64,000 nt of DNA, taken from a bacterium. Lineage in GTDB: Bacteria > Cyanobacteriota > Vampirovibrionia > Obscuribacterales > Obscuribacteraceae. The translations under genes and the position numbers were made by a program. The stretch lies in the NCBI GenBank assembly GCA_018062085.1, contig JAGOSY010000007.1, positions 124,001 through 188,000 on the forward strand, in the 5' to 3' direction. The notes below the pieces were generated by a model that ran no database searches, had not been told where the DNA came from, and saw only the letters and a list, made by a program, of their open reading frames with translations. Shown here one piece after another: positions 1-64,000 of the stretch (position 1 is the first letter of the stretch; the number at the start of each line of letters is the position of its first letter).

Positions 1-79
1 TTATAGAGAGAGTTCTGGCGGTATGTCGAATTAGTTAGCGGCTATAGAAGAGCCAAATATGCGCGCCGGAGGATAAAGT

Positions 80-739
80 ATGTCACTTATTCGGTTTAAG
101 TTTCCTCCGTTCAAGGCTCCGCTTTTCAAGGCACGGTTTTTAGAGTTTGCTCTTTCAAAGGTTCCTCGGCAGTGGAAGTTGTTTATAGGTTTGGCATTGC
201 TTCTGCTACCTTGTGCAGCCATTGCCTATGAGTCGAGTGCCCGTGATTCCGATAGTTCGGGAATTTCAGCCGTTTCAGCCGCTTTTTCAGCTTTTGATTT
301 ACTAGAAATTCTGGCACCAGTATCTGACAGTCTAGATAGATTAGTCAGTATTTTAGATATCGGGTTTTCAAAAATATCGATGTTGCATATGCTCAGTGAA
401 TTTCTTCTTCTGCTGGCTTGTATTGCCTTTCTCAAGGCCGCTACTTTTGCTAGGGTTGGGTCTGCTCAGCGCTTATCGAATCTGCGTCTTGGACTCTTTC
501 AGATTGGCTTGGCTATCTCTGTTGCAGTTTTGGCCACAGTTGCTATTCGTGAACAGCAGGAGGAAGCATTGTTTGGAGCCGGGGCAGTGGCTGGAACCCT
601 GGTTTTTCCTGCGGGCTCATCTTGTGGAACTATATCTCCTCAACGCGACGAGAGCACAATTATTCTTTCAGGCAAATCTTCCGCAATTAATTCTAAAACT
701 AAACTTCTTCAGCAGGCCACCTGGTCTGAGGTGCACTGA
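80..739 (+). CDS. Hypothetical membrane protein, about three TM segments
   Basis: I do not recognise this 219-residue protein. A basic N-terminus (residues 1-30) precedes a hydrophobic segment at about 33-50; two more lie near 102-123 and 136-156, with a Ser-rich stretch between the first and second. The C-terminal 60 residues are polar with one Cys. The start is well supported: GGAGG lies 8 nt before the ATG. The stop codon overlaps the ATG of the next gene by one base (TGATG), so the two are probably translated together and may act at the same membrane site. That link is inference; the membrane location rests on hydrophobicity alone. Confidence 0.75.
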   Translation: MSLIRFKFPPFKAPLFKARFLEFALSKVPRQWKLFIGLALLLLPCAAIAYESSARDSDSSGISAVSAAFSAFDLLEILAPVSDSLDRLVSILDIGFSKISMLHMLSEFLLLLACIAFLKAATFARVGSAQRLSNLRLGLFQIGLAISVAVLATVAIREQQEEALFGAGAVAGTLVFPAGSSCGTISPQRDESTIILSGKSSAINSKTKLLQQATWSEVH

Positions 740-1803
740 TGACTGCATCTATGTTTGTCTCGTCAGCTGACGAGGACCTTCAGTCTCTGCCTCTAAATTC
801 TTGTCCACGCAAGCAGTATATTGTCGGCCCCATTTTTGATTTGTTATTTGTCTGTGGTGGCTTTACTGTTCTGCTGTCACTGCTATATTTCTGGCCGCCG
901 TTGCGTAGTATGTTGGGGCCTTCTGCCGATGAATTTTCAGCATCGCTGCTGTTTGCTGGCACTTACCTGTTGTCTCAACCGCATCTTGGTGCTTCGCTGC
1001 GGCGGCTCTATGGTGAACCGGAGAATATCGCTAAGCATCGCCATGTTGCTTTCGCTTTGCCTGTTGCAATGCTTGTTTCTTTGCTCGTTGCTTGTAGAGT
1101 GCTTGGGCCTACAGCTACCATGGACTGGTTGACTAGTGTTTATTTGATTTTGATTGTGCACCATGTGTTAGCCCAGAGCTATGGTATCGCATTGATGTAT
1201 TGCGGGCGCTCCACTTTTGTCATGCGGGCTGACGAGAAGCAGCTCTTCAAAGATATTTTGTACTTGGCCGTTGCTGTGGCTGTTGTTGCTGGATTTCATC
1301 TGCCATTTGTCTTTCTGCGGATTGCCATCGCTGCCCTGTTGGTTCTCGTGCTTTGTTTCTTTAACGCTCAGCTGCGAAGAGCTGCCCTTGGCGAGGCAAC
1401 GATGCCATTGCCAGCGGTGGCGGTCATGCTTGTCAGTTTAGTGGCGGTGGTTCTCAGTCAGGCTGTCGATAATATTTTCTGGATCTTCATTCCAGCCTTT
1501 TTTCACGCCAGTCAATATTTAGCTGTGGTGGTCGCTTATAAATGGAAAGACTATAAGCTCAGCCAGGCAACATCTGAGAATAAGTTGAGGCCAATTCTTG
1601 CCTTTATCGGCGCTGAACTACATAGCTATTTCCTTGTTGGGCTAACGCTTTCAGTCGCTATTCCTTGCGCCTTGTTTTTTATCGGGATGCGCGATATTGA
1701 TCCATTCAAATTGATGTTTCTTTTAGTCAGCCTGCATCATTTTGCTACCGATGCTTGCTTGTGGAAGCTTCGTCAACCCCGGGTTCAGGAGCGTTTAGTA
1801 TAG
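739..1803 (+). CDS. Polytopic membrane protein with intramembrane histidines
   Basis: A 354-residue protein with about eight hydrophobic segments. Histidines lie in or beside the predicted helices: H82, the pairs H141-H142 and H333-H334, H256 and H295. The last pair is in HHFATDACLW. Such a pattern is known from membrane di-iron or haem enzymes of several families, but I cannot assign one, so an enzymatic role is only a guess. It follows the previous gene with a one-base stop/start overlap. Its last 19 bases overlap the 3' end of the convergent gene 1785-2315. Confidence 0.78.
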   Translation: MTASMFVSSADEDLQSLPLNSCPRKQYIVGPIFDLLFVCGGFTVLLSLLYFWPPLRSMLGPSADEFSASLLFAGTYLLSQPHLGASLRRLYGEPENIAKHRHVAFALPVAMLVSLLVACRVLGPTATMDWLTSVYLILIVHHVLAQSYGIALMYCGRSTFVMRADEKQLFKDILYLAVAVAVVAGFHLPFVFLRIAIAALLVLVLCFFNAQLRRAALGEATMPLPAVAVMLVSLVAVVLSQAVDNIFWIFIPAFFHASQYLAVVVAYKWKDYKLSQATSENKLRPILAFIGAELHSYFLVGLTLSVAIPCALFFIGMRDIDPFKLMFLLVSLHHFATDACLWKLRQPRVQERLV

Positions 1804-2315
1804 GCTTGGTCCGTTAGTTGGTCAGTTAGTTCTACTTCCATCGGCGCCATCAATGTGGCATAGCCGCCCGCGGCCGCCTGGAAGCCAGCGAAGCGATAGC
1901 ATAGTTCGCCCTGCTCAGTCACATCAACCTGACATACTCCCAAGGCCGAAAGCCTTTCAAATGCCCGCTTAGCATCGAGAATACTTAGGCGCGACTCGAG
2001 CGCTGCCTCAGCTACCGTAATGACGCCGCCCTTATCTTTAGCGCGTAAAAGCAAGGTTTGCTCTGCGTTAAGCTCTTTCACAGCCTGCCGTTCTTTCAAT
2101 TGTCCGGTCACCAATGTGAAACCAAGAAAGACAAGACCACTGAGAAAGGCAATTAGCCCGACCTGCGATGGCACTCCGTGTTTGGTGGTGCCGGCAATAA
2201 TTTCACCTATATAGGTTATTACCAGACCGCCTGGCACAAGCAGAAGAAAACTGCCGCCCCACATAGCGCTAAGAGAACGAAGTGTCGACAAAGCGACAGA
2301 AGCTTTAATTGTCAA
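1785..2315 (-). CDS. Hypothetical membrane protein with winged-helix-like tail
   Basis: A 176-residue protein of unknown function. Two hydrophobic segments (about 19-38 and 50-67) form an N-terminal hairpin in the membrane. They are followed by a charged linker and, at about 95-140, an alpha/beta region resembling a small winged helix (VAEAALES then AKRAFERLSALG, ending in a short beta wing). The helix is the sort used to read DNA or protein partners, but this assignment is weak. It is convergent with and overlaps the preceding gene by 19 bp. It is divergent from the LOG-domain gene, with a 14-bp palindrome between them. Confidence 0.65.
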   Translation of the reverse strand: MTIKASVALSTLRSLSAMWGGSFLLLVPGGLVITYIGEIIAGTTKHGVPSQVGLIAFLSGLVFLGFTLVTGQLKERQAVKELNAEQTLLLRAKDKGGVITVAEAALESRLSILDAKRAFERLSALGVCQVDVTEQGELCYRFAGFQAAAGGYATLMAPMEVELTDQLTDQAYTKRS

Positions 2316-2412
2316 TTTGCCAACTCCATATAGCGAAAACGTGCGGTTCGCAGCATTAGTACTCTAGGCATAAAACAACTACGGTAGAGCTTCTACGACG
2401 CGCTCCGGGGTC

Positions 2413-2426
2413 GGTGCCATGGCACC
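2413..2426. promoter_or_regulatory. 14-bp perfect palindrome in a divergent intergenic region
   Basis: GGTGCCATGGCACC is fully self-complementary and sits in the 217-bp gap between the divergent genes 1785-2315 (minus) and 2533-4344 (plus). Position and symmetry fit a dimeric repressor or activator site. There is no direct evidence of binding. Confidence 0.35.
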
Positions 2427-2532
2427 AGCACCTATCAGCGAATGCTGGATGAACATTTTCGATTACCCCAAAGCCAGGCGCTCGGAGATTATAGCAAATC
2501 GATAGAACACAGCACCGAAGCAAGAGCCGGGG

Positions 2533-4344
2533 GTGAATGAGCAATTGGATCGCCGAAGGAGCGTATTTTCACCATTTCGTAACCTGTCGATTGGGTTAAT
2601 ACTGGACCAGGAATCAGGTGAAGGAATCCTTGTCAAAACGATAGGCTATCTATCGCTGCTTCATCCCAGAGGCTTAAATTTGCCGCAACTTTCCAAAAAT
2701 GAATCTGACCTTGTGTCCAGCAAGGAAGCTAAAGAATCTACAGCCAACTCGGATAGTGCCTCTGCATTATCTCAGTTCAGAGAGCATGCCATAGATTCTT
2801 TCAATTACACGGCAATTCAAGCGCCAGTGAGCGGTGTCGTTCAGATTGTTGATCATGTTGCTGACACAAAATTCTTGCCAAAAGTACAGTTCTTTCAGCC
2901 TCCCAAACCCGCTGAAGTGGGTTCTGCGGCATTTGCTGGTGAAGTCGTCGGCAGTACTGCTGCGGGGGCCATTCCGCTTATAATTTTTCACAAGATGGTG
3001 GGAGCTGGAGCTGCTAGCAAGTTTGAGCAATCTGCTGCTTACGGTTTGAATAAAGGTGCCGCTCCGGCCTTAATTAAATCGGCAAAGCTTGGCGCCGTCT
3101 TTGGCGGAGTCTTGACTCCTAGTGATGAGAACGGCAACTTCTTGGCCGAACGCGTCAAGAATGCTGGCGTTTCTGCCCTGACAATGGTTTCTCTTACGGC
3201 CGGTACAATTGGCCTCAAGGCCAGTGGTTCAGGGCTTTTGCGTAATGACGTCGTTAGCTCAGCTATAGCTGGAGCTGCCGCTGGTGAAATTAGTGCTGAT
3301 ACCCACTCATTGCTATCCGGCCGCGGCCTAGCCTCTAGCGAGGATCGCATTAAATCGATTGTCGCTATGTCTGTTGGTGGCGCCCTCAATGGCGGCGCTA
3401 ATATTTTGAGTGAACATATCGTTCCTACTAGTGGAATTCGCGGTGTACGCACCCTGGAAGATATGACCAAACTAGCTGACAGCACGCGCATACCTAATTT
3501 TCCTAAGCGTTATGCTTTTGAGCCTAGTCAGGCCAATCCGCTTAAAGCTGAGCAATTGATGGGGCGTGAGCTGCCCTCTTGGTACGACCGCACCAGTGTC
3601 AATTTGCGGCGAGAGATTGATAAGAGCATTATGCCAGAAGACTGGCGTAAACAGATTGTGGGCGGGCACCAAGACTTCACTTATAGTCTCGATGCCTTAG
3701 CCAATAGGCCTAATCCTAAGCCAATTTTGACGGTGTATGGCTCGGCCCGCTTTGCTGAGAACGATTTCCGCTATCAACGCGCTCGCTATATTGGTGGCCG
3801 GGCTGTACAAGAGGGCTATGATGTTATGACTGGCGGCGGCCCCGGAACGATGGAGGGCGCCAATCGCGGAGCTTATGAGGCTGGCGGTAATTCAATTGGT
3901 GTGGTGCTCAAGCTTCCCCACGAAAAACGCGGCAATGGCTATCAGACTCTAACATTGACCCATCGCAATTTCTTTACCCGGATGGAAGTATTGAAAAAGG
4001 CTCAGGCATTTACTGGTGAAGATGGTGGCATCGGCACGGCGGCTGAGAATCTTGATACTCTTACTCATATTCAAACCGGAAAACTTGGTGAAATACCAGT
4101 AGGTTTCATTGGCAAAGAAAAGTATGGAATCGTAGACAAACTACTCCAATATATGGTCAAGGACGGCACTGTCAGCCCGAGAGACCGTGACTTATATAGA
4201 ATTTTTGATGACCCCGATGCTATGTTCAGGCACTTTGCCAAGGTTCGTGCCCGGAACGCTGAACAAGAACGTATTGCTGAACAACAAAGTACTGCTGCAC
4301 AGGCTTCCACTGCCGCTCCCGGTATTGTTAGAGTCGCACCGTAA
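2533..4344 (+). CDS. LOG-family (lysine-decarboxylase-like) domain protein with long helical N-terminus
   Basis: Residues about 395-575 form a Rossmann-type LOG domain, the family that includes cytokinin-riboside monophosphate phosphoribohydrolases and other nucleotide hydrolases. Visible motifs are VYGSARF, GGGPGTMEGANRGA, the Arg/Lys helix FTRMEVLKKAQAF, and DGGIGTAAENLDTL, which matches PGGxGTxxE except that Pro is Asp. The Arg and Glu needed for catalysis are kept. Family members are usually 180-250 residues; here about 390 extra residues precede the domain, with Ala/Gly-rich hydrophobic helices at about 130-290. I do not recognise that part. Start is GTG with a weak ribosome site. Substrate is unknown. 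Confidence 0.82.
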   Translation: MNEQLDRRRSVFSPFRNLSIGLILDQESGEGILVKTIGYLSLLHPRGLNLPQLSKNESDLVSSKEAKESTANSDSASALSQFREHAIDSFNYTAIQAPVSGVVQIVDHVADTKFLPKVQFFQPPKPAEVGSAAFAGEVVGSTAAGAIPLIIFHKMVGAGAASKFEQSAAYGLNKGAAPALIKSAKLGAVFGGVLTPSDENGNFLAERVKNAGVSALTMVSLTAGTIGLKASGSGLLRNDVVSSAIAGAAAGEISADTHSLLSGRGLASSEDRIKSIVAMSVGGALNGGANILSEHIVPTSGIRGVRTLEDMTKLADSTRIPNFPKRYAFEPSQANPLKAEQLMGRELPSWYDRTSVNLRREIDKSIMPEDWRKQIVGGHQDFTYSLDALANRPNPKPILTVYGSARFAENDFRYQRARYIGGRAVQEGYDVMTGGGPGTMEGANRGAYEAGGNSIGVVLKLPHEKRGNGYQTLTLTHRNFFTRMEVLKKAQAFTGEDGGIGTAAENLDTLTHIQTGKLGEIPVGFIGKEKYGIVDKLLQYMVKDGTVSPRDRDLYRIFDDPDAMFRHFAKVRARNAEQERIAEQQSTAAQASTAAPGIVRVAP

Positions 4345-4369
4345 TTGGTGCCAAGCTGCAAGTGGAAAA

Positions 4370-5188
4370 TTAGTCAGATTTACTGCGCACAAATTGTTTC
4401 TTCCATTCTTTAGCATAGTCTGAGAACATGCCAGTTTCGCGCAGAGCTCTTAGAGCTTTAAGCTGCCCTTCAGAAGATTCAATGTCACCTTGATTGACGC
4501 CCCGAATGATTTTTGCGGCCTGCCAACCTACCTGTTTCCACAGGGGATAGTGGCCGTTGTCAGCGCCATTTTCGTGGTCGATAATGGCCTGGGTGGCTTT
4601 CTCTGGCGTCATATTAATCAAGCGATTGCCGTGGTAACCATCATCGAGGGTTATTAAGGCGTGCCAGGGGTCTTTTTTGCCGTGCCAAGAATCTATCATT
4701 TTAGGCACTTGGTCAGAGTCTTCGATGGGCAAGCCCATTTTTCCCATACCTATGCGCACATCAGACCAAAGCCGGCATTTCTCAAGCTCCGACAAATCTG
4801 GTCTCTTGGCGATGCGGTCCATAATTGTGCCAATTTCGCCAAAGCTAATTTTGCCATCGGCGTCGCGGTTGTTAGCGTCGGCTTTATTGGTGTAGGGTCT
4901 TAGCAGTTCCCCAGCCATGCCCGCTATTTCTTTGCGGCGCTCTTCTGGTATAGACCTGAAATCGGCTGGTAGCTGTGTGACCAGCTGCGGTGCTCCGGCG
5001 GTACCGTCAAAAGCTTTCATTGAATCGGCTGAGTTTTGCGCTAAGCCTATTGTGCGGCGGAAGTCTTCAGGCTTGCTGTAAAGCGACTGCGCCAAATCAG
5101 CTTTGCCTTGGCCGTCACCAACTTGGCCTCTATCTAAGGCCCGAGCGGAGTTATTCGCGGGTGCGTCGCCTGTGGGTTTGTCGGCCAT
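4370..5188 (-). CDS. EF-hand-like calcium-binding domain protein
   Basis: A 272-residue protein with no signal peptide. The first 35 residues are polar and probably disordered. A single EF-hand-type loop is seen near residues 104-115, NRDADGKISFGE, with Asp/Asn at ligand positions 1, 3 and 5, Gly at 6, Ile at 8 and Glu at 12. Helices flank it. The remainder is helical with Trp-containing stretches and matches nothing I know. It lies on the minus strand downstream of the ADP-ribosylglycohydrolase gene (about 70 nt gap), so the two may be co-transcribed. Calcium binding is inferred from the loop alone. Confidence 0.72.
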   Translation of the reverse strand: MADKPTGDAPANNSARALDRGQVGDGQGKADLAQSLYSKPEDFRRTIGLAQNSADSMKAFDGTAGAPQLVTQLPADFRSIPEERRKEIAGMAGELLRPYTNKADANNRDADGKISFGEIGTIMDRIAKRPDLSELEKCRLWSDVRIGMGKMGLPIEDSDQVPKMIDSWHGKKDPWHALITLDDGYHGNRLINMTPEKATQAIIDHENGADNGHYPLWKQVGWQAAKIIRGVNQGDIESSEGQLKALRALRETGMFSDYAKEWKKQFVRSKSD

Positions 5189-5257
5189 AGTAAGTGTTTG
5201 TCTGTGCTATTAGCTGGTTGCTACCTTCAATAAATGCCCAAATTGCCGCAAAAGTAA

Positions 5258-6325
5258 TCATTGATTAGTTTTACGGGCAACGAGCAGTAGCCGTTTTAAT
5301 GTATGGCTGAGAATGATAGGAATGAGCATAATATTGCGCCCGAGAGCCGTTGGCCAAAAGTAGGTGGGAGTGGCCGGGGTCTTGCCAAATTTAATGTCAC
5401 CTAGGGCGCAAGCCAGCTGGCGGAGGTGGCTGGGTCCAAACGGACCATCGTTAATTTTGTCGATTAGATTGGCTGGCAGACCCTGCTCTCCCAGAAGCGC
5501 GCCGCACCAAGCGCCTACAATTGCGGCATTGCTATCGGTATCTCCGCCAGCTTTAATGGTCCACTGTAAAGCTGCCAGTGTGTCGTCACCCCAGCGCAGA
5601 AAAGAGAAAGCAGCCAGAGCGACACTATGATTGACAAAGCCGCTGCAGCCCAGCTCTTTTGCGGCGGTCTCTATATTTGCTTGTTGCCCGGCGAGGTTGC
5701 GGGCTGAGTCTAAGGCGGCACGAAGTGAGGTTTCTTGCACGATGCCAATTGCCGAATCGAAGCTCTGGTAGCGGCGGTTTGGATCGTGTGAATTCCTGTT
5801 GCTATAGGCGGCCGCCGCTAGTTCAGCTACGAACAGCGCACCGTCGATTGCCCGTTGGTCAAGGTGTGTGGCGCCAGCAATGCTTTTGCCGATTTTGAGG
5901 CGATACTCTTGATTGTCGTGATAGAAAACACCGATGATAGCTGCGCGCATGGCAGCACCATTGCCAGCTGAGTTAATGCCAGTTTCTTTTGCGCCAGTGA
6001 GCATTTTTAGGCACGATTGACTCGTGGCTCTGCCAACACCAAATGGCAATCGGGAAAACCAGCCCAGCATCGACAGTTTAAATGCTTTAGTGGCAGCGTC
6101 GCTGTCGTGGGGATAGCGAACGAGTGATTGGGCCACTAGGGCCGACTGCTCAGTGTCGTCACTAACAAAGCCAATATTGCCCAGCAAATAATAGCGGTCG
6201 ATGATATCGGGAAATGATGCCGAGATAGTTTTGCCTGATAGGCCTTCCATGTAGAGGCCAAGAGCGTCACCAATGGCGGTGCCAAGTAAGACGCCAGTAA
6301 GGTGGTTATAGATTGGTTCTTTGAT
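5258..6325 (-). CDS. ADP-ribosylglycohydrolase (DraG family), apparent ATC start
   Basis: DraG-family enzymes remove ADP-ribose from proteins or small molecules using two Mg ions. Metal-site motifs are present: GTAIGDALG (about residues 17-25), SDDTEQ (about 55-60) and GGDTDSNAA near residue 257. The first ATG (6250) would delete the first motif. The frame is open upstream to a stop at 6356-6358 and has no ATG, GTG, TTG or CTG there. ATC at 6323-6325 is preceded by AGGTG at 5 nt and gives the usual family N-terminus, so I propose it as a rare non-AUG start (355 residues). A hydrophobic, basic segment ends the protein. The gene sits 46 nt downstream of the kinase/LRR gene. Confidence 0.82.
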   Translation of the reverse strand: MKEPIYNHLTGVLLGTAIGDALGLYMEGLSGKTISASFPDIIDRYYLLGNIGFVSDDTEQSALVAQSLVRYPHDSDAATKAFKLSMLGWFSRLPFGVGRATSQSCLKMLTGAKETGINSAGNGAAMRAAIIGVFYHDNQEYRLKIGKSIAGATHLDQRAIDGALFVAELAAAAYSNRNSHDPNRRYQSFDSAIGIVQETSLRAALDSARNLAGQQANIETAAKELGCSGFVNHSVALAAFSFLRWGDDTLAALQWTIKAGGDTDSNAAIVGAWCGALLGEQGLPANLIDKINDGPFGPSHLRQLACALGDIKFGKTPATPTYFWPTALGRNIMLIPIILSHTLKRLLLVARKTNQ

Positions 6326-6371
6326 GGTGGCACCTGTGATGGAGAGGATGCTTACTTAATTGCTTACTTAC

Positions 6372-8741
6372 TCATTTGCTAATCCAGTCGGCCGGTGATT
6401 CGCCGCCAAAGACTTCTGATGAAGGGACAATGGTTTGTTTAGAGAAGAAAACGCGAACTTGTCTTGGTAGATATGACTTTTTGAAATTTTCAATTGCTTG
6501 ACGACTTATCGCACAGCCATTCACGTTTAAAAATTCTAGTTTTGGCAATTTGCTAAGAGTTTGTAGAGCCTCATCTGAGGCTAGGCTTCCGTCGAGATTT
6601 AGTCTTTTAATATTTTTGCAGCTTGCTATTAGTCTGGCTTCAGTGCCAGCCAGTGGTGGGTCTGTAGTCTCTAGGGATAGTGTTTCTAGCTTCTCTGAGC
6701 CCTGTAACGCAACCAGCATGGGTTTGTAGTCACTGTTGTTGCTAAAACTCAATGATTCTAACTCTTTTATTCGCTTAAGTTTTGCCATGCCTCTCCCCGT
6801 AAGCTTTGTAGAGCTTAAATCGAGTGTTTTCAGATTTGGCATTTGATTGAGATAGACAACTTGGTCGTCGCCAATGTTGCTTGCTTGGAGGCTAAGAGTT
6901 CTTATGCCAGCAAGCTTTGCTATAAAGGGCATGGCTTGTTTCGCTTCGACATGCTCGCCCATTTCAAGAGGTCCTATCAACTTTTGCAGGTCGAATGGTC
7001 TGAATGAATTGAATATTTGAGGTTGATCAAAGGCATTGCTATTTGGATAAAACTCTAACTCACGGTGGGCCGGAAAAGTCACTGTATACTGGGCTTCTCT
7101 TAGCTTGAGTCTGCTTCCTACCGGGCCTATTTTGCCAATTGATTTATTTCTTGGAAAGTTGAATTGAATTGTGTTACCACCATTATTCATTTGTGAATAG
7201 AATTCAGTGCCGTCCTCGACTTTTTTTAAGCCGGTACCATCTATTTCGGTGTCGTATTTGTTTAACTTTAGCGGGTCTGTTCCAAGGTTTTGTGCAGTGT
7301 TCTCTCTCTTGCTAGCAGGCTGAGCGAAAAAGCTCACTCCAGCTATTACCAATATTGCGGTTGCCACGACTGCGGCAGACAAGGAAATAGTTTTTGCCAG
7401 CTTGGTTGATGATAGTTCGCTATCGATTTCTTCTTCTTCGCCTTCTGCTCTTTCGTCATTCTTATTTATGACTGCTTTGTACAACTGGCGATAAGCTGGT
7501 GAACTAGGCTCAATCTCTTTGCCCTCGCGAATACGCTCTAAGTCTAGAACTACTTCTTTGGCTGATTGATAGCGGTCTCTTGGTAATTTTTCCAGGCAAG
7601 CCGCGACAACTGCTTCTAGCGATTTTGGAAAAGTCTTATCTGGTAAAACATCGCTTAGCTGTGGTGCTTTGTCTTCCTGATGCATAATCATGGTTTCGAG
7701 CGACGTGCCACCTTCGAATGGAACATAACCGGTCAAAACTTCGAATAGTGCGCAACCAATTGAATAAATATCTGAGCGGGTGTCAACTGGCTCGCCTGCA
7801 CACTGTTCTGGGCTCATGTAGAATGGGCTGCCGAATATGTCGCCAGCCAGAGTCATGCTTTGTATTTTGCTGGCATCTGAGCTAATTAGTTTGGAAATAC
7901 CAAAATCTAATATCTTGACTTGAGTGTCACCGCTGGTGGTGCAAAGTAATATATTGGCTGGCTTAATATCGCGGTGTATAATTCCATTTCGATGGGCATA
8001 GGCAAGTCCATTTAAGACTTCTATAAATATATTCAGGGCTGCTTCGAGTTTTAGCGAGCCTTCTTCTACTAGCATTTCTTCTAGGCTGCGACCAATTAAA
8101 TAGTCCATAGAATAGAATGGAATTGAACTTGCATGTATCCCTAGATCATATACATGAACAAACGATGGGTGATTTAGTGATGCCATAGTTTTGGCCTCAG
8201 CTCTAAAGCGCAGCCAGTTTTGTTCGTTGACTAGATCTGGAGAAAGTACTTTTAAGGCAAACTGTTTGTGCAAAGAAGTTTGCTCAACTAAGTAGACAAC
8301 TCCCATTCCTCCCATGCCAATTTGAGAGAGAATGCGATAAGTTCCACCGATGATGGTATTTGTCGGAAGAATCACCTGTGTTGTTGGTTGGCCGGAAGCA
8401 AGCTTTTGCTTCTTTAGGCTTTCAGTGAATTGTCTCTTCTGCGCTAGGCGGTGCGCTGTTTGAGTACGTTCTTTGCTCGCACTAGGGCCAGGGCAGCTAC
8501 AACGAAGTTCTTTGAATAGAAACGATGTAAACGAACCTGCGCGTTTGTTGGTTGGCCGCGACTTGCCGCAGTTTGAACAAAGCGGGCTGCTTTTAGAATG
8601 GCCTTTCTCTTTGCCATTCGCTCTTATATTTTGCTCTACTGCACATTGGCAGTAATTGTGCTGAAAGAAAAAAGATGTGACTGACCCTGCGTGCTCGGCG
8701 AGCGGTGGTTTGCCACAATTTTTGCAAAGTTTGTTGCTCAC
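6372..8741 (-). CDS. Ser/Thr protein kinase with twin zinc ribbons and extracytoplasmic LRR domain
   Basis: A 789-residue receptor-like kinase. Two repeated Cys4 modules (about 6-34 and 54-86) share CxxCGK...GS(V/F)TSF...CxC and probably bind zinc. The kinase domain (about 129-410) has the Gly loop GMGGMG, Lys in FALKVL, HRDIKPAN near 254, DFG near 280 and SPFYMSPEQ, so it looks active. A single TM segment lies at about 449-475. The outer part has a beta-rich stretch, then leucine-rich repeats (about 610-760) whose ligand is unknown. GTG start with GAGGAG 7 nt upstream. Neighbouring DraG and EF-hand genes follow on the same strand. The secreted protein at 27473-28480 resembles its ectodomain. 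Confidence 0.9.
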   Translation of the reverse strand: MSNKLCKNCGKPPLAEHAGSVTSFFFQHNYCQCAVEQNIRANGKEKGHSKSSPLCSNCGKSRPTNKRAGSFTSFLFKELRCSCPGPSASKERTQTAHRLAQKRQFTESLKKQKLASGQPTTQVILPTNTIIGGTYRILSQIGMGGMGVVYLVEQTSLHKQFALKVLSPDLVNEQNWLRFRAEAKTMASLNHPSFVHVYDLGIHASSIPFYSMDYLIGRSLEEMLVEEGSLKLEAALNIFIEVLNGLAYAHRNGIIHRDIKPANILLCTTSGDTQVKILDFGISKLISSDASKIQSMTLAGDIFGSPFYMSPEQCAGEPVDTRSDIYSIGCALFEVLTGYVPFEGGTSLETMIMHQEDKAPQLSDVLPDKTFPKSLEAVVAACLEKLPRDRYQSAKEVVLDLERIREGKEIEPSSPAYRQLYKAVINKNDERAEGEEEEIDSELSSTKLAKTISLSAAVVATAILVIAGVSFFAQPASKRENTAQNLGTDPLKLNKYDTEIDGTGLKKVEDGTEFYSQMNNGGNTIQFNFPRNKSIGKIGPVGSRLKLREAQYTVTFPAHRELEFYPNSNAFDQPQIFNSFRPFDLQKLIGPLEMGEHVEAKQAMPFIAKLAGIRTLSLQASNIGDDQVVYLNQMPNLKTLDLSSTKLTGRGMAKLKRIKELESLSFSNNSDYKPMLVALQGSEKLETLSLETTDPPLAGTEARLIASCKNIKRLNLDGSLASDEALQTLSKLPKLEFLNVNGCAISRQAIENFKKSYLPRQVRVFFSKQTIVPSSEVFGGESPADWISK

Positions 8742-8889
8742 TTTCCACTCCTCGGGGCTAATTCTAGCAGCAGTCGGCTGTTATGAACCGTAGAAAAGGG
8801 GTGAATTCGACTAGAATGCTCCGGCATACTGGTTTTGACTGGCAGACAAGGGGGAATGAAAGCCACAATAGTTTGGGGTGAATAAGAAC

Positions 8890-8952
8890 ATGAATCTGAA
8901 CCTCAATCTGAATATGCACCCAAGGTGGATGTCATCGGAATTACACGAATGA
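8890..8952 (+). CDS. Candidate 20-residue leader peptide upstream of the metzincin gene
   Basis: ATG at 8890 opens a 20-codon ORF (MNLNLNLNMHPRWMSSELHE). GGGGTGA lies 8 nt upstream, the best ribosome site in this region. Its TGA overlaps the ATG at 8949 of the metalloprotease (ATGA), and that ATG has no clear ribosome site of its own. The layout suggests translation of the downstream gene by coupling or leader control. Alternating Asn-Leu codons give the peptide an odd composition. It could be chance, since a 63-nt ORF is short. Confidence 0.45.
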   Translation: MNLNLNLNMHPRWMSSELHE

Positions 8953-10040
8953 TTGATAGGGCGGCTTCATTCAAGGCTGCAGTGTGCGGTCTGCTCCTAG
9001 TGTGGTGCTTTTCGTCTGCTGTCAATCAAGAAGCTCTCGCTCTTAAGGCTAAACAAAAGAGTGGTCGCCCTTCAGGTTCCGCTGTCGCATCGGCTGATTT
9101 AGATAAATTGCAGCAGAAAGCTCTGCAGATGTACCTGGTGCGAAATTATGCTGAAGCTTGCAAGCTCTTTCAGGAATGTGTCAAAAAGAAGCCCGGGGAT
9201 GCGTCGTTTCAGTATTATTTGGCTGTCTCTGCGCTCAGTTCTAATCAGATGGAGATCGCAGAACATGCCCTTTGTCGCGTAGTGGTGATGACAGATCCGG
9301 GTACCGAGTGGGGCAAGCTGGCGGCTCAGGCTCTTAAAGACTGGAAGAAGCAGTTTAGTTCGATTCGTCCTTATTCGCAGCTAGAAAACGGTAAGTTGAT
9401 GCGTTGGGATAAGTCGCAGGGGGAGATCAAGATCTGGATTGCCGATGGTTTGCAGTTGCCACCAGGTTTTGTCGGCCCCGATCTTACTGTTGATAAGTGT
9501 AGAACACTCTATTCAATGTTTGATCGACCGGGTTTTTTCGAGCACTTGAGTCGGGTAGATCACTATGTTCCTAGCTATGCCTCAATAGTCAAAGAAGGCA
9601 TTAACGACTGGGCCTGGGTCGCAGCGGAAGGAATTGTCAAATTCAAGTTTGTCGATGATCCCAGAAAGGCCGATGTTTTGTATTTCTGGTGCCCACAGAG
9701 TGGTGGTGACTCAGTGGGCCGCACTTACTATCCCTGGACTGGCGTGGCCCGTGCTCGCTGCATTGTTCATGTCGAGACTGAGTATTTGCGCAAGTGGGGG
9801 GCGCAGACTCCCAAGCAGTTGCGTCAGACAAGCGCTCATGAATTTGGTCACGTGCTTGGTCTGGGTCAACACAGCAGCGAATCGAGCGATGTAATGTGCG
9901 GTCATGGAGTAACAGTTAGCTGGCGGGAACGCGCGCAGTACTCGAATATTAGCCCGGTTACGCGCAATGACTTCGTTACTTTGCGTGCTCTTTATGATTT
10001 GCCTCCAGACGATCTCTTCTTGCCGATTCCTGAGAAGTGA
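8949..10040 (+). CDS. Secreted metzincin-like metalloprotease with TPR-like N-terminal region
   Basis: Residues 1-30 form a signal peptide. Residues about 50-115 form a helical TPR-like region. The C-terminal half carries HEFGHVLGLGQH (about 296-307), the HExxHxxGxxH zinc site of metzincins, followed by a candidate Met-turn (SSDVMCG), as in matrixin-type M10 peptidases. A secreted or periplasmic zinc endopeptidase is expected; its substrate is unknown. The reading frame is open from a GTG at 8925, but the ATG at 8949 places the signal peptide at the true N-terminus and overlaps the stop of a short leader ORF with a strong ribosome site, so I prefer it. Confidence 0.85.
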   Translation: MIDRAASFKAAVCGLLLVWCFSSAVNQEALALKAKQKSGRPSGSAVASADLDKLQQKALQMYLVRNYAEACKLFQECVKKKPGDASFQYYLAVSALSSNQMEIAEHALCRVVVMTDPGTEWGKLAAQALKDWKKQFSSIRPYSQLENGKLMRWDKSQGEIKIWIADGLQLPPGFVGPDLTVDKCRTLYSMFDRPGFFEHLSRVDHYVPSYASIVKEGINDWAWVAAEGIVKFKFVDDPRKADVLYFWCPQSGGDSVGRTYYPWTGVARARCIVHVETEYLRKWGAQTPKQLRQTSAHEFGHVLGLGQHSSESSDVMCGHGVTVSWRERAQYSNISPVTRNDFVTLRALYDLPPDDLFLPIPEK

Positions 10041-10111
10041 GGCTATCGATGGCTTAGAGCTCTTGTTGTCAAGTCTGCGCGATTGCAAATACTTGCTTAG
10101 CATCTAGGCGC

Positions 10112-10140
10112 TTGCCAAGTCATTTGCGCTAGCATATAAC
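10112..10140 (+). promoter_or_regulatory. Candidate sigma-70-type promoter of hemQ
   Basis: TTGCCA (10112-10117) and TATAAC (10135-10140) are separated by 17 bp, close to the housekeeping consensus. They lie 30 bp before the hemQ ATG. AAGGAG at 10155-10160 follows as ribosome site. Confidence 0.6.
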
Positions 10141-10170
10141 CTGCTTATCTCATCAAGGAGAACTACGCCA

Positions 10171-11034
10171 ATGCGTCATCCCAGCGTTCCCGAATCATTG
10201 GAAGGTTGGTGGATACTCCACCGTATGTTTGATTTCGACCGCTTGTCTTGGGACGAGCTGCCTGCTGATGAGCGTGCCTCGATTTTAAAAGAAGCAAGTG
10301 CAGCTTTAGCGACCTTGAAAGATGGCGAAGATAGCGACCTTGGTTTGGCCCAGATGCTTGGTCATAAGGCCGACCTTATGCTCACTCATTACAGTAAAAA
10401 TTATGAGGGAATGGCCCACGCGCAAATGCTTTTTGATAAGCTGCGTTTGGCTAATTACCTCACTCCGGCTACTTCCTATGTGTCAGTGCTTGAGCTTGGT
10501 CTTTATGAAGCAACTGGCAAGATTCATGCCACGTTGAAAGAGCGTGAGCTCAAAGCTGGCTCCCCTGAGTGGATTGAAGCTTTCGACGAAATGGTCATGG
10601 CCCAGGCTAAAATTCCACACTTCGGTGGTCGTCTCTGGGCTCGCATTCCGCAACGACGTTATGTTTGTTTCTACCCCATGGATAAGAAGCGTGGCGAAGC
10701 TGTCAACTGGTACACCCTGCCCTACGAAGAGCGTGCTAAGTTGATGATTGAGCACGGCAAGATTGGCAGAACCTATCACGGCCTCGTTAACCAGGTCATA
10801 TCTGGGTCAATCGGTTTTGATAAGTTTGAGTGGGGAGTTGACTTGTACGCTGATGATCCAATGGTGTTCAAGAAGCTTATTTATGAAATGCGTTTCGATG
10901 AAGCTAGCTCTAAGTATGGCGATTTTGGCGATTTTTATTCAGGAGTGCAGTTCTCTCTTGATCAACTAGCGACATACTTTGACGGTACTGCTGTGCCGGC
11001 TCTAAATGTGTTGGAGCCTGCTGCTGTAAGCTAG
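10171..11034 (+). CDS. hemQ: Coproheme decarboxylase (HemQ/ChdC, chlorite dismutase superfamily)
   Basis: A cytoplasmic enzyme that oxidatively decarboxylates Fe-coproporphyrin III to haem b with H2O2, the last step of the coproporphyrin-dependent pathway. The 287 residues show the HemQ signature: FYPMDKKR, NWYTLP, EHGKIGR, VNQVISGS and DKFEWGVDLYADDP. From memory of Geobacillus HemQ, catalytic Tyr145, Lys149, Trp157 and proximal His172 fall at Y168, K172, W180 and H195 with identical spacing. Gln208 replaces the distal Arg of true chlorite dismutases, so chlorite breakdown is unlikely. AAGGAG and a good promoter precede the ATG. The next gene starts 15 nt after the stop. No other haem genes are nearby. 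Confidence 0.93.
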   Translation: MRHPSVPESLEGWWILHRMFDFDRLSWDELPADERASILKEASAALATLKDGEDSDLGLAQMLGHKADLMLTHYSKNYEGMAHAQMLFDKLRLANYLTPATSYVSVLELGLYEATGKIHATLKERELKAGSPEWIEAFDEMVMAQAKIPHFGGRLWARIPQRRYVCFYPMDKKRGEAVNWYTLPYEERAKLMIEHGKIGRTYHGLVNQVISGSIGFDKFEWGVDLYADDPMVFKKLIYEMRFDEASSKYGDFGDFYSGVQFSLDQLATYFDGTAVPALNVLEPAAVS

Positions 11035-11049
11035 CATCTTGATTGAAAG

Positions 11050-12138
11050 ATGCGACGAAAACCACGACTAAAAGCACTAGTAATTGCGCTACTGGTTGGG
11101 ATGCTGGTTCTGACAGGATTTTTCTGGCAGAATATCGTGGCCTCAAGCCCATGGTTTTTTGGCTATCGGGGCCATGACCTATTTGGAATTTATATAGCGA
11201 AGCTTGATGGCAGTGGCATTCGTCCGATTTTGTTTGACGAGAAACGCGAATTGTCGCACCCCAGGGTATCTCCGGACGGCAAGCGCATTACTTTTACTCG
11301 CTACAATCGTCTGCTTAGCGGTGGAATAGCAGAAGAGAATGGCAGTGATTATTTGCATACAGAGGTGGTTGTGGCCGATATTGATGGCTCGCACCAACTA
11401 TCTATTGAACCGACAGGCCCATATGTTTTAAATGCTAATAGCAGTTGGGTTGATAACGACACTATATTGTACGTGCATAAATCTGATTTGAAGTCGTTGC
11501 CTGAGCTGAGGTTGCACCATTTATCGCCTAAGTCGACAGAGCGCTTACCGACACCTTTGGGTATGGCGGTTTCCGATCCTCATTGTGTTGGTGGCAGAGT
11601 TGTTTTTGCCGTTGTGCCGTTAGACTCGAATAGCTCGCCGTGTTGCTTGTACACAATGAAATTGGATGGCAGTGCGTTGAGGCAGCTAACCAAACCTCAA
11701 ATCGCAGCAACTTCTAGTGACCTTAGTTTCAAACTTGGAGACTACGATCCCTGGCTTTCGCCAAGTGCTGATAGGGTTGTCTTTATGCGTTATTTCGGCG
11801 GGGCAGATTGGCGGGTCTTTTGCGTGAATGTTTGTACCGGGGCAGAGCAAGCGCTAACTAGTCCTGGTGTCACTAGTGCCATCCCTGAGTGGTCTAACGA
11901 TGGCAAGGCCATCGTCTTTGTTAATTTCGATAAGTCAAAACTCGAGAATCTTGGATTGTACACAATGTCGCCTTCGGGTGCGAATAAACAGAAAATTCCG
12001 CTGCCAGGAGGGTACTTATATACGCATCCGTCTTTCTTGCCGTCAAATTTAGCAGGTGCGGGCTCAGGTAATAATTATAATAATGCTGCCATTATATATG
12101 GTGCTCGGCGGGTGCCAGGGTTGCCTGGTGCGCGCTGA
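11050..12138 (+). CDS. TolB-like beta-propeller protein with N-terminal membrane anchor
   Basis: Residues 1-30 are basic then hydrophobic and look like an uncleaved anchor or signal peptide. The rest carries several TolB/PD40-type propeller blades: a strand with LDGSG followed by a HPRVSPDGKRITFTR-type strand near residue 75, SPSADRVVFMR near 240 and WSNDGKAIVFVNF near 285. TolB-like propellers usually mediate protein interactions in the periplasm. The gene is 15 nt downstream of hemQ and may be co-transcribed, though I see no functional link. The last 20 residues after a Gly/Asn-rich linker are low complexity. Confidence 0.8.
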   Translation: MRRKPRLKALVIALLVGMLVLTGFFWQNIVASSPWFFGYRGHDLFGIYIAKLDGSGIRPILFDEKRELSHPRVSPDGKRITFTRYNRLLSGGIAEENGSDYLHTEVVVADIDGSHQLSIEPTGPYVLNANSSWVDNDTILYVHKSDLKSLPELRLHHLSPKSTERLPTPLGMAVSDPHCVGGRVVFAVVPLDSNSSPCCLYTMKLDGSALRQLTKPQIAATSSDLSFKLGDYDPWLSPSADRVVFMRYFGGADWRVFCVNVCTGAEQALTSPGVTSAIPEWSNDGKAIVFVNFDKSKLENLGLYTMSPSGANKQKIPLPGGYLYTHPSFLPSNLAGAGSGNNYNNAAIIYGARRVPGLPGAR

Positions 12139-12162
12139 GATTTGCTAGTGCCTAGTAAATGT

Positions 12163-13239
12163 TTATTTCGTGCTTTTTTTTGTCGGTAATTGTTTTCGAA
12201 ACTTTTCTAGCTCTGCTTTGATTATGGCTATTCTCTCTTTGTTCATTGGATGGCTTGAGATGATGGCGAGCATTGCATTGTCTTTTGTCATTTTGTCTGC
12301 TTCTAGTCGTTGGAAAAAATCGATGAAGGCTTCGCCTTTGTAGTCGGCCAAGGTCACCAATTTAATTCCTTCGATATCGGCGGCTGTTTCTTGCTTGCGG
12401 CTGTAGTTTAAGCTCTCTAGACCTTCAGCCATAGAAAGCATATTGGCCATGTTCTCGGCTGTCTCTGAGCCGGCTCCGGCGCCAGTTAGAATCGTTATGA
12501 AAGAGAGCAGACCAACTCTTCTGACAGCGGCTCTCAAAACGTCTCGATGCAAGACATGGCCAATTTCATGGGCCATTACCCCGGCCAGTTCGTCGTCGCT
12601 CTGAGCCGCGTCTATGAGACCAGTGTTGACGTAAATGGAGCCAGCGGGAAAGGCGAAGGCATTGATTTCAGGGTCTTTATTTGTTTGAAAATGAAATGTG
12701 TATGGGCATTTGTCTAGCTGGGCAACTAGCCGTTGGCCAATTTTGTTTATGCGTTTAGATTGAACTGTATCTTTTTCTTCGTTTTTTGGCTTAGGGAGAA
12801 AATCAGCTACTTTTGCTTCTAGCTTGTTGTCAATGCTGGCAACCAGCGCTGCTTCTAGTGGATCCATCGCTAAGGCTGTAGCAATTACAAGCAGAGCTAG
12901 AGCTGCTGATACCGTTAACCAGTAGCGCTTAAAGCGGCTATGACGTTGCGTCACGCTTTTTTTTGCTACGTCGGCTAGCTTAGTGATAGCCGTTGAGCCA
13001 CTCTTGGTTAGTTGCTCCAGTAGCTGATCGTCGTGGGTAATTAGTACCAGGCCACGTTTTTCGTCGATAATTTTGAAGCGATCGCCAGCGTGCCCGGCTG
13101 CTTCGATTTTGAGATCATCTAGGCTTAAGTTAGCATCAATTTCTTTGATGTAGAGGCCTTGAGCGCTGAGCTGCAGTGTAACAACTCTAGCTTCGGCTGC
13201 GTCTGCTTCAAATAGTCGAGCTTTGAAATCTTCGCTCAT
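12163..13239 (-). CDS. M48-family zinc metallopeptidase with N-terminal regulatory module
   Basis: A 358-residue membrane peptidase. Residues about 1-95 form a beta-rich module of the type often found ahead of M48 peptidases (DUF7092-like). One TM segment lies at about 108-126. The peptidase domain has HEIGHVLH (about 222-229), with the third ligand expected in SRKQETAADIEG near residue 280. M48 enzymes such as HtpX, BepA and Oma1 degrade or maintain envelope proteins. It starts 11 nt after the stop of the AIM24-like gene on the same strand, so they form a two-gene operon. The N-terminal module recurs in the divergent gene 14051-14956. Confidence 0.88.
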   Translation of the reverse strand: MSEDFKARLFEADAAEARVVTLQLSAQGLYIKEIDANLSLDDLKIEAAGHAGDRFKIIDEKRGLVLITHDDQLLEQLTKSGSTAITKLADVAKKSVTQRHSRFKRYWLTVSAALALLVIATALAMDPLEAALVASIDNKLEAKVADFLPKPKNEEKDTVQSKRINKIGQRLVAQLDKCPYTFHFQTNKDPEINAFAFPAGSIYVNTGLIDAAQSDDELAGVMAHEIGHVLHRDVLRAAVRRVGLLSFITILTGAGAGSETAENMANMLSMAEGLESLNYSRKQETAADIEGIKLVTLADYKGEAFIDFFQRLEADKMTKDNAMLAIISSHPMNKERIAIIKAELEKFRKQLPTKKSTK

Positions 13240-13250
13240 CAGACGGAACT

Positions 13251-13934
13251 TTACCCCCTGCTAGGAACAAAGCGACGAACCCAGGCACCGAATCCTTTGG
13301 GGTTTCTTGTCTGTATCCAGACTTTTCCTGGTCCTGTGAATTTGCAGGCTAGACCTTCGCCACTAGTAAAGCTTGAAATCCAGTTGGCCCCGGCTTTCAC
13401 TATTTGATATTCGAGGTCTCCGGACCACGCTACTACATGTCCGTTGTCGACAATATATTCTTTTCCTGCGGCGATGGGAATTTCCATAATCGCGCCAAAG
13501 GCTGCTACTGCTACTTCGCCGTGACCACGGACATGCAGTACAAAGAAGCCAGCGCCAGAGAATACTCCGGCCGTCAACTTTTGTACTCTTGTATCCATCT
13601 CAATGTCGCCTAGGCCGGCAAGCATACAGCCGTTTTGAATATAGTAATCTTCGCTATTGCGCATGGGCAATATCTTTATGTCACCGGGCACCGATGGGGC
13701 AATGATAATATCGCCATCGCCAGTAGTGGCGGTGATTTCTTGAAAGAAGAACGATTCGCCACCTAAGAATGATCTTTTGAAGGCGCCAAATACTCCGCCC
13801 CACATATGCCCCTTAATTGAAAGGTGCTGAGACTTAGCTACCATGGCTCCGGCTTCGGCTTTGAATTTCTCGCCGCGCTGAAGATCGACGCGGAGAACAG
13901 CATTAGAGCCTTCGTGCATAGTTTCATACTGCAT
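13251..13934 (-). CDS. AIM24/TIGR00266-family protein
   Basis: The 227 residues match the AIM24 (TIGR00266) family throughout: the N-terminal EAGAMVA motif, GGxFGAFKRSFLGGESFFFQ-type strand turns, the glycine-rich central strands and the WxxSFTSGEG element near the C-terminus. The fold is a pseudo-threefold beta prism; the name comes from a yeast mitochondrial biogenesis protein and the bacterial role is unclear. No signal peptide is seen. It is the first gene of a pair with the M48 peptidase. The 116-bp gap to the divergent gene at 14051 probably holds both promoters. Confidence 0.9.
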   Translation of the reverse strand: MQYETMHEGSNAVLRVDLQRGEKFKAEAGAMVAKSQHLSIKGHMWGGVFGAFKRSFLGGESFFFQEITATTGDGDIIIAPSVPGDIKILPMRNSEDYYIQNGCMLAGLGDIEMDTRVQKLTAGVFSGAGFFVLHVRGHGEVAVAAFGAIMEIPIAAGKEYIVDNGHVVAWSGDLEYQIVKAGANWISSFTSGEGLACKFTGPGKVWIQTRNPKGFGAWVRRFVPSRG

Positions 13935-14050
13935 TGAACTTTTCCTTCTAGCTTATGCTTGCGATTGAACCCATATTTTGCCATGGTTAAACTTAGCACT
14001 AAATAGGTATAGAAGCAGGAGATTATGTCCTAAGAGAATTAAGTGAGTTA

Positions 14051-14956
14051 ATGGCAGTCGGTCGATCAAGCGCTAATAATGATGACAAAGTCCCCAAGAA
14101 GTATCCGGCTCGGCTGTATCAGGCCGATAGCGGTGAGCCAATCAGTGCCTTGGTCTCAGTTCAAGGGGATGATCTACTTATCTCGGCTATAGATGGTGAG
14201 CATCTTCATAAGTTTGAGGCAGCCAAGTCTAGTGCTTCAGGCGATAGCATTAGTTTCTTGTTGTCGAGTCTGCAGGTTAAGGGCGGAGGGTCTGAAGGCG
14301 ATAAGGTTGTGCTCATCGAACCTGAGAGCCAAGCAACTGTGATTATTAATTCTCATGATTTTCTTGGGGAGCTGCGTGCGGTCATGCCAGCCAAGCAAAT
14401 TAAGGGAAATTTTCAACGACTTAAATTCAACCGCTTGCAAGCTAGTTTTAGGAACGGTTTAGTGGCAGTATTCATTGCCGGTGCAGTTCTTTTGTTTGCC
14501 TTCGTTGTTGTCAGCGGTTTCTTGTATGAGTCTAAGCACCCTCATCGCGACGACGGTTCTCTCGCTGGCGAAGAGGGTGAAGTGCAAGAGGCCCGTCCGT
14601 CTAATGCGAGTTCCACAGAAGCTGTGGAGCCTGTCTCAGAAGAGTATGCGGTGACCTATTATGATAGTGAAGAAATGAGTGAGGAGGCTAATCAAGCCCT
14701 CACCAAATATCTAACAGCTTTTCGCACCAAAACTCAGTCTAAGTTGCGTAAATTCATTGCCAAACCAATGGCTAACGGTACGGTGGTGGAGCTTGCCGTC
14801 GGGGCGAACGGAAACCTTGTAAACAGCTGCATCGCTCAATCTGCCGGTGTCGCTAACGATAAACTGGTATTGAAGGTGGTGCGCGGTAGTTTCCCTCTTC
14901 AGCCTTTACCCAAAGGCGTTCAAAGCCCTATAAGAGCTAAGATTTTGCTTAAGTAG
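14051..14956 (+). CDS. M48-type N-terminal module fused to a TonB-C-like domain
   Basis: Residues about 15-130 resemble the N-terminal module of the neighbouring M48 peptidase: YPARLYQADSGE against FKARLFEADAAE, then matching strands through a hydrophobic TM segment (about 136-158). The peptidase is absent. After an acidic linker, residues about 205-301 look like a TonB C-terminal or TolA-like domain (KPMANGTVVELAVGANGNL, ending in QSPIRAKILLK). I infer a single-pass protein with a cytoplasmic sensing module and a periplasmic beta/alpha domain. It is divergent from the AIM24-M48 pair, which suggests a shared process. Confidence 0.72.
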   Translation: MAVGRSSANNDDKVPKKYPARLYQADSGEPISALVSVQGDDLLISAIDGEHLHKFEAAKSSASGDSISFLLSSLQVKGGGSEGDKVVLIEPESQATVIINSHDFLGELRAVMPAKQIKGNFQRLKFNRLQASFRNGLVAVFIAGAVLLFAFVVVSGFLYESKHPHRDDGSLAGEEGEVQEARPSNASSTEAVEPVSEEYAVTYYDSEEMSEEANQALTKYLTAFRTKTQSKLRKFIAKPMANGTVVELAVGANGNLVNSCIAQSAGVANDKLVLKVVRGSFPLQPLPKGVQSPIRAKILLK

Positions 14957-14993
14957 CTGAGATGCCCTGAAGTTGGGCCGCAAATGCATTTTC

Positions 14994-15010
14994 ACTAATG
15001 CTGCATTAGT
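14994..15010. promoter_or_regulatory. Perfect inverted repeat upstream of the DUF2786 gene
   Basis: ACTAATGC and GCATTAGT are exact reverse complements around a single T. The site lies 82 bp before the ATG at 15092 and fits a dimeric regulator's operator. It is too short for a terminator and no T-run follows. Confidence 0.35.
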
Positions 15011-15091
15011 TTGCAAGTGCTAAAAGTATGTTCCTATGTGCTGTCCGCAACCTAGATGCAACCACTCGCATATCTTTAGGATATTCCGTAT

Positions 15092-15841
15092 ATGCCGACA
15101 ATCAATGAAGCGTCTTCTTCTTCCTCTTCTTCGCCTGTTAATACAATGGCGCAAAAGATTCGTAAGCTCTTGGCTTTGGCTGATGGTAATAAGAATGAGA
15201 ATGAACGCAATTCAGCCATGAAGCTTGCCTTGGAGCTGCTGTCTAAGCACAACCTTGAAATGTCTCATGTTACTGATATTTCTGAAGACGTAGACGTCAT
15301 TGAATATGATGCTTTCCTCAAGCTTGACCCTTGGATTCGCACGATTATGCATGCCGCTTGCACTCTCTATTACACTCGCTTTATCATGCGTCCTATCTAC
15401 AGTGGTTACTATAGCGATCGAAAAGAGTGGCACCCGACATTTGTTGGCACCGCTGAAAATATTGACTGCACCATGGAGATTGCTAGCTGGTTAATCGATT
15501 CGATTAGAAAAGAAAGCAACTGGCTATTTAGAGAGGCTTATGAGAAGCGCAGCTTTAGAGTTGGTGCCGCCGATCGAATTTTGCAGAGAGCCAATCAGTT
15601 AATTGCCGAAGAGAAGCAAGTCTGTGGTAGTACTCCAAGCAATAGTTTAATGGTGCTGCGCAATCAGCTAGAGAGCGCCAATCAAAAGTTCATGGACAAG
15701 AAAAACCTTGGTACTTTTCAGAGCCGCGGTAGTTACCATGATCGTACAGCCTATGGTCTAGGCCAGTCGTATGGTAACAATGTCAACTTGGGTAAAACTG
15801 GCAAAGTAAAGGCGCTGAGCTACCATTCACCAAGTTCGTAG
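15092..15841 (+). CDS. DUF2786-domain protein
   Basis: After a Ser-rich N-terminus, residues about 18-60 match DUF2786: MAQKIRKLLALA, ERNSAMKLALELLSKHNL. This domain is common in phage and plasmid proteins and is usually followed, as here, by an alpha/beta domain (about 70-190) of unknown function. The tail is Gly/Asn/Tyr-rich. No signal peptide is visible, so it is probably cytoplasmic. There are no other phage genes nearby, so a mobile origin is not supported in this window. The last 22 bases overlap the 3' end of the convergent gene 15820-16530. Confidence 0.8.
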   Translation: MPTINEASSSSSSSPVNTMAQKIRKLLALADGNKNENERNSAMKLALELLSKHNLEMSHVTDISEDVDVIEYDAFLKLDPWIRTIMHAACTLYYTRFIMRPIYSGYYSDRKEWHPTFVGTAENIDCTMEIASWLIDSIRKESNWLFREAYEKRSFRVGAADRILQRANQLIAEEKQVCGSTPSNSLMVLRNQLESANQKFMDKKNLGTFQSRGSYHDRTAYGLGQSYGNNVNLGKTGKVKALSYHSPSS

Positions 15842-16530
15842 TGCACGCCGGTTCTGTCTGGGCGGGCTTCGCCAATGTAACCCATCTTGTCGTTGCGCAC
15901 AGTGAAGCCGCCAGAGTTAGTTTTAGCAATGGTCGTAATTGTTTTGTCTGGTCGATAGATAACAGTGGTAGTGCTCGACTTGCGAACTAGCCTACCGTTG
16001 ACTCCGTTAGGGTATTTAACAAGGAATGAAGCACCCTCTTCAGGCAATAACACGGTGCCATCAGCGAAACCATCTTCGATGGCATAGCTGCCATCAGGGA
16101 AACGACGCAGGTAGCAGCTTGAGCCATCAACAAGGTTGAATTTTAAGACGATGGCTGGTTTGTCGGTGGGAGCTGACTTCTCATAGGGATCAATGTCTTG
16201 CACTGAGAAGACGAAGACCATGTCCTGAGCCATGTTGTGCATACTGGTCTTTAGTTCTTTGGCTGTACCTTTGGCAACAGACTTGACGAAGGATCGCACT
16301 GGTCCTTTGTGTTGCTCCTTTTGTTTGACTGCTTCGCCGGGCAAGAGCCACGGTGAAGTGCGGTTGACTACCCACTCTTCCGCCTGCCACTTCTTTGCTT
16401 GTACAGAGAGGCCGCCCTTTTGTGTTTCTGGCTCTACTTCACTGGCGGCGTATGAAGCCTCCATGCTGATAAAAGCTTCGCAGCTAATAAAAGTTACTAG
16501 AGCTATTAAGGGCAAGAAAAAGGAGCGTTG
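15820..16530 (-). CDS. Secreted hypothetical protein with repeated beta-hairpin motifs
   Basis: The preferred start (MQRSFFLPLIAL) begins a signal peptide ending near the YAAS motif at about residue 29; the frame stays open 42 nt further upstream. The C-terminal half holds short repeating strands of the form RRFPDGSYAIEDG, VKYPNGVNGRLVR and IYRPDKTITTIA, similar in style to MORN or YD-type hairpins, each about 20 residues. I cannot name the family. It lies downstream of the SulP gene on the same strand and may be the last gene of that transcript. It overlaps the DUF2786 gene end to end by 22 bp. Confidence 0.7.
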   Translation of the reverse strand, partial: QRSFFLPLIALVTFISCEAFISMEASYAASEVEPETQKGGLSVQAKKWQAEEWVVNRTSPWLLPGEAVKQKEQHKGPVRSFVKSVAKGTAKELKTSMHNMAQDMVFVFSVQDIDPYEKSAPTDKPAIVLKFNLVDGSSCYLRRFPDGSYAIEDGFADGTVLLPEEGASFLVKYPNGVNGRLVRKSSTTTVIYRPDKTITTIAKTNSGGFTVRNDKMGYIGEARPDRTGVHYELGEW

Positions 16531-16601
16531 CATAATATGACTCCATGGGATGATAGGTTCTAAAGTTAGCATTGATCACTGCTCGTGACCACGGCTTTCT
16601 T

Positions 16602-18299
16602 CTAATCTGATGTTGCTGCTTTCTCTTGGTCTTCGATAAAACTCACCGCTAAGTGAATTGAACTAAAAACAGTGTCTGGGGTAATGTGTTCCTTCAACTG
16701 AGAGCCATCGCGCAATCTACGCATATACAGCTTAGGTCGTGCCAGTAAAAGTTTTATGCCTTTGGCTGTTAATTCGTCATGCAGTTCAGCCAGTGCTTTA
16801 ATTCCGGTGCTATCCATTTGCGATATTGATTCTAGGCTGAGAATGAACCAGCGAGAAGGAGTCTTGGCTTCTTCGATTACCTGCAGGGCACGCATTTTAA
16901 AGAAATCGGCATTGAAGAAAACTAAGGGGCCGTCAAAGCGCCAGATGATTATGTTTGGACGAGTTTGGTTGTCTGGATTGGCAGTGAGGTCAGTGAAGAC
17001 ATCGCTGCCTGGAATGGCGCCAAGAAGCGTGTCTTCAGGTTTGTAGATGCGCATAAGAATGATTGTTACAGCCAGTGCTATGGCAAAGGCAACCCCGGGA
17101 AGCACGCCTAGGGCTAGGACACCAATAGTCGTTAAAATTGATAGATTGAACTCAAGAATGTCGATATTTTTCAACTCTCTATATGAGCTGAAATCTAATA
17201 GCTTGGCAGCTGAGTAGATTAGCACTGCTGCTAGTGCTGTCAGTGGCACGTAGGCCAGTGGCTGAGTGAAGAATGCCGCGACTGCCGCTGTCGCCAAAGC
17301 GGCGAAGATCGAAGCGAGCTGGGTCTTATTATTGCAAGCAGCGTTTACGGCTGTACGCGAGTCGGCACCGGTAATGACAAAAGCACCGCAGAGTCCTGAG
17401 GCCAGATTGGCCGCTCCTAGTGCCGACATTTCGCGATTGGCATCGATGGCCGTGTGGCTGCGGGCGGCAAAGCTTCGAGCTGTCAGCATGCCGCTTGTGA
17501 AGCTAACGATTACCAGACCAAGGGCGCTTACGAACAGGCCTTGGCCTGCGTGATAGCCAATGGTTGGTAAGCCAAGGTGCGGCAAACCCGCAGGAACTGC
17601 TCCTACTAATTTGACCCCCAATGCTTCACCGCCTAGCATAACTAGTGCCACTGTGGCTAGGGCTATGGCGATCAGGGCTGATGGTGCCTTTGGTGCTAGG
17701 CGATTGACTATCACGAGCAGCAGAAAAGTTCCTAGTCCAATGGCCAAGGCCATAATATTTGTCTGCCCGATGCTCGATGCTAGTTCTATTATGCAAGGAA
17801 TGAAGTCACTTTTGCTCAAGCTAATACCGAGCAATTTTCCCATTTGTCCCACTATTATGCTGGCGGCGATACCGTTGAGAAAGCCGATTAGAATTGGTCT
17901 GGCAAAAAAGTTGACAATGAATCCCATACCTGCAAATCCGCCTATGACCATGATTAGGCCTGAGGCTAAAGATAGTGCTGACGAGAGAGCAATATAGCGA
18001 ACACTGTCTCCAGCTGCTAGTGGTGCCACTAATGATGCCACCATCGTACAAGTGGCGGCATCGGGACCAACCACTAGCTGTCTAGATGAACTGAGCAAAG
18101 CAAAAACGATAACTGGCAAAATACTGGCGTAGAGGCCTATTTCTGGTGGCATTCCTGCTAGCTGAGCGTAGGCAATGGCTGTTGGAATTTGCACGGCAGC
18201 CACAGACAGACCGGCTATCAAATCTTTTGATAGCCAATCAGGTTTGTAGTTTCGCAGGTCGCTAATTAGTGGGCTAGAAATTGCTAAACTTAACTTCAT
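16602..18299 (-). CDS. SulP-family anion transporter with C-terminal STAS domain
   Basis: A 565-residue inner-membrane transporter of the SulP/SLC26 family, which moves sulfate, bicarbonate or other anions. The N-terminal motif AYAQLAGMPPEIGLYASILP and about 12 hydrophobic segments are typical, as is the cytoplasmic STAS domain (about 445-555) with QMDSTGIKAL, where the Ser in DSTG is the usual regulatory position. The substrate cannot be told from sequence. It begins 8 nt after the TolC-like gene's stop, so it is probably co-transcribed with the efflux genes, an unusual pairing. Confidence 0.92.
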   Translation of the reverse strand: MKLSLAISSPLISDLRNYKPDWLSKDLIAGLSVAAVQIPTAIAYAQLAGMPPEIGLYASILPVIVFALLSSSRQLVVGPDAATCTMVASLVAPLAAGDSVRYIALSSALSLASGLIMVIGGFAGMGFIVNFFARPILIGFLNGIAASIIVGQMGKLLGISLSKSDFIPCIIELASSIGQTNIMALAIGLGTFLLLVIVNRLAPKAPSALIAIALATVALVMLGGEALGVKLVGAVPAGLPHLGLPTIGYHAGQGLFVSALGLVIVSFTSGMLTARSFAARSHTAIDANREMSALGAANLASGLCGAFVITGADSRTAVNAACNNKTQLASIFAALATAAVAAFFTQPLAYVPLTALAAVLIYSAAKLLDFSSYRELKNIDILEFNLSILTTIGVLALGVLPGVAFAIALAVTIILMRIYKPEDTLLGAIPGSDVFTDLTANPDNQTRPNIIIWRFDGPLVFFNADFFKMRALQVIEEAKTPSRWFILSLESISQMDSTGIKALAELHDELTAKGIKLLLARPKLYMRRLRDGSQLKEHITPDTVFSSIHLAVSFIEDQEKAATSD

Positions 18300-18307
18300 T
18301 GCGAAAA

Positions 18308-20044
18308 TTACCTAGCTATGGTTCGGCCACTAGTTAGTGTGTCGACTGAGATTCTACCCATGGCTCTCAGCAAAAAGGCCTGGGATTCGTTAAATTGCAC
18401 GATCGCATTAGCTTTGGCAATTAGGGCATTGGTATAGTCGCGTTGGGCGTTGACCACATCTAAATCAGTTCCTACACCTTCTTCTAGACGACTGATGGCA
18501 ACACGTAGCTGTTGGCGCGAAGAGTTGACGGCTGCAGTGCTGGCGCCAATTAGATTTTGGGCGTCTAGAGATTCAAGATAAGAGTCGCGCACATTCTTAC
18601 AGACTAAGGCGAGTTGCCTTGCAAATTCTAGTTGCGCTCTGCGGGCCTGAGATTTAGCTGCTTGTATCTTTGAATAATCGGTTAGGCCAAGTCCACCAAT
18701 ATTCCAATTGACAGCTAGACCAATTATGTAGATTTCAGCCAAGCTGAAACTTTTCGTTGCACCAGATGAACCCACCGCCGAGACCGAGCCAGTAGTGAAA
18801 CCGCCAGCGCCAAAAGAGCCGGTAGAAGCTGAGCTGGCGTTGGCACCACCGCTTATGGGTGCTGCTTTGGCACCGGTGGTAGCTAGGCCGATGCTGCCGC
18901 TTATTTGTGGTAGAAGCGGTGCGTAGGCAACACGGATAGCTTCTTTAGCTGCTAGTCTCTGTTGCTCATATTTCTTTAGCTCTGGTCTATTGTCGATAGC
19001 AACCTGAACCAGATCTGACACTTTGGCATTGGCCGAGACCAGCCGAGCCGTCTCGACTAGTTTGTTGCTTACCAATAAATCTTCGTCGCAATTTAAATTT
19101 AGATTGGTGGCTAATTTTACTGCTGCTTTTCTGCGAGCAATTTGCTGGCTGATTAGTGCTTGTTTGTCGTTAGCCAATTGTGTTTCAGCTTGTAGCAAGT
19201 CTAGTTTGGTATTAGCACCATATTTAAATTGAATGGCATTTTTGTCGTAGAGCGCTTGTGAAGTTTCAACGGCCTTCACTCTTATTTGCAAGAGTACGTC
19301 TTGCAAGACAAGTTGATAGTAAAGATGCACACCTTCTAGAAGCATGTCATTGGTGGTTTGTTGAACTTCAGAACTGGCTGCCTTATATAGTTGTTTAGCC
19401 TGCCTTGAGCCAAATATAGTGTGGCCGCCATCAAAGAAGTTCCAGGTCAAGGCTGAGGGAATTGTCAGGTAGTTACTGCCAACGTTGGCTAGGGCGCCGA
19501 AAGGGCTGGCATACTTGCCTGTGATGCCTTGGTAAGTAACTTGGTTTGTCAGGCTTGGTAAATATCCACCGAGGACACTGCGATAATTCCAGCGCATTGA
19601 CTGTTCGTCGCTTTGTGAAATTTTGATATCGAGATTGTTGGCTAGCTCGCAGGTGAGAACATCACGTAAGGTGATAGCGCGACCGTTGCCGCTGGCATCG
19701 ATGCCGTAAGGGGAGAGATTTTGATCCAGGGTTATCAGCGCCGATAAAACAGGGGCTTTTATTGCTACTTTGTCTGATCCGACAAACATAGCGCCTTCAG
19801 AATCTTCAGCTTGTTTGACAATGTCGTCTAATTTATTTCGTACATTTTGGTCTATAGGACCACGTAGTGGAACGGGCTTGGGATCGATAGAACCGTCACT
19901 TGTTGACTCAGCGTAAGCAGCGCTGCCAATGCTCAGTGGCAGAAGCTGTGGGGTTGCCAAAATCACTGCTGCTAGAGCGCTGGAAAATACTCGCCTGTAA
20001 AGCCGATTGATCGAATTGCTACTGGTAGCATGGGCGTCCAACAT
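18308..20044 (-). CDS. TolC-family outer-membrane efflux protein
   Basis: This is the outer-membrane channel of a tripartite exporter. The 578 residues start with a signal peptide (ending near residue 45 at AYAES) and contain the two helical repeats of the family, with LFQxGA-type coiled-coil helices, for example LKYEQQRLAAKEAIRVAYAP around 360-380. A Gly/Ser/Ala-rich insert of about 45 residues interrupts the second repeat near 395-440. It begins 7 nt after the membrane fusion gene. Its presence is direct evidence that the cell has an outer membrane. Confidence 0.92.
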   Translation of the reverse strand: MLDAHATSSNSINRLYRRVFSSALAAVILATPQLLPLSIGSAAYAESTSDGSIDPKPVPLRGPIDQNVRNKLDDIVKQAEDSEGAMFVGSDKVAIKAPVLSALITLDQNLSPYGIDASGNGRAITLRDVLTCELANNLDIKISQSDEQSMRWNYRSVLGGYLPSLTNQVTYQGITGKYASPFGALANVGSNYLTIPSALTWNFFDGGHTIFGSRQAKQLYKAASSEVQQTTNDMLLEGVHLYYQLVLQDVLLQIRVKAVETSQALYDKNAIQFKYGANTKLDLLQAETQLANDKQALISQQIARRKAAVKLATNLNLNCDEDLLVSNKLVETARLVSANAKVSDLVQVAIDNRPELKKYEQQRLAAKEAIRVAYAPLLPQISGSIGLATTGAKAAPISGGANASSASTGSFGAGGFTTGSVSAVGSSGATKSFSLAEIYIIGLAVNWNIGGLGLTDYSKIQAAKSQARRAQLEFARQLALVCKNVRDSYLESLDAQNLIGASTAAVNSSRQQLRVAISRLEEGVGTDLDVVNAQRDYTNALIAKANAIVQFNESQAFLLRAMGRISVDTLTSGRTIAR

Positions 20045-20051
20045 AGGGTTC

Positions 20052-21419
20052 CTATTTCGCCTCGCCCTTATCTTCAGTCGCGGCGAGTTTGGCTGGTTGT
20101 ACAGCGTCGCCTTCGCGCAAATCGTCTGGCGGGCTGCCTATCACTGTGTCACCACTGTTCAGACCACTCTTAATTTCAATGATGTCACCAAAGTCGCGAC
20201 CAAGCACCACGTCTTGAAAATGAGCCTTGCCGTCTTTGACTAACACCACTTGCATTGTGTTGTTCTTTGGTATCACGGTACTGCTTGGTACTTGCACCCA
20301 TTGATTGGCACGAACAGCTGTCAACTTCGCCTCGGCGTACATGCCCGGCATCAGAGCGTGGTCGAAGTTATCGATTTTTATTTCGGCCTGCCTCGTGCGT
20401 GTTTGTGGATCTATGCCACCAGAGACATTGGTCACTGTGCCTAAGAACTTGCGCCCCGGATATGAGGTTACAGTTAATTCGGCTGTCTGTCCTGGCTTAA
20501 TGTGTTGAGAAATTGATTGCGGCACATTGATATAGCTGCGCAGAACGTCTAACTTGGCCAGTTGCATTATTTCTTGGTTTTGCGACTGACTGCCGGCAGT
20601 AATTAGTGCACCCGGATCAACTTTTCTACTGACTATGACACCGTCAAAGGGGGCTAGCACGTGCTTAAATGATTGCTGAGCCTTATATTTGTTGAGAATA
20701 GCGTTTTTTGCGGCCACACCGGCTTGAGCTACTTTTACTTGAGCCATCGCTGCCTGCACTTGTTGTTGAGCTACGCGTTTCTTTGCTTGTATTGCTTCAA
20801 GAGCGGCGTTTTGTGAACCTAGCGCCCGCATTTTTTCATCACGACTTTGCAAGCTCACTGCACCTTCATCGGCCATATGCCCCCAGCGATCAGCTGTTAC
20901 TGCAGCATACGATTGGTCTGTTTTCACTTTCTTTATGTCAGCTTCTACGCTCTCCACTTCAGCCTTCGACCCCTTTAAATTGGCCATGGCACTGGCTTCT
21001 TGTGCTTTAGCTTCAAGCAAGTCGGCCTGCGCTTGCGAAAGTTCTTCATCTACAGTTGGTGTATCTATTTCGGCCAATAGTTCACCGGCTTTGACATGAT
21101 CGCCTATGTCTACTAGGCGACCACTAAGGTATCCATCTACCCTGGCATAGATAGTGGCGAATTGCATGGCGCCGAGATTGCATGGCATTTTTGCTGATTC
21201 ATCAAGGTCTGCCGGTTTAACAGTAATAGTCTGCACCGCCGGAACAGCTGAAGCGTTCTCTTCTTCTTTGGCATTGAGGGCTCGTTTGTCTTTCAGTTTT
21301 GGCAAGGCGCCTACGACAAAAAGAACTGCCAATATGGCACCTAATACAACAAGTACGATGATTACTTTGCTACTGCCTGACTTGCGGTTAATAGGGTTAA
21401 TAGAAAATTTTGTAGACAC
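20052..21419 (-). CDS. RND efflux membrane fusion protein (HlyD/AcrA-type)
   Basis: This periplasmic adaptor links the RND pump to the TolC-like channel. The 455 residues show an N-terminal membrane anchor (about 19-40), a split biotinyl-lipoyl domain (ATIYARVDGYLSGRLVDIGDHVKAGE; later FDGVIVSRKVDPGALI), a long alpha hairpin between them, and barrel and membrane-proximal domains. Start is GTG and overlaps the pump's stop codon (TAGTG), so translation is coupled. A 7-nt gap leads to the TolC-like gene. Substrate unknown. Confidence 0.93.
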   Translation of the reverse strand: MSTKFSINPINRKSGSSKVIIVLVVLGAILAVLFVVGALPKLKDKRALNAKEEENASAVPAVQTITVKPADLDESAKMPCNLGAMQFATIYARVDGYLSGRLVDIGDHVKAGELLAEIDTPTVDEELSQAQADLLEAKAQEASAMANLKGSKAEVESVEADIKKVKTDQSYAAVTADRWGHMADEGAVSLQSRDEKMRALGSQNAALEAIQAKKRVAQQQVQAAMAQVKVAQAGVAAKNAILNKYKAQQSFKHVLAPFDGVIVSRKVDPGALITAGSQSQNQEIMQLAKLDVLRSYINVPQSISQHIKPGQTAELTVTSYPGRKFLGTVTNVSGGIDPQTRTRQAEIKIDNFDHALMPGMYAEAKLTAVRANQWVQVPSSTVIPKNNTMQVVLVKDGKAHFQDVVLGRDFGDIIEIKSGLNSGDTVIGSPPDDLREGDAVQPAKLAATEDKGEAK

Positions 21420-24400
21420 TAATCTATGCTCTCAGTTGATTTTGCCAGTTTTTCTGCGTGCTTCTTACCGGCACCGAGGACGGTGTACATTAAGGGCACT
21501 AAAAATAGGGTTGAGAATGTTGCTACAGACAATCCGCCAATCACGGCTCGGCCAATTGCTGCATTTTGACCGGTACCCAGTGACATCGGAATCATGCCGA
21601 GAATCATTGCTATGGCGGTCATGCAAACCGGTCTGAAGCGCTGCAGGCCAGCTTCTGAAGCGGCTTGCATTATGCTTTTACCTTCATTAAATTGCTCGTT
21701 GCAAAAAGTCACCATCAAAATACTATTGGCCGAAGCTACACCAATACACATTACTGCCCCCATGAGGGCTGGCACACTTAGTGTGGTTTGGGTAACAAAC
21801 AAGCTCCAGATAATGCCTGTTAGGGCACCAGGGATGGCCGTGAGAATCACTATGGGATCTAACCATGATTGGAAATTGACTACGAGCAGTAGGTAGACGA
21901 GAACCACAGCACCAGCGAGGCCTATTAATAGGCCGGCAAAGGCTGTCTTCATGCTTAGTACTTGGCCCATTACCTTAATATTTGTGCCGCGTGGGGCATT
22001 TTTAGTGAATTGGTCAACAACCTTCTGCACATCGTCGGCTACTCCGCCTAGATCCCGTTGTTCAGTATCGACATAAATATCGAAGCTGGGCTGAACATTC
22101 ATATGATTGACTACATAGGGCGTGTATTGTCTAGTTGGCTTTGCCAGGTTACTCAAAAGTTGCACTGGCTGCTGCTTGTTGCTGGCTGTTGTGGCCGAGC
22201 CTACCGAAATAGTTGCCAAATCATTGAGTGAATTCATCTCGCGCTGGGGAGACTGCACCGATAGATAGTACTGCACGCCGGTTTCTGGATTGGTCCAGAA
22301 ATTAGGCATAACCTGAAAACTTGAGCTTAGATTGATTAAGAGTGAATTTGATATATCACGCTGACTGAGGCCGATTTGGCTGGCTACCGTGCGGTCAACA
22401 CTGAACAAATACTCAGGGGCGTTAATAACTTGGTGTACGCAGACGTCAACGGCACCGCGAATTTTCTTCACTTCGCGCTTTATATCAAGGGCTAACTGAT
22501 AATTTTTTGCTGCATCTAGACCAAGTATTTTGATATCAATTGGTGCTGGCAGACCGGCGTTGAGAATTTGTGTTGTGATGTCTGCTGGTTGATAATAGTG
22601 CGAGCATTGCGGAAACTTGCTATTAAGCATTTCACGAATGGCCGATTGATAGTAGGCCGTAGGCTGTGAACGCTCTTCTTCTAGAGTTACTAGAATTTCG
22701 CCGTCTGCTTCACTAATTGTCTGGCTGTCTGAAAAAGCAAAGTTAATACCGCTCACCGGCAAGCCGATGTTATCGGTGATGATTTTTACTTCTTTCTTTG
22801 GAACTATTTTGGCGATTTCATTTTCAATCTGAGAGAAAATTGCCGCTGTTTCTTCGACCCTGGTACCAGCCGGAACGTTAACATGGAGCCTGATTTGCCC
22901 GGCGTCAATGGGCGGGAAAAAGTCCCGGCCAAGGTGCGGCATTAAAAATAGAGACCCGGCGTAGAAGCAGGCAAATAGACCAGCAACAATTGCTCGATTT
23001 TTTAGGGCCCAGACTAGCCCGCCATGATATGTATCACGTGCTCTGTTAAAGTTCCTGTCGATAAATAGGTGAATACTTAAGAAGAATCCGGGCTTAGATT
23101 TTGTCTCGTCGGTGCCTTCTTTTGAATGATGTTTTTCACTGCCGAAGAGACTCTTTGACATGAGCGGAACAATTGTTCGCGAAAGACCATATGAAGCAAG
23201 CATAGAAAAGCAGACTGTCATGCCCAGGGGCACGAATAGCGAACGAGAAGGTTCGGACAAGAGAAAAACAGGAAGAAAAACAACACAGATTGAAACGGTT
23301 GATACAAGTGCTGGCATAGCTACTTCTTCTGCGCCGTCGAGAATGGCCTGCACGACATTTTTACCCATGCCCATTTGTCGGTGCACGTTTTCAATTTCAA
23401 CAGTGGCATCATCTACTAGCATACCTACTGCTAGGGCTAAGCCGCCCAGTGTCATTGAATTGATTGTGTTGCCGGTGAGCTTCAAGCAAATAATGGCCGA
23501 TAGAATAGCTAGCGGTATAGAGGTGATAACGATAAGTGTGCTGCGCCAGCTGCCCAATATGGCCAGCATGAATAGGGCTGTTAGCACTGCAGCGTTGATT
23601 ACTTCAAAGGCAACGTCATCAACACACTCTTGGACAAATTTGGATTGGTCAGTAAGTATATCTAAGCTCACTGAGGCCGGTAAAATCGTGCGGATGTGAG
23701 GAAGAACTTCTTTGACGCGGTTTACTACTGTCAGGGTCGAAGCTGAGCCGCCTTTGAGAATATTCATGATTACGCCGCGGTGGCCATTTATATTGACTAT
23801 ATTGAGCTGCGGCTGAAATCCATCATGCACGAAGGCGACATCTTTAACAAAGACACTAACGCCGTCTTTGCTTTTTACTGCGATTTCATTTAATTGCTCT
23901 ATCTTGGTGGGGCTGTTGTTGAGTGTCACTACATATTCTGACTTACCCATTTTTGCCGAGCCGCTTGGGGCAATAACACTAGAATTGTTGATAGCCGTGA
24001 CAACATCATTGGGTGATAGACCGTAAGCGTACAAAGCTTTTTGATTGAGGTCGACAGAGACTTGTCTATACTTGCCACCACTAGGAAAAGGAATGGTGGC
24101 GCCTTGAACCACAGCCAGTTGGCTGCGAATAAATTGGTTGGCAAGGTCAAACAGTTTTGCTTCAGATAGTTCTTTGCTGGCCACAGAGAGCTGCATAATC
24201 GGTACATCGGTGGCGGAGGATTGTACAACCAAAGGTGGTGACATATTGGGCGGCATTGATCGCAGTGAGGCAGATGATGCCGAAGAGGCCTGGGCTAAGG
24301 CCAAGCCGATATCTGAGCCTTTGTGCAAGAAGATCTTAATTACGCTCATACCATTCAGCGACATTGATTCGATGTGAGATATGCCGCTTACTGTGGAGGC

Positions 24401-24613
24401 TAGTGCTCGTTCACTAACTGTGGTGACAAGGTTTTCTACGTTCTTTGGCGACATGCCAGTGTAAGTCCAAACGCAACTGACAATGGGAATGTCGATGGTA
24501 GGAAAGATGTCCATGGCCATTTGGCTTAATGACACTATGCCAAAAAGCAAAATTGAAATTGCCATCACAATAAATGTGTGAGGCTGGGAGAGCGCTAGTC
24601 TTACAATCCACAT
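21419..24613 (-). CDS. RND-family efflux pump (AcrB/MdtB-like)
   Basis: An inner-membrane proton-driven exporter of 1064 residues, the usual length. The N-terminus (MWIVRLALSQPHTFIV), the two large periplasmic loops and the 12-TM layout match the HAE class. The proton-relay Asp pair is present in VGMLVDDATVEIENV. The Lys of AcrB TM10 (FAKD) is replaced by Asn in FCNEQ, a change also seen in other RND branches. The gene is followed, with a one-base overlap, by its fusion protein and then a TolC-like channel. It begins 30 nt after the polyphosphate kinase gene. Substrate class cannot be told. Confidence 0.93.
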   Translation of the reverse strand: MWIVRLALSQPHTFIVMAISILLFGIVSLSQMAMDIFPTIDIPIVSCVWTYTGMSPKNVENLVTTVSERALASTVSGISHIESMSLNGMSVIKIFLHKGSDIGLALAQASSASSASLRSMPPNMSPPLVVQSSATDVPIMQLSVASKELSEAKLFDLANQFIRSQLAVVQGATIPFPSGGKYRQVSVDLNQKALYAYGLSPNDVVTAINNSSVIAPSGSAKMGKSEYVVTLNNSPTKIEQLNEIAVKSKDGVSVFVKDVAFVHDGFQPQLNIVNINGHRGVIMNILKGGSASTLTVVNRVKEVLPHIRTILPASVSLDILTDQSKFVQECVDDVAFEVINAAVLTALFMLAILGSWRSTLIVITSIPLAILSAIICLKLTGNTINSMTLGGLALAVGMLVDDATVEIENVHRQMGMGKNVVQAILDGAEEVAMPALVSTVSICVVFLPVFLLSEPSRSLFVPLGMTVCFSMLASYGLSRTIVPLMSKSLFGSEKHHSKEGTDETKSKPGFFLSIHLFIDRNFNRARDTYHGGLVWALKNRAIVAGLFACFYAGSLFLMPHLGRDFFPPIDAGQIRLHVNVPAGTRVEETAAIFSQIENEIAKIVPKKEVKIITDNIGLPVSGINFAFSDSQTISEADGEILVTLEEERSQPTAYYQSAIREMLNSKFPQCSHYYQPADITTQILNAGLPAPIDIKILGLDAAKNYQLALDIKREVKKIRGAVDVCVHQVINAPEYLFSVDRTVASQIGLSQRDISNSLLINLSSSFQVMPNFWTNPETGVQYYLSVQSPQREMNSLNDLATISVGSATTASNKQQPVQLLSNLAKPTRQYTPYVVNHMNVQPSFDIYVDTEQRDLGGVADDVQKVVDQFTKNAPRGTNIKVMGQVLSMKTAFAGLLIGLAGAVVLVYLLLVVNFQSWLDPIVILTAIPGALTGIIWSLFVTQTTLSVPALMGAVMCIGVASANSILMVTFCNEQFNEGKSIMQAASEAGLQRFRPVCMTAIAMILGMIPMSLGTGQNAAIGRAVIGGLSVATFSTLFLVPLMYTVLGAGKKHAEKLAKSTESID

Positions 24614-24643
24614 CGGTTCAGGATACCAACTTACTTACTTTAC

Positions 24644-25501
24644 TTAGTACTTTTTCTCGATCCAGCGCCGATTCTTCAGGCTTTCTGTATCATCGTATTT
24701 GCCTTTATTGCTACGCTCTGGCAAATTTACTTTCTCGTGCTTAACGTGCTCATATGGTATCTGGCTCAATAGGTGAGAGATCAGGTTCAAGCGAGCGCGC
24801 TTTTTGTCATTCGAATCAACTATGTGCCATGGAGCAAAATCAGTATCAGTGGCTTCTAGCATGGCGTCTCGAGCCTTGGAGTACTGATACCAGCGTTCGC
24901 GTGATGGCAGGTCCATTGGGCTTAATTTCCACTGTCTTAGTGGATCGTCGATGCGAGCTTCGAAACGTCGTGCTTGCTCTTCGTTACTTGATTCGAGCCA
25001 GTACTTGAGCAATATGATGTCGTTGTCGACGAACAAGGTTTTTTCGAACTGAGCACAGAGTTTCATGAACCTGTCGTATTGGGCGTCTGTGCAGAAGCCC
25101 ATTACTTTTTCGACGCCGGCGCGGTTATACCAGCTGCGATCAAAGATAACGATTTCTCCGGCGGCGGGGAAGTGAGCCAAATAGCGCTGAATGTATAATT
25201 GCGTCTTTTCGCGATCTGATGGGGCCGGTAGCGCAGCAAGGCGAAATACTCTGGGGCTGACGCGTTCTGTAATGGCTTTGATAGTGCCACCTTTGCCGGC
25301 AGCATCTCTACCTTCAAAGACAACTACTATTTTGGTACCAGTTGCCTTGACCCATTCTTGTAAGTAGCAAAGCTCTCTTTGTAGTTTCACGAGTTCGGCT
25401 TCGTACTCTTTGCGCTTAAGACGAACGGTTCCTTCAGCTTTTGGTGAAGCTTCTGCTTTTTTTTGCGGAGCCTTGTCTTTATCAGAATTCTTTTTGCTCA
25501 T
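24644..25501 (-). CDS. ppk2: Polyphosphate kinase 2 (PPK2)
   Basis: PPK2 enzymes use polyphosphate to phosphorylate nucleoside mono- or diphosphates, or the reverse. The single-domain 285-residue protein has Walker A EGRDAAGKGGTIK (about 63-75), Walker B EIVIFDRSWYNRAGVE (116-131), the lid RFEARIDDPLRQWKLSP and DLPSRERWYQYSKARD. The subclass (ADP- or AMP-directed) cannot be settled by eye. The N-terminal 25 residues are Lys/Ala-rich. It starts one base after the NTF2-like gene's stop and lies 30 nt before the RND pump, so it is within the long minus-strand operon. Confidence 0.94.
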   Translation of the reverse strand: MSKKNSDKDKAPQKKAEASPKAEGTVRLKRKEYEAELVKLQRELCYLQEWVKATGTKIVVVFEGRDAAGKGGTIKAITERVSPRVFRLAALPAPSDREKTQLYIQRYLAHFPAAGEIVIFDRSWYNRAGVEKVMGFCTDAQYDRFMKLCAQFEKTLFVDNDIILLKYWLESSNEEQARRFEARIDDPLRQWKLSPMDLPSRERWYQYSKARDAMLEATDTDFAPWHIVDSNDKKRARLNLISHLLSQIPYEHVKHEKVNLPERSNKGKYDDTESLKNRRWIEKKY

Positions 25502-25502
25502 T

Positions 25503-26081
25503 TCACTTACCTTTTATTGGCTTCCAGTCTGTCTTTAGTCGCAATACAAGCCAGTCTCCACTCTTTCGTTCGTACACTTCTGAGCACCATGATTCTAGCT
25601 TGCTCGAACCATCGCCTAGCTCTTTGGTGGCACGAAACGAAACCATTGCTGTTTCGCCTTTTACCCTCACATAAGGGTCGTAGACAACGAGGCGTTTAAC
25701 CGCAATTCTGCCGTCCTCGTCCTTACCAATGACATTTTTCTTGATGTGTTCAAGTACCGCCTCTTTGCCGTACAGAGCTTTACCGCTCTTGCTGTCGCAA
25801 GTTGTCACGTCGGCACTAAGGCAGGCTGATAGCTGTTCGATACTTCTTTGTTCTAGAGCATGGAGGAGCTTCTTCAAGGCCCCTATTATTTCTTTGTCAG
25901 CATTCTCGGAGCTTATGCCGTTAACGATTTCGATACTTATAGGTTGCTTTTGCTCGGCCTCTGGTGCTTTTTTCTCTGCTTCTGCTTGCGCGCTAATGCT
26001 GATTGTCGAGGCAATCAGGGCGAGCATAAAAGAGCTGAGCCGTGTTGCTAGAATTTTTGACCGTTTAGAACATTCTTTCAT
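25503..26081 (-). CDS. Secreted NTF2-like (SnoaL/DUF4440-type) protein
   Basis: Residues 1-32 form a signal peptide ending near AQAEAE. After a charged linker, residues about 65-190 have the pattern of a single-domain NTF2-like fold: an N-terminal helix pair, ALYGKEAVLEHIKK, then long strands (GETAMVSFRATKEL; GDWLVLRLKTDWKP). Such domains bind small ligands or act as enzymes; no catalytic residues can be named. Between the coiled-coil gene (16 nt) and ppk2 (1 nt), so clearly in the same operon. Confidence 0.78.
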   Translation of the reverse strand: MKECSKRSKILATRLSSFMLALIASTISISAQAEAEKKAPEAEQKQPISIEIVNGISSENADKEIIGALKKLLHALEQRSIEQLSACLSADVTTCDSKSGKALYGKEAVLEHIKKNVIGKDEDGRIAVKRLVVYDPYVRVKGETAMVSFRATKELGDGSSKLESWCSEVYERKSGDWLVLRLKTDWKPIKGK

Positions 26082-26097
26082 TGAGCGATTCTCTTTG

Positions 26098-26406
26098 CTA
26101 GCGCATATCTCGGTAAGCTTGGTCTTCTGCCGTTAATGCTCTGTCTATGTCCCGTAAGGAACGATCACTGTCTTGCAGATAGCGACCGATGGTGTATTTC
26201 TGTTGCTGCAACTCTTGTATTTTGCGGTCGAGTTCGTTGTATGTACGTTGTAGCTGTGAGCGCTGATCTGCCACTTGGTCTCTTGATCTAAGCAGACTGT
26301 TGCGAGCCGCTGAACTGTAAGCAAGTACGGCACCACCAACTAGAACCAGCAGTGCTGTGAGAATAGACGCTAACCGTAAATTATATGTTTTCTTGCTTAA
26401 CTGCAT
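26098..26406 (-). CDS. Small single-pass membrane protein with coiled coil
   Basis: A 102-residue protein: a short basic N-terminus, one TM segment (about 13-31) and then a long amphipathic helix (about 35-95) rich in Arg, Gln, Asp and Leu with heptad spacing, suggesting a periplasmic coiled coil. No family recognised. It lies between the TPR gene (36 nt) and the NTF2-like gene (16 nt). A structural or scaffolding role at the envelope is a guess from architecture. Confidence 0.7.
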   Translation of the reverse strand: MQLSKKTYNLRLASILTALLVLVGGAVLAYSSAARNSLLRSRDQVADQRSQLQRTYNELDRKIQELQQQKYTIGRYLQDSDRSLRDIDRALTAEDQAYRDMR

Positions 26407-26442
26407 GAGGCTGCTCCTGATCGCTTCTAGACTCTTCGATCT

Positions 26443-27228
26443 TTAGGCCTTCATAAGTGCAGTAAAGTTTTCCTTCATGCTTTCAAGTTTCTCGGTCATG
26501 CCGCGTTTCTTCAATGCTTCAGCGTAAGCACTTAGTGCCCTGACTAAATTAGGATTCTTTTCACCCACTTTGAGCTGCAGGTGATTGACCGACGCTTCGA
26601 AGTTTTCCATCCAAAGAGCTTCGTCATTTTTGTTGAGACAGATGCGATAAATCATCTTCGCCCAGTCGTAGGTTGGATCGTCTTCTCCAACGGTAACATT
26701 GAGTATTCCAATGGCTGCTGGAATGAGAGTTTCTGCTTCTTCCAACTTACCGTTGCGAATGAGTACATAGCAAAGGTCAGATAGTGAGTAAGCGAATTGC
26801 ACAGCGCTTTCTTGTCCGAACTTTTTCAATATGTCCACTGACTGACGACAACATTTTTCTGCTTCTTCTAAGTCGTGGTTATTTTCGTGCCAAATAGCGA
26901 AGAATCTTAGCCCAGCAGCGTAGGCCTCTTGGGCATCGTCTTCTGTTTGATGCTCTAGAGCACGAAGGCCCTTTTCAAATAATTCTTTTGCTTCTTTTTG
27001 TTTGCCTTGTTCCATGCTGATTACGGCCAAGCCGACTTGGCAAACAGGAACAGCAAATTTACTGTCTTTTAGTCCTTCTGCTTCCATCATCGAGCGATAG
27101 ACTAGAGTACGAGCCTCTGCTGGCATACCCATTTCGAAGGCTCCTGTGGCTGCCTTAAAGCGGCTCTTCCAATGGTGAAACTTTGGATCAGTGGAGACGT
27201 GTGCGTCAATAGCCTTCTTTCTAACCAC
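26443..27228 (-). CDS. Tetratricopeptide-repeat protein
   Basis: A 261-residue soluble protein of stacked helix pairs with TPR-like spacing: AFEMGMPAEARTLVYRSM, QGKQKEAKELFEKGLRAL, NHDLEEAEKCCRQSVDIL and NGKLEEAETLIPAAIGIL. It has no signal peptide, so it is likely cytoplasmic. GTG start with AGGAG about 9 nt upstream. It is the first gene of the run through coiled-coil, NTF2-like, ppk2 and efflux genes; the 244-bp gap upstream to the next gene on this strand is the likely promoter region, but no convincing box stood out. Confidence 0.8.
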   Translation of the reverse strand: MVRKKAIDAHVSTDPKFHHWKSRFKAATGAFEMGMPAEARTLVYRSMMEAEGLKDSKFAVPVCQVGLAVISMEQGKQKEAKELFEKGLRALEHQTEDDAQEAYAAGLRFFAIWHENNHDLEEAEKCCRQSVDILKKFGQESAVQFAYSLSDLCYVLIRNGKLEEAETLIPAAIGILNVTVGEDDPTYDWAKMIYRICLNKNDEALWMENFEASVNHLQLKVGEKNPNLVRALSAYAEALKKRGMTEKLESMKENFTALMKA

Positions 27229-27472
27229 GTTCAGTATCTCCTATTGCCTATGTTGCCCTCGAGTGACTGAGCATACACCGTACGCCTAACGTAGGTATGC
27301 TAGCGGCCGTGGACGGTTAGGTTAAGTAAAGCTAAATTTGAAGCTTAATGGTTGGTATAAGCTTATCGTCGACTTGGTGAAAGTTCCGCTCGGCGGTGGT
27401 TTAGAGGAATTCATACTGTATTTGAGCAATGTAATTTAAGTGATTATTAGTTATTGAGTAGCGCTTTAAGTC

Positions 27473-28480
27473 CTAATGTAGCGGCTTGAACAAATCAGGC
27501 GTAAGGTCTTTTGCTTTAGTTCCTTCTTCAAGCGTCACCGATGGCAAGCGCTTTTGCAGCTGTTTCAGTTGCTCTGCCGTTAGCTGGCTTTTACGCAGCA
27601 GCAAGTGTGTCAGTGCTGGTAGTTGATTGAGTCTCATCAGACCAGCAAGGGTAACTCTGGTATCGGCAAGATTGAGTCGCTTTAGTCGTTTCAATTTTAG
27701 GATGCTATCGATACATTTGTCAGTGACGTTGTTGCGGGCAAGCCCTAGTTCCTCAAGGTCACTAAGGACGGCAATATCTTTGATACAGCTATCTGTCATA
27801 ACTGTTGTGGAGAGCACTAACACTTTTAGTTTCTTCAATTTAGCCAGCATTGGTCCGGCCTTATCGCCTAGCGTATTGCTAGCAAACGAGAGGCGGAGAA
27901 GCTCTTTGAGGTTCGATATTTCTTCGACTGTGGCAAGGCCGATGGGGCAAAAGCCGATATCTAGATTTTGCAGTTTTGTAAGATTTCTCAGACCAGCGGT
28001 ACCACCGTCGTTGACATCGGTGCCTCTCATGTCGAGACAGGCTAAATCAGTGAAATGAAGTAGATCTTGAAACTCAGCGTTGTCTATTTCCATTTCTTCT
28101 AAATCGAGATAGCGCACGGCCTGCGCAGGAATAGTCTTCAGAAGACGAGTATTGCCGTGCACAGCGTAACCGAGCTTGAGCGACAATCGTGCGCTTACCG
28201 GTATGTTAACTGTTCCTCGCGCGGCCTTGTAGTCGGTCAGTCGCACATCCGCAGTGTAGACTGGTCCGGGCTTAACTAGGCAGTAGCTGCCAACTTCGGT
28301 GTTAGGGAAGTTGACGGTGATATAGGGCTGTACACCTGATACTGTTTTGATGGGAGCGGCTTTCCTTGGTGTAGCTTTACATGGCGCAGCCTGCGGGAGA
28401 AGCAAAAGATAGAGCAATCCAAGGCAGCAACTAAGCTGCCAGTATCGGCCTTCCTCTCTCTTGACTAGCTGGTGAATCAT
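27473..28480 (-). CDS. Secreted leucine-rich repeat protein
   Basis: A 335-residue protein with a signal-like N-terminus (hydrophobic about 16-34, Cys-containing) and about eight leucine-rich repeats (about 110-310), for example LTKLQNLDIGFCPI, LKKLKVLVLSTTVM, LSDLEELGLARNNV and LKRLKRLNLADTRV. A beta-rich domain (about 50-110) comes before the repeats. The same order, beta domain then LRRs, makes up the ectodomain of the kinase at 6372-8741, here without kinase or zinc ribbons. I infer a periplasmic or surface binding protein, possibly related to that receptor's ligand system. Confidence 0.82.
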   Translation of the reverse strand: MIHQLVKREEGRYWQLSCCLGLLYLLLLPQAAPCKATPRKAAPIKTVSGVQPYITVNFPNTEVGSYCLVKPGPVYTADVRLTDYKAARGTVNIPVSARLSLKLGYAVHGNTRLLKTIPAQAVRYLDLEEMEIDNAEFQDLLHFTDLACLDMRGTDVNDGGTAGLRNLTKLQNLDIGFCPIGLATVEEISNLKELLRLSFASNTLGDKAGPMLAKLKKLKVLVLSTTVMTDSCIKDIAVLSDLEELGLARNNVTDKCIDSILKLKRLKRLNLADTRVTLAGLMRLNQLPALTHLLLRKSQLTAEQLKQLQKRLPSVTLEEGTKAKDLTPDLFKPLH

Positions 28481-28531
28481 ACTTCTACTTTAAGCCCTAG
28501 TCAGGCTTTAAAACAAGGTTCCTATAAGAGC

Positions 28532-28537
28532 TATAAT
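28532..28537 (+). promoter_or_regulatory. Candidate -10 box of the caspase-domain gene
   Basis: An exact TATAAT overlaps the TTG at 28537 that opens the longest reading frame of the downstream gene. If it is the -10 box, transcription begins near 28544 and the ATG at 28555 must be the start. The -35 region is weak. Confidence 0.4.
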
Positions 28538-28554
28538 TGAGCGAAATTCAGAGA

Positions 28555-30693
28555 ATGGGCGTAAATTTGAGCCAAGACTACTATAGAGAGAGAGCCAGCC
28601 TGGGTCGCAAGCGTTGCACGGCTTTATTTCTGACTCTTCTTTTCCTTGCCTCTACTCCGGCCATGGCCCAAGAGAAGGCGACGGGAGCTTCCAATGACTC
28701 TAGCTCTGTTGATTCGCCTGCCGTTAATCGACCAATTCGCGATAAGTGGGCCCTGGTTGTCGGTGTTAGTGAATTTGCTAATCCTGCGCTCAATCTCAAG
28801 TATTCAGCTAAAGATGCCAAAGATTTTGCCGACTATTTGGTTAAAGAGGCAGACTTCGCCCCTGACCACGTAAAGCTTTTGCTTAATAAAGATGCCACTG
28901 AGCGGCGCATACTCTCTGAGCTTGGTGACCGCTGGTTGCCTCGGGTTGCTAATCCCGATGACTTGGTAGTTATATTTGTCTCGACTCATGGCAGTGGAGC
29001 AGAGCTTGATGTCGGCGGTCAAAACTATTTGGTTGCTTACGATACAGATGTGCAAGATCTATACACAACCGGCGTGCCCATGCAACGCTTGGCCAAAGAT
29101 ATTAAAGATCGGGTGCACTGTGATCGAGTTGTGATTTTTCTCGATGCTTGCCACAGTGGTGGCGTAAAGTCTGAATCGAAAGGCTTGACGCGCACCGGTG
29201 TTGATGCCTCAGAGTTGGCCATTGGTTCTGGTCGTATGGTAATTGCTTCGAGTGCCGAAGACCAGGTGTCGTGGGAGAGCAAGACTGGCGCTAATGGTGT
29301 CTTTACAGCGGCCTTGCTACAGTCTTTGCGCAAGAAAGGCAAAGAGACGACCGTTGGCGAAATGTTTAGTGATCTCAAAGAAAAAGTACAAGATCAGGTC
29401 TTGCGCGAACGAGGTCGTCTGCAAACACCGGTATTAGAAAGTAAATGGAAGGGGAACGATCTTTGTATCGCGGCCACTCCAGTATCAAGACAGCCAGGGT
29501 TAAATATAGAACCACCTGCTGCTCCTCGTGAAGTAACTAAGCCGCTAGTCACTGAGACAACAGCAGCACCTGCTTCTGTAGCAACAGTACCGGCAAGAAG
29601 CAGCGGCACAACAATGGGGACGAGTGCTGGTGTCAGCCCTACTCCCGCCTATATCAAACCTGGTCTATTGATTGTGCCAGGGCAATCAGTTGGGCGCACT
29701 AGTATTGGTATGAGCCGACAGGCTGTTGAAAATCTACTAGGTAAGCCAAGTAGTGAGAACTCAGGTACACTTGTGTACCGCACAGCTGACCGCAAATACT
29801 TTCTTGCCCTTAGATTAGCCAGCGATTCTGTCAATGAAATTTTGTTTTCATCGCCAGCTTTTGTCACCAGTAGCGGTATCGGAGTTGACAGCTTCTCTGC
29901 CAATCGCGGGGCAATGAAGTTTTCGGATTTGGCCGGGCCTTACAAGAGCTATGAGAGCAAACCTGGTCTTTCTTTTGTGGTCAAAGATGGGGGCGAAGTG
30001 CCTCAGTTTGCGGTGGTTCATAAAGGGCAATTGACTGCCCCTGAAATTTTAGCGGCTGGTTTGGTCGAACAAGCAAAAAGTAATATTGACCAAGCCAAGA
30101 TTAGTCTTTCTCAAAATTCAAGTAAGTCTGTAAATAGTTCAACCTTGATCGTGCCTGGGCAATCACTGGCGAAGATCAAGCTGGGCATTTCTAAGCAGCA
30201 AGCGATTGCACTCTTGGGCAAGCCTGCTGATGAAGTTGATAATGTTTTGTGTTACTGGACTGGCGACAAGCGCTACTTCTTGATTGTGCGCACAATTGAA
30301 GGCAAAGTTTCTGATGTCCTTTTTGACTCTCCTGCCTATGCCACTGCCGGTGGTATAGCTGTAACTAATTTCAACCAAGCAAATAGCCAGCATGCCTTTC
30401 AGCTTCCTCAGCGGCTGGCCAAACGTCCAGTTGACATTTATACTCTTAAAGATGGTGGGCTTTCATTCTTTCAGCCTTTGGCTTGGCCGGCTCCGGTTGG
30501 TTGGGTGCATGATAAATCGGCTGCGGTCAATGATCTTGATTGGCTAACAAAAGTGCGGGCTGATCTATTTGCTGAAACAGTCTTGCCGTTTGCTCCTAAT
30601 CGCCCTCGTCTATTTAATAAAGGCAACCGGCCAATAATTGGACCAGGCACAGGTCCAAGGGGACGGCGTCGCGTAGGGTATAACTGGCAGTGA
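28555..30693 (+). CDS. Secreted caspase-domain (C14) protein with two C-terminal repeat domains
   Basis: After a signal peptide (cut near AMAQE), residues about 62-290 form a metacaspase-like domain: WALVVGVSEF, the catalytic His in VSTHGSG (H145) and the catalytic Cys in LDACHSGG (C199). A Pro/Thr/Ala-rich linker follows. Two homologous domains of about 120 residues close the protein, each opening with LIVPGQS, then LLGKP, KYF/RYF and SSPAF/DSPAY. Their function is unknown. A TTG at 28537 could be an alternative start but overlaps a TATAAT box. The stop overlaps the next gene by 4 nt (GTGA). Processing of envelope proteins is plausible; the target is unknown. Confidence 0.88.
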   Translation: MGVNLSQDYYRERASLGRKRCTALFLTLLFLASTPAMAQEKATGASNDSSSVDSPAVNRPIRDKWALVVGVSEFANPALNLKYSAKDAKDFADYLVKEADFAPDHVKLLLNKDATERRILSELGDRWLPRVANPDDLVVIFVSTHGSGAELDVGGQNYLVAYDTDVQDLYTTGVPMQRLAKDIKDRVHCDRVVIFLDACHSGGVKSESKGLTRTGVDASELAIGSGRMVIASSAEDQVSWESKTGANGVFTAALLQSLRKKGKETTVGEMFSDLKEKVQDQVLRERGRLQTPVLESKWKGNDLCIAATPVSRQPGLNIEPPAAPREVTKPLVTETTAAPASVATVPARSSGTTMGTSAGVSPTPAYIKPGLLIVPGQSVGRTSIGMSRQAVENLLGKPSSENSGTLVYRTADRKYFLALRLASDSVNEILFSSPAFVTSSGIGVDSFSANRGAMKFSDLAGPYKSYESKPGLSFVVKDGGEVPQFAVVHKGQLTAPEILAAGLVEQAKSNIDQAKISLSQNSSKSVNSSTLIVPGQSLAKIKLGISKQQAIALLGKPADEVDNVLCYWTGDKRYFLIVRTIEGKVSDVLFDSPAYATAGGIAVTNFNQANSQHAFQLPQRLAKRPVDIYTLKDGGLSFFQPLAWPAPVGWVHDKSAAVNDLDWLTKVRADLFAETVLPFAPNRPRLFNKGNRPIIGPGTGPRGRRRVGYNWQ

Positions 30694-31436
30694 CAAGCTT
30701 AAATTCTAAAGTTGCGCTTGTTACAGGTATTTCGAAAGGAATTGGTAAAGCAATTGCCGAGGAATTGTCCGGGGAAGGTTTCAAGTTATATGGAACTTTC
30801 AATACAGGCGAAGCTGAGGCGCAAGCACTTAAGGATAGACTAGGCAATCTAGAAATCTTTCAAGTAGACTTCTCTGAAAGGTTCAATACACTTAAGTTGA
30901 TTGATGACCTTAAAGGCATAAAGTTTGATGCCATTATCAATAATGCTGGCGTATTTCTACCTGAGAATTTCAATGACTTTGATTTTGCTGCTTGGGATAG
31001 CACATTTGAAGTTAATTTGAATACTCCTTTGTTGTTGTCTCTAAGGCTCAAAGATAATTTGAGCGACGGCGGCACCATCGTCAACATCTCTAGTACCGAC
31101 GGTTTTATTGGCTCTTTCAATAGTATGGCCTATGCTGCGAGCAAAGCGGCCTTGATCAGCTTGACCAAGAGTCTGGCCAATTTACTAGGACCTAGGGCGA
31201 TACGAGTTGTTGGTGTTGCACCAGGTTGGATTAGCGGCACTGGCATGAATACTGAAGCTTCCTTTGAGGCGGCTCAGTTGGCCCCTTTGGGTCGCAACGG
31301 CAGGCCTGAAGAGATTGCGCAACTAGTAAGCTTTTTGATTTCTGCTAAGGCTAGCTTTATCACAGGGACTACTATGATTGTTGATGGTGGCTATACTGGC
31401 GTTGATTACATAATGAAAAAGGAAGCCGGTTTTTAA
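30690..31436 (+). CDS. Short-chain dehydrogenase/reductase (FabG-like)
   Basis: A classical SDR of 248 residues: TGISKGIG (12-19) binds NAD(P)H, NNAG is at 84-87, the catalytic Ser is in VNISS (about 134) and the YxxxK pair is Y148/K152. The C-terminal motif ITGTTMIVDGGY is typical of 3-oxoacyl-ACP reductases and relatives. The substrate cannot be told. GTG start overlaps the caspase gene's stop (GTGA), so the two are translationally coupled, an unexpected pairing of a secreted protease-like protein with a cytoplasmic reductase. It abuts the convergent gene at 31437. Confidence 0.92.
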   Translation: MTSLNSKVALVTGISKGIGKAIAEELSGEGFKLYGTFNTGEAEAQALKDRLGNLEIFQVDFSERFNTLKLIDDLKGIKFDAIINNAGVFLPENFNDFDFAAWDSTFEVNLNTPLLLSLRLKDNLSDGGTIVNISSTDGFIGSFNSMAYAASKAALISLTKSLANLLGPRAIRVVGVAPGWISGTGMNTEASFEAAQLAPLGRNGRPEEIAQLVSFLISAKASFITGTTMIVDGGYTGVDYIMKKEAGF

Positions 31437-32813
31437 TTAGATAAAGACTTTCATACCGGCTTTGTGAGCGGCATAAATTAGATCAACCTCGGGGTAATCT
31501 TCATCTTCTGAGGGAAACACTGACGAAGACAGCACTTCACGCCACTCGCTGTCTTCGTCGCTGTACATTGGTGCATTGGTGTTGCCGCGAACAAAGCCAT
31601 CGTGGTCTAGCAGCAAATAGGCATTGGCTGTAAGATCACCACCAATGCGCATGGTGCCATCGTTATATTCACCGATAAGAAGGCCTTTGGCTTCTACGTC
31701 TCCAAGCACTACTACTGGTGCACCAGCCTTGACTAGGTTGTCGACCCTTAAGTTGCCACAGACAAATAGTAGCGGTCCACCTTCGAGGGTACGATTGACT
31801 ATGTCACCATCGACAATTAAGTCACCCAGGCAGCATACAGCTATTACTTGGTTTTGCTGTACCCAGTGTTCTTGCCAATCTAATATAAGTAGCCCGGCTA
31901 AGGCACAATCGGGCGGCAAGACCAGCACTTTTGCTTTTGGGTAGGCCTGAAGCTGAAAGCGCACTGGCTCAGAAAATGATAATGGGTACGAATTTTTGTC
32001 TGGATCGAAAGCAATTTTTTCTTCAATGAGCTTGTATATCTCTGTGTCTATATCTGCTACGGCAACTAGCTCGCCAAGTGAGGTTGGGTCTAGTCCGCCG
32101 CTTAGTACCAGTTTCTCTGGTGGCACAACTGGCGCTGTCGACTGATTAGAAATCTGATTGGCAATCTGCTCAGGGCTTAGCCAAATTGACCTCCCTGCTC
32201 TTCCCAGCGCTCTGATTTTACTGCTATCCAGCCAGCCTTTTTCTAGAGCTTCTGCTTTGAATATTCTTGAGAGTGCTTCTCGTCCATGATCTTTGGCGGC
32301 ATTGAAGGCGGGACAAGTATAACCTCCGGCTATGACATGACCGGCAATACCGCCCTGATCTTTTACGCGGGGAATGTAGCCTTTACAGTCGAGCTTTCCG
32401 CCCACGCGCAGGGGGCCGTCGTTGTATTCACCAATGAAATAGGTTGTCTTGATGTCTCCCAACACTATCAGTGGCATGCCGCCTTTAAGTAAGTTTGTGC
32501 ATGTGAGATTGCCTTGTACAAATAACAACGGCCAATACTCATAGTCGTCAATAAGTAGTTCTCCGTCGATGGTGAGGTCGCCAAAGCAAAAGAGCATGGC
32601 AACTTTCTTCTTGCTAAGGGGGCCACTTCTTGTAGAAAGTAGCAGGTCACCACTTATTGTTGTGTTGCCTTCGCACACTAGTGCTTCGCTAGACTTAGTG
32701 TGGTACCCCGGTAAGCTAAAGATCAGTTTGTAGTCGGCGATATGCTTTTCTTCTGATAGCTGCTTGGCTCTCTCTAGTGGCTTCTTTAAGCTAGTTTGCG
32801 TAAATGGATTCAT
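31437..32813 (-). CDS. Protein with two beta-rich (bactofilin-like) repeat domains
   Basis: The 458 residues contain two homologous regions of about 100 residues (about 75-160 and 310-420), each with a regular run of short strands and turns: CFGDLTIDGELLI, LLFVQGNLTCTNLLKGG and IVLGDI...IGEYNDGPLRVGGKL in the first, CLGDLIVDGDIV, LLFVCGNLRVDNLVKAG and VVLGDV...IGEYNDGTMRIGGDL in the second. The GDL/GNL spacing suggests a right-handed beta helix like bactofilins, but the family is not recognised. No signal peptide, so likely cytoplasmic. It abuts the convergent SDR gene with no gap. Confidence 0.7.
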   Translation of the reverse strand: MNPFTQTSLKKPLERAKQLSEEKHIADYKLIFSLPGYHTKSSEALVCEGNTTISGDLLLSTRSGPLSKKKVAMLFCFGDLTIDGELLIDDYEYWPLLFVQGNLTCTNLLKGGMPLIVLGDIKTTYFIGEYNDGPLRVGGKLDCKGYIPRVKDQGGIAGHVIAGGYTCPAFNAAKDHGREALSRIFKAEALEKGWLDSSKIRALGRAGRSIWLSPEQIANQISNQSTAPVVPPEKLVLSGGLDPTSLGELVAVADIDTEIYKLIEEKIAFDPDKNSYPLSFSEPVRFQLQAYPKAKVLVLPPDCALAGLLILDWQEHWVQQNQVIAVCCLGDLIVDGDIVNRTLEGGPLLFVCGNLRVDNLVKAGAPVVVLGDVEAKGLLIGEYNDGTMRIGGDLTANAYLLLDHDGFVRGNTNAPMYSDEDSEWREVLSSSVFPSEDEDYPEVDLIYAAHKAGMKVFI

Positions 32814-32998
32814 GCCAGTTATTCTTTTGATATTCTTGGTGATTTTCTTTGCGACGTTTTGAGTGACTCTCTAGTTACGCTTGGCTGCGAAAAATTAGGG
32901 ATTTAATGAAAATGCTCAATTAGCTCTGACAATGATGGTAAGAGCTGCCCTGATCGGCTACTGTTATTGCAATTGCTGATACTAAGAGGGTATGTCAA

Positions 32999-33838
32999 GT
33001 GACCGCGATGAATAGGCAGTTCTATCAGTTGCTCCGGCTTGGGCATCCAGAAGTGGCCCCTTGGCCGCACCACAGTTGCCGGTCTTTGGTACTTTCCGCA
33101 CTTTCGCTATCATTGCTCTCTCTATTAATGCTCTCTCTCTTAATGCTCACGGGCGCCCTTGCTGCTGAGGCGAAGAAGCCAGCGAGCCGCACAATTAGAA
33201 CCTCTGGGCGAAAATTGACCGCCAGTATGAACTGCAAGAGCTGTCATATTATCGAGGGGGATGGCGGCTTAATTGGGCCACCTTTAGACGGCATTGGCCA
33301 ATATCGCACCATCGATGAAGTTTTTCGGCGTTTGAGTTCTGGTAAAGGTAAATCGAAGTTGCCTTCGAATTTTACCGTTGCCGAATTGATGACCCACGTT
33401 CGCCTGCCCCAAAATCAAGCACAGTCAATTGCAATTTATCTTTCTAATTTACCTGAGTGTACTGTGAAATGGGATCTCAAAGGTCACGAGCCCGCTCCTT
33501 CTGACGAGATTCCGCCAGGTTTTCACTTTAAGCCCCGTCAGGTAGACGCTTCTAGTGACCAGGGCAAAGAGCTTTACCTTACTCATGGTTGTGCCGCTTG
33601 CCATACCATTGGTTCATCTGGTGGGCGTACTGGCCCGAACCTCGAAGGTGTAGGTGCTAGATATAGTCGTGCCTTTATTGAAAGCCGCATTGCCAGTGGT
33701 GCCATTTATGCGGCCGCACGCAAAGGCAAGTATGCTCCAACGAAGTTTGCTATGCCACCAACAGAAATACCAGAGAAAGAAGTAAAGCTAATCACTGATT
33801 TTCTTTTAACGCTGCCGGTTAAAGCCTCAACTAAGTAG
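32999..33838 (+). CDS. Di-haem c-type cytochrome
   Basis: An exported electron carrier with two CxxCH haem sites: CKSCH at about residues 79-83 and CAACH near 198-202. The second has a likely Met ligand in KFAMPPTE. The hydrophobic, Leu/Ser-rich segment at about 29-55 is the signal peptide or anchor. GTG at 32999 follows AGAGGG by about 9 nt; an ATG at 33008 is the alternative start. Cytochrome c folds of this size often serve oxidases or peroxidases; the partner is not encoded nearby. It ends 10 bp before the convergent giant gene. Confidence 0.88.
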   Translation: MTAMNRQFYQLLRLGHPEVAPWPHHSCRSLVLSALSLSLLSLLMLSLLMLTGALAAEAKKPASRTIRTSGRKLTASMNCKSCHIIEGDGGLIGPPLDGIGQYRTIDEVFRRLSSGKGKSKLPSNFTVAELMTHVRLPQNQAQSIAIYLSNLPECTVKWDLKGHEPAPSDEIPPGFHFKPRQVDASSDQGKELYLTHGCAACHTIGSSGGRTGPNLEGVGARYSRAFIESRIASGAIYAAARKGKYAPTKFAMPPTEIPEKEVKLITDFLLTLPVKASTK

Positions 33839-33848
33839 TCGACAGATG

Positions 33849-36800
33849 CTAGTCAAGAATTAGGAGCCAGCCCATTTTCTTGACTTTATTAAGTGGGATT
33901 GATTGTGTGGCGCGTCCGTTTGAGCCAAATTCGATGACTCCGGCAAATTTGTTACCAGCTAAGTCTCTGGCATAGTAAGGTTCGTTCATCATGTTGTATA
34001 CCGCGCGCAGTTGACCTGAATTGGCATAGGCTGGCAACCCAAGCGTGCCTCGCATTTGAGTGCCATTTTCGTTGTTGGTTCCTCCTTCCCTGTAACCGAG
34101 GCTTCCATGCTGTTCAGCCAAGACTACTTTGTCTGCCATTACTGTTAATATTGGTTTTTCGCTACGCAGGCCAATTAGTGCTTCTTCTGCTGACTTCACA
34201 TCTGTAATTTCGCCAAGGTCAATTCTTTTTCGAATCGCTTCTACTTTCTCTCCACCGCCGGAACCGAGTGCTAGAATTTCAGGTGAACTAGCGAGGGTGA
34301 GAGTTGTGCCGTCAATTTTGGTGTTGGCGAGAAGTTCTGGAAGGTGGTGTGCAAAATACTCTAGCTGAGTGCCAGTTGCTTCGGTGCAATTTTGGGCAAT
34401 TTTACCAATATGATCTTGATTGAGCTGGTGCTTTTGTGTGAATATAAAATCTTCAAGATGCCTCAGGCTGGCAAGCCGTTGATGAATTGTCGCTGCCTTT
34501 TCTCTCTGATTGAACAGGTGTTCACTTATTGCTTGTTGATCTGATGGATCTAGTCTTGCGATCAGTGAATTGATCTTCTTAAGCTCTATTGGTTTTGCAT
34601 TTGCTGCTTCAGCAAGTTCAAATATTCGCTCGTTCTTTAGGGCGGGCATAGTCGAATCGAATAACTCTGCGGCTACTTTTTTGCCATTTATATTCAGCTT
34701 TGTGAACCTAGTAACATCAGTCGGACTCAACTGTTGGGTCTGCAGTTTAGACGTCAGCAAGTTCATCTCATTACTATTGAGTTCGACGTTCTTGATAGCC
34801 TTTAGTGTTTCGAGGCGTTCTAAGGTAGTGGGGCTTTTCGCTAGCACAGACGATGACTTTTGCATAATTGCATCTATTAGTTTCGCTTGCCCAGCTGAGC
34901 TTTCTCTGTATGCACTGATTTCAGACAATAGCGTTTTATTGGCGTCGGTATTGGCCGCAATGTCCAGAATGTGTTTTAAAGTCTGAGGCGAATGGTCTGA
35001 AAAGATAGTGCCTGCAATTTCACTGTAGCGATCTTTATTTTGTGCCAATCGAGTTAGGTTCATAGCAGATAGTTCTGACGAGCGAGAATCGAGCAGCTTG
35101 ACTGAATCAATGAACTTTTCAATATGTTTTGACTGTACGACTGCGTTACCGAAAGTTTCTGCTATGTGCATAGCTGTATTGGGTTCTACTGTTAGTAGCG
35201 AACGCACAATGTCAGGGCTTCTGTTTGTATTGTGGGTTTGTTGCAGACTCTCTGCTAACATTATCGCTTCGAAAGTCTTCGTGCCTTTGCCGGGTTGCGA
35301 AAGCAGTTGAGTAACTTCTTCATGGCTAATTATCTTGCTTAGCCTTGAGTCAAGTGTTTTGCCGTTTATCAGTTCGACTGCCGAGCTTAGCGACTTATCA
35401 GAGATCTGTTTGTTCTTATACAATCCGCCAAGGGCCTTAATTTGATCGACTTGAAGGGAGGCTAGCTCGTCTATGAGTGCCGCTGGGCGATGGCCTTTTG
35501 CTGCGCTGACTACTTCAGATACAGCGGTAACATTGGGTGCCAATGCCGCAAAATATTCTGCGGCATTAGGTATTCCTTTTGCTAGAGCAACACCGTCAAC
35601 CATTTTATATTTCAGCGCATTAATTAGTGTATGGAGGTGCTCTTTAGTTAGTCCGGGTAAATCCCCTGGAGGAAGTTGGGAGAGTGATTTGACTGCCTCT
35701 GGAGTTACTGTGATATTTTCTCGAGCCATGATCATCATTGCATCAGCAATGTCCATGGCTGTGTCTGGATGTACTTTCGAGCTAAGTAGTAATTCTCCTA
35801 GTGTCTTCGATGCCAGTGCTGCCGTTTCCTGCGCTTCTGGAGCCGTTAGCAAGCCTTTCGTTCGGTTCTGCCGCGAAGTGATATGGTTACAGGCCGCTAC
35901 GATTTCGGCGGTAGGATGCACGGCCGGCAGCGCTTGTTGATTTTCAAGCCACTTAAAGAGCGGCTCGCGCACATCGGCATGCTGATTACCGAAGTGGTGG
36001 CGCAGGTTCTTTGCGTTCCAGCGCTGCGGGTCGCTATCGTGCAGGGCAAGTATTGCCTCTTGTTCCATTGTCGCGGCTGAGCGTCCACCGCTTTCGCTGT
36101 GGGCGTTGTCGTACTTGCCTCTCAGTGCATTGAGCTGGTCTGGGCTCGGGTTGGGGCTGTCGGCTATGAATTTGACGTATGAAGGAGATACTACCTTGCC
36201 GTCCATTTCTAGTTGCCGCAAGTGAATGCGCTCTTCCATTGAGTTGATTGCCATTTCTTGCAAAATTCTTTGACCACTATCGCTGGCCTTGAAGTCTGCA
36301 AGTTTTTTTTGCTGCTCGGCACTCAGCGCCTTGCCGTCAATTGTTTTTGCCGAACTATCGAAGAGGTCAACTTTGACATTCGTTTCAATTTCAAGAATTG
36401 GTTGGGGTAGTTCTGCCAGAAGTTTTCCTTCGCGACGGCTGGCTTTGCTAACGTCGCCCATATCTTTAAGGGCATTTACCAAGTTTTTGTCGGCATTGCT
36501 TGGGTTGCTCAAGGCTTCTAGTGATATTTCAACTGGGTGTTTCTTGATTTCATAGTTAGCTGGGCCGCTAGATTTGTCTGTAGCTATTGCTAGTGCTTTT
36601 TGGAAATCGCCTTTCATAAAAGCCTCAGAATAGTGCTCGAGCTCTCCTATCATTTTTTGACCGGCCTCTGTTTGCCGCCATTTTTCGCCATGGGCTTCTA
36701 CTTCTATTGGTAGCTCTAGTTTCTTCGCTCCTTCTAGTTTGGCAACGGTCTTGGCGCCGCCGGGGAAAAGGTCTTTCTCGGGTAGGCCGGTTCCGCGTTC

Positions 36801-39800
36801 AAGTACAAAGGGCGACTGCCCAGGTAATTGATTGAATGAGCGTACTTCCCAGCGTGCCGCTTTGCTTTCACCAGGAGCTAGAATTGGTTTTACATCAAAG
36901 CCTTCTTTGCGATAGAACTCAATAAAGGCTTTTTCTCCTTCTGGTGATTTTGCCTCGAAATTGATTTTGCCACCTCTGCCGTGGCGCAGTGATGCCAGTA
37001 GGCCCTGGCCAATTGCTAGACTTGTGGAAATGCCGAAGGAGACACCGGTGTTGCCTTCATGCAACATGCTTTTCAATTGCTCTGGCGTCACTGCTTCAAT
37101 GCCTTTTTCAAGCGACATTTGAGCGGCAGTAAAGCCGGAGTTTATTAGGACCTCTTTTCCGAGGTTTTTCATGTAGTCACGCATGAAGTGCGCGGCGGTG
37201 CTATCGCCTTGTGCCATCAAGGCGGCGCGCTCCGATTGGGCGGCCAGCTGAGCCATCGATTTGCCTTCTCCGACTATTAGCTGTTTCATAGACTCAGTCG
37301 AAAGTGTTTTTGTGGAGAAACCAGAAAGTGCATATTTAGCTAGACCCATGGTGCCCAGTGCCAAGGCTGTATCAAACACTACTTGTCCGGCATAAGGTCC
37401 AGCTACTTCGGTGGCGAGTGTTTTGACGTTTTCCCAACTATCTCGCTCGCCAATTTTTGCAGACCAAGCCCCTGCTTTGGAGCGCTCGCCATAAACTCCA
37501 AAGCCGCTGTAGCCTAGGTTTGAGTTGACTTGATAGAGACCTTCTTTGGTCAGTTCAGAAGCGGCTAAGCCGGCAACTGAAGCCCATGCTGCCACTGCTA
37601 GTGGTGAGCTGACACCAAAAGTGGCACAGGCCGCGACAGTGGCAGCTACTGCAACTACTGTGGCGGCGATTACTGGTCCGTTAGTTTTGGCCCAGTTGGC
37701 AAAGGTGTCAGGTTTAAAGTTTGGATCTGTGACTTTATCAATTAGGGTTTTGAGTTGGCTATTGACATTTTTATCAGGGTTGAAGTTGACCGAGGGCTCG
37801 GGGTTGAGCATGTCGTGCATTTGTTTGTAGGTGGCAATTCTAGCGTTTAGTCCTGCGAGTGCCTCAGGGTTAGAATCTGCCTTGTTAGCCTTCATTCGGT
37901 CGGCAACTTCTTGCATACTGGTGATGCGTTCGCGTACATCAGCCAATTCTTCTTTTGTGACGCTATTCATAGCATTCTTAAGCATTGCTGCTTTGTCTTG
38001 GGCCGAGGCAACGAAGGTATCGAATTTAGTGCCCTTCTGTGCAGCATCAACCATCGCTGATAATTCTGGCAGAGCCTGGTTGAAGGTTTTACTAACCTTG
38101 TCTAGCCCGCGGAAGGCGTCATCATCGCTTAGTCTGTGCAGGGCATGGGCGCGCATAGCAGCGGTGTCGGCAAACTCTGCTGTATAGGTAAATCCTTCTG
38201 GTGCCCTTACCTGTTTGTATTTGATATCTTCGAGGGTTTTTAGCGCTTCTTTGAAGCCCTTTGAGCCACTATCATAATTTGGTACTGTGTCAAATTGGCC
38301 CATCGAAGCGTCTTTTAGTCTTCCTAAGGCGCTGCGACCAACCTGCTGACCGTCTGATGCCACTAAATCGCGCCAAACTGTTGGTGCCAGCTTTTGTAGC
38401 ATGGCACCATGCTCTTGCCACATACTTAAGGCTAGTTGGTCTGCCTCTTTTTGTCGACCTTTGTTTTCTAAATCAGTGTGATTGCCGATTTGCATTGCTA
38501 GATCTAGAACGTGTTTCTTTTGCCCGACTTCTGACAATTCTTGTGCTTTAAGTTCGGATTTTATATTTAATACAGGCAGCTGTTTGACAAGACTAACTTG
38601 CTTCTCTTCAAACTTGTCGATGGTATCATCGCCAAAAACTGAAGTTATGCGGCGTCCGAACGATACTCCCTCTTTTGTATGGTCTGAAAGTAAAGCCAAA
38701 TTGTGCGACTGCTCACGGCGCAATGTGGTGTGCTCTTTTGTTAAGTCGGCGACTTCTTTGCTGGCGACAAGACTTAGGCTGGCCAGCTGTTTTGGCAGAT
38801 CTTCAAGTAGTGCTTTGTTGCGCGATTCTGCCAAAGTGGCGTTGAGCATTTGACCGGCCACTTGAGCTTTGTCTACTGGCTCTTGGTTGCCTGTGACTTT
38901 TAGACGCAAGTCTGGAGGTAGTGAGTTAACTAGATCTATATTGCTAGCTACTCGTTTCAATACCTCTTCACCGCTGCTCTCTTTACTGGTGTAATTGCTA
39001 ACGATGCGATCAGCCTTAACAAAAAGAGCATCAGGGTTTTCTGCGGGAACGCCCCAATCTTGCAGTATGCCAGCTGGGGGCCGCTTGAGGCCAGCGTCGT
39101 AGACAATGCGACTGATTTCTTTGCTCAGGCTAATGTCAAATGGTCGGCCTTCTGCATAGTTAAGTAAGGCTTCTCTGAGATCTCGTGGTTCTCTGGTTTT
39201 GCCACTGCTATCGATGATACTTTGCTGCTCGCCTTTTGCCTCGTCTAGGTTTGGCCAAGCGTTGTCTTTAAAGGCTTTGTAAGCTATTTCTCTAGGACCT
39301 TCCCTGCCAGGTCTAGCATTGTCTGCCATTGATACAACGCGCAGCAGCGCTTTGCCCGCCTGAGCCTGAAACTCTATGGCCGCTTCACCGTTGATACCTA
39401 GCTTAGAAAGGCTTTCTTGACCACTTTTGCCGCCAAATAAGGCGATTGCTTTGACTTGCGCGCTATCAAGACTCTGGCCCAAAGAACCCATTGCCTTGAG
39501 GGCGCTAAGCCGTTCGCTATTCGCTTTTGCATCAGTTTCTTTGCTAGTGAGCTTTGCTTCTAGTGCAGTTGCTAGCTCACGGCGCTGCTCCTGAGGTACA
39601 TCTGGGGCGCTCTTGCGCAAGCCACTGATCATAGTTGGGGTCAAATGGTCTTGGACAAGCTTAATATCCGATTGATTCCAGTGCTTTGCCATCGACATCA
39701 GGCCAGCCACAGCACTCGTGTGAGACTTGTTGGCACTAGGGTCTGTTTCTTTCGAATCACGTAAATTTTCTATGCCTTTGTGGAGAACGCTGCGCACTTT

Positions 39801-42800
39801 CTCTATTGGTGCATTTTCAACTTTTGCGGCTATGGCACCAAGAGTTGACAATAGTTGATTTTTGTCACCGGTCTTGTCGTATACAGCGATTAGCGAGTCG
39901 ATAACTTTTTCTTGTTTGTCCGCTTGTTCACTTATTGCCGTAAGTATGTTTTTGGCTTTGTCTGCAATTGGATCTTTAGCTCTGTATATTGGTTTTTCGT
40001 CTTGACCTTGACCTACATAAGAAAGTGGATTGGCGATGCTGTTATCATCTGCTGCACCACTGGTGATTCCGGCTAAAATTGAGAGACTTGCATCGTCGCC
40101 AAGACGTGCCCACTGCGCTAGTGAGTCGAAATGCTTTGCTAAGATAGGATCACTAGCGCTTCCTTCTATATAAAGAGAACTTAGGTGATTTGCCCCGGGC
40201 AGTTCATGGCGGATTGTACTAAAAATACTTTCCATGACATTGCTGCGCGATGGTCCATCAATGGCCTTTGTCAGTGCCGACTCGATAGCAGCGGCGACTT
40301 TGCTTGATGCCATTGGCTTATCGGCACTGTTATTTTTATCATTGTTATTGGCACTGCTGCTCGTTTCTCTTTCTGCTCTTGCCTGCACAAGAGCGACCGC
40401 GAGTGTGCCAGCTTCTTCGACTGAGAGTTTCTTGCCTTTTTCTTCACTGCCCTGAGGCAGTGCTTGTTCAAGCCCCTCAATTGCTTTCAGCATTAGCTGT
40501 TCGGCTTCTGCTGCAGGCAGACCCTTTAAATTGGCAATGTATGTGGGTTTGTCAGCGGTTTTGCCAAACCCAGCGGTCTCGAAGACGGCCTTGCCTTGCG
40601 TATCGCTTCGGCCAAGCAATGTTGCAGCCAGGCTGGCGCGGGCAAAGCCATCGCCATTGTTGGCCGCCATATTCAATTCGGCAATTGCTTTTTCAGCTTT
40701 AGGTAGATCTTTGTTTGAAGCTGCTAGGGAAAGCTGGCTGACGTTTTGAGCCGAAGATGTCCATTTTAGCCATTCTTGTGCGTTTAGATTGTTCTTGTCT
40801 TGTTTGATCTCTTCTTCAAGTTGTTGACGCGCTGCTGTGAGCGCCTCGAGTGACGAATCGGGCCCCAAATTGCGAACTATGCGATTGGCACGGTAGTCGT
40901 TTAGTTCGCGCTCACCAGTTGGTAGGTGCGTTGTTATGTCTGAAAGTACCTGGCTATCTCCGCTTTCTAAACGCTTGGTCAGGTCTTCTAGGTTGAACTG
41001 ATTATTGTCGCCGCGCAAATTATTGAGATATCGATGGGCCAGATTGTGGTTGCCGTCATAGGCCATTTTCTGCAAGTCTTTGAGAGCTGTCGCTACTTGA
41101 AGATGGCCGTCTTTTGCGTCAGTTTGCGCAGCCTTATTGATGGCCTCATGCACTTTCTTGACAGCATCAATTGACTCTAGGTTGAGGCGCACGCTTTCGA
41201 AGGCGTAGTCGTTAAAATGTTTTAGACGTTTGTCACTGGTTTCGAGTAAATTATTTAGAGCCTCTTGTCGCTGCTCGCTCGATTGATTGCGTTTACTAAA
41301 ATTGGCTAGAGCTTGGTCGGCGCTATCAAAGTTGGCCTTGGAGAACTTTCGAGCTTCCTCACGCGCTGTCTCTAAGGCTACTGGATCGGCAAAGGCTTTT
41401 AGCAGGTCTTCAGCTTTGACTATTTTTAGTTCTTGGGACAGCTTTAGTGAGGGCTCTAAGGCCCGGTGTATAGCCTCTACTACCTCTGGCTTTTGTAAGT
41501 TTTCTTTGAAAGTTTTTTCGTTGCCCTTTTTTAGCGCTTGCAACATCTCTTGGCCTGCCTGGTCGCCGTTGAGTGAGCGCATAATACCATCGGCAGTGCT
41601 GTTGCCCTGGCGAGCTAGTCTATCTATTTTTCGCAAGGCCGCTGCTGCTCTTTCGGGATTATCTAGCGCCTCCGCTAGCTCTTTGGCGTCTCTAGTGCCA
41701 TGGGCGAACTCAACTACACGGCGATTTTCTTGGCCGCTGCCGGATAGATATTTGCTCACCATTTTTGCCGTTGAATCTGGCTCACTATCTACTTGCTCTA
41801 GTTGTGATAGAGCATCTCGATTGGTATTATTATTGTTCCTGCTATTATTGCTTGCCTCACCAGTGGCGGTGCCTCGGACCGCTTGGTCTAGAACTTTTGT
41901 AGCTAATTCTGTTTGAGCTTTTTCTTCAGATGCTGCCTCTCTGCGAGCTTGGTCGATTTCTGCTTTGCTGACACCCATTGCCGGGGCGTGATCTAGCAGA
42001 TCTGAGATTCCGCTTTGGCGCTTCTTGTCTCCTAACTCCATAATTGCTAGGTCGTTTAGCGCCTGCTGTTGATCTTCGATGGCTTTTTGCTGCGCCACTG
42101 GGTCTTGCGCCTGGTTAATTCTGCGATTGGCGTCGGCCAATTTAAGCGAGCCATCAAATAAAGACAGCTCTGTCAATCTTTGCATGGCACTGAGGTTGCC
42201 TTGCTGTACCTCTCTTCTCAATCCATCGAGGGCTGCTTGTCGAGCGTTTTGGTCTCCGCTCAGATAATGGCGGGTGAGAATATCGTTGCGGGTATGAACA
42301 TCGTCTTTGTGCACATGGGAGAGGTCTCGCAAGTCTGCGCTGCCTGGTGGTACGCGAAGGATGGCCGGGGAATCTATTTTTTCTTTGACATTGTCTGGAA
42401 TATTGGGATTTTTGAAGAAATCTTGGTAAATTTTTTCGGTAGATGCCGTTGGTGTTGTGTCCCTTGGAGCTGTCGAGTAACCCTGACTACTTTGCCAGTC
42501 TCTCAAATTGGATTGTAGGTCGGTCAATGCCCGTCCGCCTGGCTGAGATAGCTGTTGCACTAAATTGTGGGCATCAGCTTTGGAGTGGACACCGATGGCG
42601 TTGAGCATTGCGGCAGCTGGTTGGTTACCGCTTTGTTCTAGCTTTAAGGCCATGTTAAGGCTTTTTTCTAGTCGATTGGGATGGCCGGCATTTTGGATGG
42701 TTTCATCAATTGCTGAAGCTGTGTCAAGGGCTTGGGCCAGATGCATCAACGGTGCCTGCTCTCTTCGTGCCTCTGGGCTGAGAGTGTAGTTGGCAATTGT

Positions 42801-43529
42801 TAGATCAATTAACGCTTTAGTTTTCGCTTCTGCACCGGCAGGGTTTAAAACTTGGGTAAATGATTTCTCGGCCGCGGCCGATACAGCGTCGTCGCCGCCT
42901 TGGGCTGCGGTACGTGCCCATTTAACTTGGGCGTCCCTAAGTGGATTATGGCCATCTTTGCCGTTGGCATAGTTATCGAGAATGAACTCTGCAGTGTTTC
43001 CGGGTTTCGCCAATTTTGCCAGTTCAGTCAGCCCCCGTTGACTGAGGGGGATATCGTCGGCACTGGCGCCTTTCTGCAATTTTGACATTGCTTCTACTAG
43101 CTGCAGCGCTGCTAGAGCCGATTTGGCTTCATTGCTTTTACTTCCGATTGCTTCGTGTCCAAGTTGTAAAAGCGCTCTCTCAGCGGCTTTCTGGTCGCCG
43201 GCTTCTTGCCGTTCAAAGTACTGCTGTACAAGTGGGTTCTTGCTCTGCGGCTTACCGCTGGCGCTATCGATTTGCAGTATGTTTTCTAGGTCTTTGCCTA
43301 AGAGTTTTTTTGCCAGACCAAGATGCTCACTTGTGGCTGACTCTTGAGGGGTATTATTCGTCTCATTTCTCGATATGAGAAAACCAAGATCTAGACCGCG
43401 GTTGGCTTCAGTCAGAAGACGCTGTGAAGCCTTATCATTGTTCTGCTCTGAGTCATCGTCAGCTCTAGGAGAGAAATTTTCTTGTCGCGATGAAGGCGAC
43501 TCGCCCGATTCTCTTCCTACTCTGGACAC
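33849..43529 (-). CDS. Giant (3226-residue) helical protein of unknown function
   Basis: The longest gene here. There is no signal peptide; the N-terminus is polar. Residues about 50-1900 are almost all helical, with recurring degenerate units of the form ALxxLxxxAxxGNxxAxxxL (for example LDGLRREVQQGNLSAMQRL, KIDRLARQGNSTADGIM, IAELNMAANNGDGFARASL), resembling a HEAT- or Sel1-like solenoid. A hydrophobic Ala/Val-rich block lies at about 1945-1990, with more near 2055 and 2160. The second half is again helical; the last 80 residues are Gly-rich with strands. No catalytic motif was seen. GTG start with GAGG about 9 nt upstream. A scaffold or secreted effector are equally possible. Confidence 0.85.
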   Translation of the reverse strand: MSRVGRESGESPSSRQENFSPRADDDSEQNNDKASQRLLTEANRGLDLGFLISRNETNNTPQESATSEHLGLAKKLLGKDLENILQIDSASGKPQSKNPLVQQYFERQEAGDQKAAERALLQLGHEAIGSKSNEAKSALAALQLVEAMSKLQKGASADDIPLSQRGLTELAKLAKPGNTAEFILDNYANGKDGHNPLRDAQVKWARTAAQGGDDAVSAAAEKSFTQVLNPAGAEAKTKALIDLTIANYTLSPEARREQAPLMHLAQALDTASAIDETIQNAGHPNRLEKSLNMALKLEQSGNQPAAAMLNAIGVHSKADAHNLVQQLSQPGGRALTDLQSNLRDWQSSQGYSTAPRDTTPTASTEKIYQDFFKNPNIPDNVKEKIDSPAILRVPPGSADLRDLSHVHKDDVHTRNDILTRHYLSGDQNARQAALDGLRREVQQGNLSAMQRLTELSLFDGSLKLADANRRINQAQDPVAQQKAIEDQQQALNDLAIMELGDKKRQSGISDLLDHAPAMGVSKAEIDQARREAASEEKAQTELATKVLDQAVRGTATGEASNNSRNNNNTNRDALSQLEQVDSEPDSTAKMVSKYLSGSGQENRRVVEFAHGTRDAKELAEALDNPERAAAALRKIDRLARQGNSTADGIMRSLNGDQAGQEMLQALKKGNEKTFKENLQKPEVVEAIHRALEPSLKLSQELKIVKAEDLLKAFADPVALETAREEARKFSKANFDSADQALANFSKRNQSSEQRQEALNNLLETSDKRLKHFNDYAFESVRLNLESIDAVKKVHEAINKAAQTDAKDGHLQVATALKDLQKMAYDGNHNLAHRYLNNLRGDNNQFNLEDLTKRLESGDSQVLSDITTHLPTGERELNDYRANRIVRNLGPDSSLEALTAARQQLEEEIKQDKNNLNAQEWLKWTSSAQNVSQLSLAASNKDLPKAEKAIAELNMAANNGDGFARASLAATLLGRSDTQGKAVFETAGFGKTADKPTYIANLKGLPAAEAEQLMLKAIEGLEQALPQGSEEKGKKLSVEEAGTLAVALVQARAERETSSSANNNDKNNSADKPMASSKVAAAIESALTKAIDGPSRSNVMESIFSTIRHELPGANHLSSLYIEGSASDPILAKHFDSLAQWARLGDDASLSILAGITSGAADDNSIANPLSYVGQGQDEKPIYRAKDPIADKAKNILTAISEQADKQEKVIDSLIAVYDKTGDKNQLLSTLGAIAAKVENAPIEKVRSVLHKGIENLRDSKETDPSANKSHTSAVAGLMSMAKHWNQSDIKLVQDHLTPTMISGLRKSAPDVPQEQRRELATALEAKLTSKETDAKANSERLSALKAMGSLGQSLDSAQVKAIALFGGKSGQESLSKLGINGEAAIEFQAQAGKALLRVVSMADNARPGREGPREIAYKAFKDNAWPNLDEAKGEQQSIIDSSGKTREPRDLREALLNYAEGRPFDISLSKEISRIVYDAGLKRPPAGILQDWGVPAENPDALFVKADRIVSNYTSKESSGEEVLKRVASNIDLVNSLPPDLRLKVTGNQEPVDKAQVAGQMLNATLAESRNKALLEDLPKQLASLSLVASKEVADLTKEHTTLRREQSHNLALLSDHTKEGVSFGRRITSVFGDDTIDKFEEKQVSLVKQLPVLNIKSELKAQELSEVGQKKHVLDLAMQIGNHTDLENKGRQKEADQLALSMWQEHGAMLQKLAPTVWRDLVASDGQQVGRSALGRLKDASMGQFDTVPNYDSGSKGFKEALKTLEDIKYKQVRAPEGFTYTAEFADTAAMRAHALHRLSDDDAFRGLDKVSKTFNQALPELSAMVDAAQKGTKFDTFVASAQDKAAMLKNAMNSVTKEELADVRERITSMQEVADRMKANKADSNPEALAGLNARIATYKQMHDMLNPEPSVNFNPDKNVNSQLKTLIDKVTDPNFKPDTFANWAKTNGPVIAATVVAVAATVAACATFGVSSPLAVAAWASVAGLAASELTKEGLYQVNSNLGYSGFGVYGERSKAGAWSAKIGERDSWENVKTLATEVAGPYAGQVVFDTALALGTMGLAKYALSGFSTKTLSTESMKQLIVGEGKSMAQLAAQSERAALMAQGDSTAAHFMRDYMKNLGKEVLINSGFTAAQMSLEKGIEAVTPEQLKSMLHEGNTGVSFGISTSLAIGQGLLASLRHGRGGKINFEAKSPEGEKAFIEFYRKEGFDVKPILAPGESKAARWEVRSFNQLPGQSPFVLERGTGLPEKDLFPGGAKTVAKLEGAKKLELPIEVEAHGEKWRQTEAGQKMIGELEHYSEAFMKGDFQKALAIATDKSSGPANYEIKKHPVEISLEALSNPSNADKNLVNALKDMGDVSKASRREGKLLAELPQPILEIETNVKVDLFDSSAKTIDGKALSAEQQKKLADFKASDSGQRILQEMAINSMEERIHLRQLEMDGKVVSPSYVKFIADSPNPSPDQLNALRGKYDNAHSESGGRSAATMEQEAILALHDSDPQRWNAKNLRHHFGNQHADVREPLFKWLENQQALPAVHPTAEIVAACNHITSRQNRTKGLLTAPEAQETAALASKTLGELLLSSKVHPDTAMDIADAMMIMARENITVTPEAVKSLSQLPPGDLPGLTKEHLHTLINALKYKMVDGVALAKGIPNAAEYFAALAPNVTAVSEVVSAAKGHRPAALIDELASLQVDQIKALGGLYKNKQISDKSLSSAVELINGKTLDSRLSKIISHEEVTQLLSQPGKGTKTFEAIMLAESLQQTHNTNRSPDIVRSLLTVEPNTAMHIAETFGNAVVQSKHIEKFIDSVKLLDSRSSELSAMNLTRLAQNKDRYSEIAGTIFSDHSPQTLKHILDIAANTDANKTLLSEISAYRESSAGQAKLIDAIMQKSSSVLAKSPTTLERLETLKAIKNVELNSNEMNLLTSKLQTQQLSPTDVTRFTKLNINGKKVAAELFDSTMPALKNERIFELAEAANAKPIELKKINSLIARLDPSDQQAISEHLFNQREKAATIHQRLASLRHLEDFIFTQKHQLNQDHIGKIAQNCTEATGTQLEYFAHHLPELLANTKIDGTTLTLASSPEILALGSGGGEKVEAIRKRIDLGEITDVKSAEEALIGLRSEKPILTVMADKVVLAEQHGSLGYREGGTNNENGTQMRGTLGLPAYANSGQLRAVYNMMNEPYYARDLAGNKFAGVIEFGSNGRATQSIPLNKVKKMGWLLILD

Positions 43530-43588
43530 GCTGCATCCTCACCATTGTCTTTTTTTTTAGCCCAGATTAGGTCAGCTCCAAACGTCCT

Positions 43589-43795
43589 TTAGGCTTCTCT
43601 ATAGCCAAATGTGGCGGCTCTTTCTAGTAGGTCTTTGAACCATTCGACCTCAGCCTGGGATGGCTCGATTGGTTGGTGGCCAGAGACGTTTTTGCTGGCG
43701 CACGCGGCAAAGGGAGATGAAGCCTTCGTTTCTAAGGTTTCACAGCCTTCAATGTGAAAGTCGCCAATCATAGAAAGAACCGCATTTTGCAGCAT
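43589..43795 (-). CDS. Small hypothetical protein
   Basis: No family recognised. The frame is open from a TTG at 43924 (111 residues), but that start abuts an upstream terminator and lacks a ribosome site. The ATG at 43795 has GAGG about 9 nt upstream and gives a 68-residue protein, MLQNAVLSMIGDFHIEGCET onward. It has three Cys residues and an amphipathic C-terminal helix (VEWFKDLLERAATFGY). Probably soluble. It lies between the Cys-rich small gene and the giant gene on the same strand. Confidence 0.5.
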   Translation of the reverse strand: MLQNAVLSMIGDFHIEGCETLETKASSPFAACASKNVSGHQPIEPSQAEVEWFKDLLERAATFGYREA

Positions 43796-43922
43796 GGTAA
43801 GTGGCCTCAAAGGGGGGGTGATTTCAAGATACTTGGCAATTGTTGCAACATTATTGCAAGCCCGATGTTTTTGAAGCCTGGTATAAGATTTGAGCATTAG
43901 TCTAAATTTCATTGGCCAGTGC

Positions 43923-43959
43923 AAAAAAAATAGAGCAAGCGCTCGAGCCTGCTCTATTT
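43923..43959 (-). terminator. Intrinsic terminator downstream of the Cys-rich small gene
   Basis: Read on the minus strand, AAATAGAGCAGGC pairs with the complementary arm GCTTGCTCTATTT (13 bp with one G-U), around a short TCGA-containing loop, and runs into eight T. It sits 40 nt beyond the stop codon at 43999. Confidence 0.85.
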
Positions 43960-43998
43960 CTTAACTTCTAAAATGCTTAGGTTTGTCCCTAAGTTAGA

Positions 43999-44160
43999 TT
44001 AATCCGTCGATTTATCAGAGCTAGAATCTGATTCAGCAGACTTGTCTTTGTTTTCAGCCTCAGTTTTACCAAAGTCACCAAGAATTGTTTTAGCTGGGCA
44101 GAATTTTACTAACGGGCAACCTGTGCAGTGCACCATCATCGCTATGGGACAAAGTGTCAT
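43999..44160 (-). CDS. Small cysteine-rich protein
   Basis: A 53-residue protein starting MTLCPIAMMVHCTGCPLVKF. AAGGAG lies 7 nt before this ATG, and a strong terminator follows the stop, so this is a compact single-gene transcript despite its size. The four Cys (C4, C12, C15, C21; spacing C-x7-C-x2-C-x5-C) are in a hydrophobic, Pro-containing context and could hold a metal or Fe-S centre. The tail is acidic and Lys/Ser-rich. No family is recognised. An in-frame ATG at 44202 exists but lacks a ribosome site. Confidence 0.7.
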   Translation of the reverse strand: MTLCPIAMMVHCTGCPLVKFCPAKTILGDFGKTEAENKDKSAESDSSSDKSTD

Positions 44161-44357
44161 AGTTCGCTCCTTGGGGTTTTCCGCTATAGTGGTATCATGC
44201 AATGGTTTCCCTATTGCTCAAGATACTATGGTTGCGCTTTCTTTGAGTTCCTGCTCAATGCCCTAGAACTCCGCTTGGTCTTCGAAGCGGGGCGTTTCTA
44301 CTCATCAGTTTTGGTATTTATCGGACCGATTTTTGCCTAAAAATGCCTTTTGGAAAA

Positions 44358-45371
44358 CTATCGCCCTTCTTTGATGATGCGTTGCCAAATGCGATCTATG
44401 GCCTGGCGCAGTTCAGGTGAGACTTGTGTTCGTTGCCAATCTAAGTATTCTTTGGCTGGGCTACCCATTATCAAAATGTCTTGCTCTGCCATCTTTCTTA
44501 CAATTGGGTCAGGATCTAATAATTTAGTTGATTGACAGATGGGGCGCATGCCTTCTTGCAAATTCGATTCATGCTTAATATCGCTCACAGCACCTTGGCC
44601 ATCAACGACCATGTTGACGCTAAGGGTGCCTGAATTGCCCCCTTGGGGAACGACATTTAGTTTGCCTCCGGCATGGGTGGCAGCGCCGGTTCTTCTGGCA
44701 TAGAGAGAATTGGCCTCAGTCTCAAACCTGAACATGCCATCTTGATGTAACTCTTTTACAAGAACCAAAGCCGCTTTGACGGCTTGCATTGCTTTCTCGT
44801 CTGATTGTATGCGGGGAAGTTTGGCAATTAGAAACTGTTTGTACCGCCCTTTATTTGTGTCGGTGATTAAAGTGAGATCTTTAGCCTCTTTGCTAATCAC
44901 GAAAATATTGTTGTTGCCTAGTGGCTGCGGCGTTTCCATCGCTACTGGCCATTGAGGAAATCTAAGAACATAGAATACCGAAGTGGGAAACAAGCTTTTA
45001 AGGGCATCACTCTCGATATAGTTGACGCTTCCGCGGGCAAGTATAGGCCTGTCTTTGGGAATCTTTAGTGTGCTTATATACTTCTGTATTTGCACTCTGG
45101 GATCGACTGAAAATCCTACCTGGGCCACACGTTCTTTCTCTTGTTGTGAGCGTTGAGCGGGCGGCAATTCGTCTTTTATCTTCTCTCGTCTGCTGCTACC
45201 GCCTTTGTCTGGATATACGACACCAGTACTACTTGCAGAGACTCCACCTCCTTCATCAGTTGAGCTTTCAACTGGCAAACTTTGAGGTTGCCCTAAGCTG
45301 GCTGGCGTCATTGCCAAACTGTTCAATGCGATTAGTGCTATTCCTGCAGAATAGATGCGAAGAACTTTCAT
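44358..45371 (-). CDS. Secreted hypothetical protein, possible TonB-C-like domain
   Basis: A signal peptide (about 1-27) precedes a Gly/Ser-rich acidic linker. At about 95-220 a mixed alpha/beta region is seen, and at about 235-275 strands of the form TLSVNMVVDGQGAVSDIKHE recall TonB C-terminal domains. The tail is helical. The gene begins 18 nt after the stop of the first serpin on the same strand, so it is likely co-transcribed. Function unknown. Confidence 0.7.
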   Translation of the reverse strand: MKVLRIYSAGIALIALNSLAMTPASLGQPQSLPVESSTDEGGGVSASSTGVVYPDKGGSSRREKIKDELPPAQRSQQEKERVAQVGFSVDPRVQIQKYISTLKIPKDRPILARGSVNYIESDALKSLFPTSVFYVLRFPQWPVAMETPQPLGNNNIFVISKEAKDLTLITDTNKGRYKQFLIAKLPRIQSDEKAMQAVKAALVLVKELHQDGMFRFETEANSLYARRTGAATHAGGKLNVVPQGGNSGTLSVNMVVDGQGAVSDIKHESNLQEGMRPICQSTKLLDPDPIVRKMAEQDILIMGSPAKEYLDWQRTQVSPELRQAIDRIWQRIIKEGR

Positions 45372-45389
45372 ATAACAACCTATTACATC

Positions 45390-46616
45390 TTAGTCAGCGG
45401 CTGGTGGTTCAACTATGGCACCAACAAAAAGAATAGCATCTGTTTTTTCGTCGCGAATGGCCACTACGAATGGGCGATCGCAAACCATTTCAAATGGCGG
45501 TTTCGGATTCATTGGCGCGCTGGTGACGCTCATTTCAATGGCGGTGGCAGCTGCTGCCTCCGTGCCTTTCTCGTTGACCTCTAAATAGGTCTTGTGCAGC
45601 ACTCGAGAGATCATGGCATTTTGCTCGATCATCTTTTTGAAGTCAGCACAGTTGTCTTCAAATGCGCATGGCATACCTGCGGCCTTTAGTACTTCACTTA
45701 ACTCGGTTTTGTATTCAACTTTGAAACGCGGTAAGCCTAAGTGACCTTCTTCTTTTCTGAAGCTATTGTTCCATTCCTTCCAGTTTTCACTAGTGAGATT
45801 GTTGATGAAGGCTGTGATGTTTGATTTTTTATCGGGGAGGAAGATGCACATCTGCAGCCGTTTATCTTTGTAAGGAAGCATGACTGCCTGGAAATTATTG
45901 CCAGCGAAGTAAGACATTTTTGCCGAGCGATTCATCATCTCAACAGTTTTTTCTTTACCGTTTCCGACCTTGAACTCGGTTGCTTGAGTCTCGTCTTTCT
46001 TGAATTCATCCAACCAAACACCTTTAAAATAGACGGCGTTGACTAAATATAGAATGGCATCTGGTGCTGCTTTGTCGAGTATGCTTGGGATTTTTGTTTT
46101 AGTATTGTCTTTGACCCAATTATTGATTTTACTTACTGTAGTGAGGTCGGCAAAATCTAGTGTTTCGAGTTTGGCACCATAATACTTTTGATTGTTGTCC
46201 ATGAAAGATTTGTTGAAAACAAAGTTTCTGTTGGCAAACATGGCGTTGGCAACTGTCAATTCGCTTATTGGATTGACGTGCATCAGGCTCTTGTAAAGAC
46301 TTGAATTTTGCTGGTTGACAGCTTCATCGCGGAGACCGCTATAGTCTAAAACGCTTTGCATTTCGCTCTTGGTCTTACCACCAGCGCCGTTGTAGGCCAT
46401 CGACAGAGCTGTGCTCACGCTGTATGGTGAAATCACAATGTTGCTGTCTGGCTTCTTGGCTGCCAGCTTGAAAAATGTAGTGGCAAATTTTTCTGACACT
46501 TTGATATTCACCGCTTCTTCTTTACTTTCTGATTGATCAGTTGAAGCGCAAGCGACAACAAACATAGACATTAAAGAAAGTGCCGCAGCTGTGCTGCCAT
46601 ACAAGATAGAGCGCAA
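45390..46616 (-). CDS. Serpin-family protease inhibitor, probable lipoprotein (copy 1)
   Basis: Serpins trap serine or cysteine proteases by cleavage of an exposed loop. The 408 residues carry the family motifs NIVISPYSVSTALSMAYNGA, FKGVWLDEF, HKTYLEVNEKGTEAAAATA (hinge) and DRPFVVAIRD. A short-side-chain hinge predicts an inhibitory serpin. Counting from P15 Gly, P1 is Thr (SVT|SAP), but the loop is long. The N-terminus ends in MFVVAC, a lipobox, so it is probably membrane-anchored. TTG start, GAGG about 8 nt upstream, and the extended -10 TGCTATGCT. Paralogue at 48655-49887. Confidence 0.94.
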   Translation of the reverse strand: MRSILYGSTAAALSLMSMFVVACASTDQSESKEEAVNIKVSEKFATTFFKLAAKKPDSNIVISPYSVSTALSMAYNGAGGKTKSEMQSVLDYSGLRDEAVNQQNSSLYKSLMHVNPISELTVANAMFANRNFVFNKSFMDNNQKYYGAKLETLDFADLTTVSKINNWVKDNTKTKIPSILDKAAPDAILYLVNAVYFKGVWLDEFKKDETQATEFKVGNGKEKTVEMMNRSAKMSYFAGNNFQAVMLPYKDKRLQMCIFLPDKKSNITAFINNLTSENWKEWNNSFRKEEGHLGLPRFKVEYKTELSEVLKAAGMPCAFEDNCADFKKMIEQNAMISRVLHKTYLEVNEKGTEAAAATAIEMSVTSAPMNPKPPFEMVCDRPFVVAIRDEKTDAILFVGAIVEPPAAD

Positions 46617-46648
46617 TGTGTAGCCTCGCCAAGAGTTAAACGGGGTTT

Positions 46649-46657
46649 AGCATAGCA
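46649..46657 (-). promoter_or_regulatory. Candidate extended -10 promoter of serpin copy 1
   Basis: On the minus strand the sequence is TGCTATGCT, an extended -10 (TGnTATnnT). It lies about 33 bp before the TTG start. The same element is conserved before serpin copy 2 within a 48-bp block of strong similarity. Confidence 0.5.
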
Positions 46658-46688
46658 AGGGCGACACCTAAGGTCAATTTGTTCGGCG

Positions 46689-46709
46689 TTAGCAGCAACC
46701 TGCTGCTAA
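46689..46709. promoter_or_regulatory. Perfect 9-bp inverted repeat next to the selenoprotein-candidate start
   Basis: TTAGCAGCA and TGCTGCTAA are exact reverse complements separated by ACC, one base before the ATG at 46711 and between divergent genes. As DNA it could be an operator; as RNA it would hide any ribosome site for that ATG, favouring the in-frame ATG at 46753. Confidence 0.45.
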
Positions 46710-46710
46710 A

Positions 46711-48642
46711 ATGGATACCCTGTTTATTTATGTGGATGCCTTTGGACACCTTATGAAATTTGCAACAAAGAGTGGGTTCTGTGTGAGTGCAGCGTTATCA
46801 ATTGCAGCGGCTTTAGTTGCTGTCGTTGTAAATCCCAGTAAAGTTGATGCTGAGGGTCGGGTGGCCTCGAACTGTGCAGACTTGGTTGAGTTTAAAGATC
46901 CTGAGAATTTGCTTGGATTACAATTTAAGTATCCGCGCTCCTGGAAAGCCCAGAGGCGCCCTGACAAGGACAGTCTGGTTAAGATCAGCGGTAAGACCGC
47001 TAGCGGTACTGAGGCTGAGATTGTTGTTTCTGCTGTCGATGCACCCAAAGGTCTAAGTGCTCAGCAATTTTCTAAGATTTTGGACGAGGCCTTTTACTCT
47101 AAGTTGACTGGAGTCAAGAAGACTGTTTTTGGTGACGTCTTGGTTGGGAAGAGTGCTCGATTAAAGGGCTACTCGCAGACTATCACTTTCGCCGCTAATG
47201 GCTATATCTCTGGTCAGGAATATTTGATTATTCCGGGTAAGGGCAAGATCATTTCTTTTGTGCTTGGTGCACAGCCTTGGGAGCTTGAGCCAGCTCAAGC
47301 GGTCTGGAAGAATTGTCTCGCTACAATTGATGGGCCAAGTACACTGTTTGAGCCGGTTTCAGAGCGAGAGGCCATAGCTCTGCAACCACGCGCTGCAGAG
47401 TTTTTGCGCTCTTCTGGTTTAGTATCTTGCCCTCTACCTGTAGTGCGGAAGCCAGCCCCTAAAACTTCTTTGGATGAAAAAATTAAAGCAGTCTTGCCTC
47501 GCAAAGAAGAAGAGCGATTTCTGGAGATTCCTTGGCAATCAGATCTGCTAGCTGCTCGCGCTAGAGCTCAAGAGTTAGGCAAACCGCTATTCATCTGGAT
47601 AATGGATGGTAATGTGCTTGGCGCTACCTGAGGGAACGGTCACTTGAGCCGTGTGCTCTTGAATCACCAGGAAGTAGTTGACTTCATCAAAAAAAACTTT
47701 GTGGCTGTTAGTGCTTCTGTTGAGGAGTTGCAGCCAGGCCGCTACGGAGGCGCAATTTCGGCCCAGTCTAAATGGTTTGAGCCGATAGGGCAACGGGCCA
47801 TGAGTCAGTTTGCTCCTCCTGGTTTTTGGAAGGAGTTCAAAACCTATCAAGGCATGTATGTGGTTGGAGCAGATGGTGTTGTCTACGACTACAAAGTCGG
47901 TTTGCCTTATGATCCCAAATATTTTCTTGACTCTTTAGCTAAAGGACTCTCTGAATCTAATAAAGCATCGATCGCTAAGAGTGCTCGACTCAATAGTCGC
48001 TTGGCCAACGACAAAAGCTCTTTATCGGTTGCTCCATCGACATCTGTGGTGCGTGTTTACAGTCGCATTCTTCCTTTGCCGGCAAACTCCACCATATCTG
48101 AGCGCAGTGTTGGTCGTGATCATATGTGGATTATGCGCAGAGAAGTCGAGGAAATTCTTGCACAAAGTGGAGGTTTAGATGGGTTCGAATTGCCTCGATC
48201 ATTGGTCGCTAGAATGGTGCGGTTTCATTTGCTAAATAATGTGGGGAATATAATGCCTGCATTTTCCGAAAAGCAAGTGCGACGAGCTATCTTTAAGGCA
48301 AAGAAGAAGTCGGTGCAAGGTGACATTTTGACTTATTCGTTTACTGGCGATTACTCTAGCTACGCTGCTCCTCGATCTGATGATGCCGGAGAGGGTTCGA
48401 TGGAAGGCACACTTGCTGGTGAGTTTGATCTAGATAAGAAGTCTAAGATGATCGTGCGGTTCCGTGCTTATGGTGAAGCGCTCTCGCTTGGTCGTAACGA
48501 TTCAATGATCAAAACTCGGAAGTATCCAGTTTCAATTGCCATGGTTGAAGCGAATGATCCAATCGGTCGGTCAGTGATACCGTTTTGGGCAAATATTCCG
48601 ATGTTTGCTCCGACATACACTAATCCTCAAATAGTCCATTGA
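46711..48642 (+). CDS. Candidate selenoprotein: exported thioredoxin-like protein with in-frame TGA
   Basis: Two ORFs (46711-47631 and 47644-48642) are in one frame, separated only by TGA (47629-47631) and four codons. Read through, they give 643 residues with U307. Residues about 15-45 form a signal peptide. A PsbP-like alpha/beta domain follows (about 60-210). A thioredoxin-like domain (about 270-400) has WQSDLLAARARAQELGKP, the strand LFIWIMD, then GNVLGATUGNG, where U occupies the redox position, and VVDFIKKNFVAV. The C-terminal 230 residues are unassigned. A hairpin fitting the bacterial SECIS follows the TGA. Alternatives are a nonsense mutation or sequencing error. It lies between two serpins. 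ATG 46753 is an alternative start. Confidence 0.72.
47632..47668 (+). promoter_or_regulatory. Candidate bacterial SECIS element
   Basis: Counting U of the UGA as 1, bases 18-21 (GAGC) pair with 27-30 (GCUC) around the loop CGUGU. U17 is unpaired just below this helix, and the loop has G23 and U24. These are the positions recognised by SelB in E. coli fdhF. Lower pairing is partial (C15-G33, A14-U36, GGU 10-12 with ACC 38-40). The match comes from inspection only, not folding software. Confidence 0.6.
47644..48642 (+). CDS. Downstream half of the split thioredoxin-like gene if TGA is read as stop
   Basis: If the TGA at 47629 terminates translation, this 332-residue ORF would need the TTG at 47644, with only a weak GGGAACGG upstream and no signal peptide. 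It then begins in the middle of the thioredoxin-like fold, lacking the first strand and the redox position, which argues against an independent gene. Its first part finishes that fold (VVDFIKKNFVAV to GADGVVYDYKVG). The remaining 230 residues contain a helical region and a beta-rich end (MIVRFRAYGEALSLG) that I cannot assign. I regard it as part of 46711-48642. Confidence 0.5.
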   Translation: MSRVLLNHQEVVDFIKKNFVAVSASVEELQPGRYGGAISAQSKWFEPIGQRAMSQFAPPGFWKEFKTYQGMYVVGADGVVYDYKVGLPYDPKYFLDSLAKGLSESNKASIAKSARLNSRLANDKSSLSVAPSTSVVRVYSRILPLPANSTISERSVGRDHMWIMRREVEEILAQSGGLDGFELPRSLVARMVRFHLLNNVGNIMPAFSEKQVRRAIFKAKKKSVQGDILTYSFTGDYSSYAAPRSDDAGEGSMEGTLAGEFDLDKKSKMIVRFRAYGEALSLGRNDSMIKTRKYPVSIAMVEANDPIGRSVIPFWANIPMFAPTYTNPQIVH

Positions 48643-48654
48643 CAGTATTGAATT

Positions 48655-49887
48655 TTAATTGGCAGCCGCTGGATCAACAATGGCTCCCATAAACAGTATG
48701 GCACCGGTTTGCTGGTCGCGAATGGCAATCACAAACGGCCGATCGCAAATCATATTAAATGGTGGCGTTGGGTTGACGAAGGCGCCGCGAGGCATCATTT
48801 CAACTGCTGTTGCCGCTGCTGCCTCAGTGCCTTTTTCGTTGACTTCCAGATAGGTTTTATGAAGCACCCTTGAAATAAATACATCTTGATCGATCATTTT
48901 TTTGAAGTCGGCACAATCTTCATCAAAGGCGCAGGGCATACCGGCCTCTTTTAGTACTTTGCTCAGTTCGGTTTTATACTCAACTTTGAAGCGCGGTAAG
49001 GCTAGATGGCCTTGCTTATTACTAAATTTACTGATCCATTGTTGCCAGTTCTGTTCGTTAAATCGGGCAATCAGAGCGGCAATATTTGAATTTTGAGAGG
49101 GAAGAAAGATGCACATTTGTAGACGATTGTCTTTGTAAGGCAGCATCACTGCTTGGAAATTGTCGCCTTGCAAGTGCAACATTTTGGCAGAGCGATTCAT
49201 CATTTGTATCGATTTTTTCGTGCCGTTGGCGAGTTTAAAATCAGCAGGCTGCGTCTCACTCTCCTTGAATTCATGGAGCCAAGTACCTTTGAAATAAATG
49301 GCATTGACTAAGTATAAAATGACATCTTTCGGTACTTTGTCTAGAATCGTCGGTATCTTGCCTTTTGTATTTTCTTTGACCCAGTCATTTATTTTGTTAA
49401 GAGCAGAACTATTGGCAGTGGCAAAATTTAGACCTTCTAGTTTAGCGCCGTAATGTGTTCTGTTGGTATTGATAAAGTTCTGATTGAAGACAGCGTCTTG
49501 TTTAGCAAACAGGGCATTGGCAATTGCTAATTCGCTAAGCGGATTGACTTGCATCAGGCTATTAGAGAGGTTGGCATTTTGCTTGTTGACACTATCGTCG
49601 CTCAGGCCTTCGAATCCAAGTACCTTCTGCATCTCATTTTTAGTTTTACCAACAGCACCGTTATATGTCATCGCAAGGGCTGTGTTGACGCTGTATGGTG
49701 ATATGACAACGTTGCTATCGGTTGTTTTTGCTGCCAATTTGAAGAAGTTAGTAGCGAACTTTGCAGAAATTTTTTCAGTTACTGGGTCAATTTTACTACC
49801 TGATTGAGCATTGGCAGCAGATGAAACCACGAATGCAGACAGTAAAGACAGTGCTGCAGCTGTGCTGCCATACAAAATAGAGCGCAA
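48655..49887 (-). CDS. Serpin-family protease inhibitor, secreted (copy 2)
   Basis: A close paralogue of 45390-46616 along its 410 residues, with NVVISPYSVNTALAMTYNGA, FKGTWLHEF, the hinge NEKGTEAAAATA and DRPFVIAIRD. Two differences stand out. The signal peptide ends in AANAQ with no lipobox Cys, so this copy is probably released into the periplasm or medium. The reactive loop reads VEMMPRGAF, placing Arg at P1 by count from the hinge, which predicts trypsin-like targets. It has a TTG start and 48 bp of upstream DNA nearly identical to copy 1. It is convergent with the selenoprotein candidate (12-bp gap). Confidence 0.94.
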   Translation of the reverse strand: MRSILYGSTAAALSLLSAFVVSSAANAQSGSKIDPVTEKISAKFATNFFKLAAKTTDSNVVISPYSVNTALAMTYNGAVGKTKNEMQKVLGFEGLSDDSVNKQNANLSNSLMQVNPLSELAIANALFAKQDAVFNQNFINTNRTHYGAKLEGLNFATANSSALNKINDWVKENTKGKIPTILDKVPKDVILYLVNAIYFKGTWLHEFKESETQPADFKLANGTKKSIQMMNRSAKMLHLQGDNFQAVMLPYKDNRLQMCIFLPSQNSNIAALIARFNEQNWQQWISKFSNKQGHLALPRFKVEYKTELSKVLKEAGMPCAFDEDCADFKKMIDQDVFISRVLHKTYLEVNEKGTEAAAATAVEMMPRGAFVNPTPPFNMICDRPFVIAIRDQQTGAILFMGAIVDPAAAN

Positions 49888-49919
49888 TTGGTAGCCTCGT
49901 CAAGAGTTAAGCGGGGCTT

Positions 49920-49928
49920 AGCATAACA
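49920..49928 (-). promoter_or_regulatory. Candidate extended -10 promoter of serpin copy 2
   Basis: On the minus strand this reads TGTTATGCT, an extended -10 conserved with the one ahead of serpin copy 1 (TGCTATGCT). It lies about 33 bp before the TTG start. Confidence 0.5.
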
Positions 49929-50099
49929 AGGGGGCAGTTGGCGGTCAACTCCTGCTCAAATCGGCTTTGCTTCTTTCTCGGAATGTTATTTTTTTGACTT
50001 CAATTCAGGCATCCACTGATGCAATACCTGTTAAATGGTCTTGGTTGCGAAGAAAATTGTGAGAAGGCTACAAGAATACGGCAGTCTTCAGGAGTCTAA

Positions 50100-50948
50100 A
50101 TGTATTTACAGCGATTGGGTCTACACTGCCTTACCGTTAAGGTTATCAGTTCGTTTTTTCTTGCCATGGCTTTTATAGCCGTTTTCTCTCTGTCGGCTTG
50201 GTGTAGCGGCGAGAGATATAAACCAGGCGATGTCATAGAAGTTTTTCGCAACAATGTAAACGGCTGGGAAACAGCAATAGTGGTGCCTTATTTAAGTAGT
50301 GATTTTCCTGCCGGACGCGGTAACTATTGTCGTGTTTGGATACCGACTATGCCTACTATCACTGAGGGTGTTGAAATTACAGTGAAAGATACCCGTCCGG
50401 GTCAAGCGGCAAATTTAGCTGAGATACCAGAACGGTTTAGCGAGAATCCACCCGATGCCGCTTTGCCGGTACTTAAAGCCCTCGGTCGAACCTGGCCGCG
50501 CAATCGCACGTCTTCACCTCAGTCGGCAGTCAGCGCAGGCACTAGGGCTACTGCCGCTAGATCGCTTGTTAGTTCACCTGTTTCTCCGCTACCGCAAACG
50601 AATAACAACCAAGCAGATCTTTCCTCTAAGCCTGTTGTGTTAGGTTCTCTGCCGCAGCTACCGGGCACCACATGGAAGCAGCTTTCTGACCGTAAGACTG
50701 CTGTTGTTGTGCCGCTACATTTGTTTTGTCGAAGCGGGCGCTGGGAGGTCGTGCGCGATAATTTTGTGGGCGGCGGTATGATGGGAAGTTATCGCATTGA
50801 AGGTAGCAAGCTAATTTTGAAGAGCTCCACTGATGGCAAGAGTGATACTTACTCTATGTCTTATGATGCTGGACAGAAATTGCTGTTGTTAACTAACAAC
50901 AGTGTCACTTTGCGTCTGTTGTATAGGGGCACTACCGAGTGCAAGTAA
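50100..50948 (+). CDS. Secreted hypothetical protein
   Basis: A 282-residue protein with a hydrophobic signal segment (about 14-35). Residues about 40-100 form a small beta domain (KPGDVIEVF...CRVWIPTM) that resembles an SH3-like barrel in spacing. A Ser/Pro/Thr/Ala-rich linker (about 125-185) leads to a C-terminal beta domain (about 190-280) containing GSYRIEGSKLILKSSTDGK, which recalls lipocalin-like strand order. No family could be named. CAGGAG lies 6 nt before the ATG, so the start is firm. Convergent with the TPR gene, 5-bp gap. Confidence 0.72.
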   Translation: MYLQRLGLHCLTVKVISSFFLAMAFIAVFSLSAWCSGERYKPGDVIEVFRNNVNGWETAIVVPYLSSDFPAGRGNYCRVWIPTMPTITEGVEITVKDTRPGQAANLAEIPERFSENPPDAALPVLKALGRTWPRNRTSSPQSAVSAGTRATAARSLVSSPVSPLPQTNNNQADLSSKPVVLGSLPQLPGTTWKQLSDRKTAVVVPLHLFCRSGRWEVVRDNFVGGGMMGSYRIEGSKLILKSSTDGKSDTYSMSYDAGQKLLLLTNNSVTLRLLYRGTTECK

Positions 50949-50953
50949 AGTGC

Positions 50954-52090
50954 TCAGCGTTTTTTCTGTGCCTCTAGCGCCGACTTGCGATCTTTGGCTG
51001 CCAGTTCTGGTTTGCCAAGCTTTTCGTAGGTGTTAGCTCTGGCTCTGTATGACTCCGCAGTTGGATCAACTTCATGCTTTAGAGCTAGATTATAGTCGTC
51101 TAGTGCTTTCTTATATTGACCTAGCGCAAATTGACAATCGCCTCTTTTTTTGTAGGCATCTTCAGAATCGTCGTCTAGTTCGATAATTTTTGAATAGTCT
51201 GCAATAGCGCGGGCATAGTCGCGAATGGCAAAATAGAGGTTGGCGCGGTCGAACAGAGTCTGGTCTAAATTCCAGTCAACATGACCACCTTTATTTGGTG
51301 GTATTTCAATTACCTTCGTAAAGTCAGCTATGGCTTTCTCTGTCTGCGCTGTATCTCTGTATAGTCTGGCTCGGTAAAGATAGTCGCGCCTTGAGAAAGG
51401 ATTTTTTTTCAAAAAGCAGGTTCGGCCTTCGATGTGTATTTGCTGCATTGTTAGCTGTTTGTTGAAAGGATCATTTTTGTATCTAGCTTTCAGAGCTGCT
51501 TGCTTTTCTTTGGCGATGCCGTATTGGTTGAACATTGTTTCTACTTGGAGGTCAATTTGTTTTTCTGCTTTGCGGGCGAGGCTTTGATCTCTTTTAGCTA
51601 GCGCGGTTTTGCCTAGTGCTTCATAAGCCTTAGCTCTAGACAAATATGTTTGGGGAAGATCGGGATAGCCCGATATGTATATTGAATAATTGTCAATTGC
51701 CTTGCTATATTGATGCAATTTTGCGTAGATATCGCCCATGGTCAAATATGGCGGAATGTAGGTCGATTCAATGCACAGTGCTTGCTCGCAGGCGCTCAAT
51801 GCTTCTTTGTAGTGACCAAGCTCCATCTGAGCAATGCCGTCTTCATAGTACGCTTCTGGTTGGCGAGGATTGAGAGCTATCGCTTTTTGAAAATACTTGC
51901 TAGCTTCTTGCCACTGTTTTGTCAGAGCTAACTTGCGGCCGTGCTCAATCTCTTTCATGGCAGCGCCAGGAGCGCTAGTTGTCGGCGAACTGAGAGCTGG
52001 ATTACTGTGGCCTGGTGCTAGGGCGCAAAGTAAGCAGATTGATAGGAGCGTGGATAATTTCATAACTATGCAGCATCCGGGTTTGAGCAT
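50954..52090 (-). CDS. Exported TPR-repeat protein
   Basis: The 378 residues begin with a signal peptide; MKLSTLLSICLLCALAPG at the in-frame ATG 52063 is a more typical start than the upstream one. About nine TPRs follow in two blocks, for example EAYYEDGIAQMELGHYKEAL, PYLTMGDIYAKLHQYSKAI and DAYKKRGDCQFALGQYKKAL, separated by a helical spacer (about 175-225). TPR proteins are scaffolds; the partner is unknown. The final repeats are followed by a basic tail. Confidence 0.82.
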   Translation of the reverse strand: MLKPGCCIVMKLSTLLSICLLCALAPGHSNPALSSPTTSAPGAAMKEIEHGRKLALTKQWQEASKYFQKAIALNPRQPEAYYEDGIAQMELGHYKEALSACEQALCIESTYIPPYLTMGDIYAKLHQYSKAIDNYSIYISGYPDLPQTYLSRAKAYEALGKTALAKRDQSLARKAEKQIDLQVETMFNQYGIAKEKQAALKARYKNDPFNKQLTMQQIHIEGRTCFLKKNPFSRRDYLYRARLYRDTAQTEKAIADFTKVIEIPPNKGGHVDWNLDQTLFDRANLYFAIRDYARAIADYSKIIELDDDSEDAYKKRGDCQFALGQYKKALDDYNLALKHEVDPTAESYRARANTYEKLGKPELAAKDRKSALEAQKKR

Positions 52091-52248
52091 TTGCGAGCAA
52101 TTTGGAGCAAGTCAATTATTATACAGGAGCGGCATTTGACGAATTGTGATTTGTTAATATGGATGTCTCAGAACCTTAGTTTCTTTTCCAGCTCATACGG
52201 GAATGTTATTGGCTAACCAGTTGGCTTGCCCTGCTCCTAAGGTTCCGT

Positions 52249-52776
52249 ATGCGCATTGCATTTGTCATCCTAATGTCTTCAGTGCTTCTACTCGGCGCAA
52301 TTATTCCGGCGCTTGCGGCTCTAGCTGCACCAAGTGTTCCCGATGCGCCTACCATCACGTTATGCGGTGCTACCCAGGCACGGAGGATTGGTTTAAGAGA
52401 CAAGAAGTGCTTTGTTGTGATTCAAAATAAGACCAAGGCAGCGATGAATGTTTGGGCAGAAGATTGCTCTTGGGGTTGGTCTAATATTTCGTTTGAGGTG
52501 AAAGCTGGCAGCAAAGTTCTCCCCGTAAAGAGAAACGAGATTAACTGGAAGCGTAACTTTCCGATGCCACTCAAGCTTTTGCCCGGCGACATTTGCGTGC
52601 GAGAGATAAATTTAGAAGACCGTACTTGGTCGTGGAACACTGTAGTTGACTTCTGCAAGGAAAATCAGAATGCCAGCATCTCAGCCAAACTTGAAATCGA
52701 AGGCGATTCTTCATCAAAGGCTGAGAAGGTATGGACAGGAGCTATACGTTCAAGCACGCCGTGTGAATTATATTAG
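52249..52776 (+). CDS. Secreted hypothetical protein
   Basis: A 175-residue protein with a clear signal peptide (about 1-27, ending ALAALA). The mature part is predicted mostly beta, with KKCFVVIQNKTKAAMNVWAE, a Trp-rich turn DCSWGWSNISFEV, and four or five Cys that could form disulfides. The order of strands is immunoglobulin-like, but I do not recognise a family. It begins in the intergenic gap divergent from the TPR gene. Confidence 0.7.
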   Translation: MRIAFVILMSSVLLLGAIIPALAALAAPSVPDAPTITLCGATQARRIGLRDKKCFVVIQNKTKAAMNVWAEDCSWGWSNISFEVKAGSKVLPVKRNEINWKRNFPMPLKLLPGDICVREINLEDRTWSWNTVVDFCKENQNASISAKLEIEGDSSSKAEKVWTGAIRSSTPCELY

Positions 52777-52834
52777 TTGATAGATTCTTGGGTCCGATAT
52801 TTAATTGGTTGCGGCCAAATTTGGAGAAAACGAA

Positions 52835-53743
52835 ATGGCGTGGCATTCGTTAGGTAACAGGATTATTTCTTTGTGGCTTTATCCTGCCTGTGCGTTAGTC
52901 ATAGTGCAGGCATCGTTTCAAGGCGTGCGGTGTGAAGGTGAACGGTGTGGTTCAACTCAGTTAACTAGCGCTGAGGTCGAGGTGCTTGAACGTGCCTCTG
53001 CAGTTATCGAGCGTGAGAGCGGTGATAGCAACCAGCCGAGCCGTCAATGGCTGATTTTTCAGAAGATATTGAAATTCGGAAATGTAGGGCGAGATAGTAT
53101 TTTGCTTCTGCTGCAGAAGGGGACACCGGCGGGGCGAATTTACGGAGCGATTCTGCTGAAAGAAATTGACCCAGCTGAGGCAGCCAAAGTTCTTAAGCGA
53201 TTGTCAAGTCAGTCTGGCAAAGTCTCGTATGTTAGAGGATGCGCTGTAGAGTCGACTACAGTTGGTGATTTAGCTAAACGCATTCTCAATGGCGAGAAAC
53301 TAGTGGCTTCAGATCCTAAGCTGTCAGAGGACATTCTTGATCTTGTCGCTAAACATCCATTAGGAGTTCAGGTGAAAGGCCAAGATGGCTTATATAGGCC
53401 AGCTAGATTCGGTGATCCTTTGCTTGCTCGGGCGGTGGAACATCTTAAGTTCATTGAAAGGCCTTGGACTGTTTCTGTGATTACTGATCGTTATTTAACT
53501 TCGAAGGGAAGGAACGATCAGATCTCTGCTGATTTGCTTAGAGTGTTGGCTGCCAGTCGAGATCGTCAGACGGCGAAAGTGCTTGGGCCGGCACTATATG
53601 ATGGTTCGCTCTCTATCAGGGTTGCTGCGACCTATGGAATTATGGATTATTTGATGGATAGGCCAGTAAGTGGTGGTACAGAAGAGCACATGGAAGCTGC
53701 AAAGAAATGGTGGCAAAAGCAACAGCAGCAATCTCAGCCGTAG
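52835..53743 (+). CDS. Exported hypothetical protein with HEAT-like helices
   Basis: The 302-residue product from ATG 52835 has GGAG 8 nt upstream, and a signal peptide (about 1-33). The frame is open from a TTG at 52805. Helical pairs at about 60-150 and 205-270 (DSILLLLQKGTPAGRIYGAI, DLLRVLAASRDRQTAKVLGP, SIRVAATYGIMDYLM) have HEAT-like spacing. No motif points to an enzyme. Its last 10 bases overlap the convergent response-regulator gene. Confidence 0.7.
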   Translation: MAWHSLGNRIISLWLYPACALVIVQASFQGVRCEGERCGSTQLTSAEVEVLERASAVIERESGDSNQPSRQWLIFQKILKFGNVGRDSILLLLQKGTPAGRIYGAILLKEIDPAEAAKVLKRLSSQSGKVSYVRGCAVESTTVGDLAKRILNGEKLVASDPKLSEDILDLVAKHPLGVQVKGQDGLYRPARFGDPLLARAVEHLKFIERPWTVSVITDRYLTSKGRNDQISADLLRVLAASRDRQTAKVLGPALYDGSLSIRVAATYGIMDYLMDRPVSGGTEEHMEAAKKWWQKQQQQSQP

Positions 53744-54438
53744 CGTTCATTGTTAGCCTCCCATTGCTCTAGTTCACTGCGGTTAATTAGACCGCGGCGA
53801 AAGGCGATGTTTAGAGCCCGGCAGCGGTGATTGTATTCATCTTCTTCAGTGGCGCCTTTGAGGGCGATGCCAAGCTTGCCGTATAAGCATTTAAGTCGTG
53901 CTTGCACAGCTTTGTCTGTAATGTATAGCCGCCTCGCTATTGTTTTGTCGGTGAAGCCCATAGCAATGCAGCCGAGTACTTCAAACTCTGATTCGGTTAG
54001 AGCCGTAGCGCTACTCTCGCTGCGGCGAATAATTCGCTGAATGCGAGGATGTATCCAGCAATCTCCGCTAAGTACAGCGTTGGCGGCATCAACTACTTGT
54101 TGATCTGTCGAATCTTTTAGCACATAGCCAAAGGCACCATCTGGTGGTGCGACCTTCCATAGTTTGCGCACGAAGACTTCGTCAGAATGATTTGACAGCA
54201 TAATTACTGCTGTCTTTGGATGACTCGTCATAATACTTTCAGCTGCTTTGATGCCTGACAATATTGGCATTTCAATGTCGAGAAATACCAAGTTTGGATT
54301 TTTCAAATTGACCAGCTCAATGGCTTCTTCACCGTTGCTGGCTTCTAGCACCGCTGTATCTTGGCCGAGGCTGGCCTTGAGTAACTCTCTTAGCCATACT
54401 CGTTCGCGTTCTTGGTCATCGGCAATGACGATGGTCAT
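53734..54438 (-). CDS. NarL/FixJ-type response regulator
   Basis: A receiver domain (about 1-125) has the acidic pair in VIADD, phospho-acceptor D54 in VFLDIEMP, the Ser/Thr position in MLSNHS and the Lys in YVLKDS. A LuxR-type helix-turn-helix (about 148-205) follows: LTESEFEVLGCIAMGFTDKT then LYITDKAVQARLKCLYGKLG. The product is a transcription factor controlled by phosphorylation. It is the third gene of a minus-strand set with the NarX-type kinase (55175-56740) and an MglA-like GTPase, so the kinase is the likely partner. Convergent overlap of 10 bp with the upstream neighbour. Confidence 0.93.
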   Translation of the reverse strand: MTIVIADDQERERVWLRELLKASLGQDTAVLEASNGEEAIELVNLKNPNLVFLDIEMPILSGIKAAESIMTSHPKTAVIMLSNHSDEVFVRKLWKVAPPDGAFGYVLKDSTDQQVVDAANAVLSGDCWIHPRIQRIIRRSESSATALTESEFEVLGCIAMGFTDKTIARRLYITDKAVQARLKCLYGKLGIALKGATEEDEYNHRCRALNIAFRRGLINRSELEQWEANNERYG

Positions 54439-54492
54439 TTAGTACACCTAGCTTTGAGGCTACACCTAATTGCGATATTGATCACACTTTCC

Positions 54493-55071
54493 TCATTGTA
54501 GCCGGTTTAAAACTTGACGACAGACTGCCTTCAGGGTAGAAAAGACACCACTGCCTTGAGAAGCTATGGCTTCGAAGCTTGGTACATCGAAGAGATTACA
54601 TTTCTTCTCCATTCTATCGATTGCCATTGCTGTCGATAGGTCTCTTTTGTTGTACTGAAGTACCAGGGGCATCTTGTCTATGGTTAAGCCATAGGCGGCC
54701 AGATTTTCTAGCATATTTATTTGTGATTCAATATTTTCTTGCTCTTTCATTACGTCTGAGTCGGCCACGAAAATTATGCCATCAACGCCGTTGAGTATTA
54801 GTTTTCTGCTGGCGTTGTATTCGACCTGGCCAGGCACCGTATACAGTGAAAGCTTTACGTCAAACTCTTTTACCTTTCCTAGGTCTAGGGCCATAAAGTC
54901 GAAGAATAGAGTGCGCTCGGTTTCTGTTGCCAGGCTGATCAAGTCACCTCGTGTGATTGGAGAGAGCTGGCTGTAGATGTATTTGAGATTTGTTGTTTTA
55001 CCTCCCAGACCAGTGCCATAGTAGACAATTTTGATATTGATTTCTTTGGTTTGTAAGTTGATTATTGACAT
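54493..55071 (-). CDS. MglA-like small GTPase
   Basis: A Ras-like GTPase of the bacterial MglA group, which sets polarity and motility in Myxococcus. The proposed start gives the usual MSIINLQTKEINIKIVYYGT (192 residues); the frame is open 69 nt upstream but no family member extends there. Motifs are GTGLGGKT (19-26), TVPGQVEYNASRKLIL (switch II region), FVADSD and QYNKRDL. No MglB/roadblock partner is seen in the window. It lies between the kinase (103-nt gap) and the response regulator (54-nt gap), so these three probably act together. Confidence 0.92.
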   Translation of the reverse strand: MSIINLQTKEINIKIVYYGTGLGGKTTNLKYIYSQLSPITRGDLISLATETERTLFFDFMALDLGKVKEFDVKLSLYTVPGQVEYNASRKLILNGVDGIIFVADSDVMKEQENIESQINMLENLAAYGLTIDKMPLVLQYNKRDLSTAMAIDRMEKKCNLFDVPSFEAIASQGSGVFSTLKAVCRQVLNRLQ

Positions 55072-55174
55072 GGTCATTCCCGTCGATAGTTGGCCTCTGC
55101 TGTTTGTATCTTTCCAAACATGGCAGTGGTCAGTAATCATGGAATGCTCAATTGGTGCCTAGTGATCACCCTAA

Positions 55175-56740
55175 TTAGATTTGATGGAGTATCTTTATAG
55201 TTAAAAGTGTTCCACTTTGATAAGAGATTGAATTTTGCCATGTGGCTGTGCCGGCAATCGTTTCGGCTCGTTCTTTGATATTTTTTAAGCCACGATGTGA
55301 GCAGTTTTGTTGTTGGCTGAAACCGACCCCATCGTCTTCTATACAGATAACTAGCGAGTCTTGTTCAGGTTCGATCAGCACTAAGACAGTTTTTGCTTCT
55401 GAATGTTTTTCTATATTGTTGAGTGCTTCTTGAACTATTCTGTAGACTGCAAGCTTTTGGGGTATTTCTAGCTTGATGTTCGCCGCGCTTGGCCCGACGA
55501 CGAAGTTCGGCTTAATTAGAGTTGCTCTATTGAATTTGTTTACTAACAGTTTGATCATTGAAACTAAGTTGAGATGCTCTAATTGCCGGGGATAAGTTTC
55601 GCTGATAACTGTATCGACTAGTTTCTTGGCAGCGGCAATACTAGTCTTTGCCGCTCTGCCAGAGGTGCAATTTGCTAGTTCGATCGCTAAAGCTTCGACT
55701 TGGGCGAAGTCAGGCGATACTATTCTTTCGATTTCAGATAACAGCCTCTTGCGCTCAAGGGCAATAGTCATCGGCTCTGACAGGTTTGAGTTTTGTTCTA
55801 GCAGGTCTGTCCATTCACTTTGAGCTAGTGCCATAATTTGCTCAAGTTCGTTCAGTCTAATTCTACTGAGTTGGTCAATCTGGTCATTTATATCAATGCG
55901 TTCTCTTGTCTGGCGCAGGGGGGCAGATTTAGAATCGGAAGCAGTGAGGACAAGGAAGTTGTTTGATTGGTCCTTGCTCCAGGTCGTAAATTGCAATTCG
56001 GCTCCGGCTAGGCTGCACCAGGTGAAGAAGGCATCAAGCTCATGATCTGGCATTGAGTGCAGAAGCACTTTTGCAATAGAGTATTTTTTGCTGTCAATTC
56101 CTAGACCCAGGCGCATTGTGCCATTGGCATAGTGATAGCGAACCAGCAACTTAACCTTCTCGCTGTCGCTTTCAGCAAAAAATTTCAAGACTAGTTGCAG
56201 GGCGCGATAAACCGCTAGCTGCTGTAGCTCCGATAGGCCGCACGTTTCATTCTCTTCCCGAAAAATAATCGATGTTCTATAGTGCCTTGAGTATCTCTGG
56301 CACAAGTTTTGAACGGCTGAGCTAAGGCCAAGTTCTTCAAGATCGACTGGATGTAGTTCTGCCAATAGGTCTCGTAGCGTTTGATTGAGGCCGTGTAGTG
56401 CCAAGACTATTGGGGCAGTCTCTTTTTCTTCTGCTGATTGCAGCGCGCGCACCAGGCGACTTAAATGAGGTAAGACTTCATCATGAAGTTCTTTGGCCAC
56501 TCGGCGGCGCTCTTGTTCGACCAGCTTGAATTCCATTTCGAATTTGAGAGCACGGGCTTTGTCTGACCAAGTCTGGGCGCGCGTCAATATGTTCGCGCTC
56601 AGTGCTGTCAAGCCAGGTTGGTTGACTGCTTCGACATTTCTCGCGATTGTCAGTGCTGTTGTTGGAGTTAAGTTAAGCAAAACAGATGATTTCACCCCCC
56701 CGCTCTTTTCACCTTGCTTTCTTGGCCTCGCTTTCTTCAC
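55175..56740 (-). CDS. Soluble NarX-type histidine kinase with duplicated, half-degenerate modules
   Basis: A 521-residue kinase with no TM segment or recognised sensor. The first module has an intact HisKA_3 dimerisation helix, ERRRVAKELHDEVLPHL with H86, but its ATPase region (about 150-265) lacks the N-box Asn and the DxGxG box. The second module (about 310-521) has the reverse: ERKRLLSEIERIV has lost the His, while the ATPase part is intact (ALNNIEKHSEA, DDGVGF, GLKNIKERA). Matching segments LHPVDLEELGLSSAV and YPRQLEHLNLVSMI show an internal duplication. Upstream of MglA and the response regulator; five 14-bp repeats precede it. Confidence 0.9.
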   Translation of the reverse strand: MKKARPRKQGEKSGGVKSSVLLNLTPTTALTIARNVEAVNQPGLTALSANILTRAQTWSDKARALKFEMEFKLVEQERRRVAKELHDEVLPHLSRLVRALQSAEEKETAPIVLALHGLNQTLRDLLAELHPVDLEELGLSSAVQNLCQRYSRHYRTSIIFREENETCGLSELQQLAVYRALQLVLKFFAESDSEKVKLLVRYHYANGTMRLGLGIDSKKYSIAKVLLHSMPDHELDAFFTWCSLAGAELQFTTWSKDQSNNFLVLTASDSKSAPLRQTRERIDINDQIDQLSRIRLNELEQIMALAQSEWTDLLEQNSNLSEPMTIALERKRLLSEIERIVSPDFAQVEALAIELANCTSGRAAKTSIAAAKKLVDTVISETYPRQLEHLNLVSMIKLLVNKFNRATLIKPNFVVGPSAANIKLEIPQKLAVYRIVQEALNNIEKHSEAKTVLVLIEPEQDSLVICIEDDGVGFSQQQNCSHRGLKNIKERAETIAGTATWQNSISYQSGTLLTIKILHQI

Positions 56741-56908
56741 CGTAGCACTCAGACAAGCAGCTGTGTGCTCCTTGTACTAATCAATGTGTCTAAGGTGTAG
56801 TAATTGTCCTGATTGTCTTATAGAGGCCCTACTGTTGTAACCCAGAGGTCGCCTAAAGCTCTATTGGGGATTACCCTAGTCTTGATTGCTCTTAGAAGAT
56901 CGGCTGGT

Positions 56909-56978
56909 TTAGACAGGCAATCTTAGACCGGACATCTTAGACCGGACATTTTAGACCAGACATTTTAGACCAGACATT
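56909..56978. repeat. Five tandem 14-bp direct repeats
   Basis: Units are TTAGACAGGCAATC, TTAGACCGGACATC, TTAGACCGGACATT, TTAGACCAGACATT and TTAGACCAGACATT. They lie in the 322-bp gap between the divergent kinase gene (minus) and the DUF1152 gene (plus), and are followed by a partial GTTAAG. The remainder of the gap holds no ORF or clear promoter that I can see. A regulator array is plausible. Confidence 0.85.
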
Positions 56979-57062
56979 GTTAAGTTGTTTGCGGCTTCTT
57001 GGGTTGGCGGGATATGTCCATGCTGCATCTGGGTACATAAAAATGTTTGCTGTGGTGATTAA

Positions 57063-58004
57063 GTGCTAGAGCCGCCTTTTATCAAACAATTGAAGGGCTG
57101 TAAGAATGTCTTGCTTGTCGGAGCTGGTGGCGGCTTTGACATATTCATGGGCCTGCCGTTGTTTTTTGCCTTGCTTGACGCGGGCATCAACGTGCATTTA
57201 GCCAATCTCTCTTTTTCTTTTCGCCACGGTGAAATATCAGGTAAAAGACTTAGCGAAAATGTAGTTGAAGTCACTGCCGGGTCGAAAGGCAATGAGTATT
57301 ATTTTCCTGAAGGCTACTTGGCTCAGTGGCTTAGCCGCAAGCGTTTAGATAGACCGATTTATTGTATCCGTCCGACCTCGGTACCAGAGCTTGTGCAAAG
57401 TTATGAGCTTTTGCAGCAACATCTGCAGTTCGACATGATGGTGCTTATGGATGGTGGCGTTGATTCGCTCATGCGCGGCGATGAGTCGAGTATTGGTAGT
57501 CCTGTTGAAGATATGATGAGCTTGGCTGCTTCACTGCGAATAGATACACCGAGTCAATTGATATGCTTAGGGCTTGGGGCTGAAACCGATCTTTGTCACC
57601 TCTATGCACTAGAAACGGTGGCACAGTTAATCAAGTCTAAGGCATTTCTTGGTGGGCTGATGCTTAGCCCTGATATGCCCGAAGTGCAGAAATTTTCCGA
57701 GGCCACTGAGTATGTCTTCCTCGAAATGCGTGGCTATGAAAGTGTCATTTGCAGCTCGATTCTTTCTGCTTTTGAAGGACATTTCGGCGATTACCACCGC
57801 ACCCGCAGAACAATTGGCACCGAACTGTGGATTAGTCCGTTGATGCTTCTCTACATGTCTTTTGATGTCTCTAAGGTGGCTGCCAACATTCTCTATTTCG
57901 ATGATCTAGCTGCTTGCGAAACTCTCACTCAGGTGCGCACTGTGATTGGCGAGTTTCGCACTAAAACAGCAAGGCGCAAGACCCCATCTTTTCCGCTTAG
58001 ATAG
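57063..58004 (+). CDS. DUF1152-family protein
   Basis: The 313 residues match DUF1152 over the whole length: KNVLLVGAGGGFDIFMGLPL near the N-terminus (a Gly-rich nucleotide-binding-like turn), MMVLMDGGVDSLMRGDE around 125-145, CLGLGAETD near 165 and the C-terminal RTIGTELWISPLM. The role of this family is not established; the fold appears Rossmann-like. No signal peptide. Start is GTG, with no strong ribosome site. It is separated from the signalling cassette by the 14-bp repeats and is convergent with the DUF4239 gene (11-bp gap). Confidence 0.88.
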   Translation: MLEPPFIKQLKGCKNVLLVGAGGGFDIFMGLPLFFALLDAGINVHLANLSFSFRHGEISGKRLSENVVEVTAGSKGNEYYFPEGYLAQWLSRKRLDRPIYCIRPTSVPELVQSYELLQQHLQFDMMVLMDGGVDSLMRGDESSIGSPVEDMMSLAASLRIDTPSQLICLGLGAETDLCHLYALETVAQLIKSKAFLGGLMLSPDMPEVQKFSEATEYVFLEMRGYESVICSSILSAFEGHFGDYHRTRRTIGTELWISPLMLLYMSFDVSKVAANILYFDDLAACETLTQVRTVIGEFRTKTARRKTPSFPLR

Positions 58005-58015
58005 ATTCAGAAGAG

Positions 58016-58792
58016 CTATGGTGGGCCCAACTGCTTTTGTAAATCTAACATTGGTTGCTGGCTGGCTCTGATCAGGCCTTCTTGCGGCCGATCAAGATCT
58101 GCTACCAGCAGCATAACTAGTGAAAATGTCACTATTAAGACTATAGTTTCTACCCAGCTTCGGTTACCAGAGAGACCAAAGTAAAAGCCCACGCTTGCCA
58201 TGGCTAAGGCAGAGACGGCAAAAAGTACGAGCCAAACTGAAAGAGGAACGCGAGAGTGCATGCCCAGGGTTATTCGCTTGGCATGCATATCGATTACTTC
58301 GTTTAGAGAGCTAATGTAAAGCCCCGATATTGGAGTCGGGCGCTCTTTCCCGAGCTTTGCCGCGCTTGACCAGAGCTCACTTTGTAATTGCTCTGACCTT
58401 GATACGACTTGTTCAAATTCGGCTGCTCGTCGAACACCGTTTGCGCGTAGTTGTACATACTCGCGCAGTAGTTTTCTTGCTTGTTCTTTGGCGGGACTAT
58501 CAAAAAAATCGGCCCGTAAATAAGTAGTGCCAATGGCATTGGCTTCATCCAAAACCGCCTCGCGTCTGTCATCGAAGCGATTGATTGCAACATTAAAAGT
58601 AAAGCCGAGCATGAAGGCAAGCAGACCAAGAATTGATGCCACGACTGTACCAAGTGGTGCGTCAGGCTCTTTCGGGTCTTTCTTTCGGCGATGCCCTCCT
58701 ACCCTGTAGCCACATTCGGTCCAAAGGAGAGAGAGTAAAAGGACAGTGGTGAAAAATGCCCATAAGGGTAAGCTGTCGAATGGGTGCATCAA
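58016..58792 (-). CDS. DUF4239 (bestrophin-like) membrane protein
   Basis: A 258-residue protein with four TM segments: about 10-27, 45-65, 180-200 and 208-232. The conserved central motif, FNVAINRFDDRREAVLDEANAIGTTYLRAD, with later KEQARKLLREYVQLR, is typical of DUF4239, a family likened to bestrophin channels. The region between TM2 and TM3 is cytoplasmic and helical. Function unproven. The gene is upstream of nothing else on its strand; a structured region lies 74 bp ahead of it. Confidence 0.85.
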   Translation of the reverse strand: MMHPFDSLPLWAFFTTVLLLSLLWTECGYRVGGHRRKKDPKEPDAPLGTVVASILGLLAFMLGFTFNVAINRFDDRREAVLDEANAIGTTYLRADFFDSPAKEQARKLLREYVQLRANGVRRAAEFEQVVSRSEQLQSELWSSAAKLGKERPTPISGLYISSLNEVIDMHAKRITLGMHSRVPLSVWLVLFAVSALAMASVGFYFGLSGNRSWVETIVLIVTFSLVMLLVADLDRPQEGLIRASQQPMLDLQKQLGPP

Positions 58793-59339
58793 CTATACTC
58801 TTTGAGTAATTGCAAGCTGTGAGCAATTGCAATTGCTATACCCATTAATATCGCTGACATTACAGAAACGGCCGAATCTCCTGAAAATCAACCCTTAAGA
58901 GGGTTATGCTTGGGATCGGCCGTTTGAGAAGCTTTTATTGGTTTCTTTAACCATTTCTCTTTTCATTTATTCTTTAGACATCCTTTTCTCTTGCACTATT
59001 ATTTTAGTACTACGGCCCCTTGTCACCATCATTCCGAGTAATGATCTATTTTCGCTAAAGAATCAGACTTAGGGTCGATGCAAAATGGAGGAAGCCTTAA
59101 CAAACTATTGCCTTTTTTCAAAAAGAAGGTAATGTAGAGGCATGAGACATTAACTGACTACCAATGGTCTGCGACTTCTTGCCCTATGGGCTCGGCGCAC
59201 GCTGTTGGTTTTTTTGTGCCCAATTTCACAAGAGACGGGGCATATTTCGTTTTTGAGCAAGTTGATTTTTGCTTTTAAGAGAGCATTTTGTCTCATAGTA
59301 AAGAACAGATTGGCGATTCAAATCGCCCAAGAGGAACAG
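58793..59339. other. 547-bp intergenic region between DUF4239 and MATE genes
   Basis: No credible ORF was found, although a frame joined to the MATE gene is open from 59205. A structured inverted repeat lies at 58866-58925. A plausible plus-strand promoter is TTGCCT (59108-59113), 16 bp, TAATGT (59130-59135), which would leave a 200-nt leader for the MATE gene. Much of 58940-59000 is T-rich. Confidence 0.45.
58866..58925. ncRNA. Candidate structured RNA or attenuator (two nested stems)
   Basis: AAACGGCCGA (58866-58875) pairs perfectly with TCGGCCGTTT (58916-58925). Inside it AACCCT (58890-58895) pairs with AGGGTT (58900-58905) around TAAG. The 60-nt element would fold on either strand. It could be a terminator without a clear T-run, a 5' leader of the minus-strand DUF4239 gene, or a small RNA. 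I do not recognise a known riboswitch. Confidence 0.4.
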
Positions 59340-60779
59340 ATGAACGCACACATAAGTGAACTAAACATGGAAGTCGATGTAGATGTTGGTTTGGTCGAGA
59401 ATAATGCGACCGAAAAATCCCCCGTAGCTAGTGATGAAGCGATCACCAAGGGCTCTCTGTGGCTTGCTATCTGGACACTTTCGTGGCCATTGTTCTTGAA
59501 CATGGTGACGATTGCTTTTGCCAGCTTTGCTGATATTTGGGTGGCGGGAAAACTTGGCTCTGAAGCTCAAGCTGCTGTTGGTGTCAGTGGGCAGATATCT
59601 ATCTTTATGATACTGCTGGCAGTGGCTCTGTCATCAGGTACGAACGCGCTCGTTAGTCGATTCTGGGGTGAAGGCGATAAAGAGAAAACCATTGTGGCTG
59701 CTCGGCAAGCGCTTTTGTTCTCCGTTTTGTTTGGCGTCTGCTCTGCGGGGCTAGGGCTAGTTTTATGTCGGCCACTTTTGCATTTGCTTGGTGCTTCGCC
59801 TGCAGTGGAAGAGCTTGGTTGGGACTATTTGAAATTTGATTTGTTAGCCCAGCTACCATTCACAGTGCTCTGGGTCAGCAATTCTATTTTTCGGGCGCGT
59901 GGTAATACCAGAGTGCCGATGATAGTTATGATGCTCATTACAGCTCAAGTTATTGCCTTAGATTATCTATTGTGCATTAAGCCATTTCACTTAGGTGTGG
60001 CTGGAATTGGCATGTCTTGGGGTATCGCCAGCATTCTTGGCTTAACTCTTTCGCTCTTTCTATTGAAGCGCTCTGATTTAGGTGAATGCCTAAATTTGAG
60101 AAAGATGATCAGTGAAGCATCTGTAGATTGGTTCAAGAGATTAATGAAAATTGGCATTCCAGCGTGCGTGCAAGATTTAGCTTGGGTGGGCGGCAACGGC
60201 GTACTCTTGGTGATATTTGCCCACACCATGCATCCCACTGCAACTGAAGCTGCTTGGGGCATTGGTTGGCGTCTTGAAGAGATGCTTGGTGGTTTTCCTG
60301 TCTATGCTTTGAGTATGGCTGTAGCCACAATCGTTGGTCAGAATCTTGGTGCTAAACAGCCAGAAAGAGCAGCATTAGCTGGTTGGCAGGTGGCCTTAGT
60401 TGGTGCTGGGCTGAATGGTATCATTGCCATGGTGCTCTTCTTTGGTGCTCGGCAGTTGGCCGGGGCAATGACGAGCGACCCGCTGGTGCTCGAATATACA
60501 GTACAGTATCTTCGAGTAGTGGGCCTAGCTCAACCATTTGTGGCTATATGGCTGATTTTGATGGGCGCTATGAATGGTGCGGGCTATACAAAATGGCCGA
60601 TGTGGGCATCAGTTATTTGCCTGGCCGTGATTCGTCTGCCTTTGGCTTGGTTGCTCACTATTACCTTTGGCATGGGGCCGATTGGCTGCTGGTATGCGGT
60701 AGCTATTCCTGCTGTGCTGTTGGGGCTGCTCATGCTCTGGCAATTCAAAGTTGGTACTTGGAAGTTGCAGCAAGTGTAA
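59340..60779 (+). CDS. MATE-family efflux transporter
   Basis: A 479-residue sodium- or proton-driven exporter with 12 hydrophobic segments and the MATE repeat pattern: SWPLFLNMVTIAFASFADIWV in helix 1, ALSSGTNALVSRFWGEGDKE, then in the second half GIPACVQDLAWVGGNGVLL and AVATIVGQNLGAKQPERA. AGAGGA lies 5 nt before the ATG at 59340; the open frame upstream to 59205 has no family similarity, so I use the shorter form. Substrates are commonly cationic drugs or metabolites and cannot be predicted here. A 12-bp hairpin follows 63 nt after the stop. Confidence 0.93.
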   Translation: MNAHISELNMEVDVDVGLVENNATEKSPVASDEAITKGSLWLAIWTLSWPLFLNMVTIAFASFADIWVAGKLGSEAQAAVGVSGQISIFMILLAVALSSGTNALVSRFWGEGDKEKTIVAARQALLFSVLFGVCSAGLGLVLCRPLLHLLGASPAVEELGWDYLKFDLLAQLPFTVLWVSNSIFRARGNTRVPMIVMMLITAQVIALDYLLCIKPFHLGVAGIGMSWGIASILGLTLSLFLLKRSDLGECLNLRKMISEASVDWFKRLMKIGIPACVQDLAWVGGNGVLLVIFAHTMHPTATEAAWGIGWRLEEMLGGFPVYALSMAVATIVGQNLGAKQPERAALAGWQVALVGAGLNGIIAMVLFFGARQLAGAMTSDPLVLEYTVQYLRVVGLAQPFVAIWLILMGAMNGAGYTKWPMWASVICLAVIRLPLAWLLTITFGMGPIGCWYAVAIPAVLLGLLMLWQFKVGTWKLQQV

Positions 60780-60842
60780 TTAGCTCTCGGCGGAATAAGA
60801 TTAGCCTGGGGCTTGACAAGGTTGAGCTTTGGTACTACATTT

Positions 60843-60871
60843 GACGAGTCAGAAACTTATTCTGACTCGTC
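60843..60871. terminator. Perfect 12-bp hairpin after the MATE gene
   Basis: GACGAGTCAGAA and TTCTGACTCGTC are exact complements around ACTTA. There is no T-run on either side, so it is not a textbook intrinsic terminator; it may be a factor-assisted end or 3' stabiliser for the MATE mRNA. Confidence 0.5.
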
Positions 60872-61049
60872 CGCCACTTACCACCGAAAATAAACACGGT
60901 TTGACCGTCAATCATATTTGCTTTGTATTCAGCGCTTTGCTCTGAATGCACACTTGCAGTCATGTCTTCATTCTGAGGCCGTGCATGTTAGTGCTCAGCA
61001 AATTTGTTGCGGTCACAATTGCCATGCTTTGCAGCACTTTGCTGTTCTG

Positions 61050-61076
61050 CGTAGTGCCTGCTCGTCAGGCACTACG
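61050..61076. repeat. Perfect 11-bp hairpin in the intergenic region
   Basis: CGTAGTGCCTG and CAGGCACTACG are exact complements around the loop CTCGT. No T-run follows on either strand. It lies between the MATE and VIT/VWA genes and its role is unknown; loop size matches the hairpin at 60843. Confidence 0.5.
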
Positions 61077-61303
61077 ACGACCTGAATTGTACTGTCTTGC
61101 CTGGTTAGATCTGCCTAGCTTGGCTTTGCCAAAGGCATTGCTCACGCTTGGTGGATAGCTTTGCTAAGAGCATTGGGCCGGCACACTTACTACCAACATT
61201 ATTACTACTAGCGTGCTGAGCGCCATGGTATGTCATTCGCGTTTGCTCTTTTGTGCAAGTGTTGATGCTATGCCGTCGTGCGAAAGCATTTGAGGATATT
61301 GCA

Positions 61304-64000
61304 ATGCAAATTACTAAGGATGAACAAAGACAAACTGAAGATTCTGCTATTAGCCCTGCTACTAAACCTACTACTACTACTACTACTACTACTAAATCGA
61401 CTTCTGGCTCAATTTCAGCTCAAGCGCCAACAAAGCGCAGCCCACTTGTTGGGCCAGTCTACAGCATAAGTAAGAGAAACAATAAGCAGAAAAATTCGCC
61501 TGAAAATCACCACTTTACTAAAAGTATGAAGACCACAATTGCGGCTGTGACCGTAACTGCTTCTCTCATCGGAGCGGCTACTACTATCTCTAGCTTCGCT
61601 CACTCTGTGGCGCCCACTCTAGCGCCAGCCCCAGTTTTTGGTACCGTCGGAGGTGTAGCTGTAAGTTATGACGGTGATGGTATCTGCACCAAAGCTAGTG
61701 TTGCCCAGGTAGACCCTGACTATATGGCACCACTTGCTGCCCTTGGTGCCGATGGTCGACCCATAGGTCAGTGCCCACTTAGCCACACAACAATGGATGC
61801 AAAGTTGAGTGGCTATGTGGCCAGAGTGAATGTCACTCAGGTTTTCACAAATCCTTATAAAGAGAGAATAGAAGCGGTATACAGCTTCCCTCTTTCTGAT
61901 GATAGTGCCGTAGATGATATGACTATTAAGATCGGCGAGCGTACTATTAAGGGTGAAATTAAGACAAGAGAAGCGGCAAGACAAATCTATGACAATGCTA
62001 AGAATACTGGGCACACTGCCGCTCTACTAAATCAGGAACGCACCAATATTTTTACTCAACATGTGGCTAATATCGATCCCGGTAAGTCGATTGTAGTGCA
62101 ACTTTCTTATGTTGAGCTGCTCAAATTTGAGGACGGCAAATATACTTTTGCTATGCCAACGACAATTGGTCCTCGCTTTTTCCCAAACACTGCTGTCGAT
62201 AGCGATACTTCTGCTGCTGTTAGTTCATCTAATGCTCTTGCACAGGTGCTTTCTGGAAACAACTTGGTGATTGGCTCAGACCCGAACCCCCAAGGTCGTA
62301 TAGAACCAACCATCGCTTCTCAAAATCTCTCTATCAATGTTGATGTTAATGCCGGTATGCCAATTAAAAATGTTAGCTCTAAGCTTTTTCCAATTATGGT
62401 AGATAAGCAAAATGCTAGTCATTCTGTGGTGTCGTTGCAGAAATCACAGAACTATCCAAACAAAGATTTTGTTTTGACCTACGAGTTAGATAATCCTGAT
62501 GCTCTTAAGAGTGGCTATCTGACTTACCGTGATGAGACTGCTAAAGACAAAGATGGCTACGCTACTTTTATGCTGCTACCACCAGCCAAAGTAACACCAG
62601 CTACTGCTGCGCCTAAAGAGATGATTTTCTTGATTGACTGCAGCGGTTCGCAGAGTGGTAGGCCAATTGAGAAAGCCAAAGAAACTCTGCACTATATCGT
62701 CAATCATATGAATGCTCAAGATACCTTCCAGATTTTGGCGTTTAACGATCAAGTTGCGACTTTATCGGAGCGCCCGGTTCAGGCCGGTATGGCCGAGAAG
62801 ATGCTGGCTCATAGCTTTATTAGTAGGCTTAATGCCACTGGTGGCACTTGGATGGCCCCTGCTGTAGAGCGCGTCTTGAAGCAAAAGAGCAAAGCCGGTG
62901 ATGATCTCAAACGGTTGCGCATAGTTACTTTCATGACCGATGGTTATGTCGGAAACGATATTGAGATCATGAGTCTTATTCAAAAAGAAAGAAAAGACTC
63001 ACGCTGGTTTGCCTTCGGCACCGGTGACGGTGTCAACCGCACTCTGATCGATAATGTTTCGAGACTAGGCGGCGGTGAGGCTGACTATGTATTACTCGAT
63101 AGTTCAGCTGAAGAGGTCGGTAAAAAGTTCTACTCGCGCATTGCCAGCCCAGCACTGACTGATGTTAATTTGAAGGCTGAGGGTATCGAGCTTTATGATG
63201 TCTATCCAGGTGCTGTCAGTGATGTTTGGGCCAACAAGCCACTCTACTTTACTGCTCGCTATCGCGGCGCTGGACAGGGCAAAGTTGTGCTCACTGGGTA
63301 TGCCAATGGCCGTCCTTATCAGCAGACCCTGGCTGTTACACTGCCATGGAGAGACACTACCAACAGCTCAATTGAAAAGGTCTGGGCAAGACAGAAAATA
63401 GATAACTTGACCGATCAAGATTTAGCTGGCTTGTCTAAGGGGCAGGTTAACCCTAGTATTGAAAAAGCTATCACCAAAGTAGCTTTAGACCATAAGTTGA
63501 TGTCAGACTTCACCTCGTTTGTAGCGGTCGATAGCGCAGTTTATGGCGGCAAGAGCTTGCTCACTGTGCCGGTGATCAGCATGCCTGTGGAAGGAACCGA
63601 GAGTTCTGTCGCTGCTCAGAACAATGCTCAGGCGACTACTTTTGCTGTTCAGAGTAGCCCTGCAAATGGTGCGATCTCCACGCCAAGTCCGGTTTATGAG
63701 TCGTCTCCAGCCACCCAGCCTGTTAGTGACGGCACTGCGCCTACTCTGCAAGGAGCCACCAATGGCGCTATCTCCCCACCTCTTTCCAGCGCAGAGTGGG
63801 CCGATGGCAGTAACTATCAGTTAATGCAAGGCGCTACCAATGGCACCATCGGGCCACAAGGGGAGGACGCTATGGTAGTGAATGGAGTGAACACTGCCGG
63901 TACGGTTAGGGTTAACTATCTAGCTGACCTGGAGGCTCAGGCAAATCTCGTTGCCAATGCCATCGAGATACTAGGGGTAGTCTGGGGCAGCTGTACCTTG
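61304..64000 (+). CDS. VIT and von Willebrand factor A domain protein, partial (runs off the right edge)
   Basis: The frame stays open for 899 codons to the window's end. A 75-residue polar N-terminal tail with eight Thr is followed by a hydrophobic segment (about 76-105), probably a signal anchor. A VIT domain (about 150-260) has TNPYKERIEAVYSFPLSDDS and NIFTQHVANIDPG. The VWA domain (about 435-600) has FLIDCSGSQSGRP, the MIDAS DxSxS, the Thr in NATGGTWM and FMTDG. Such proteins, like inter-alpha-trypsin inhibitor heavy chains, bind partners through a metal site. The C-terminal region repeats QGATNG. GAGGA lies about 8 nt upstream. Exported protein of unknown role. Confidence 0.9.
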   Translation, partial: MQITKDEQRQTEDSAISPATKPTTTTTTTTKSTSGSISAQAPTKRSPLVGPVYSISKRNNKQKNSPENHHFTKSMKTTIAAVTVTASLIGAATTISSFAHSVAPTLAPAPVFGTVGGVAVSYDGDGICTKASVAQVDPDYMAPLAALGADGRPIGQCPLSHTTMDAKLSGYVARVNVTQVFTNPYKERIEAVYSFPLSDDSAVDDMTIKIGERTIKGEIKTREAARQIYDNAKNTGHTAALLNQERTNIFTQHVANIDPGKSIVVQLSYVELLKFEDGKYTFAMPTTIGPRFFPNTAVDSDTSAAVSSSNALAQVLSGNNLVIGSDPNPQGRIEPTIASQNLSINVDVNAGMPIKNVSSKLFPIMVDKQNASHSVVSLQKSQNYPNKDFVLTYELDNPDALKSGYLTYRDETAKDKDGYATFMLLPPAKVTPATAAPKEMIFLIDCSGSQSGRPIEKAKETLHYIVNHMNAQDTFQILAFNDQVATLSERPVQAGMAEKMLAHSFISRLNATGGTWMAPAVERVLKQKSKAGDDLKRLRIVTFMTDGYVGNDIEIMSLIQKERKDSRWFAFGTGDGVNRTLIDNVSRLGGGEADYVLLDSSAEEVGKKFYSRIASPALTDVNLKAEGIELYDVYPGAVSDVWANKPLYFTARYRGAGQGKVVLTGYANGRPYQQTLAVTLPWRDTTNSSIEKVWARQKIDNLTDQDLAGLSKGQVNPSIEKAITKVALDHKLMSDFTSFVAVDSAVYGGKSLLTVPVISMPVEGTESSVAAQNNAQATTFAVQSSPANGAISTPSPVYESSPATQPVSDGTAPTLQGATNGAISPPLSSAEWADGSNYQLMQGATNGTIGPQGEDAMVVNGVNTAGTVRVNYLADLEAQANLVANAIEILGVVWGSCTL
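61370..61393 (+). repeat. (ACT)8 trinucleotide tract within the VIT/VWA gene
   Basis: Eight ACT codons in register encode Thr8 in the polar N-terminal tail. Length changes would add or remove whole Thr residues, so phase-variation by frameshift is not possible. Confidence 0.85.

Follow-up and report, generated by a model that had tools for sequence, protein, structure and literature searches.

In the SECIS element of E. coli fdhF, counted with the U of UGA as 1, U17 is followed by a four-pair helix from nucleotide 18, and G23 and U24 lie in a loop of 4 nt. A more general model of the bacterial SECIS, as set out in the legend to Fig. 2 of a 2026 review (PMC13188914), has an apical loop of 3-9 nt on a stem of 4-16 bp, a G in the first two loop positions that is mostly followed by G or U, a distance of 16-37 nt between UGA and loop, and a minimum free energy of -7.5 kcal/mol or lower. 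Table 1 of the same review lists 119 prokaryotic selenoprotein families or subfamilies, among them a Trx7/PDZ selenoprotein (NF041199, CxxU) and other thioredoxin-like selenoproteins, which have Sec in a thioredoxin-like fold, as predicted for the gene described here. In selenoprotein N (SELENON) the active site reads SCUG, and Arg466 stands four residues after Sec462 (PMC8967691).

The locus lies in a stretch of 64,000 nucleotides (hereafter the window) from a bacterium that probably belongs to the Obscuribacterales, an order related to the cyanobacteria; the assembly, 5.83 Mb in 80 contigs, is 88.17% complete. An earlier note had seen here two same-frame open reading frames, each incomplete, split by one TGA, and this is indeed the layout: an ORF at 46711-47631 (306 aa) is followed by an open frame at 47632-48642, with the TGA at 47629-47631 as the sole one between them. 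The sequence and its relatives indicate that this conserved in-frame TGA very probably encodes Sec, which would make the product a predicted exported redox protein with a thioredoxin fold. The features are as follows, family A being the window gene with its relatives L002, L003, L004, L005 and L027, all read as DNA.

46711..48642, + strand: whole candidate selenoprotein gene, 643 codons including the internal TGA, final stop TGA at 48640-48642
46753..46851, + strand: possible true start (second ATG, codon 15) and signal-peptide-like stretch MKFATKSGFC...VDA, recognised by eye
46876..47343, + strand: N-terminal PsbP/Mog1-like domain, residues ~56-211
47428..47430, + strand: Cys240, invariant in 6/6 proteins of alignment A1, proposed as resolving Cys
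47500..47982, + strand: thioredoxin-fold domain, residues ~264-424
47629..47631, + strand: candidate Sec codon 307, an in-frame TGA read from the sequence and kept in relatives
47645, + strand: U17, unpaired base beneath the helix, read from the sequence (T17 invariant in the six family-A genes)
47646..47658, + strand: SECIS-like hairpin GAGC-CGUGU-GCUC, helix nt 18-21/27-30, loop 22-26

In alignment A1 the relatives L002-L004 lack about 14 residues at the N-terminus, which bears on the choice of the second ATG. The gene is flanked by two serpin genes, at 45390-46616 (-) and 48655-49887 (-) (PF00079, 383.6 and 380.3 bits), which have very similar N-termini and are likely tandem paralogues; the window also holds a single ORF of 3226 aa at 33849-43529 (-). 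TGA terminates nine of the 38 long ORFs listed in the window and is therefore a normal stop in general, so that the earlier note was right in seeing no global recoding.

The window protein is predicted to be exported. It would consist of a PsbP-like domain, followed by a thioredoxin fold in which the Sec is placed and by a C-terminal domain for which domain and fold searches gave no clear match; the structure model is of modest confidence (mean pLDDT 62, pTM 0.32). No Pfam or NCBIfam model scores above its cut-off on this protein; the NCBIfam scan yields no family at E up to 1, and Thioredoxin_7 (PF13899) stays below its cut-off with 18.6 bits against 27. The earlier placement of the TGA after the first strand of a thioredoxin-like fold, in a redox position, is upheld in so far as GAT-U-GNG falls after a strand (293-298) and ahead of a helix (310-317) in the predicted structure, although confidence in the model is low at 300-311. 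Thioredoxin_7 and Thioredox_DsbH/DUF255 (PF03190), which are exported thioredoxin folds like the C-terminal part of DsbD, share the predicted fold and likewise have their active-site residue just past the first strand of the alpha/beta core. Unlike these, the window protein has a lone U, with no CxxC, CxxU or UxxC partner in its active site, and the PsbP-like and C-terminal domains in addition. The PsbP-like domain is also found in other proteins of the order, without the TGA domain and sometimes twice per frame (e.g. G000:C36:37218-37640). The kind of gene, a bacterial selenoprotein with a SECIS, is known; the family appears to be new, set apart by family-model scans and by printed motifs, as TUGNG and the sister motifs TUSAG and FCUT are absent from those printed in Table 1 of PMC13188914, where entries with a short motif or none (CU, GUxG, '-') are not separable by motif.

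In all six family-A genes the TGA stands at the same codon. The named relatives come from Candidatus Obscuribacterales, Obscuribacter or Melainabacteria assemblies, and the five genes share 55 (L002), 48 (L003), 47 (L004), 48 (L005) and 37% (L027) identity with the window protein over the matched part, which begins only at residue 161 for L005 and at residue 252 for L027. L023-L026 are the same proteins as L002-L005, and a family-A-like fragment in another genome (G017) stops short of spanning the TGA site. For the three pairs among L003, L004 and L005, dN/dS is 0.169, 0.110 and 0.103 before the TGA and 0.141, 0.203 and 0.149 after it; no ratio is claimed for the window gene, since seven of its eight comparisons gave a saturated, unusable dS. 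In these relatives, purifying selection downstream of the TGA is similar to that upstream, and the in-frame UGA has selected coding sequence on both sides, as is the criterion for a selenoprotein. A Cys form of family A was not found among the homologues searched, and P0001, a family-A member read as protein only, carries Leu in place of Sec, which is evidence that Sec can be lost in this family. The alignment of homologues at position 307, which the earlier note had proposed as a check for Cys or U, thus gives TGA in all of family A read as DNA and Cys in some members of its sister families, but no Cys within family A itself.

These sister families, B and C, came from a search of 53 genomes of the order with one shorter relative as query, which gave 112 matches in 41 genomes. 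One of these is the window gene and three cover the C-terminal part only; among the 108 others, all of which span the site, 106 have a TGA inside the match and the remaining two have Cys (L065, TGT) and Glu (L105). The exact place of the TGA was checked only in the extracted genes (family B, 34 TGA and one TGT; C, 15 TGA; A, five TGA; identical proteins merged), a set in which the rarity of other residues is not measurable because the genes were picked by motif. Family B has the motif GATUSAGNSLRAVSLS and family C FCUTNARLARTVLFS. Genomes of the order hold up to six B/C matches; in the source genome there are three family-B genes (L071, L097, L098), and no family-C gene was found. In a tree of 76 domains, which took eight of 12 loci from the wider phylum and left out L027 and L105, families A, B and C with the phylum homologues separate with supports of 0.994, 0.794 and 0.882. 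Comparison of profiles gives E-values of 1.8e-9 for A-B, 5.3e-9 for A-C and 3.9e-14 for B-C. The Sec columns coincide in A-B and A-C, whereas the B-C comparison and the joint alignment set the Sec of A and B against the Cys that precedes the Sec in C, and the register is therefore uncertain by one residue.

Cys at the Sec place is seen in one member of family B, the TGT gene L065. Among the 120 of 1269 matches listed, at least ten family-C proteins span the site, nine with Cys (P0002, P0005, P0006, P0007, P0011, P0013, P0014, P0015 and P0077) and one with Ser (P0004), and these Cys relatives run continuous through it. In a sample of 386 genomes of the phylum, 25 match, the source genome included; the other 24 have a family-C homologue, free of stops in 23 and with a TAA in one, and in all 12 loci fetched from those 24 genomes (L133-L144) S-C stands at the C-U place of family C. 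In L105:1273-2205 (+), a family-C gene of G015, the first Cys is kept and Glu replaces Sec, and G015 also has TGA forms. Some members, then, have neither Sec nor Cys, namely P0001 with Leu, L105 with Glu and P0004 with Ser.

Alternatively, the TGA could be a real stop, the second half being the remnant of a decayed gene or an independent ORF starting from the TTG at 47644. That start codon lies 12 bases past the TGA, and sister proteins stand in the databases as pieces that begin past it (P0008, P0020, P0112). However, neither decay nor two genes would lead one to expect the same TGA in six of six diverged genes, the similar dN/dS on either side, a single predicted thioredoxin fold that runs across the site, or the continuous Cys relatives of family C, and I consider this explanation very unlikely.

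Family C resembles selenoprotein N in its L-D-D/E-x-x-C-U. A presumed human SelN fragment matches the family-C profile with E 4.9e-5, above 999 of 999 shuffles and with the C-U pairs aligned; the same fragment gives 0.015 against family B and is not found by the profile of family A. On PF03190 a family-C member reaches only 15.4 bits against a cut-off of 27. The window protein reads A-T-U-G, without a preceding Cys, in place of SCUG, and family C mostly F-C-U-T. Selenoprotein N has an N-terminal EF-hand and a membrane anchor; Pfam and fold searches of the window protein found no EF-hand and a PsbP-like domain instead, and the window hairpin is of the bacterial SECIS kind. As the likeness is to family C and the family-A profile misses the fragment, I do not file the window protein as SelN.

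The genes for Sec insertion, for which the earlier note had proposed a search, are all present in the source genome: selA (429.4 bits in a profile search), selD (350.6 bits, adjoining a TusA/DsrE-like gene), a tRNA-Sec gene (69 bits, anticodon tca, UCA) and selB. The last is an ORF of 844 aa with SelB-wing_3 above cut-off, and its best single match of 194.2 bits exceeds the cut-off of 242.25 only when summed with same-frame neighbours (266.8). The tRNA-Sec gene occurs in 42 of the 53 genomes of the order and selA in 38. Of the 45 genomes that have tRNA-Sec or selA, 39 contain the B/C families, as do two of the eight that have neither (Fisher p 9e-4); for tRNA-Sec alone the counts are 38 of 42 with it and three of 11 without (p 7e-5). 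The genomes are related by descent and not independent. The two that have B/C and neither gene, G038 and G040, are 65 and 75% complete, and six genomes have the machinery without a B/C match. In the source genome a family-B gene (L114:17635-18594, +) lies about 14 kb from the tRNA-Sec gene (L114:3618-3713, -), with ORFs resembling rpoB/rpoC, named by eye, between them; a family-B match likewise stands on the tRNA-Sec contig, at a similar distance, in G008, G009, G032, G033, G034, G047 (24 kb) and G048.

The hairpin that the earlier note described after the TGA has the features claimed for it, with U17, GAGC at 18-21 pairing with GCUC at 27-30, and a loop of C22-G23-U24-G25-U26, but it is unconvincing by itself. 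It resembles the fdhF element in U17, in the four-pair helix from nucleotide 18 and in G23-U24 of the loop, and differs in its loop, 5 nt where fdhF has 4, and in that the predicted fold of 47 nt shows no stable lower stem. With a loop of 5 and a stem of 4 it agrees with the model in the Fig. 2 legend of PMC13188914; the loop CGUGU, like those of all six family-A genes, fits the rule for G, and the loop at nucleotide 22 is 18 nt from the UGA, inside the range given there. As to the -7.5 kcal/mol limit of that legend, the 47-nt region reaches -9.8 but in another fold, the hairpin alone has -3.0, and L027 has -10.1 in the expected place. For the 47 nt the minimum-energy structure is the other pairing (z +0.50), and 131 of 200 shuffles are at least as good. 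Under the loop, stem and spacing rules of the bacterial SECIS model, 123 of 1500 sampled window TGAs (~8%) do as well or better, although the exact form, a 5-nt loop from nucleotide 22 at -3.0 or better, is found at one of 2309 window TGAs, the candidate Sec TGA.

Comparison among relatives is more telling. A 5-nt loop starting at nucleotide 22 is possible in all six family-A genes. Over their five distinct sequences the helix 18-21/27-30 is paired in every one of 20 cells, L027 supplying one double change, and the competing fold in 84%; because 104 of 500 shuffles of these five sequences reach the same percentage, the pairing test in family A is not decisive alone. The stem of L027 is quite different, stronger and in the same place (40 nt, z -1.01; hairpin alone -9.5 kcal/mol, z -3.04), and a 3-nt loop at nucleotide 23 is there better still. 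In B and C together, 96.9% of the cells of the helix 21-26/33-38 are paired, a value that none of 500 shuffles reaches, and in 14 cells both partners have changed; all 43 distinct sequences have CGUG in the loop. In family C the helix has a mismatch in L106 and only four pairs in L102 and L113. Sliding the B+C helix by -2 gives about the same covariation score (0.249 vs 0.245) and only 65.5% of cells paired. The B+C hairpin matches that of family A with its loop 5 nt further on and in the other reading phase. A model built from B and C gives the window hairpin 7.9 bits (E 2.4), and seven other places in the window score higher.

Compared with residues just as conserved elsewhere in each gene, codons under the hairpin are nearly frozen (B, p 1.1e-6; C, p 3.4e-6; A, p 4.1e-4), though the p-values are only a guide because the sequences are related. 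Normalised codon entropy under the hairpin and elsewhere is 0.143 vs 0.637 in A (five genes), 0.327 vs 0.881 in B (34) and 0.294 vs 0.874 in C (15). The string GAGCCGUGU..GCUC is common to the window gene and family-B genes such as L097, but the codon phase differs: it encodes serine-arginine in A and alanine-valine in B, and protein conservation is therefore no explanation for it. The Cys gene L065 has other codons at this place (GCG GTC TCT CTT); as a 5-bp hairpin can still be drawn, it makes no case for loss of the hairpin with Sec. Weak as it is in a single sequence, the hairpin appears, by this comparative evidence, to be more than chance.

Readthrough of the UGA by a suppressor tRNA or by near-cognate Trp would give a full-length protein without selenium. 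Trp does stand at the Sec place in P0129 and P0235 of family B, but this may be TGA translated with code 4 by gene callers. The presence of tRNA-Sec and SelB, Cys as the usual replacement in the sister families, synonymous constraint on a hairpin whose loop and spacing agree with the SECIS rules, and TGA as an ordinary stop in the window all speak against such readthrough, which seems highly improbable. A sequencing or assembly error that put TGA in place of a sense codon is hardly conceivable, with the TGA at the same codon in four separate relative assemblies and in G037.

The reading of 46711-48642 as a candidate selenoprotein gene, first made in the earlier note, is thus supported by the TGA kept in all six family-A genes read as DNA, by the machinery and by the comparative evidence for the hairpin. 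In the mechanism I propose, SelB with Sec-tRNA-Sec would bind the small hairpin, its loop beginning 18 nt past the UGA, and translation would go on with Sec at residue 307 in place of a stop. After export, the PsbP-like N-terminal domain would be next to the thioredoxin-fold domain, which resembles the DsbD C-terminal-like, AGR or DsbH type and would have Sec at the start of its first active-site helix. There it could reduce a disulfide or peroxide and, as Sec would be a lone nucleophile (T-U-G-N-G, no CxxC), be resolved by the linker's invariant Cys240 or by the thiol of a partner; in L027, which is shorter and lacks the N-terminal domain, this role could fall to a Cys two residues ahead of Sec (C-T-U).

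It is possible, though I advance it only tentatively, that the Obscuribacterales have a lineage-wide superfamily (A, B and C) of exported thioredoxin-fold selenoproteins with one shared SECIS hairpin, that this is a main reason why the lineage keeps Sec, and that the catalytic domain of animal selenoprotein N has its bacterial counterpart in family C (LDDxxCU, with S-C elsewhere in the phylum). Automatic annotation splits such genes at the TGA, and the sister proteins are deposited as post-TGA pieces, some as 'hypothetical protein'; a selenoprotein group across this cyanobacterial side-branch therefore appears to have been overlooked. Because a like loop is used in more than one setting, with two distances to the UGA and two reading phases, the shared hairpin would offer a clean natural set for the study of SelB-RNA recognition. 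The Cys and Sec forms within one phylum, together with the likeness of family C to SelN, may offer a bacterial route to the function of a thioredoxin fold with a lone Sec.
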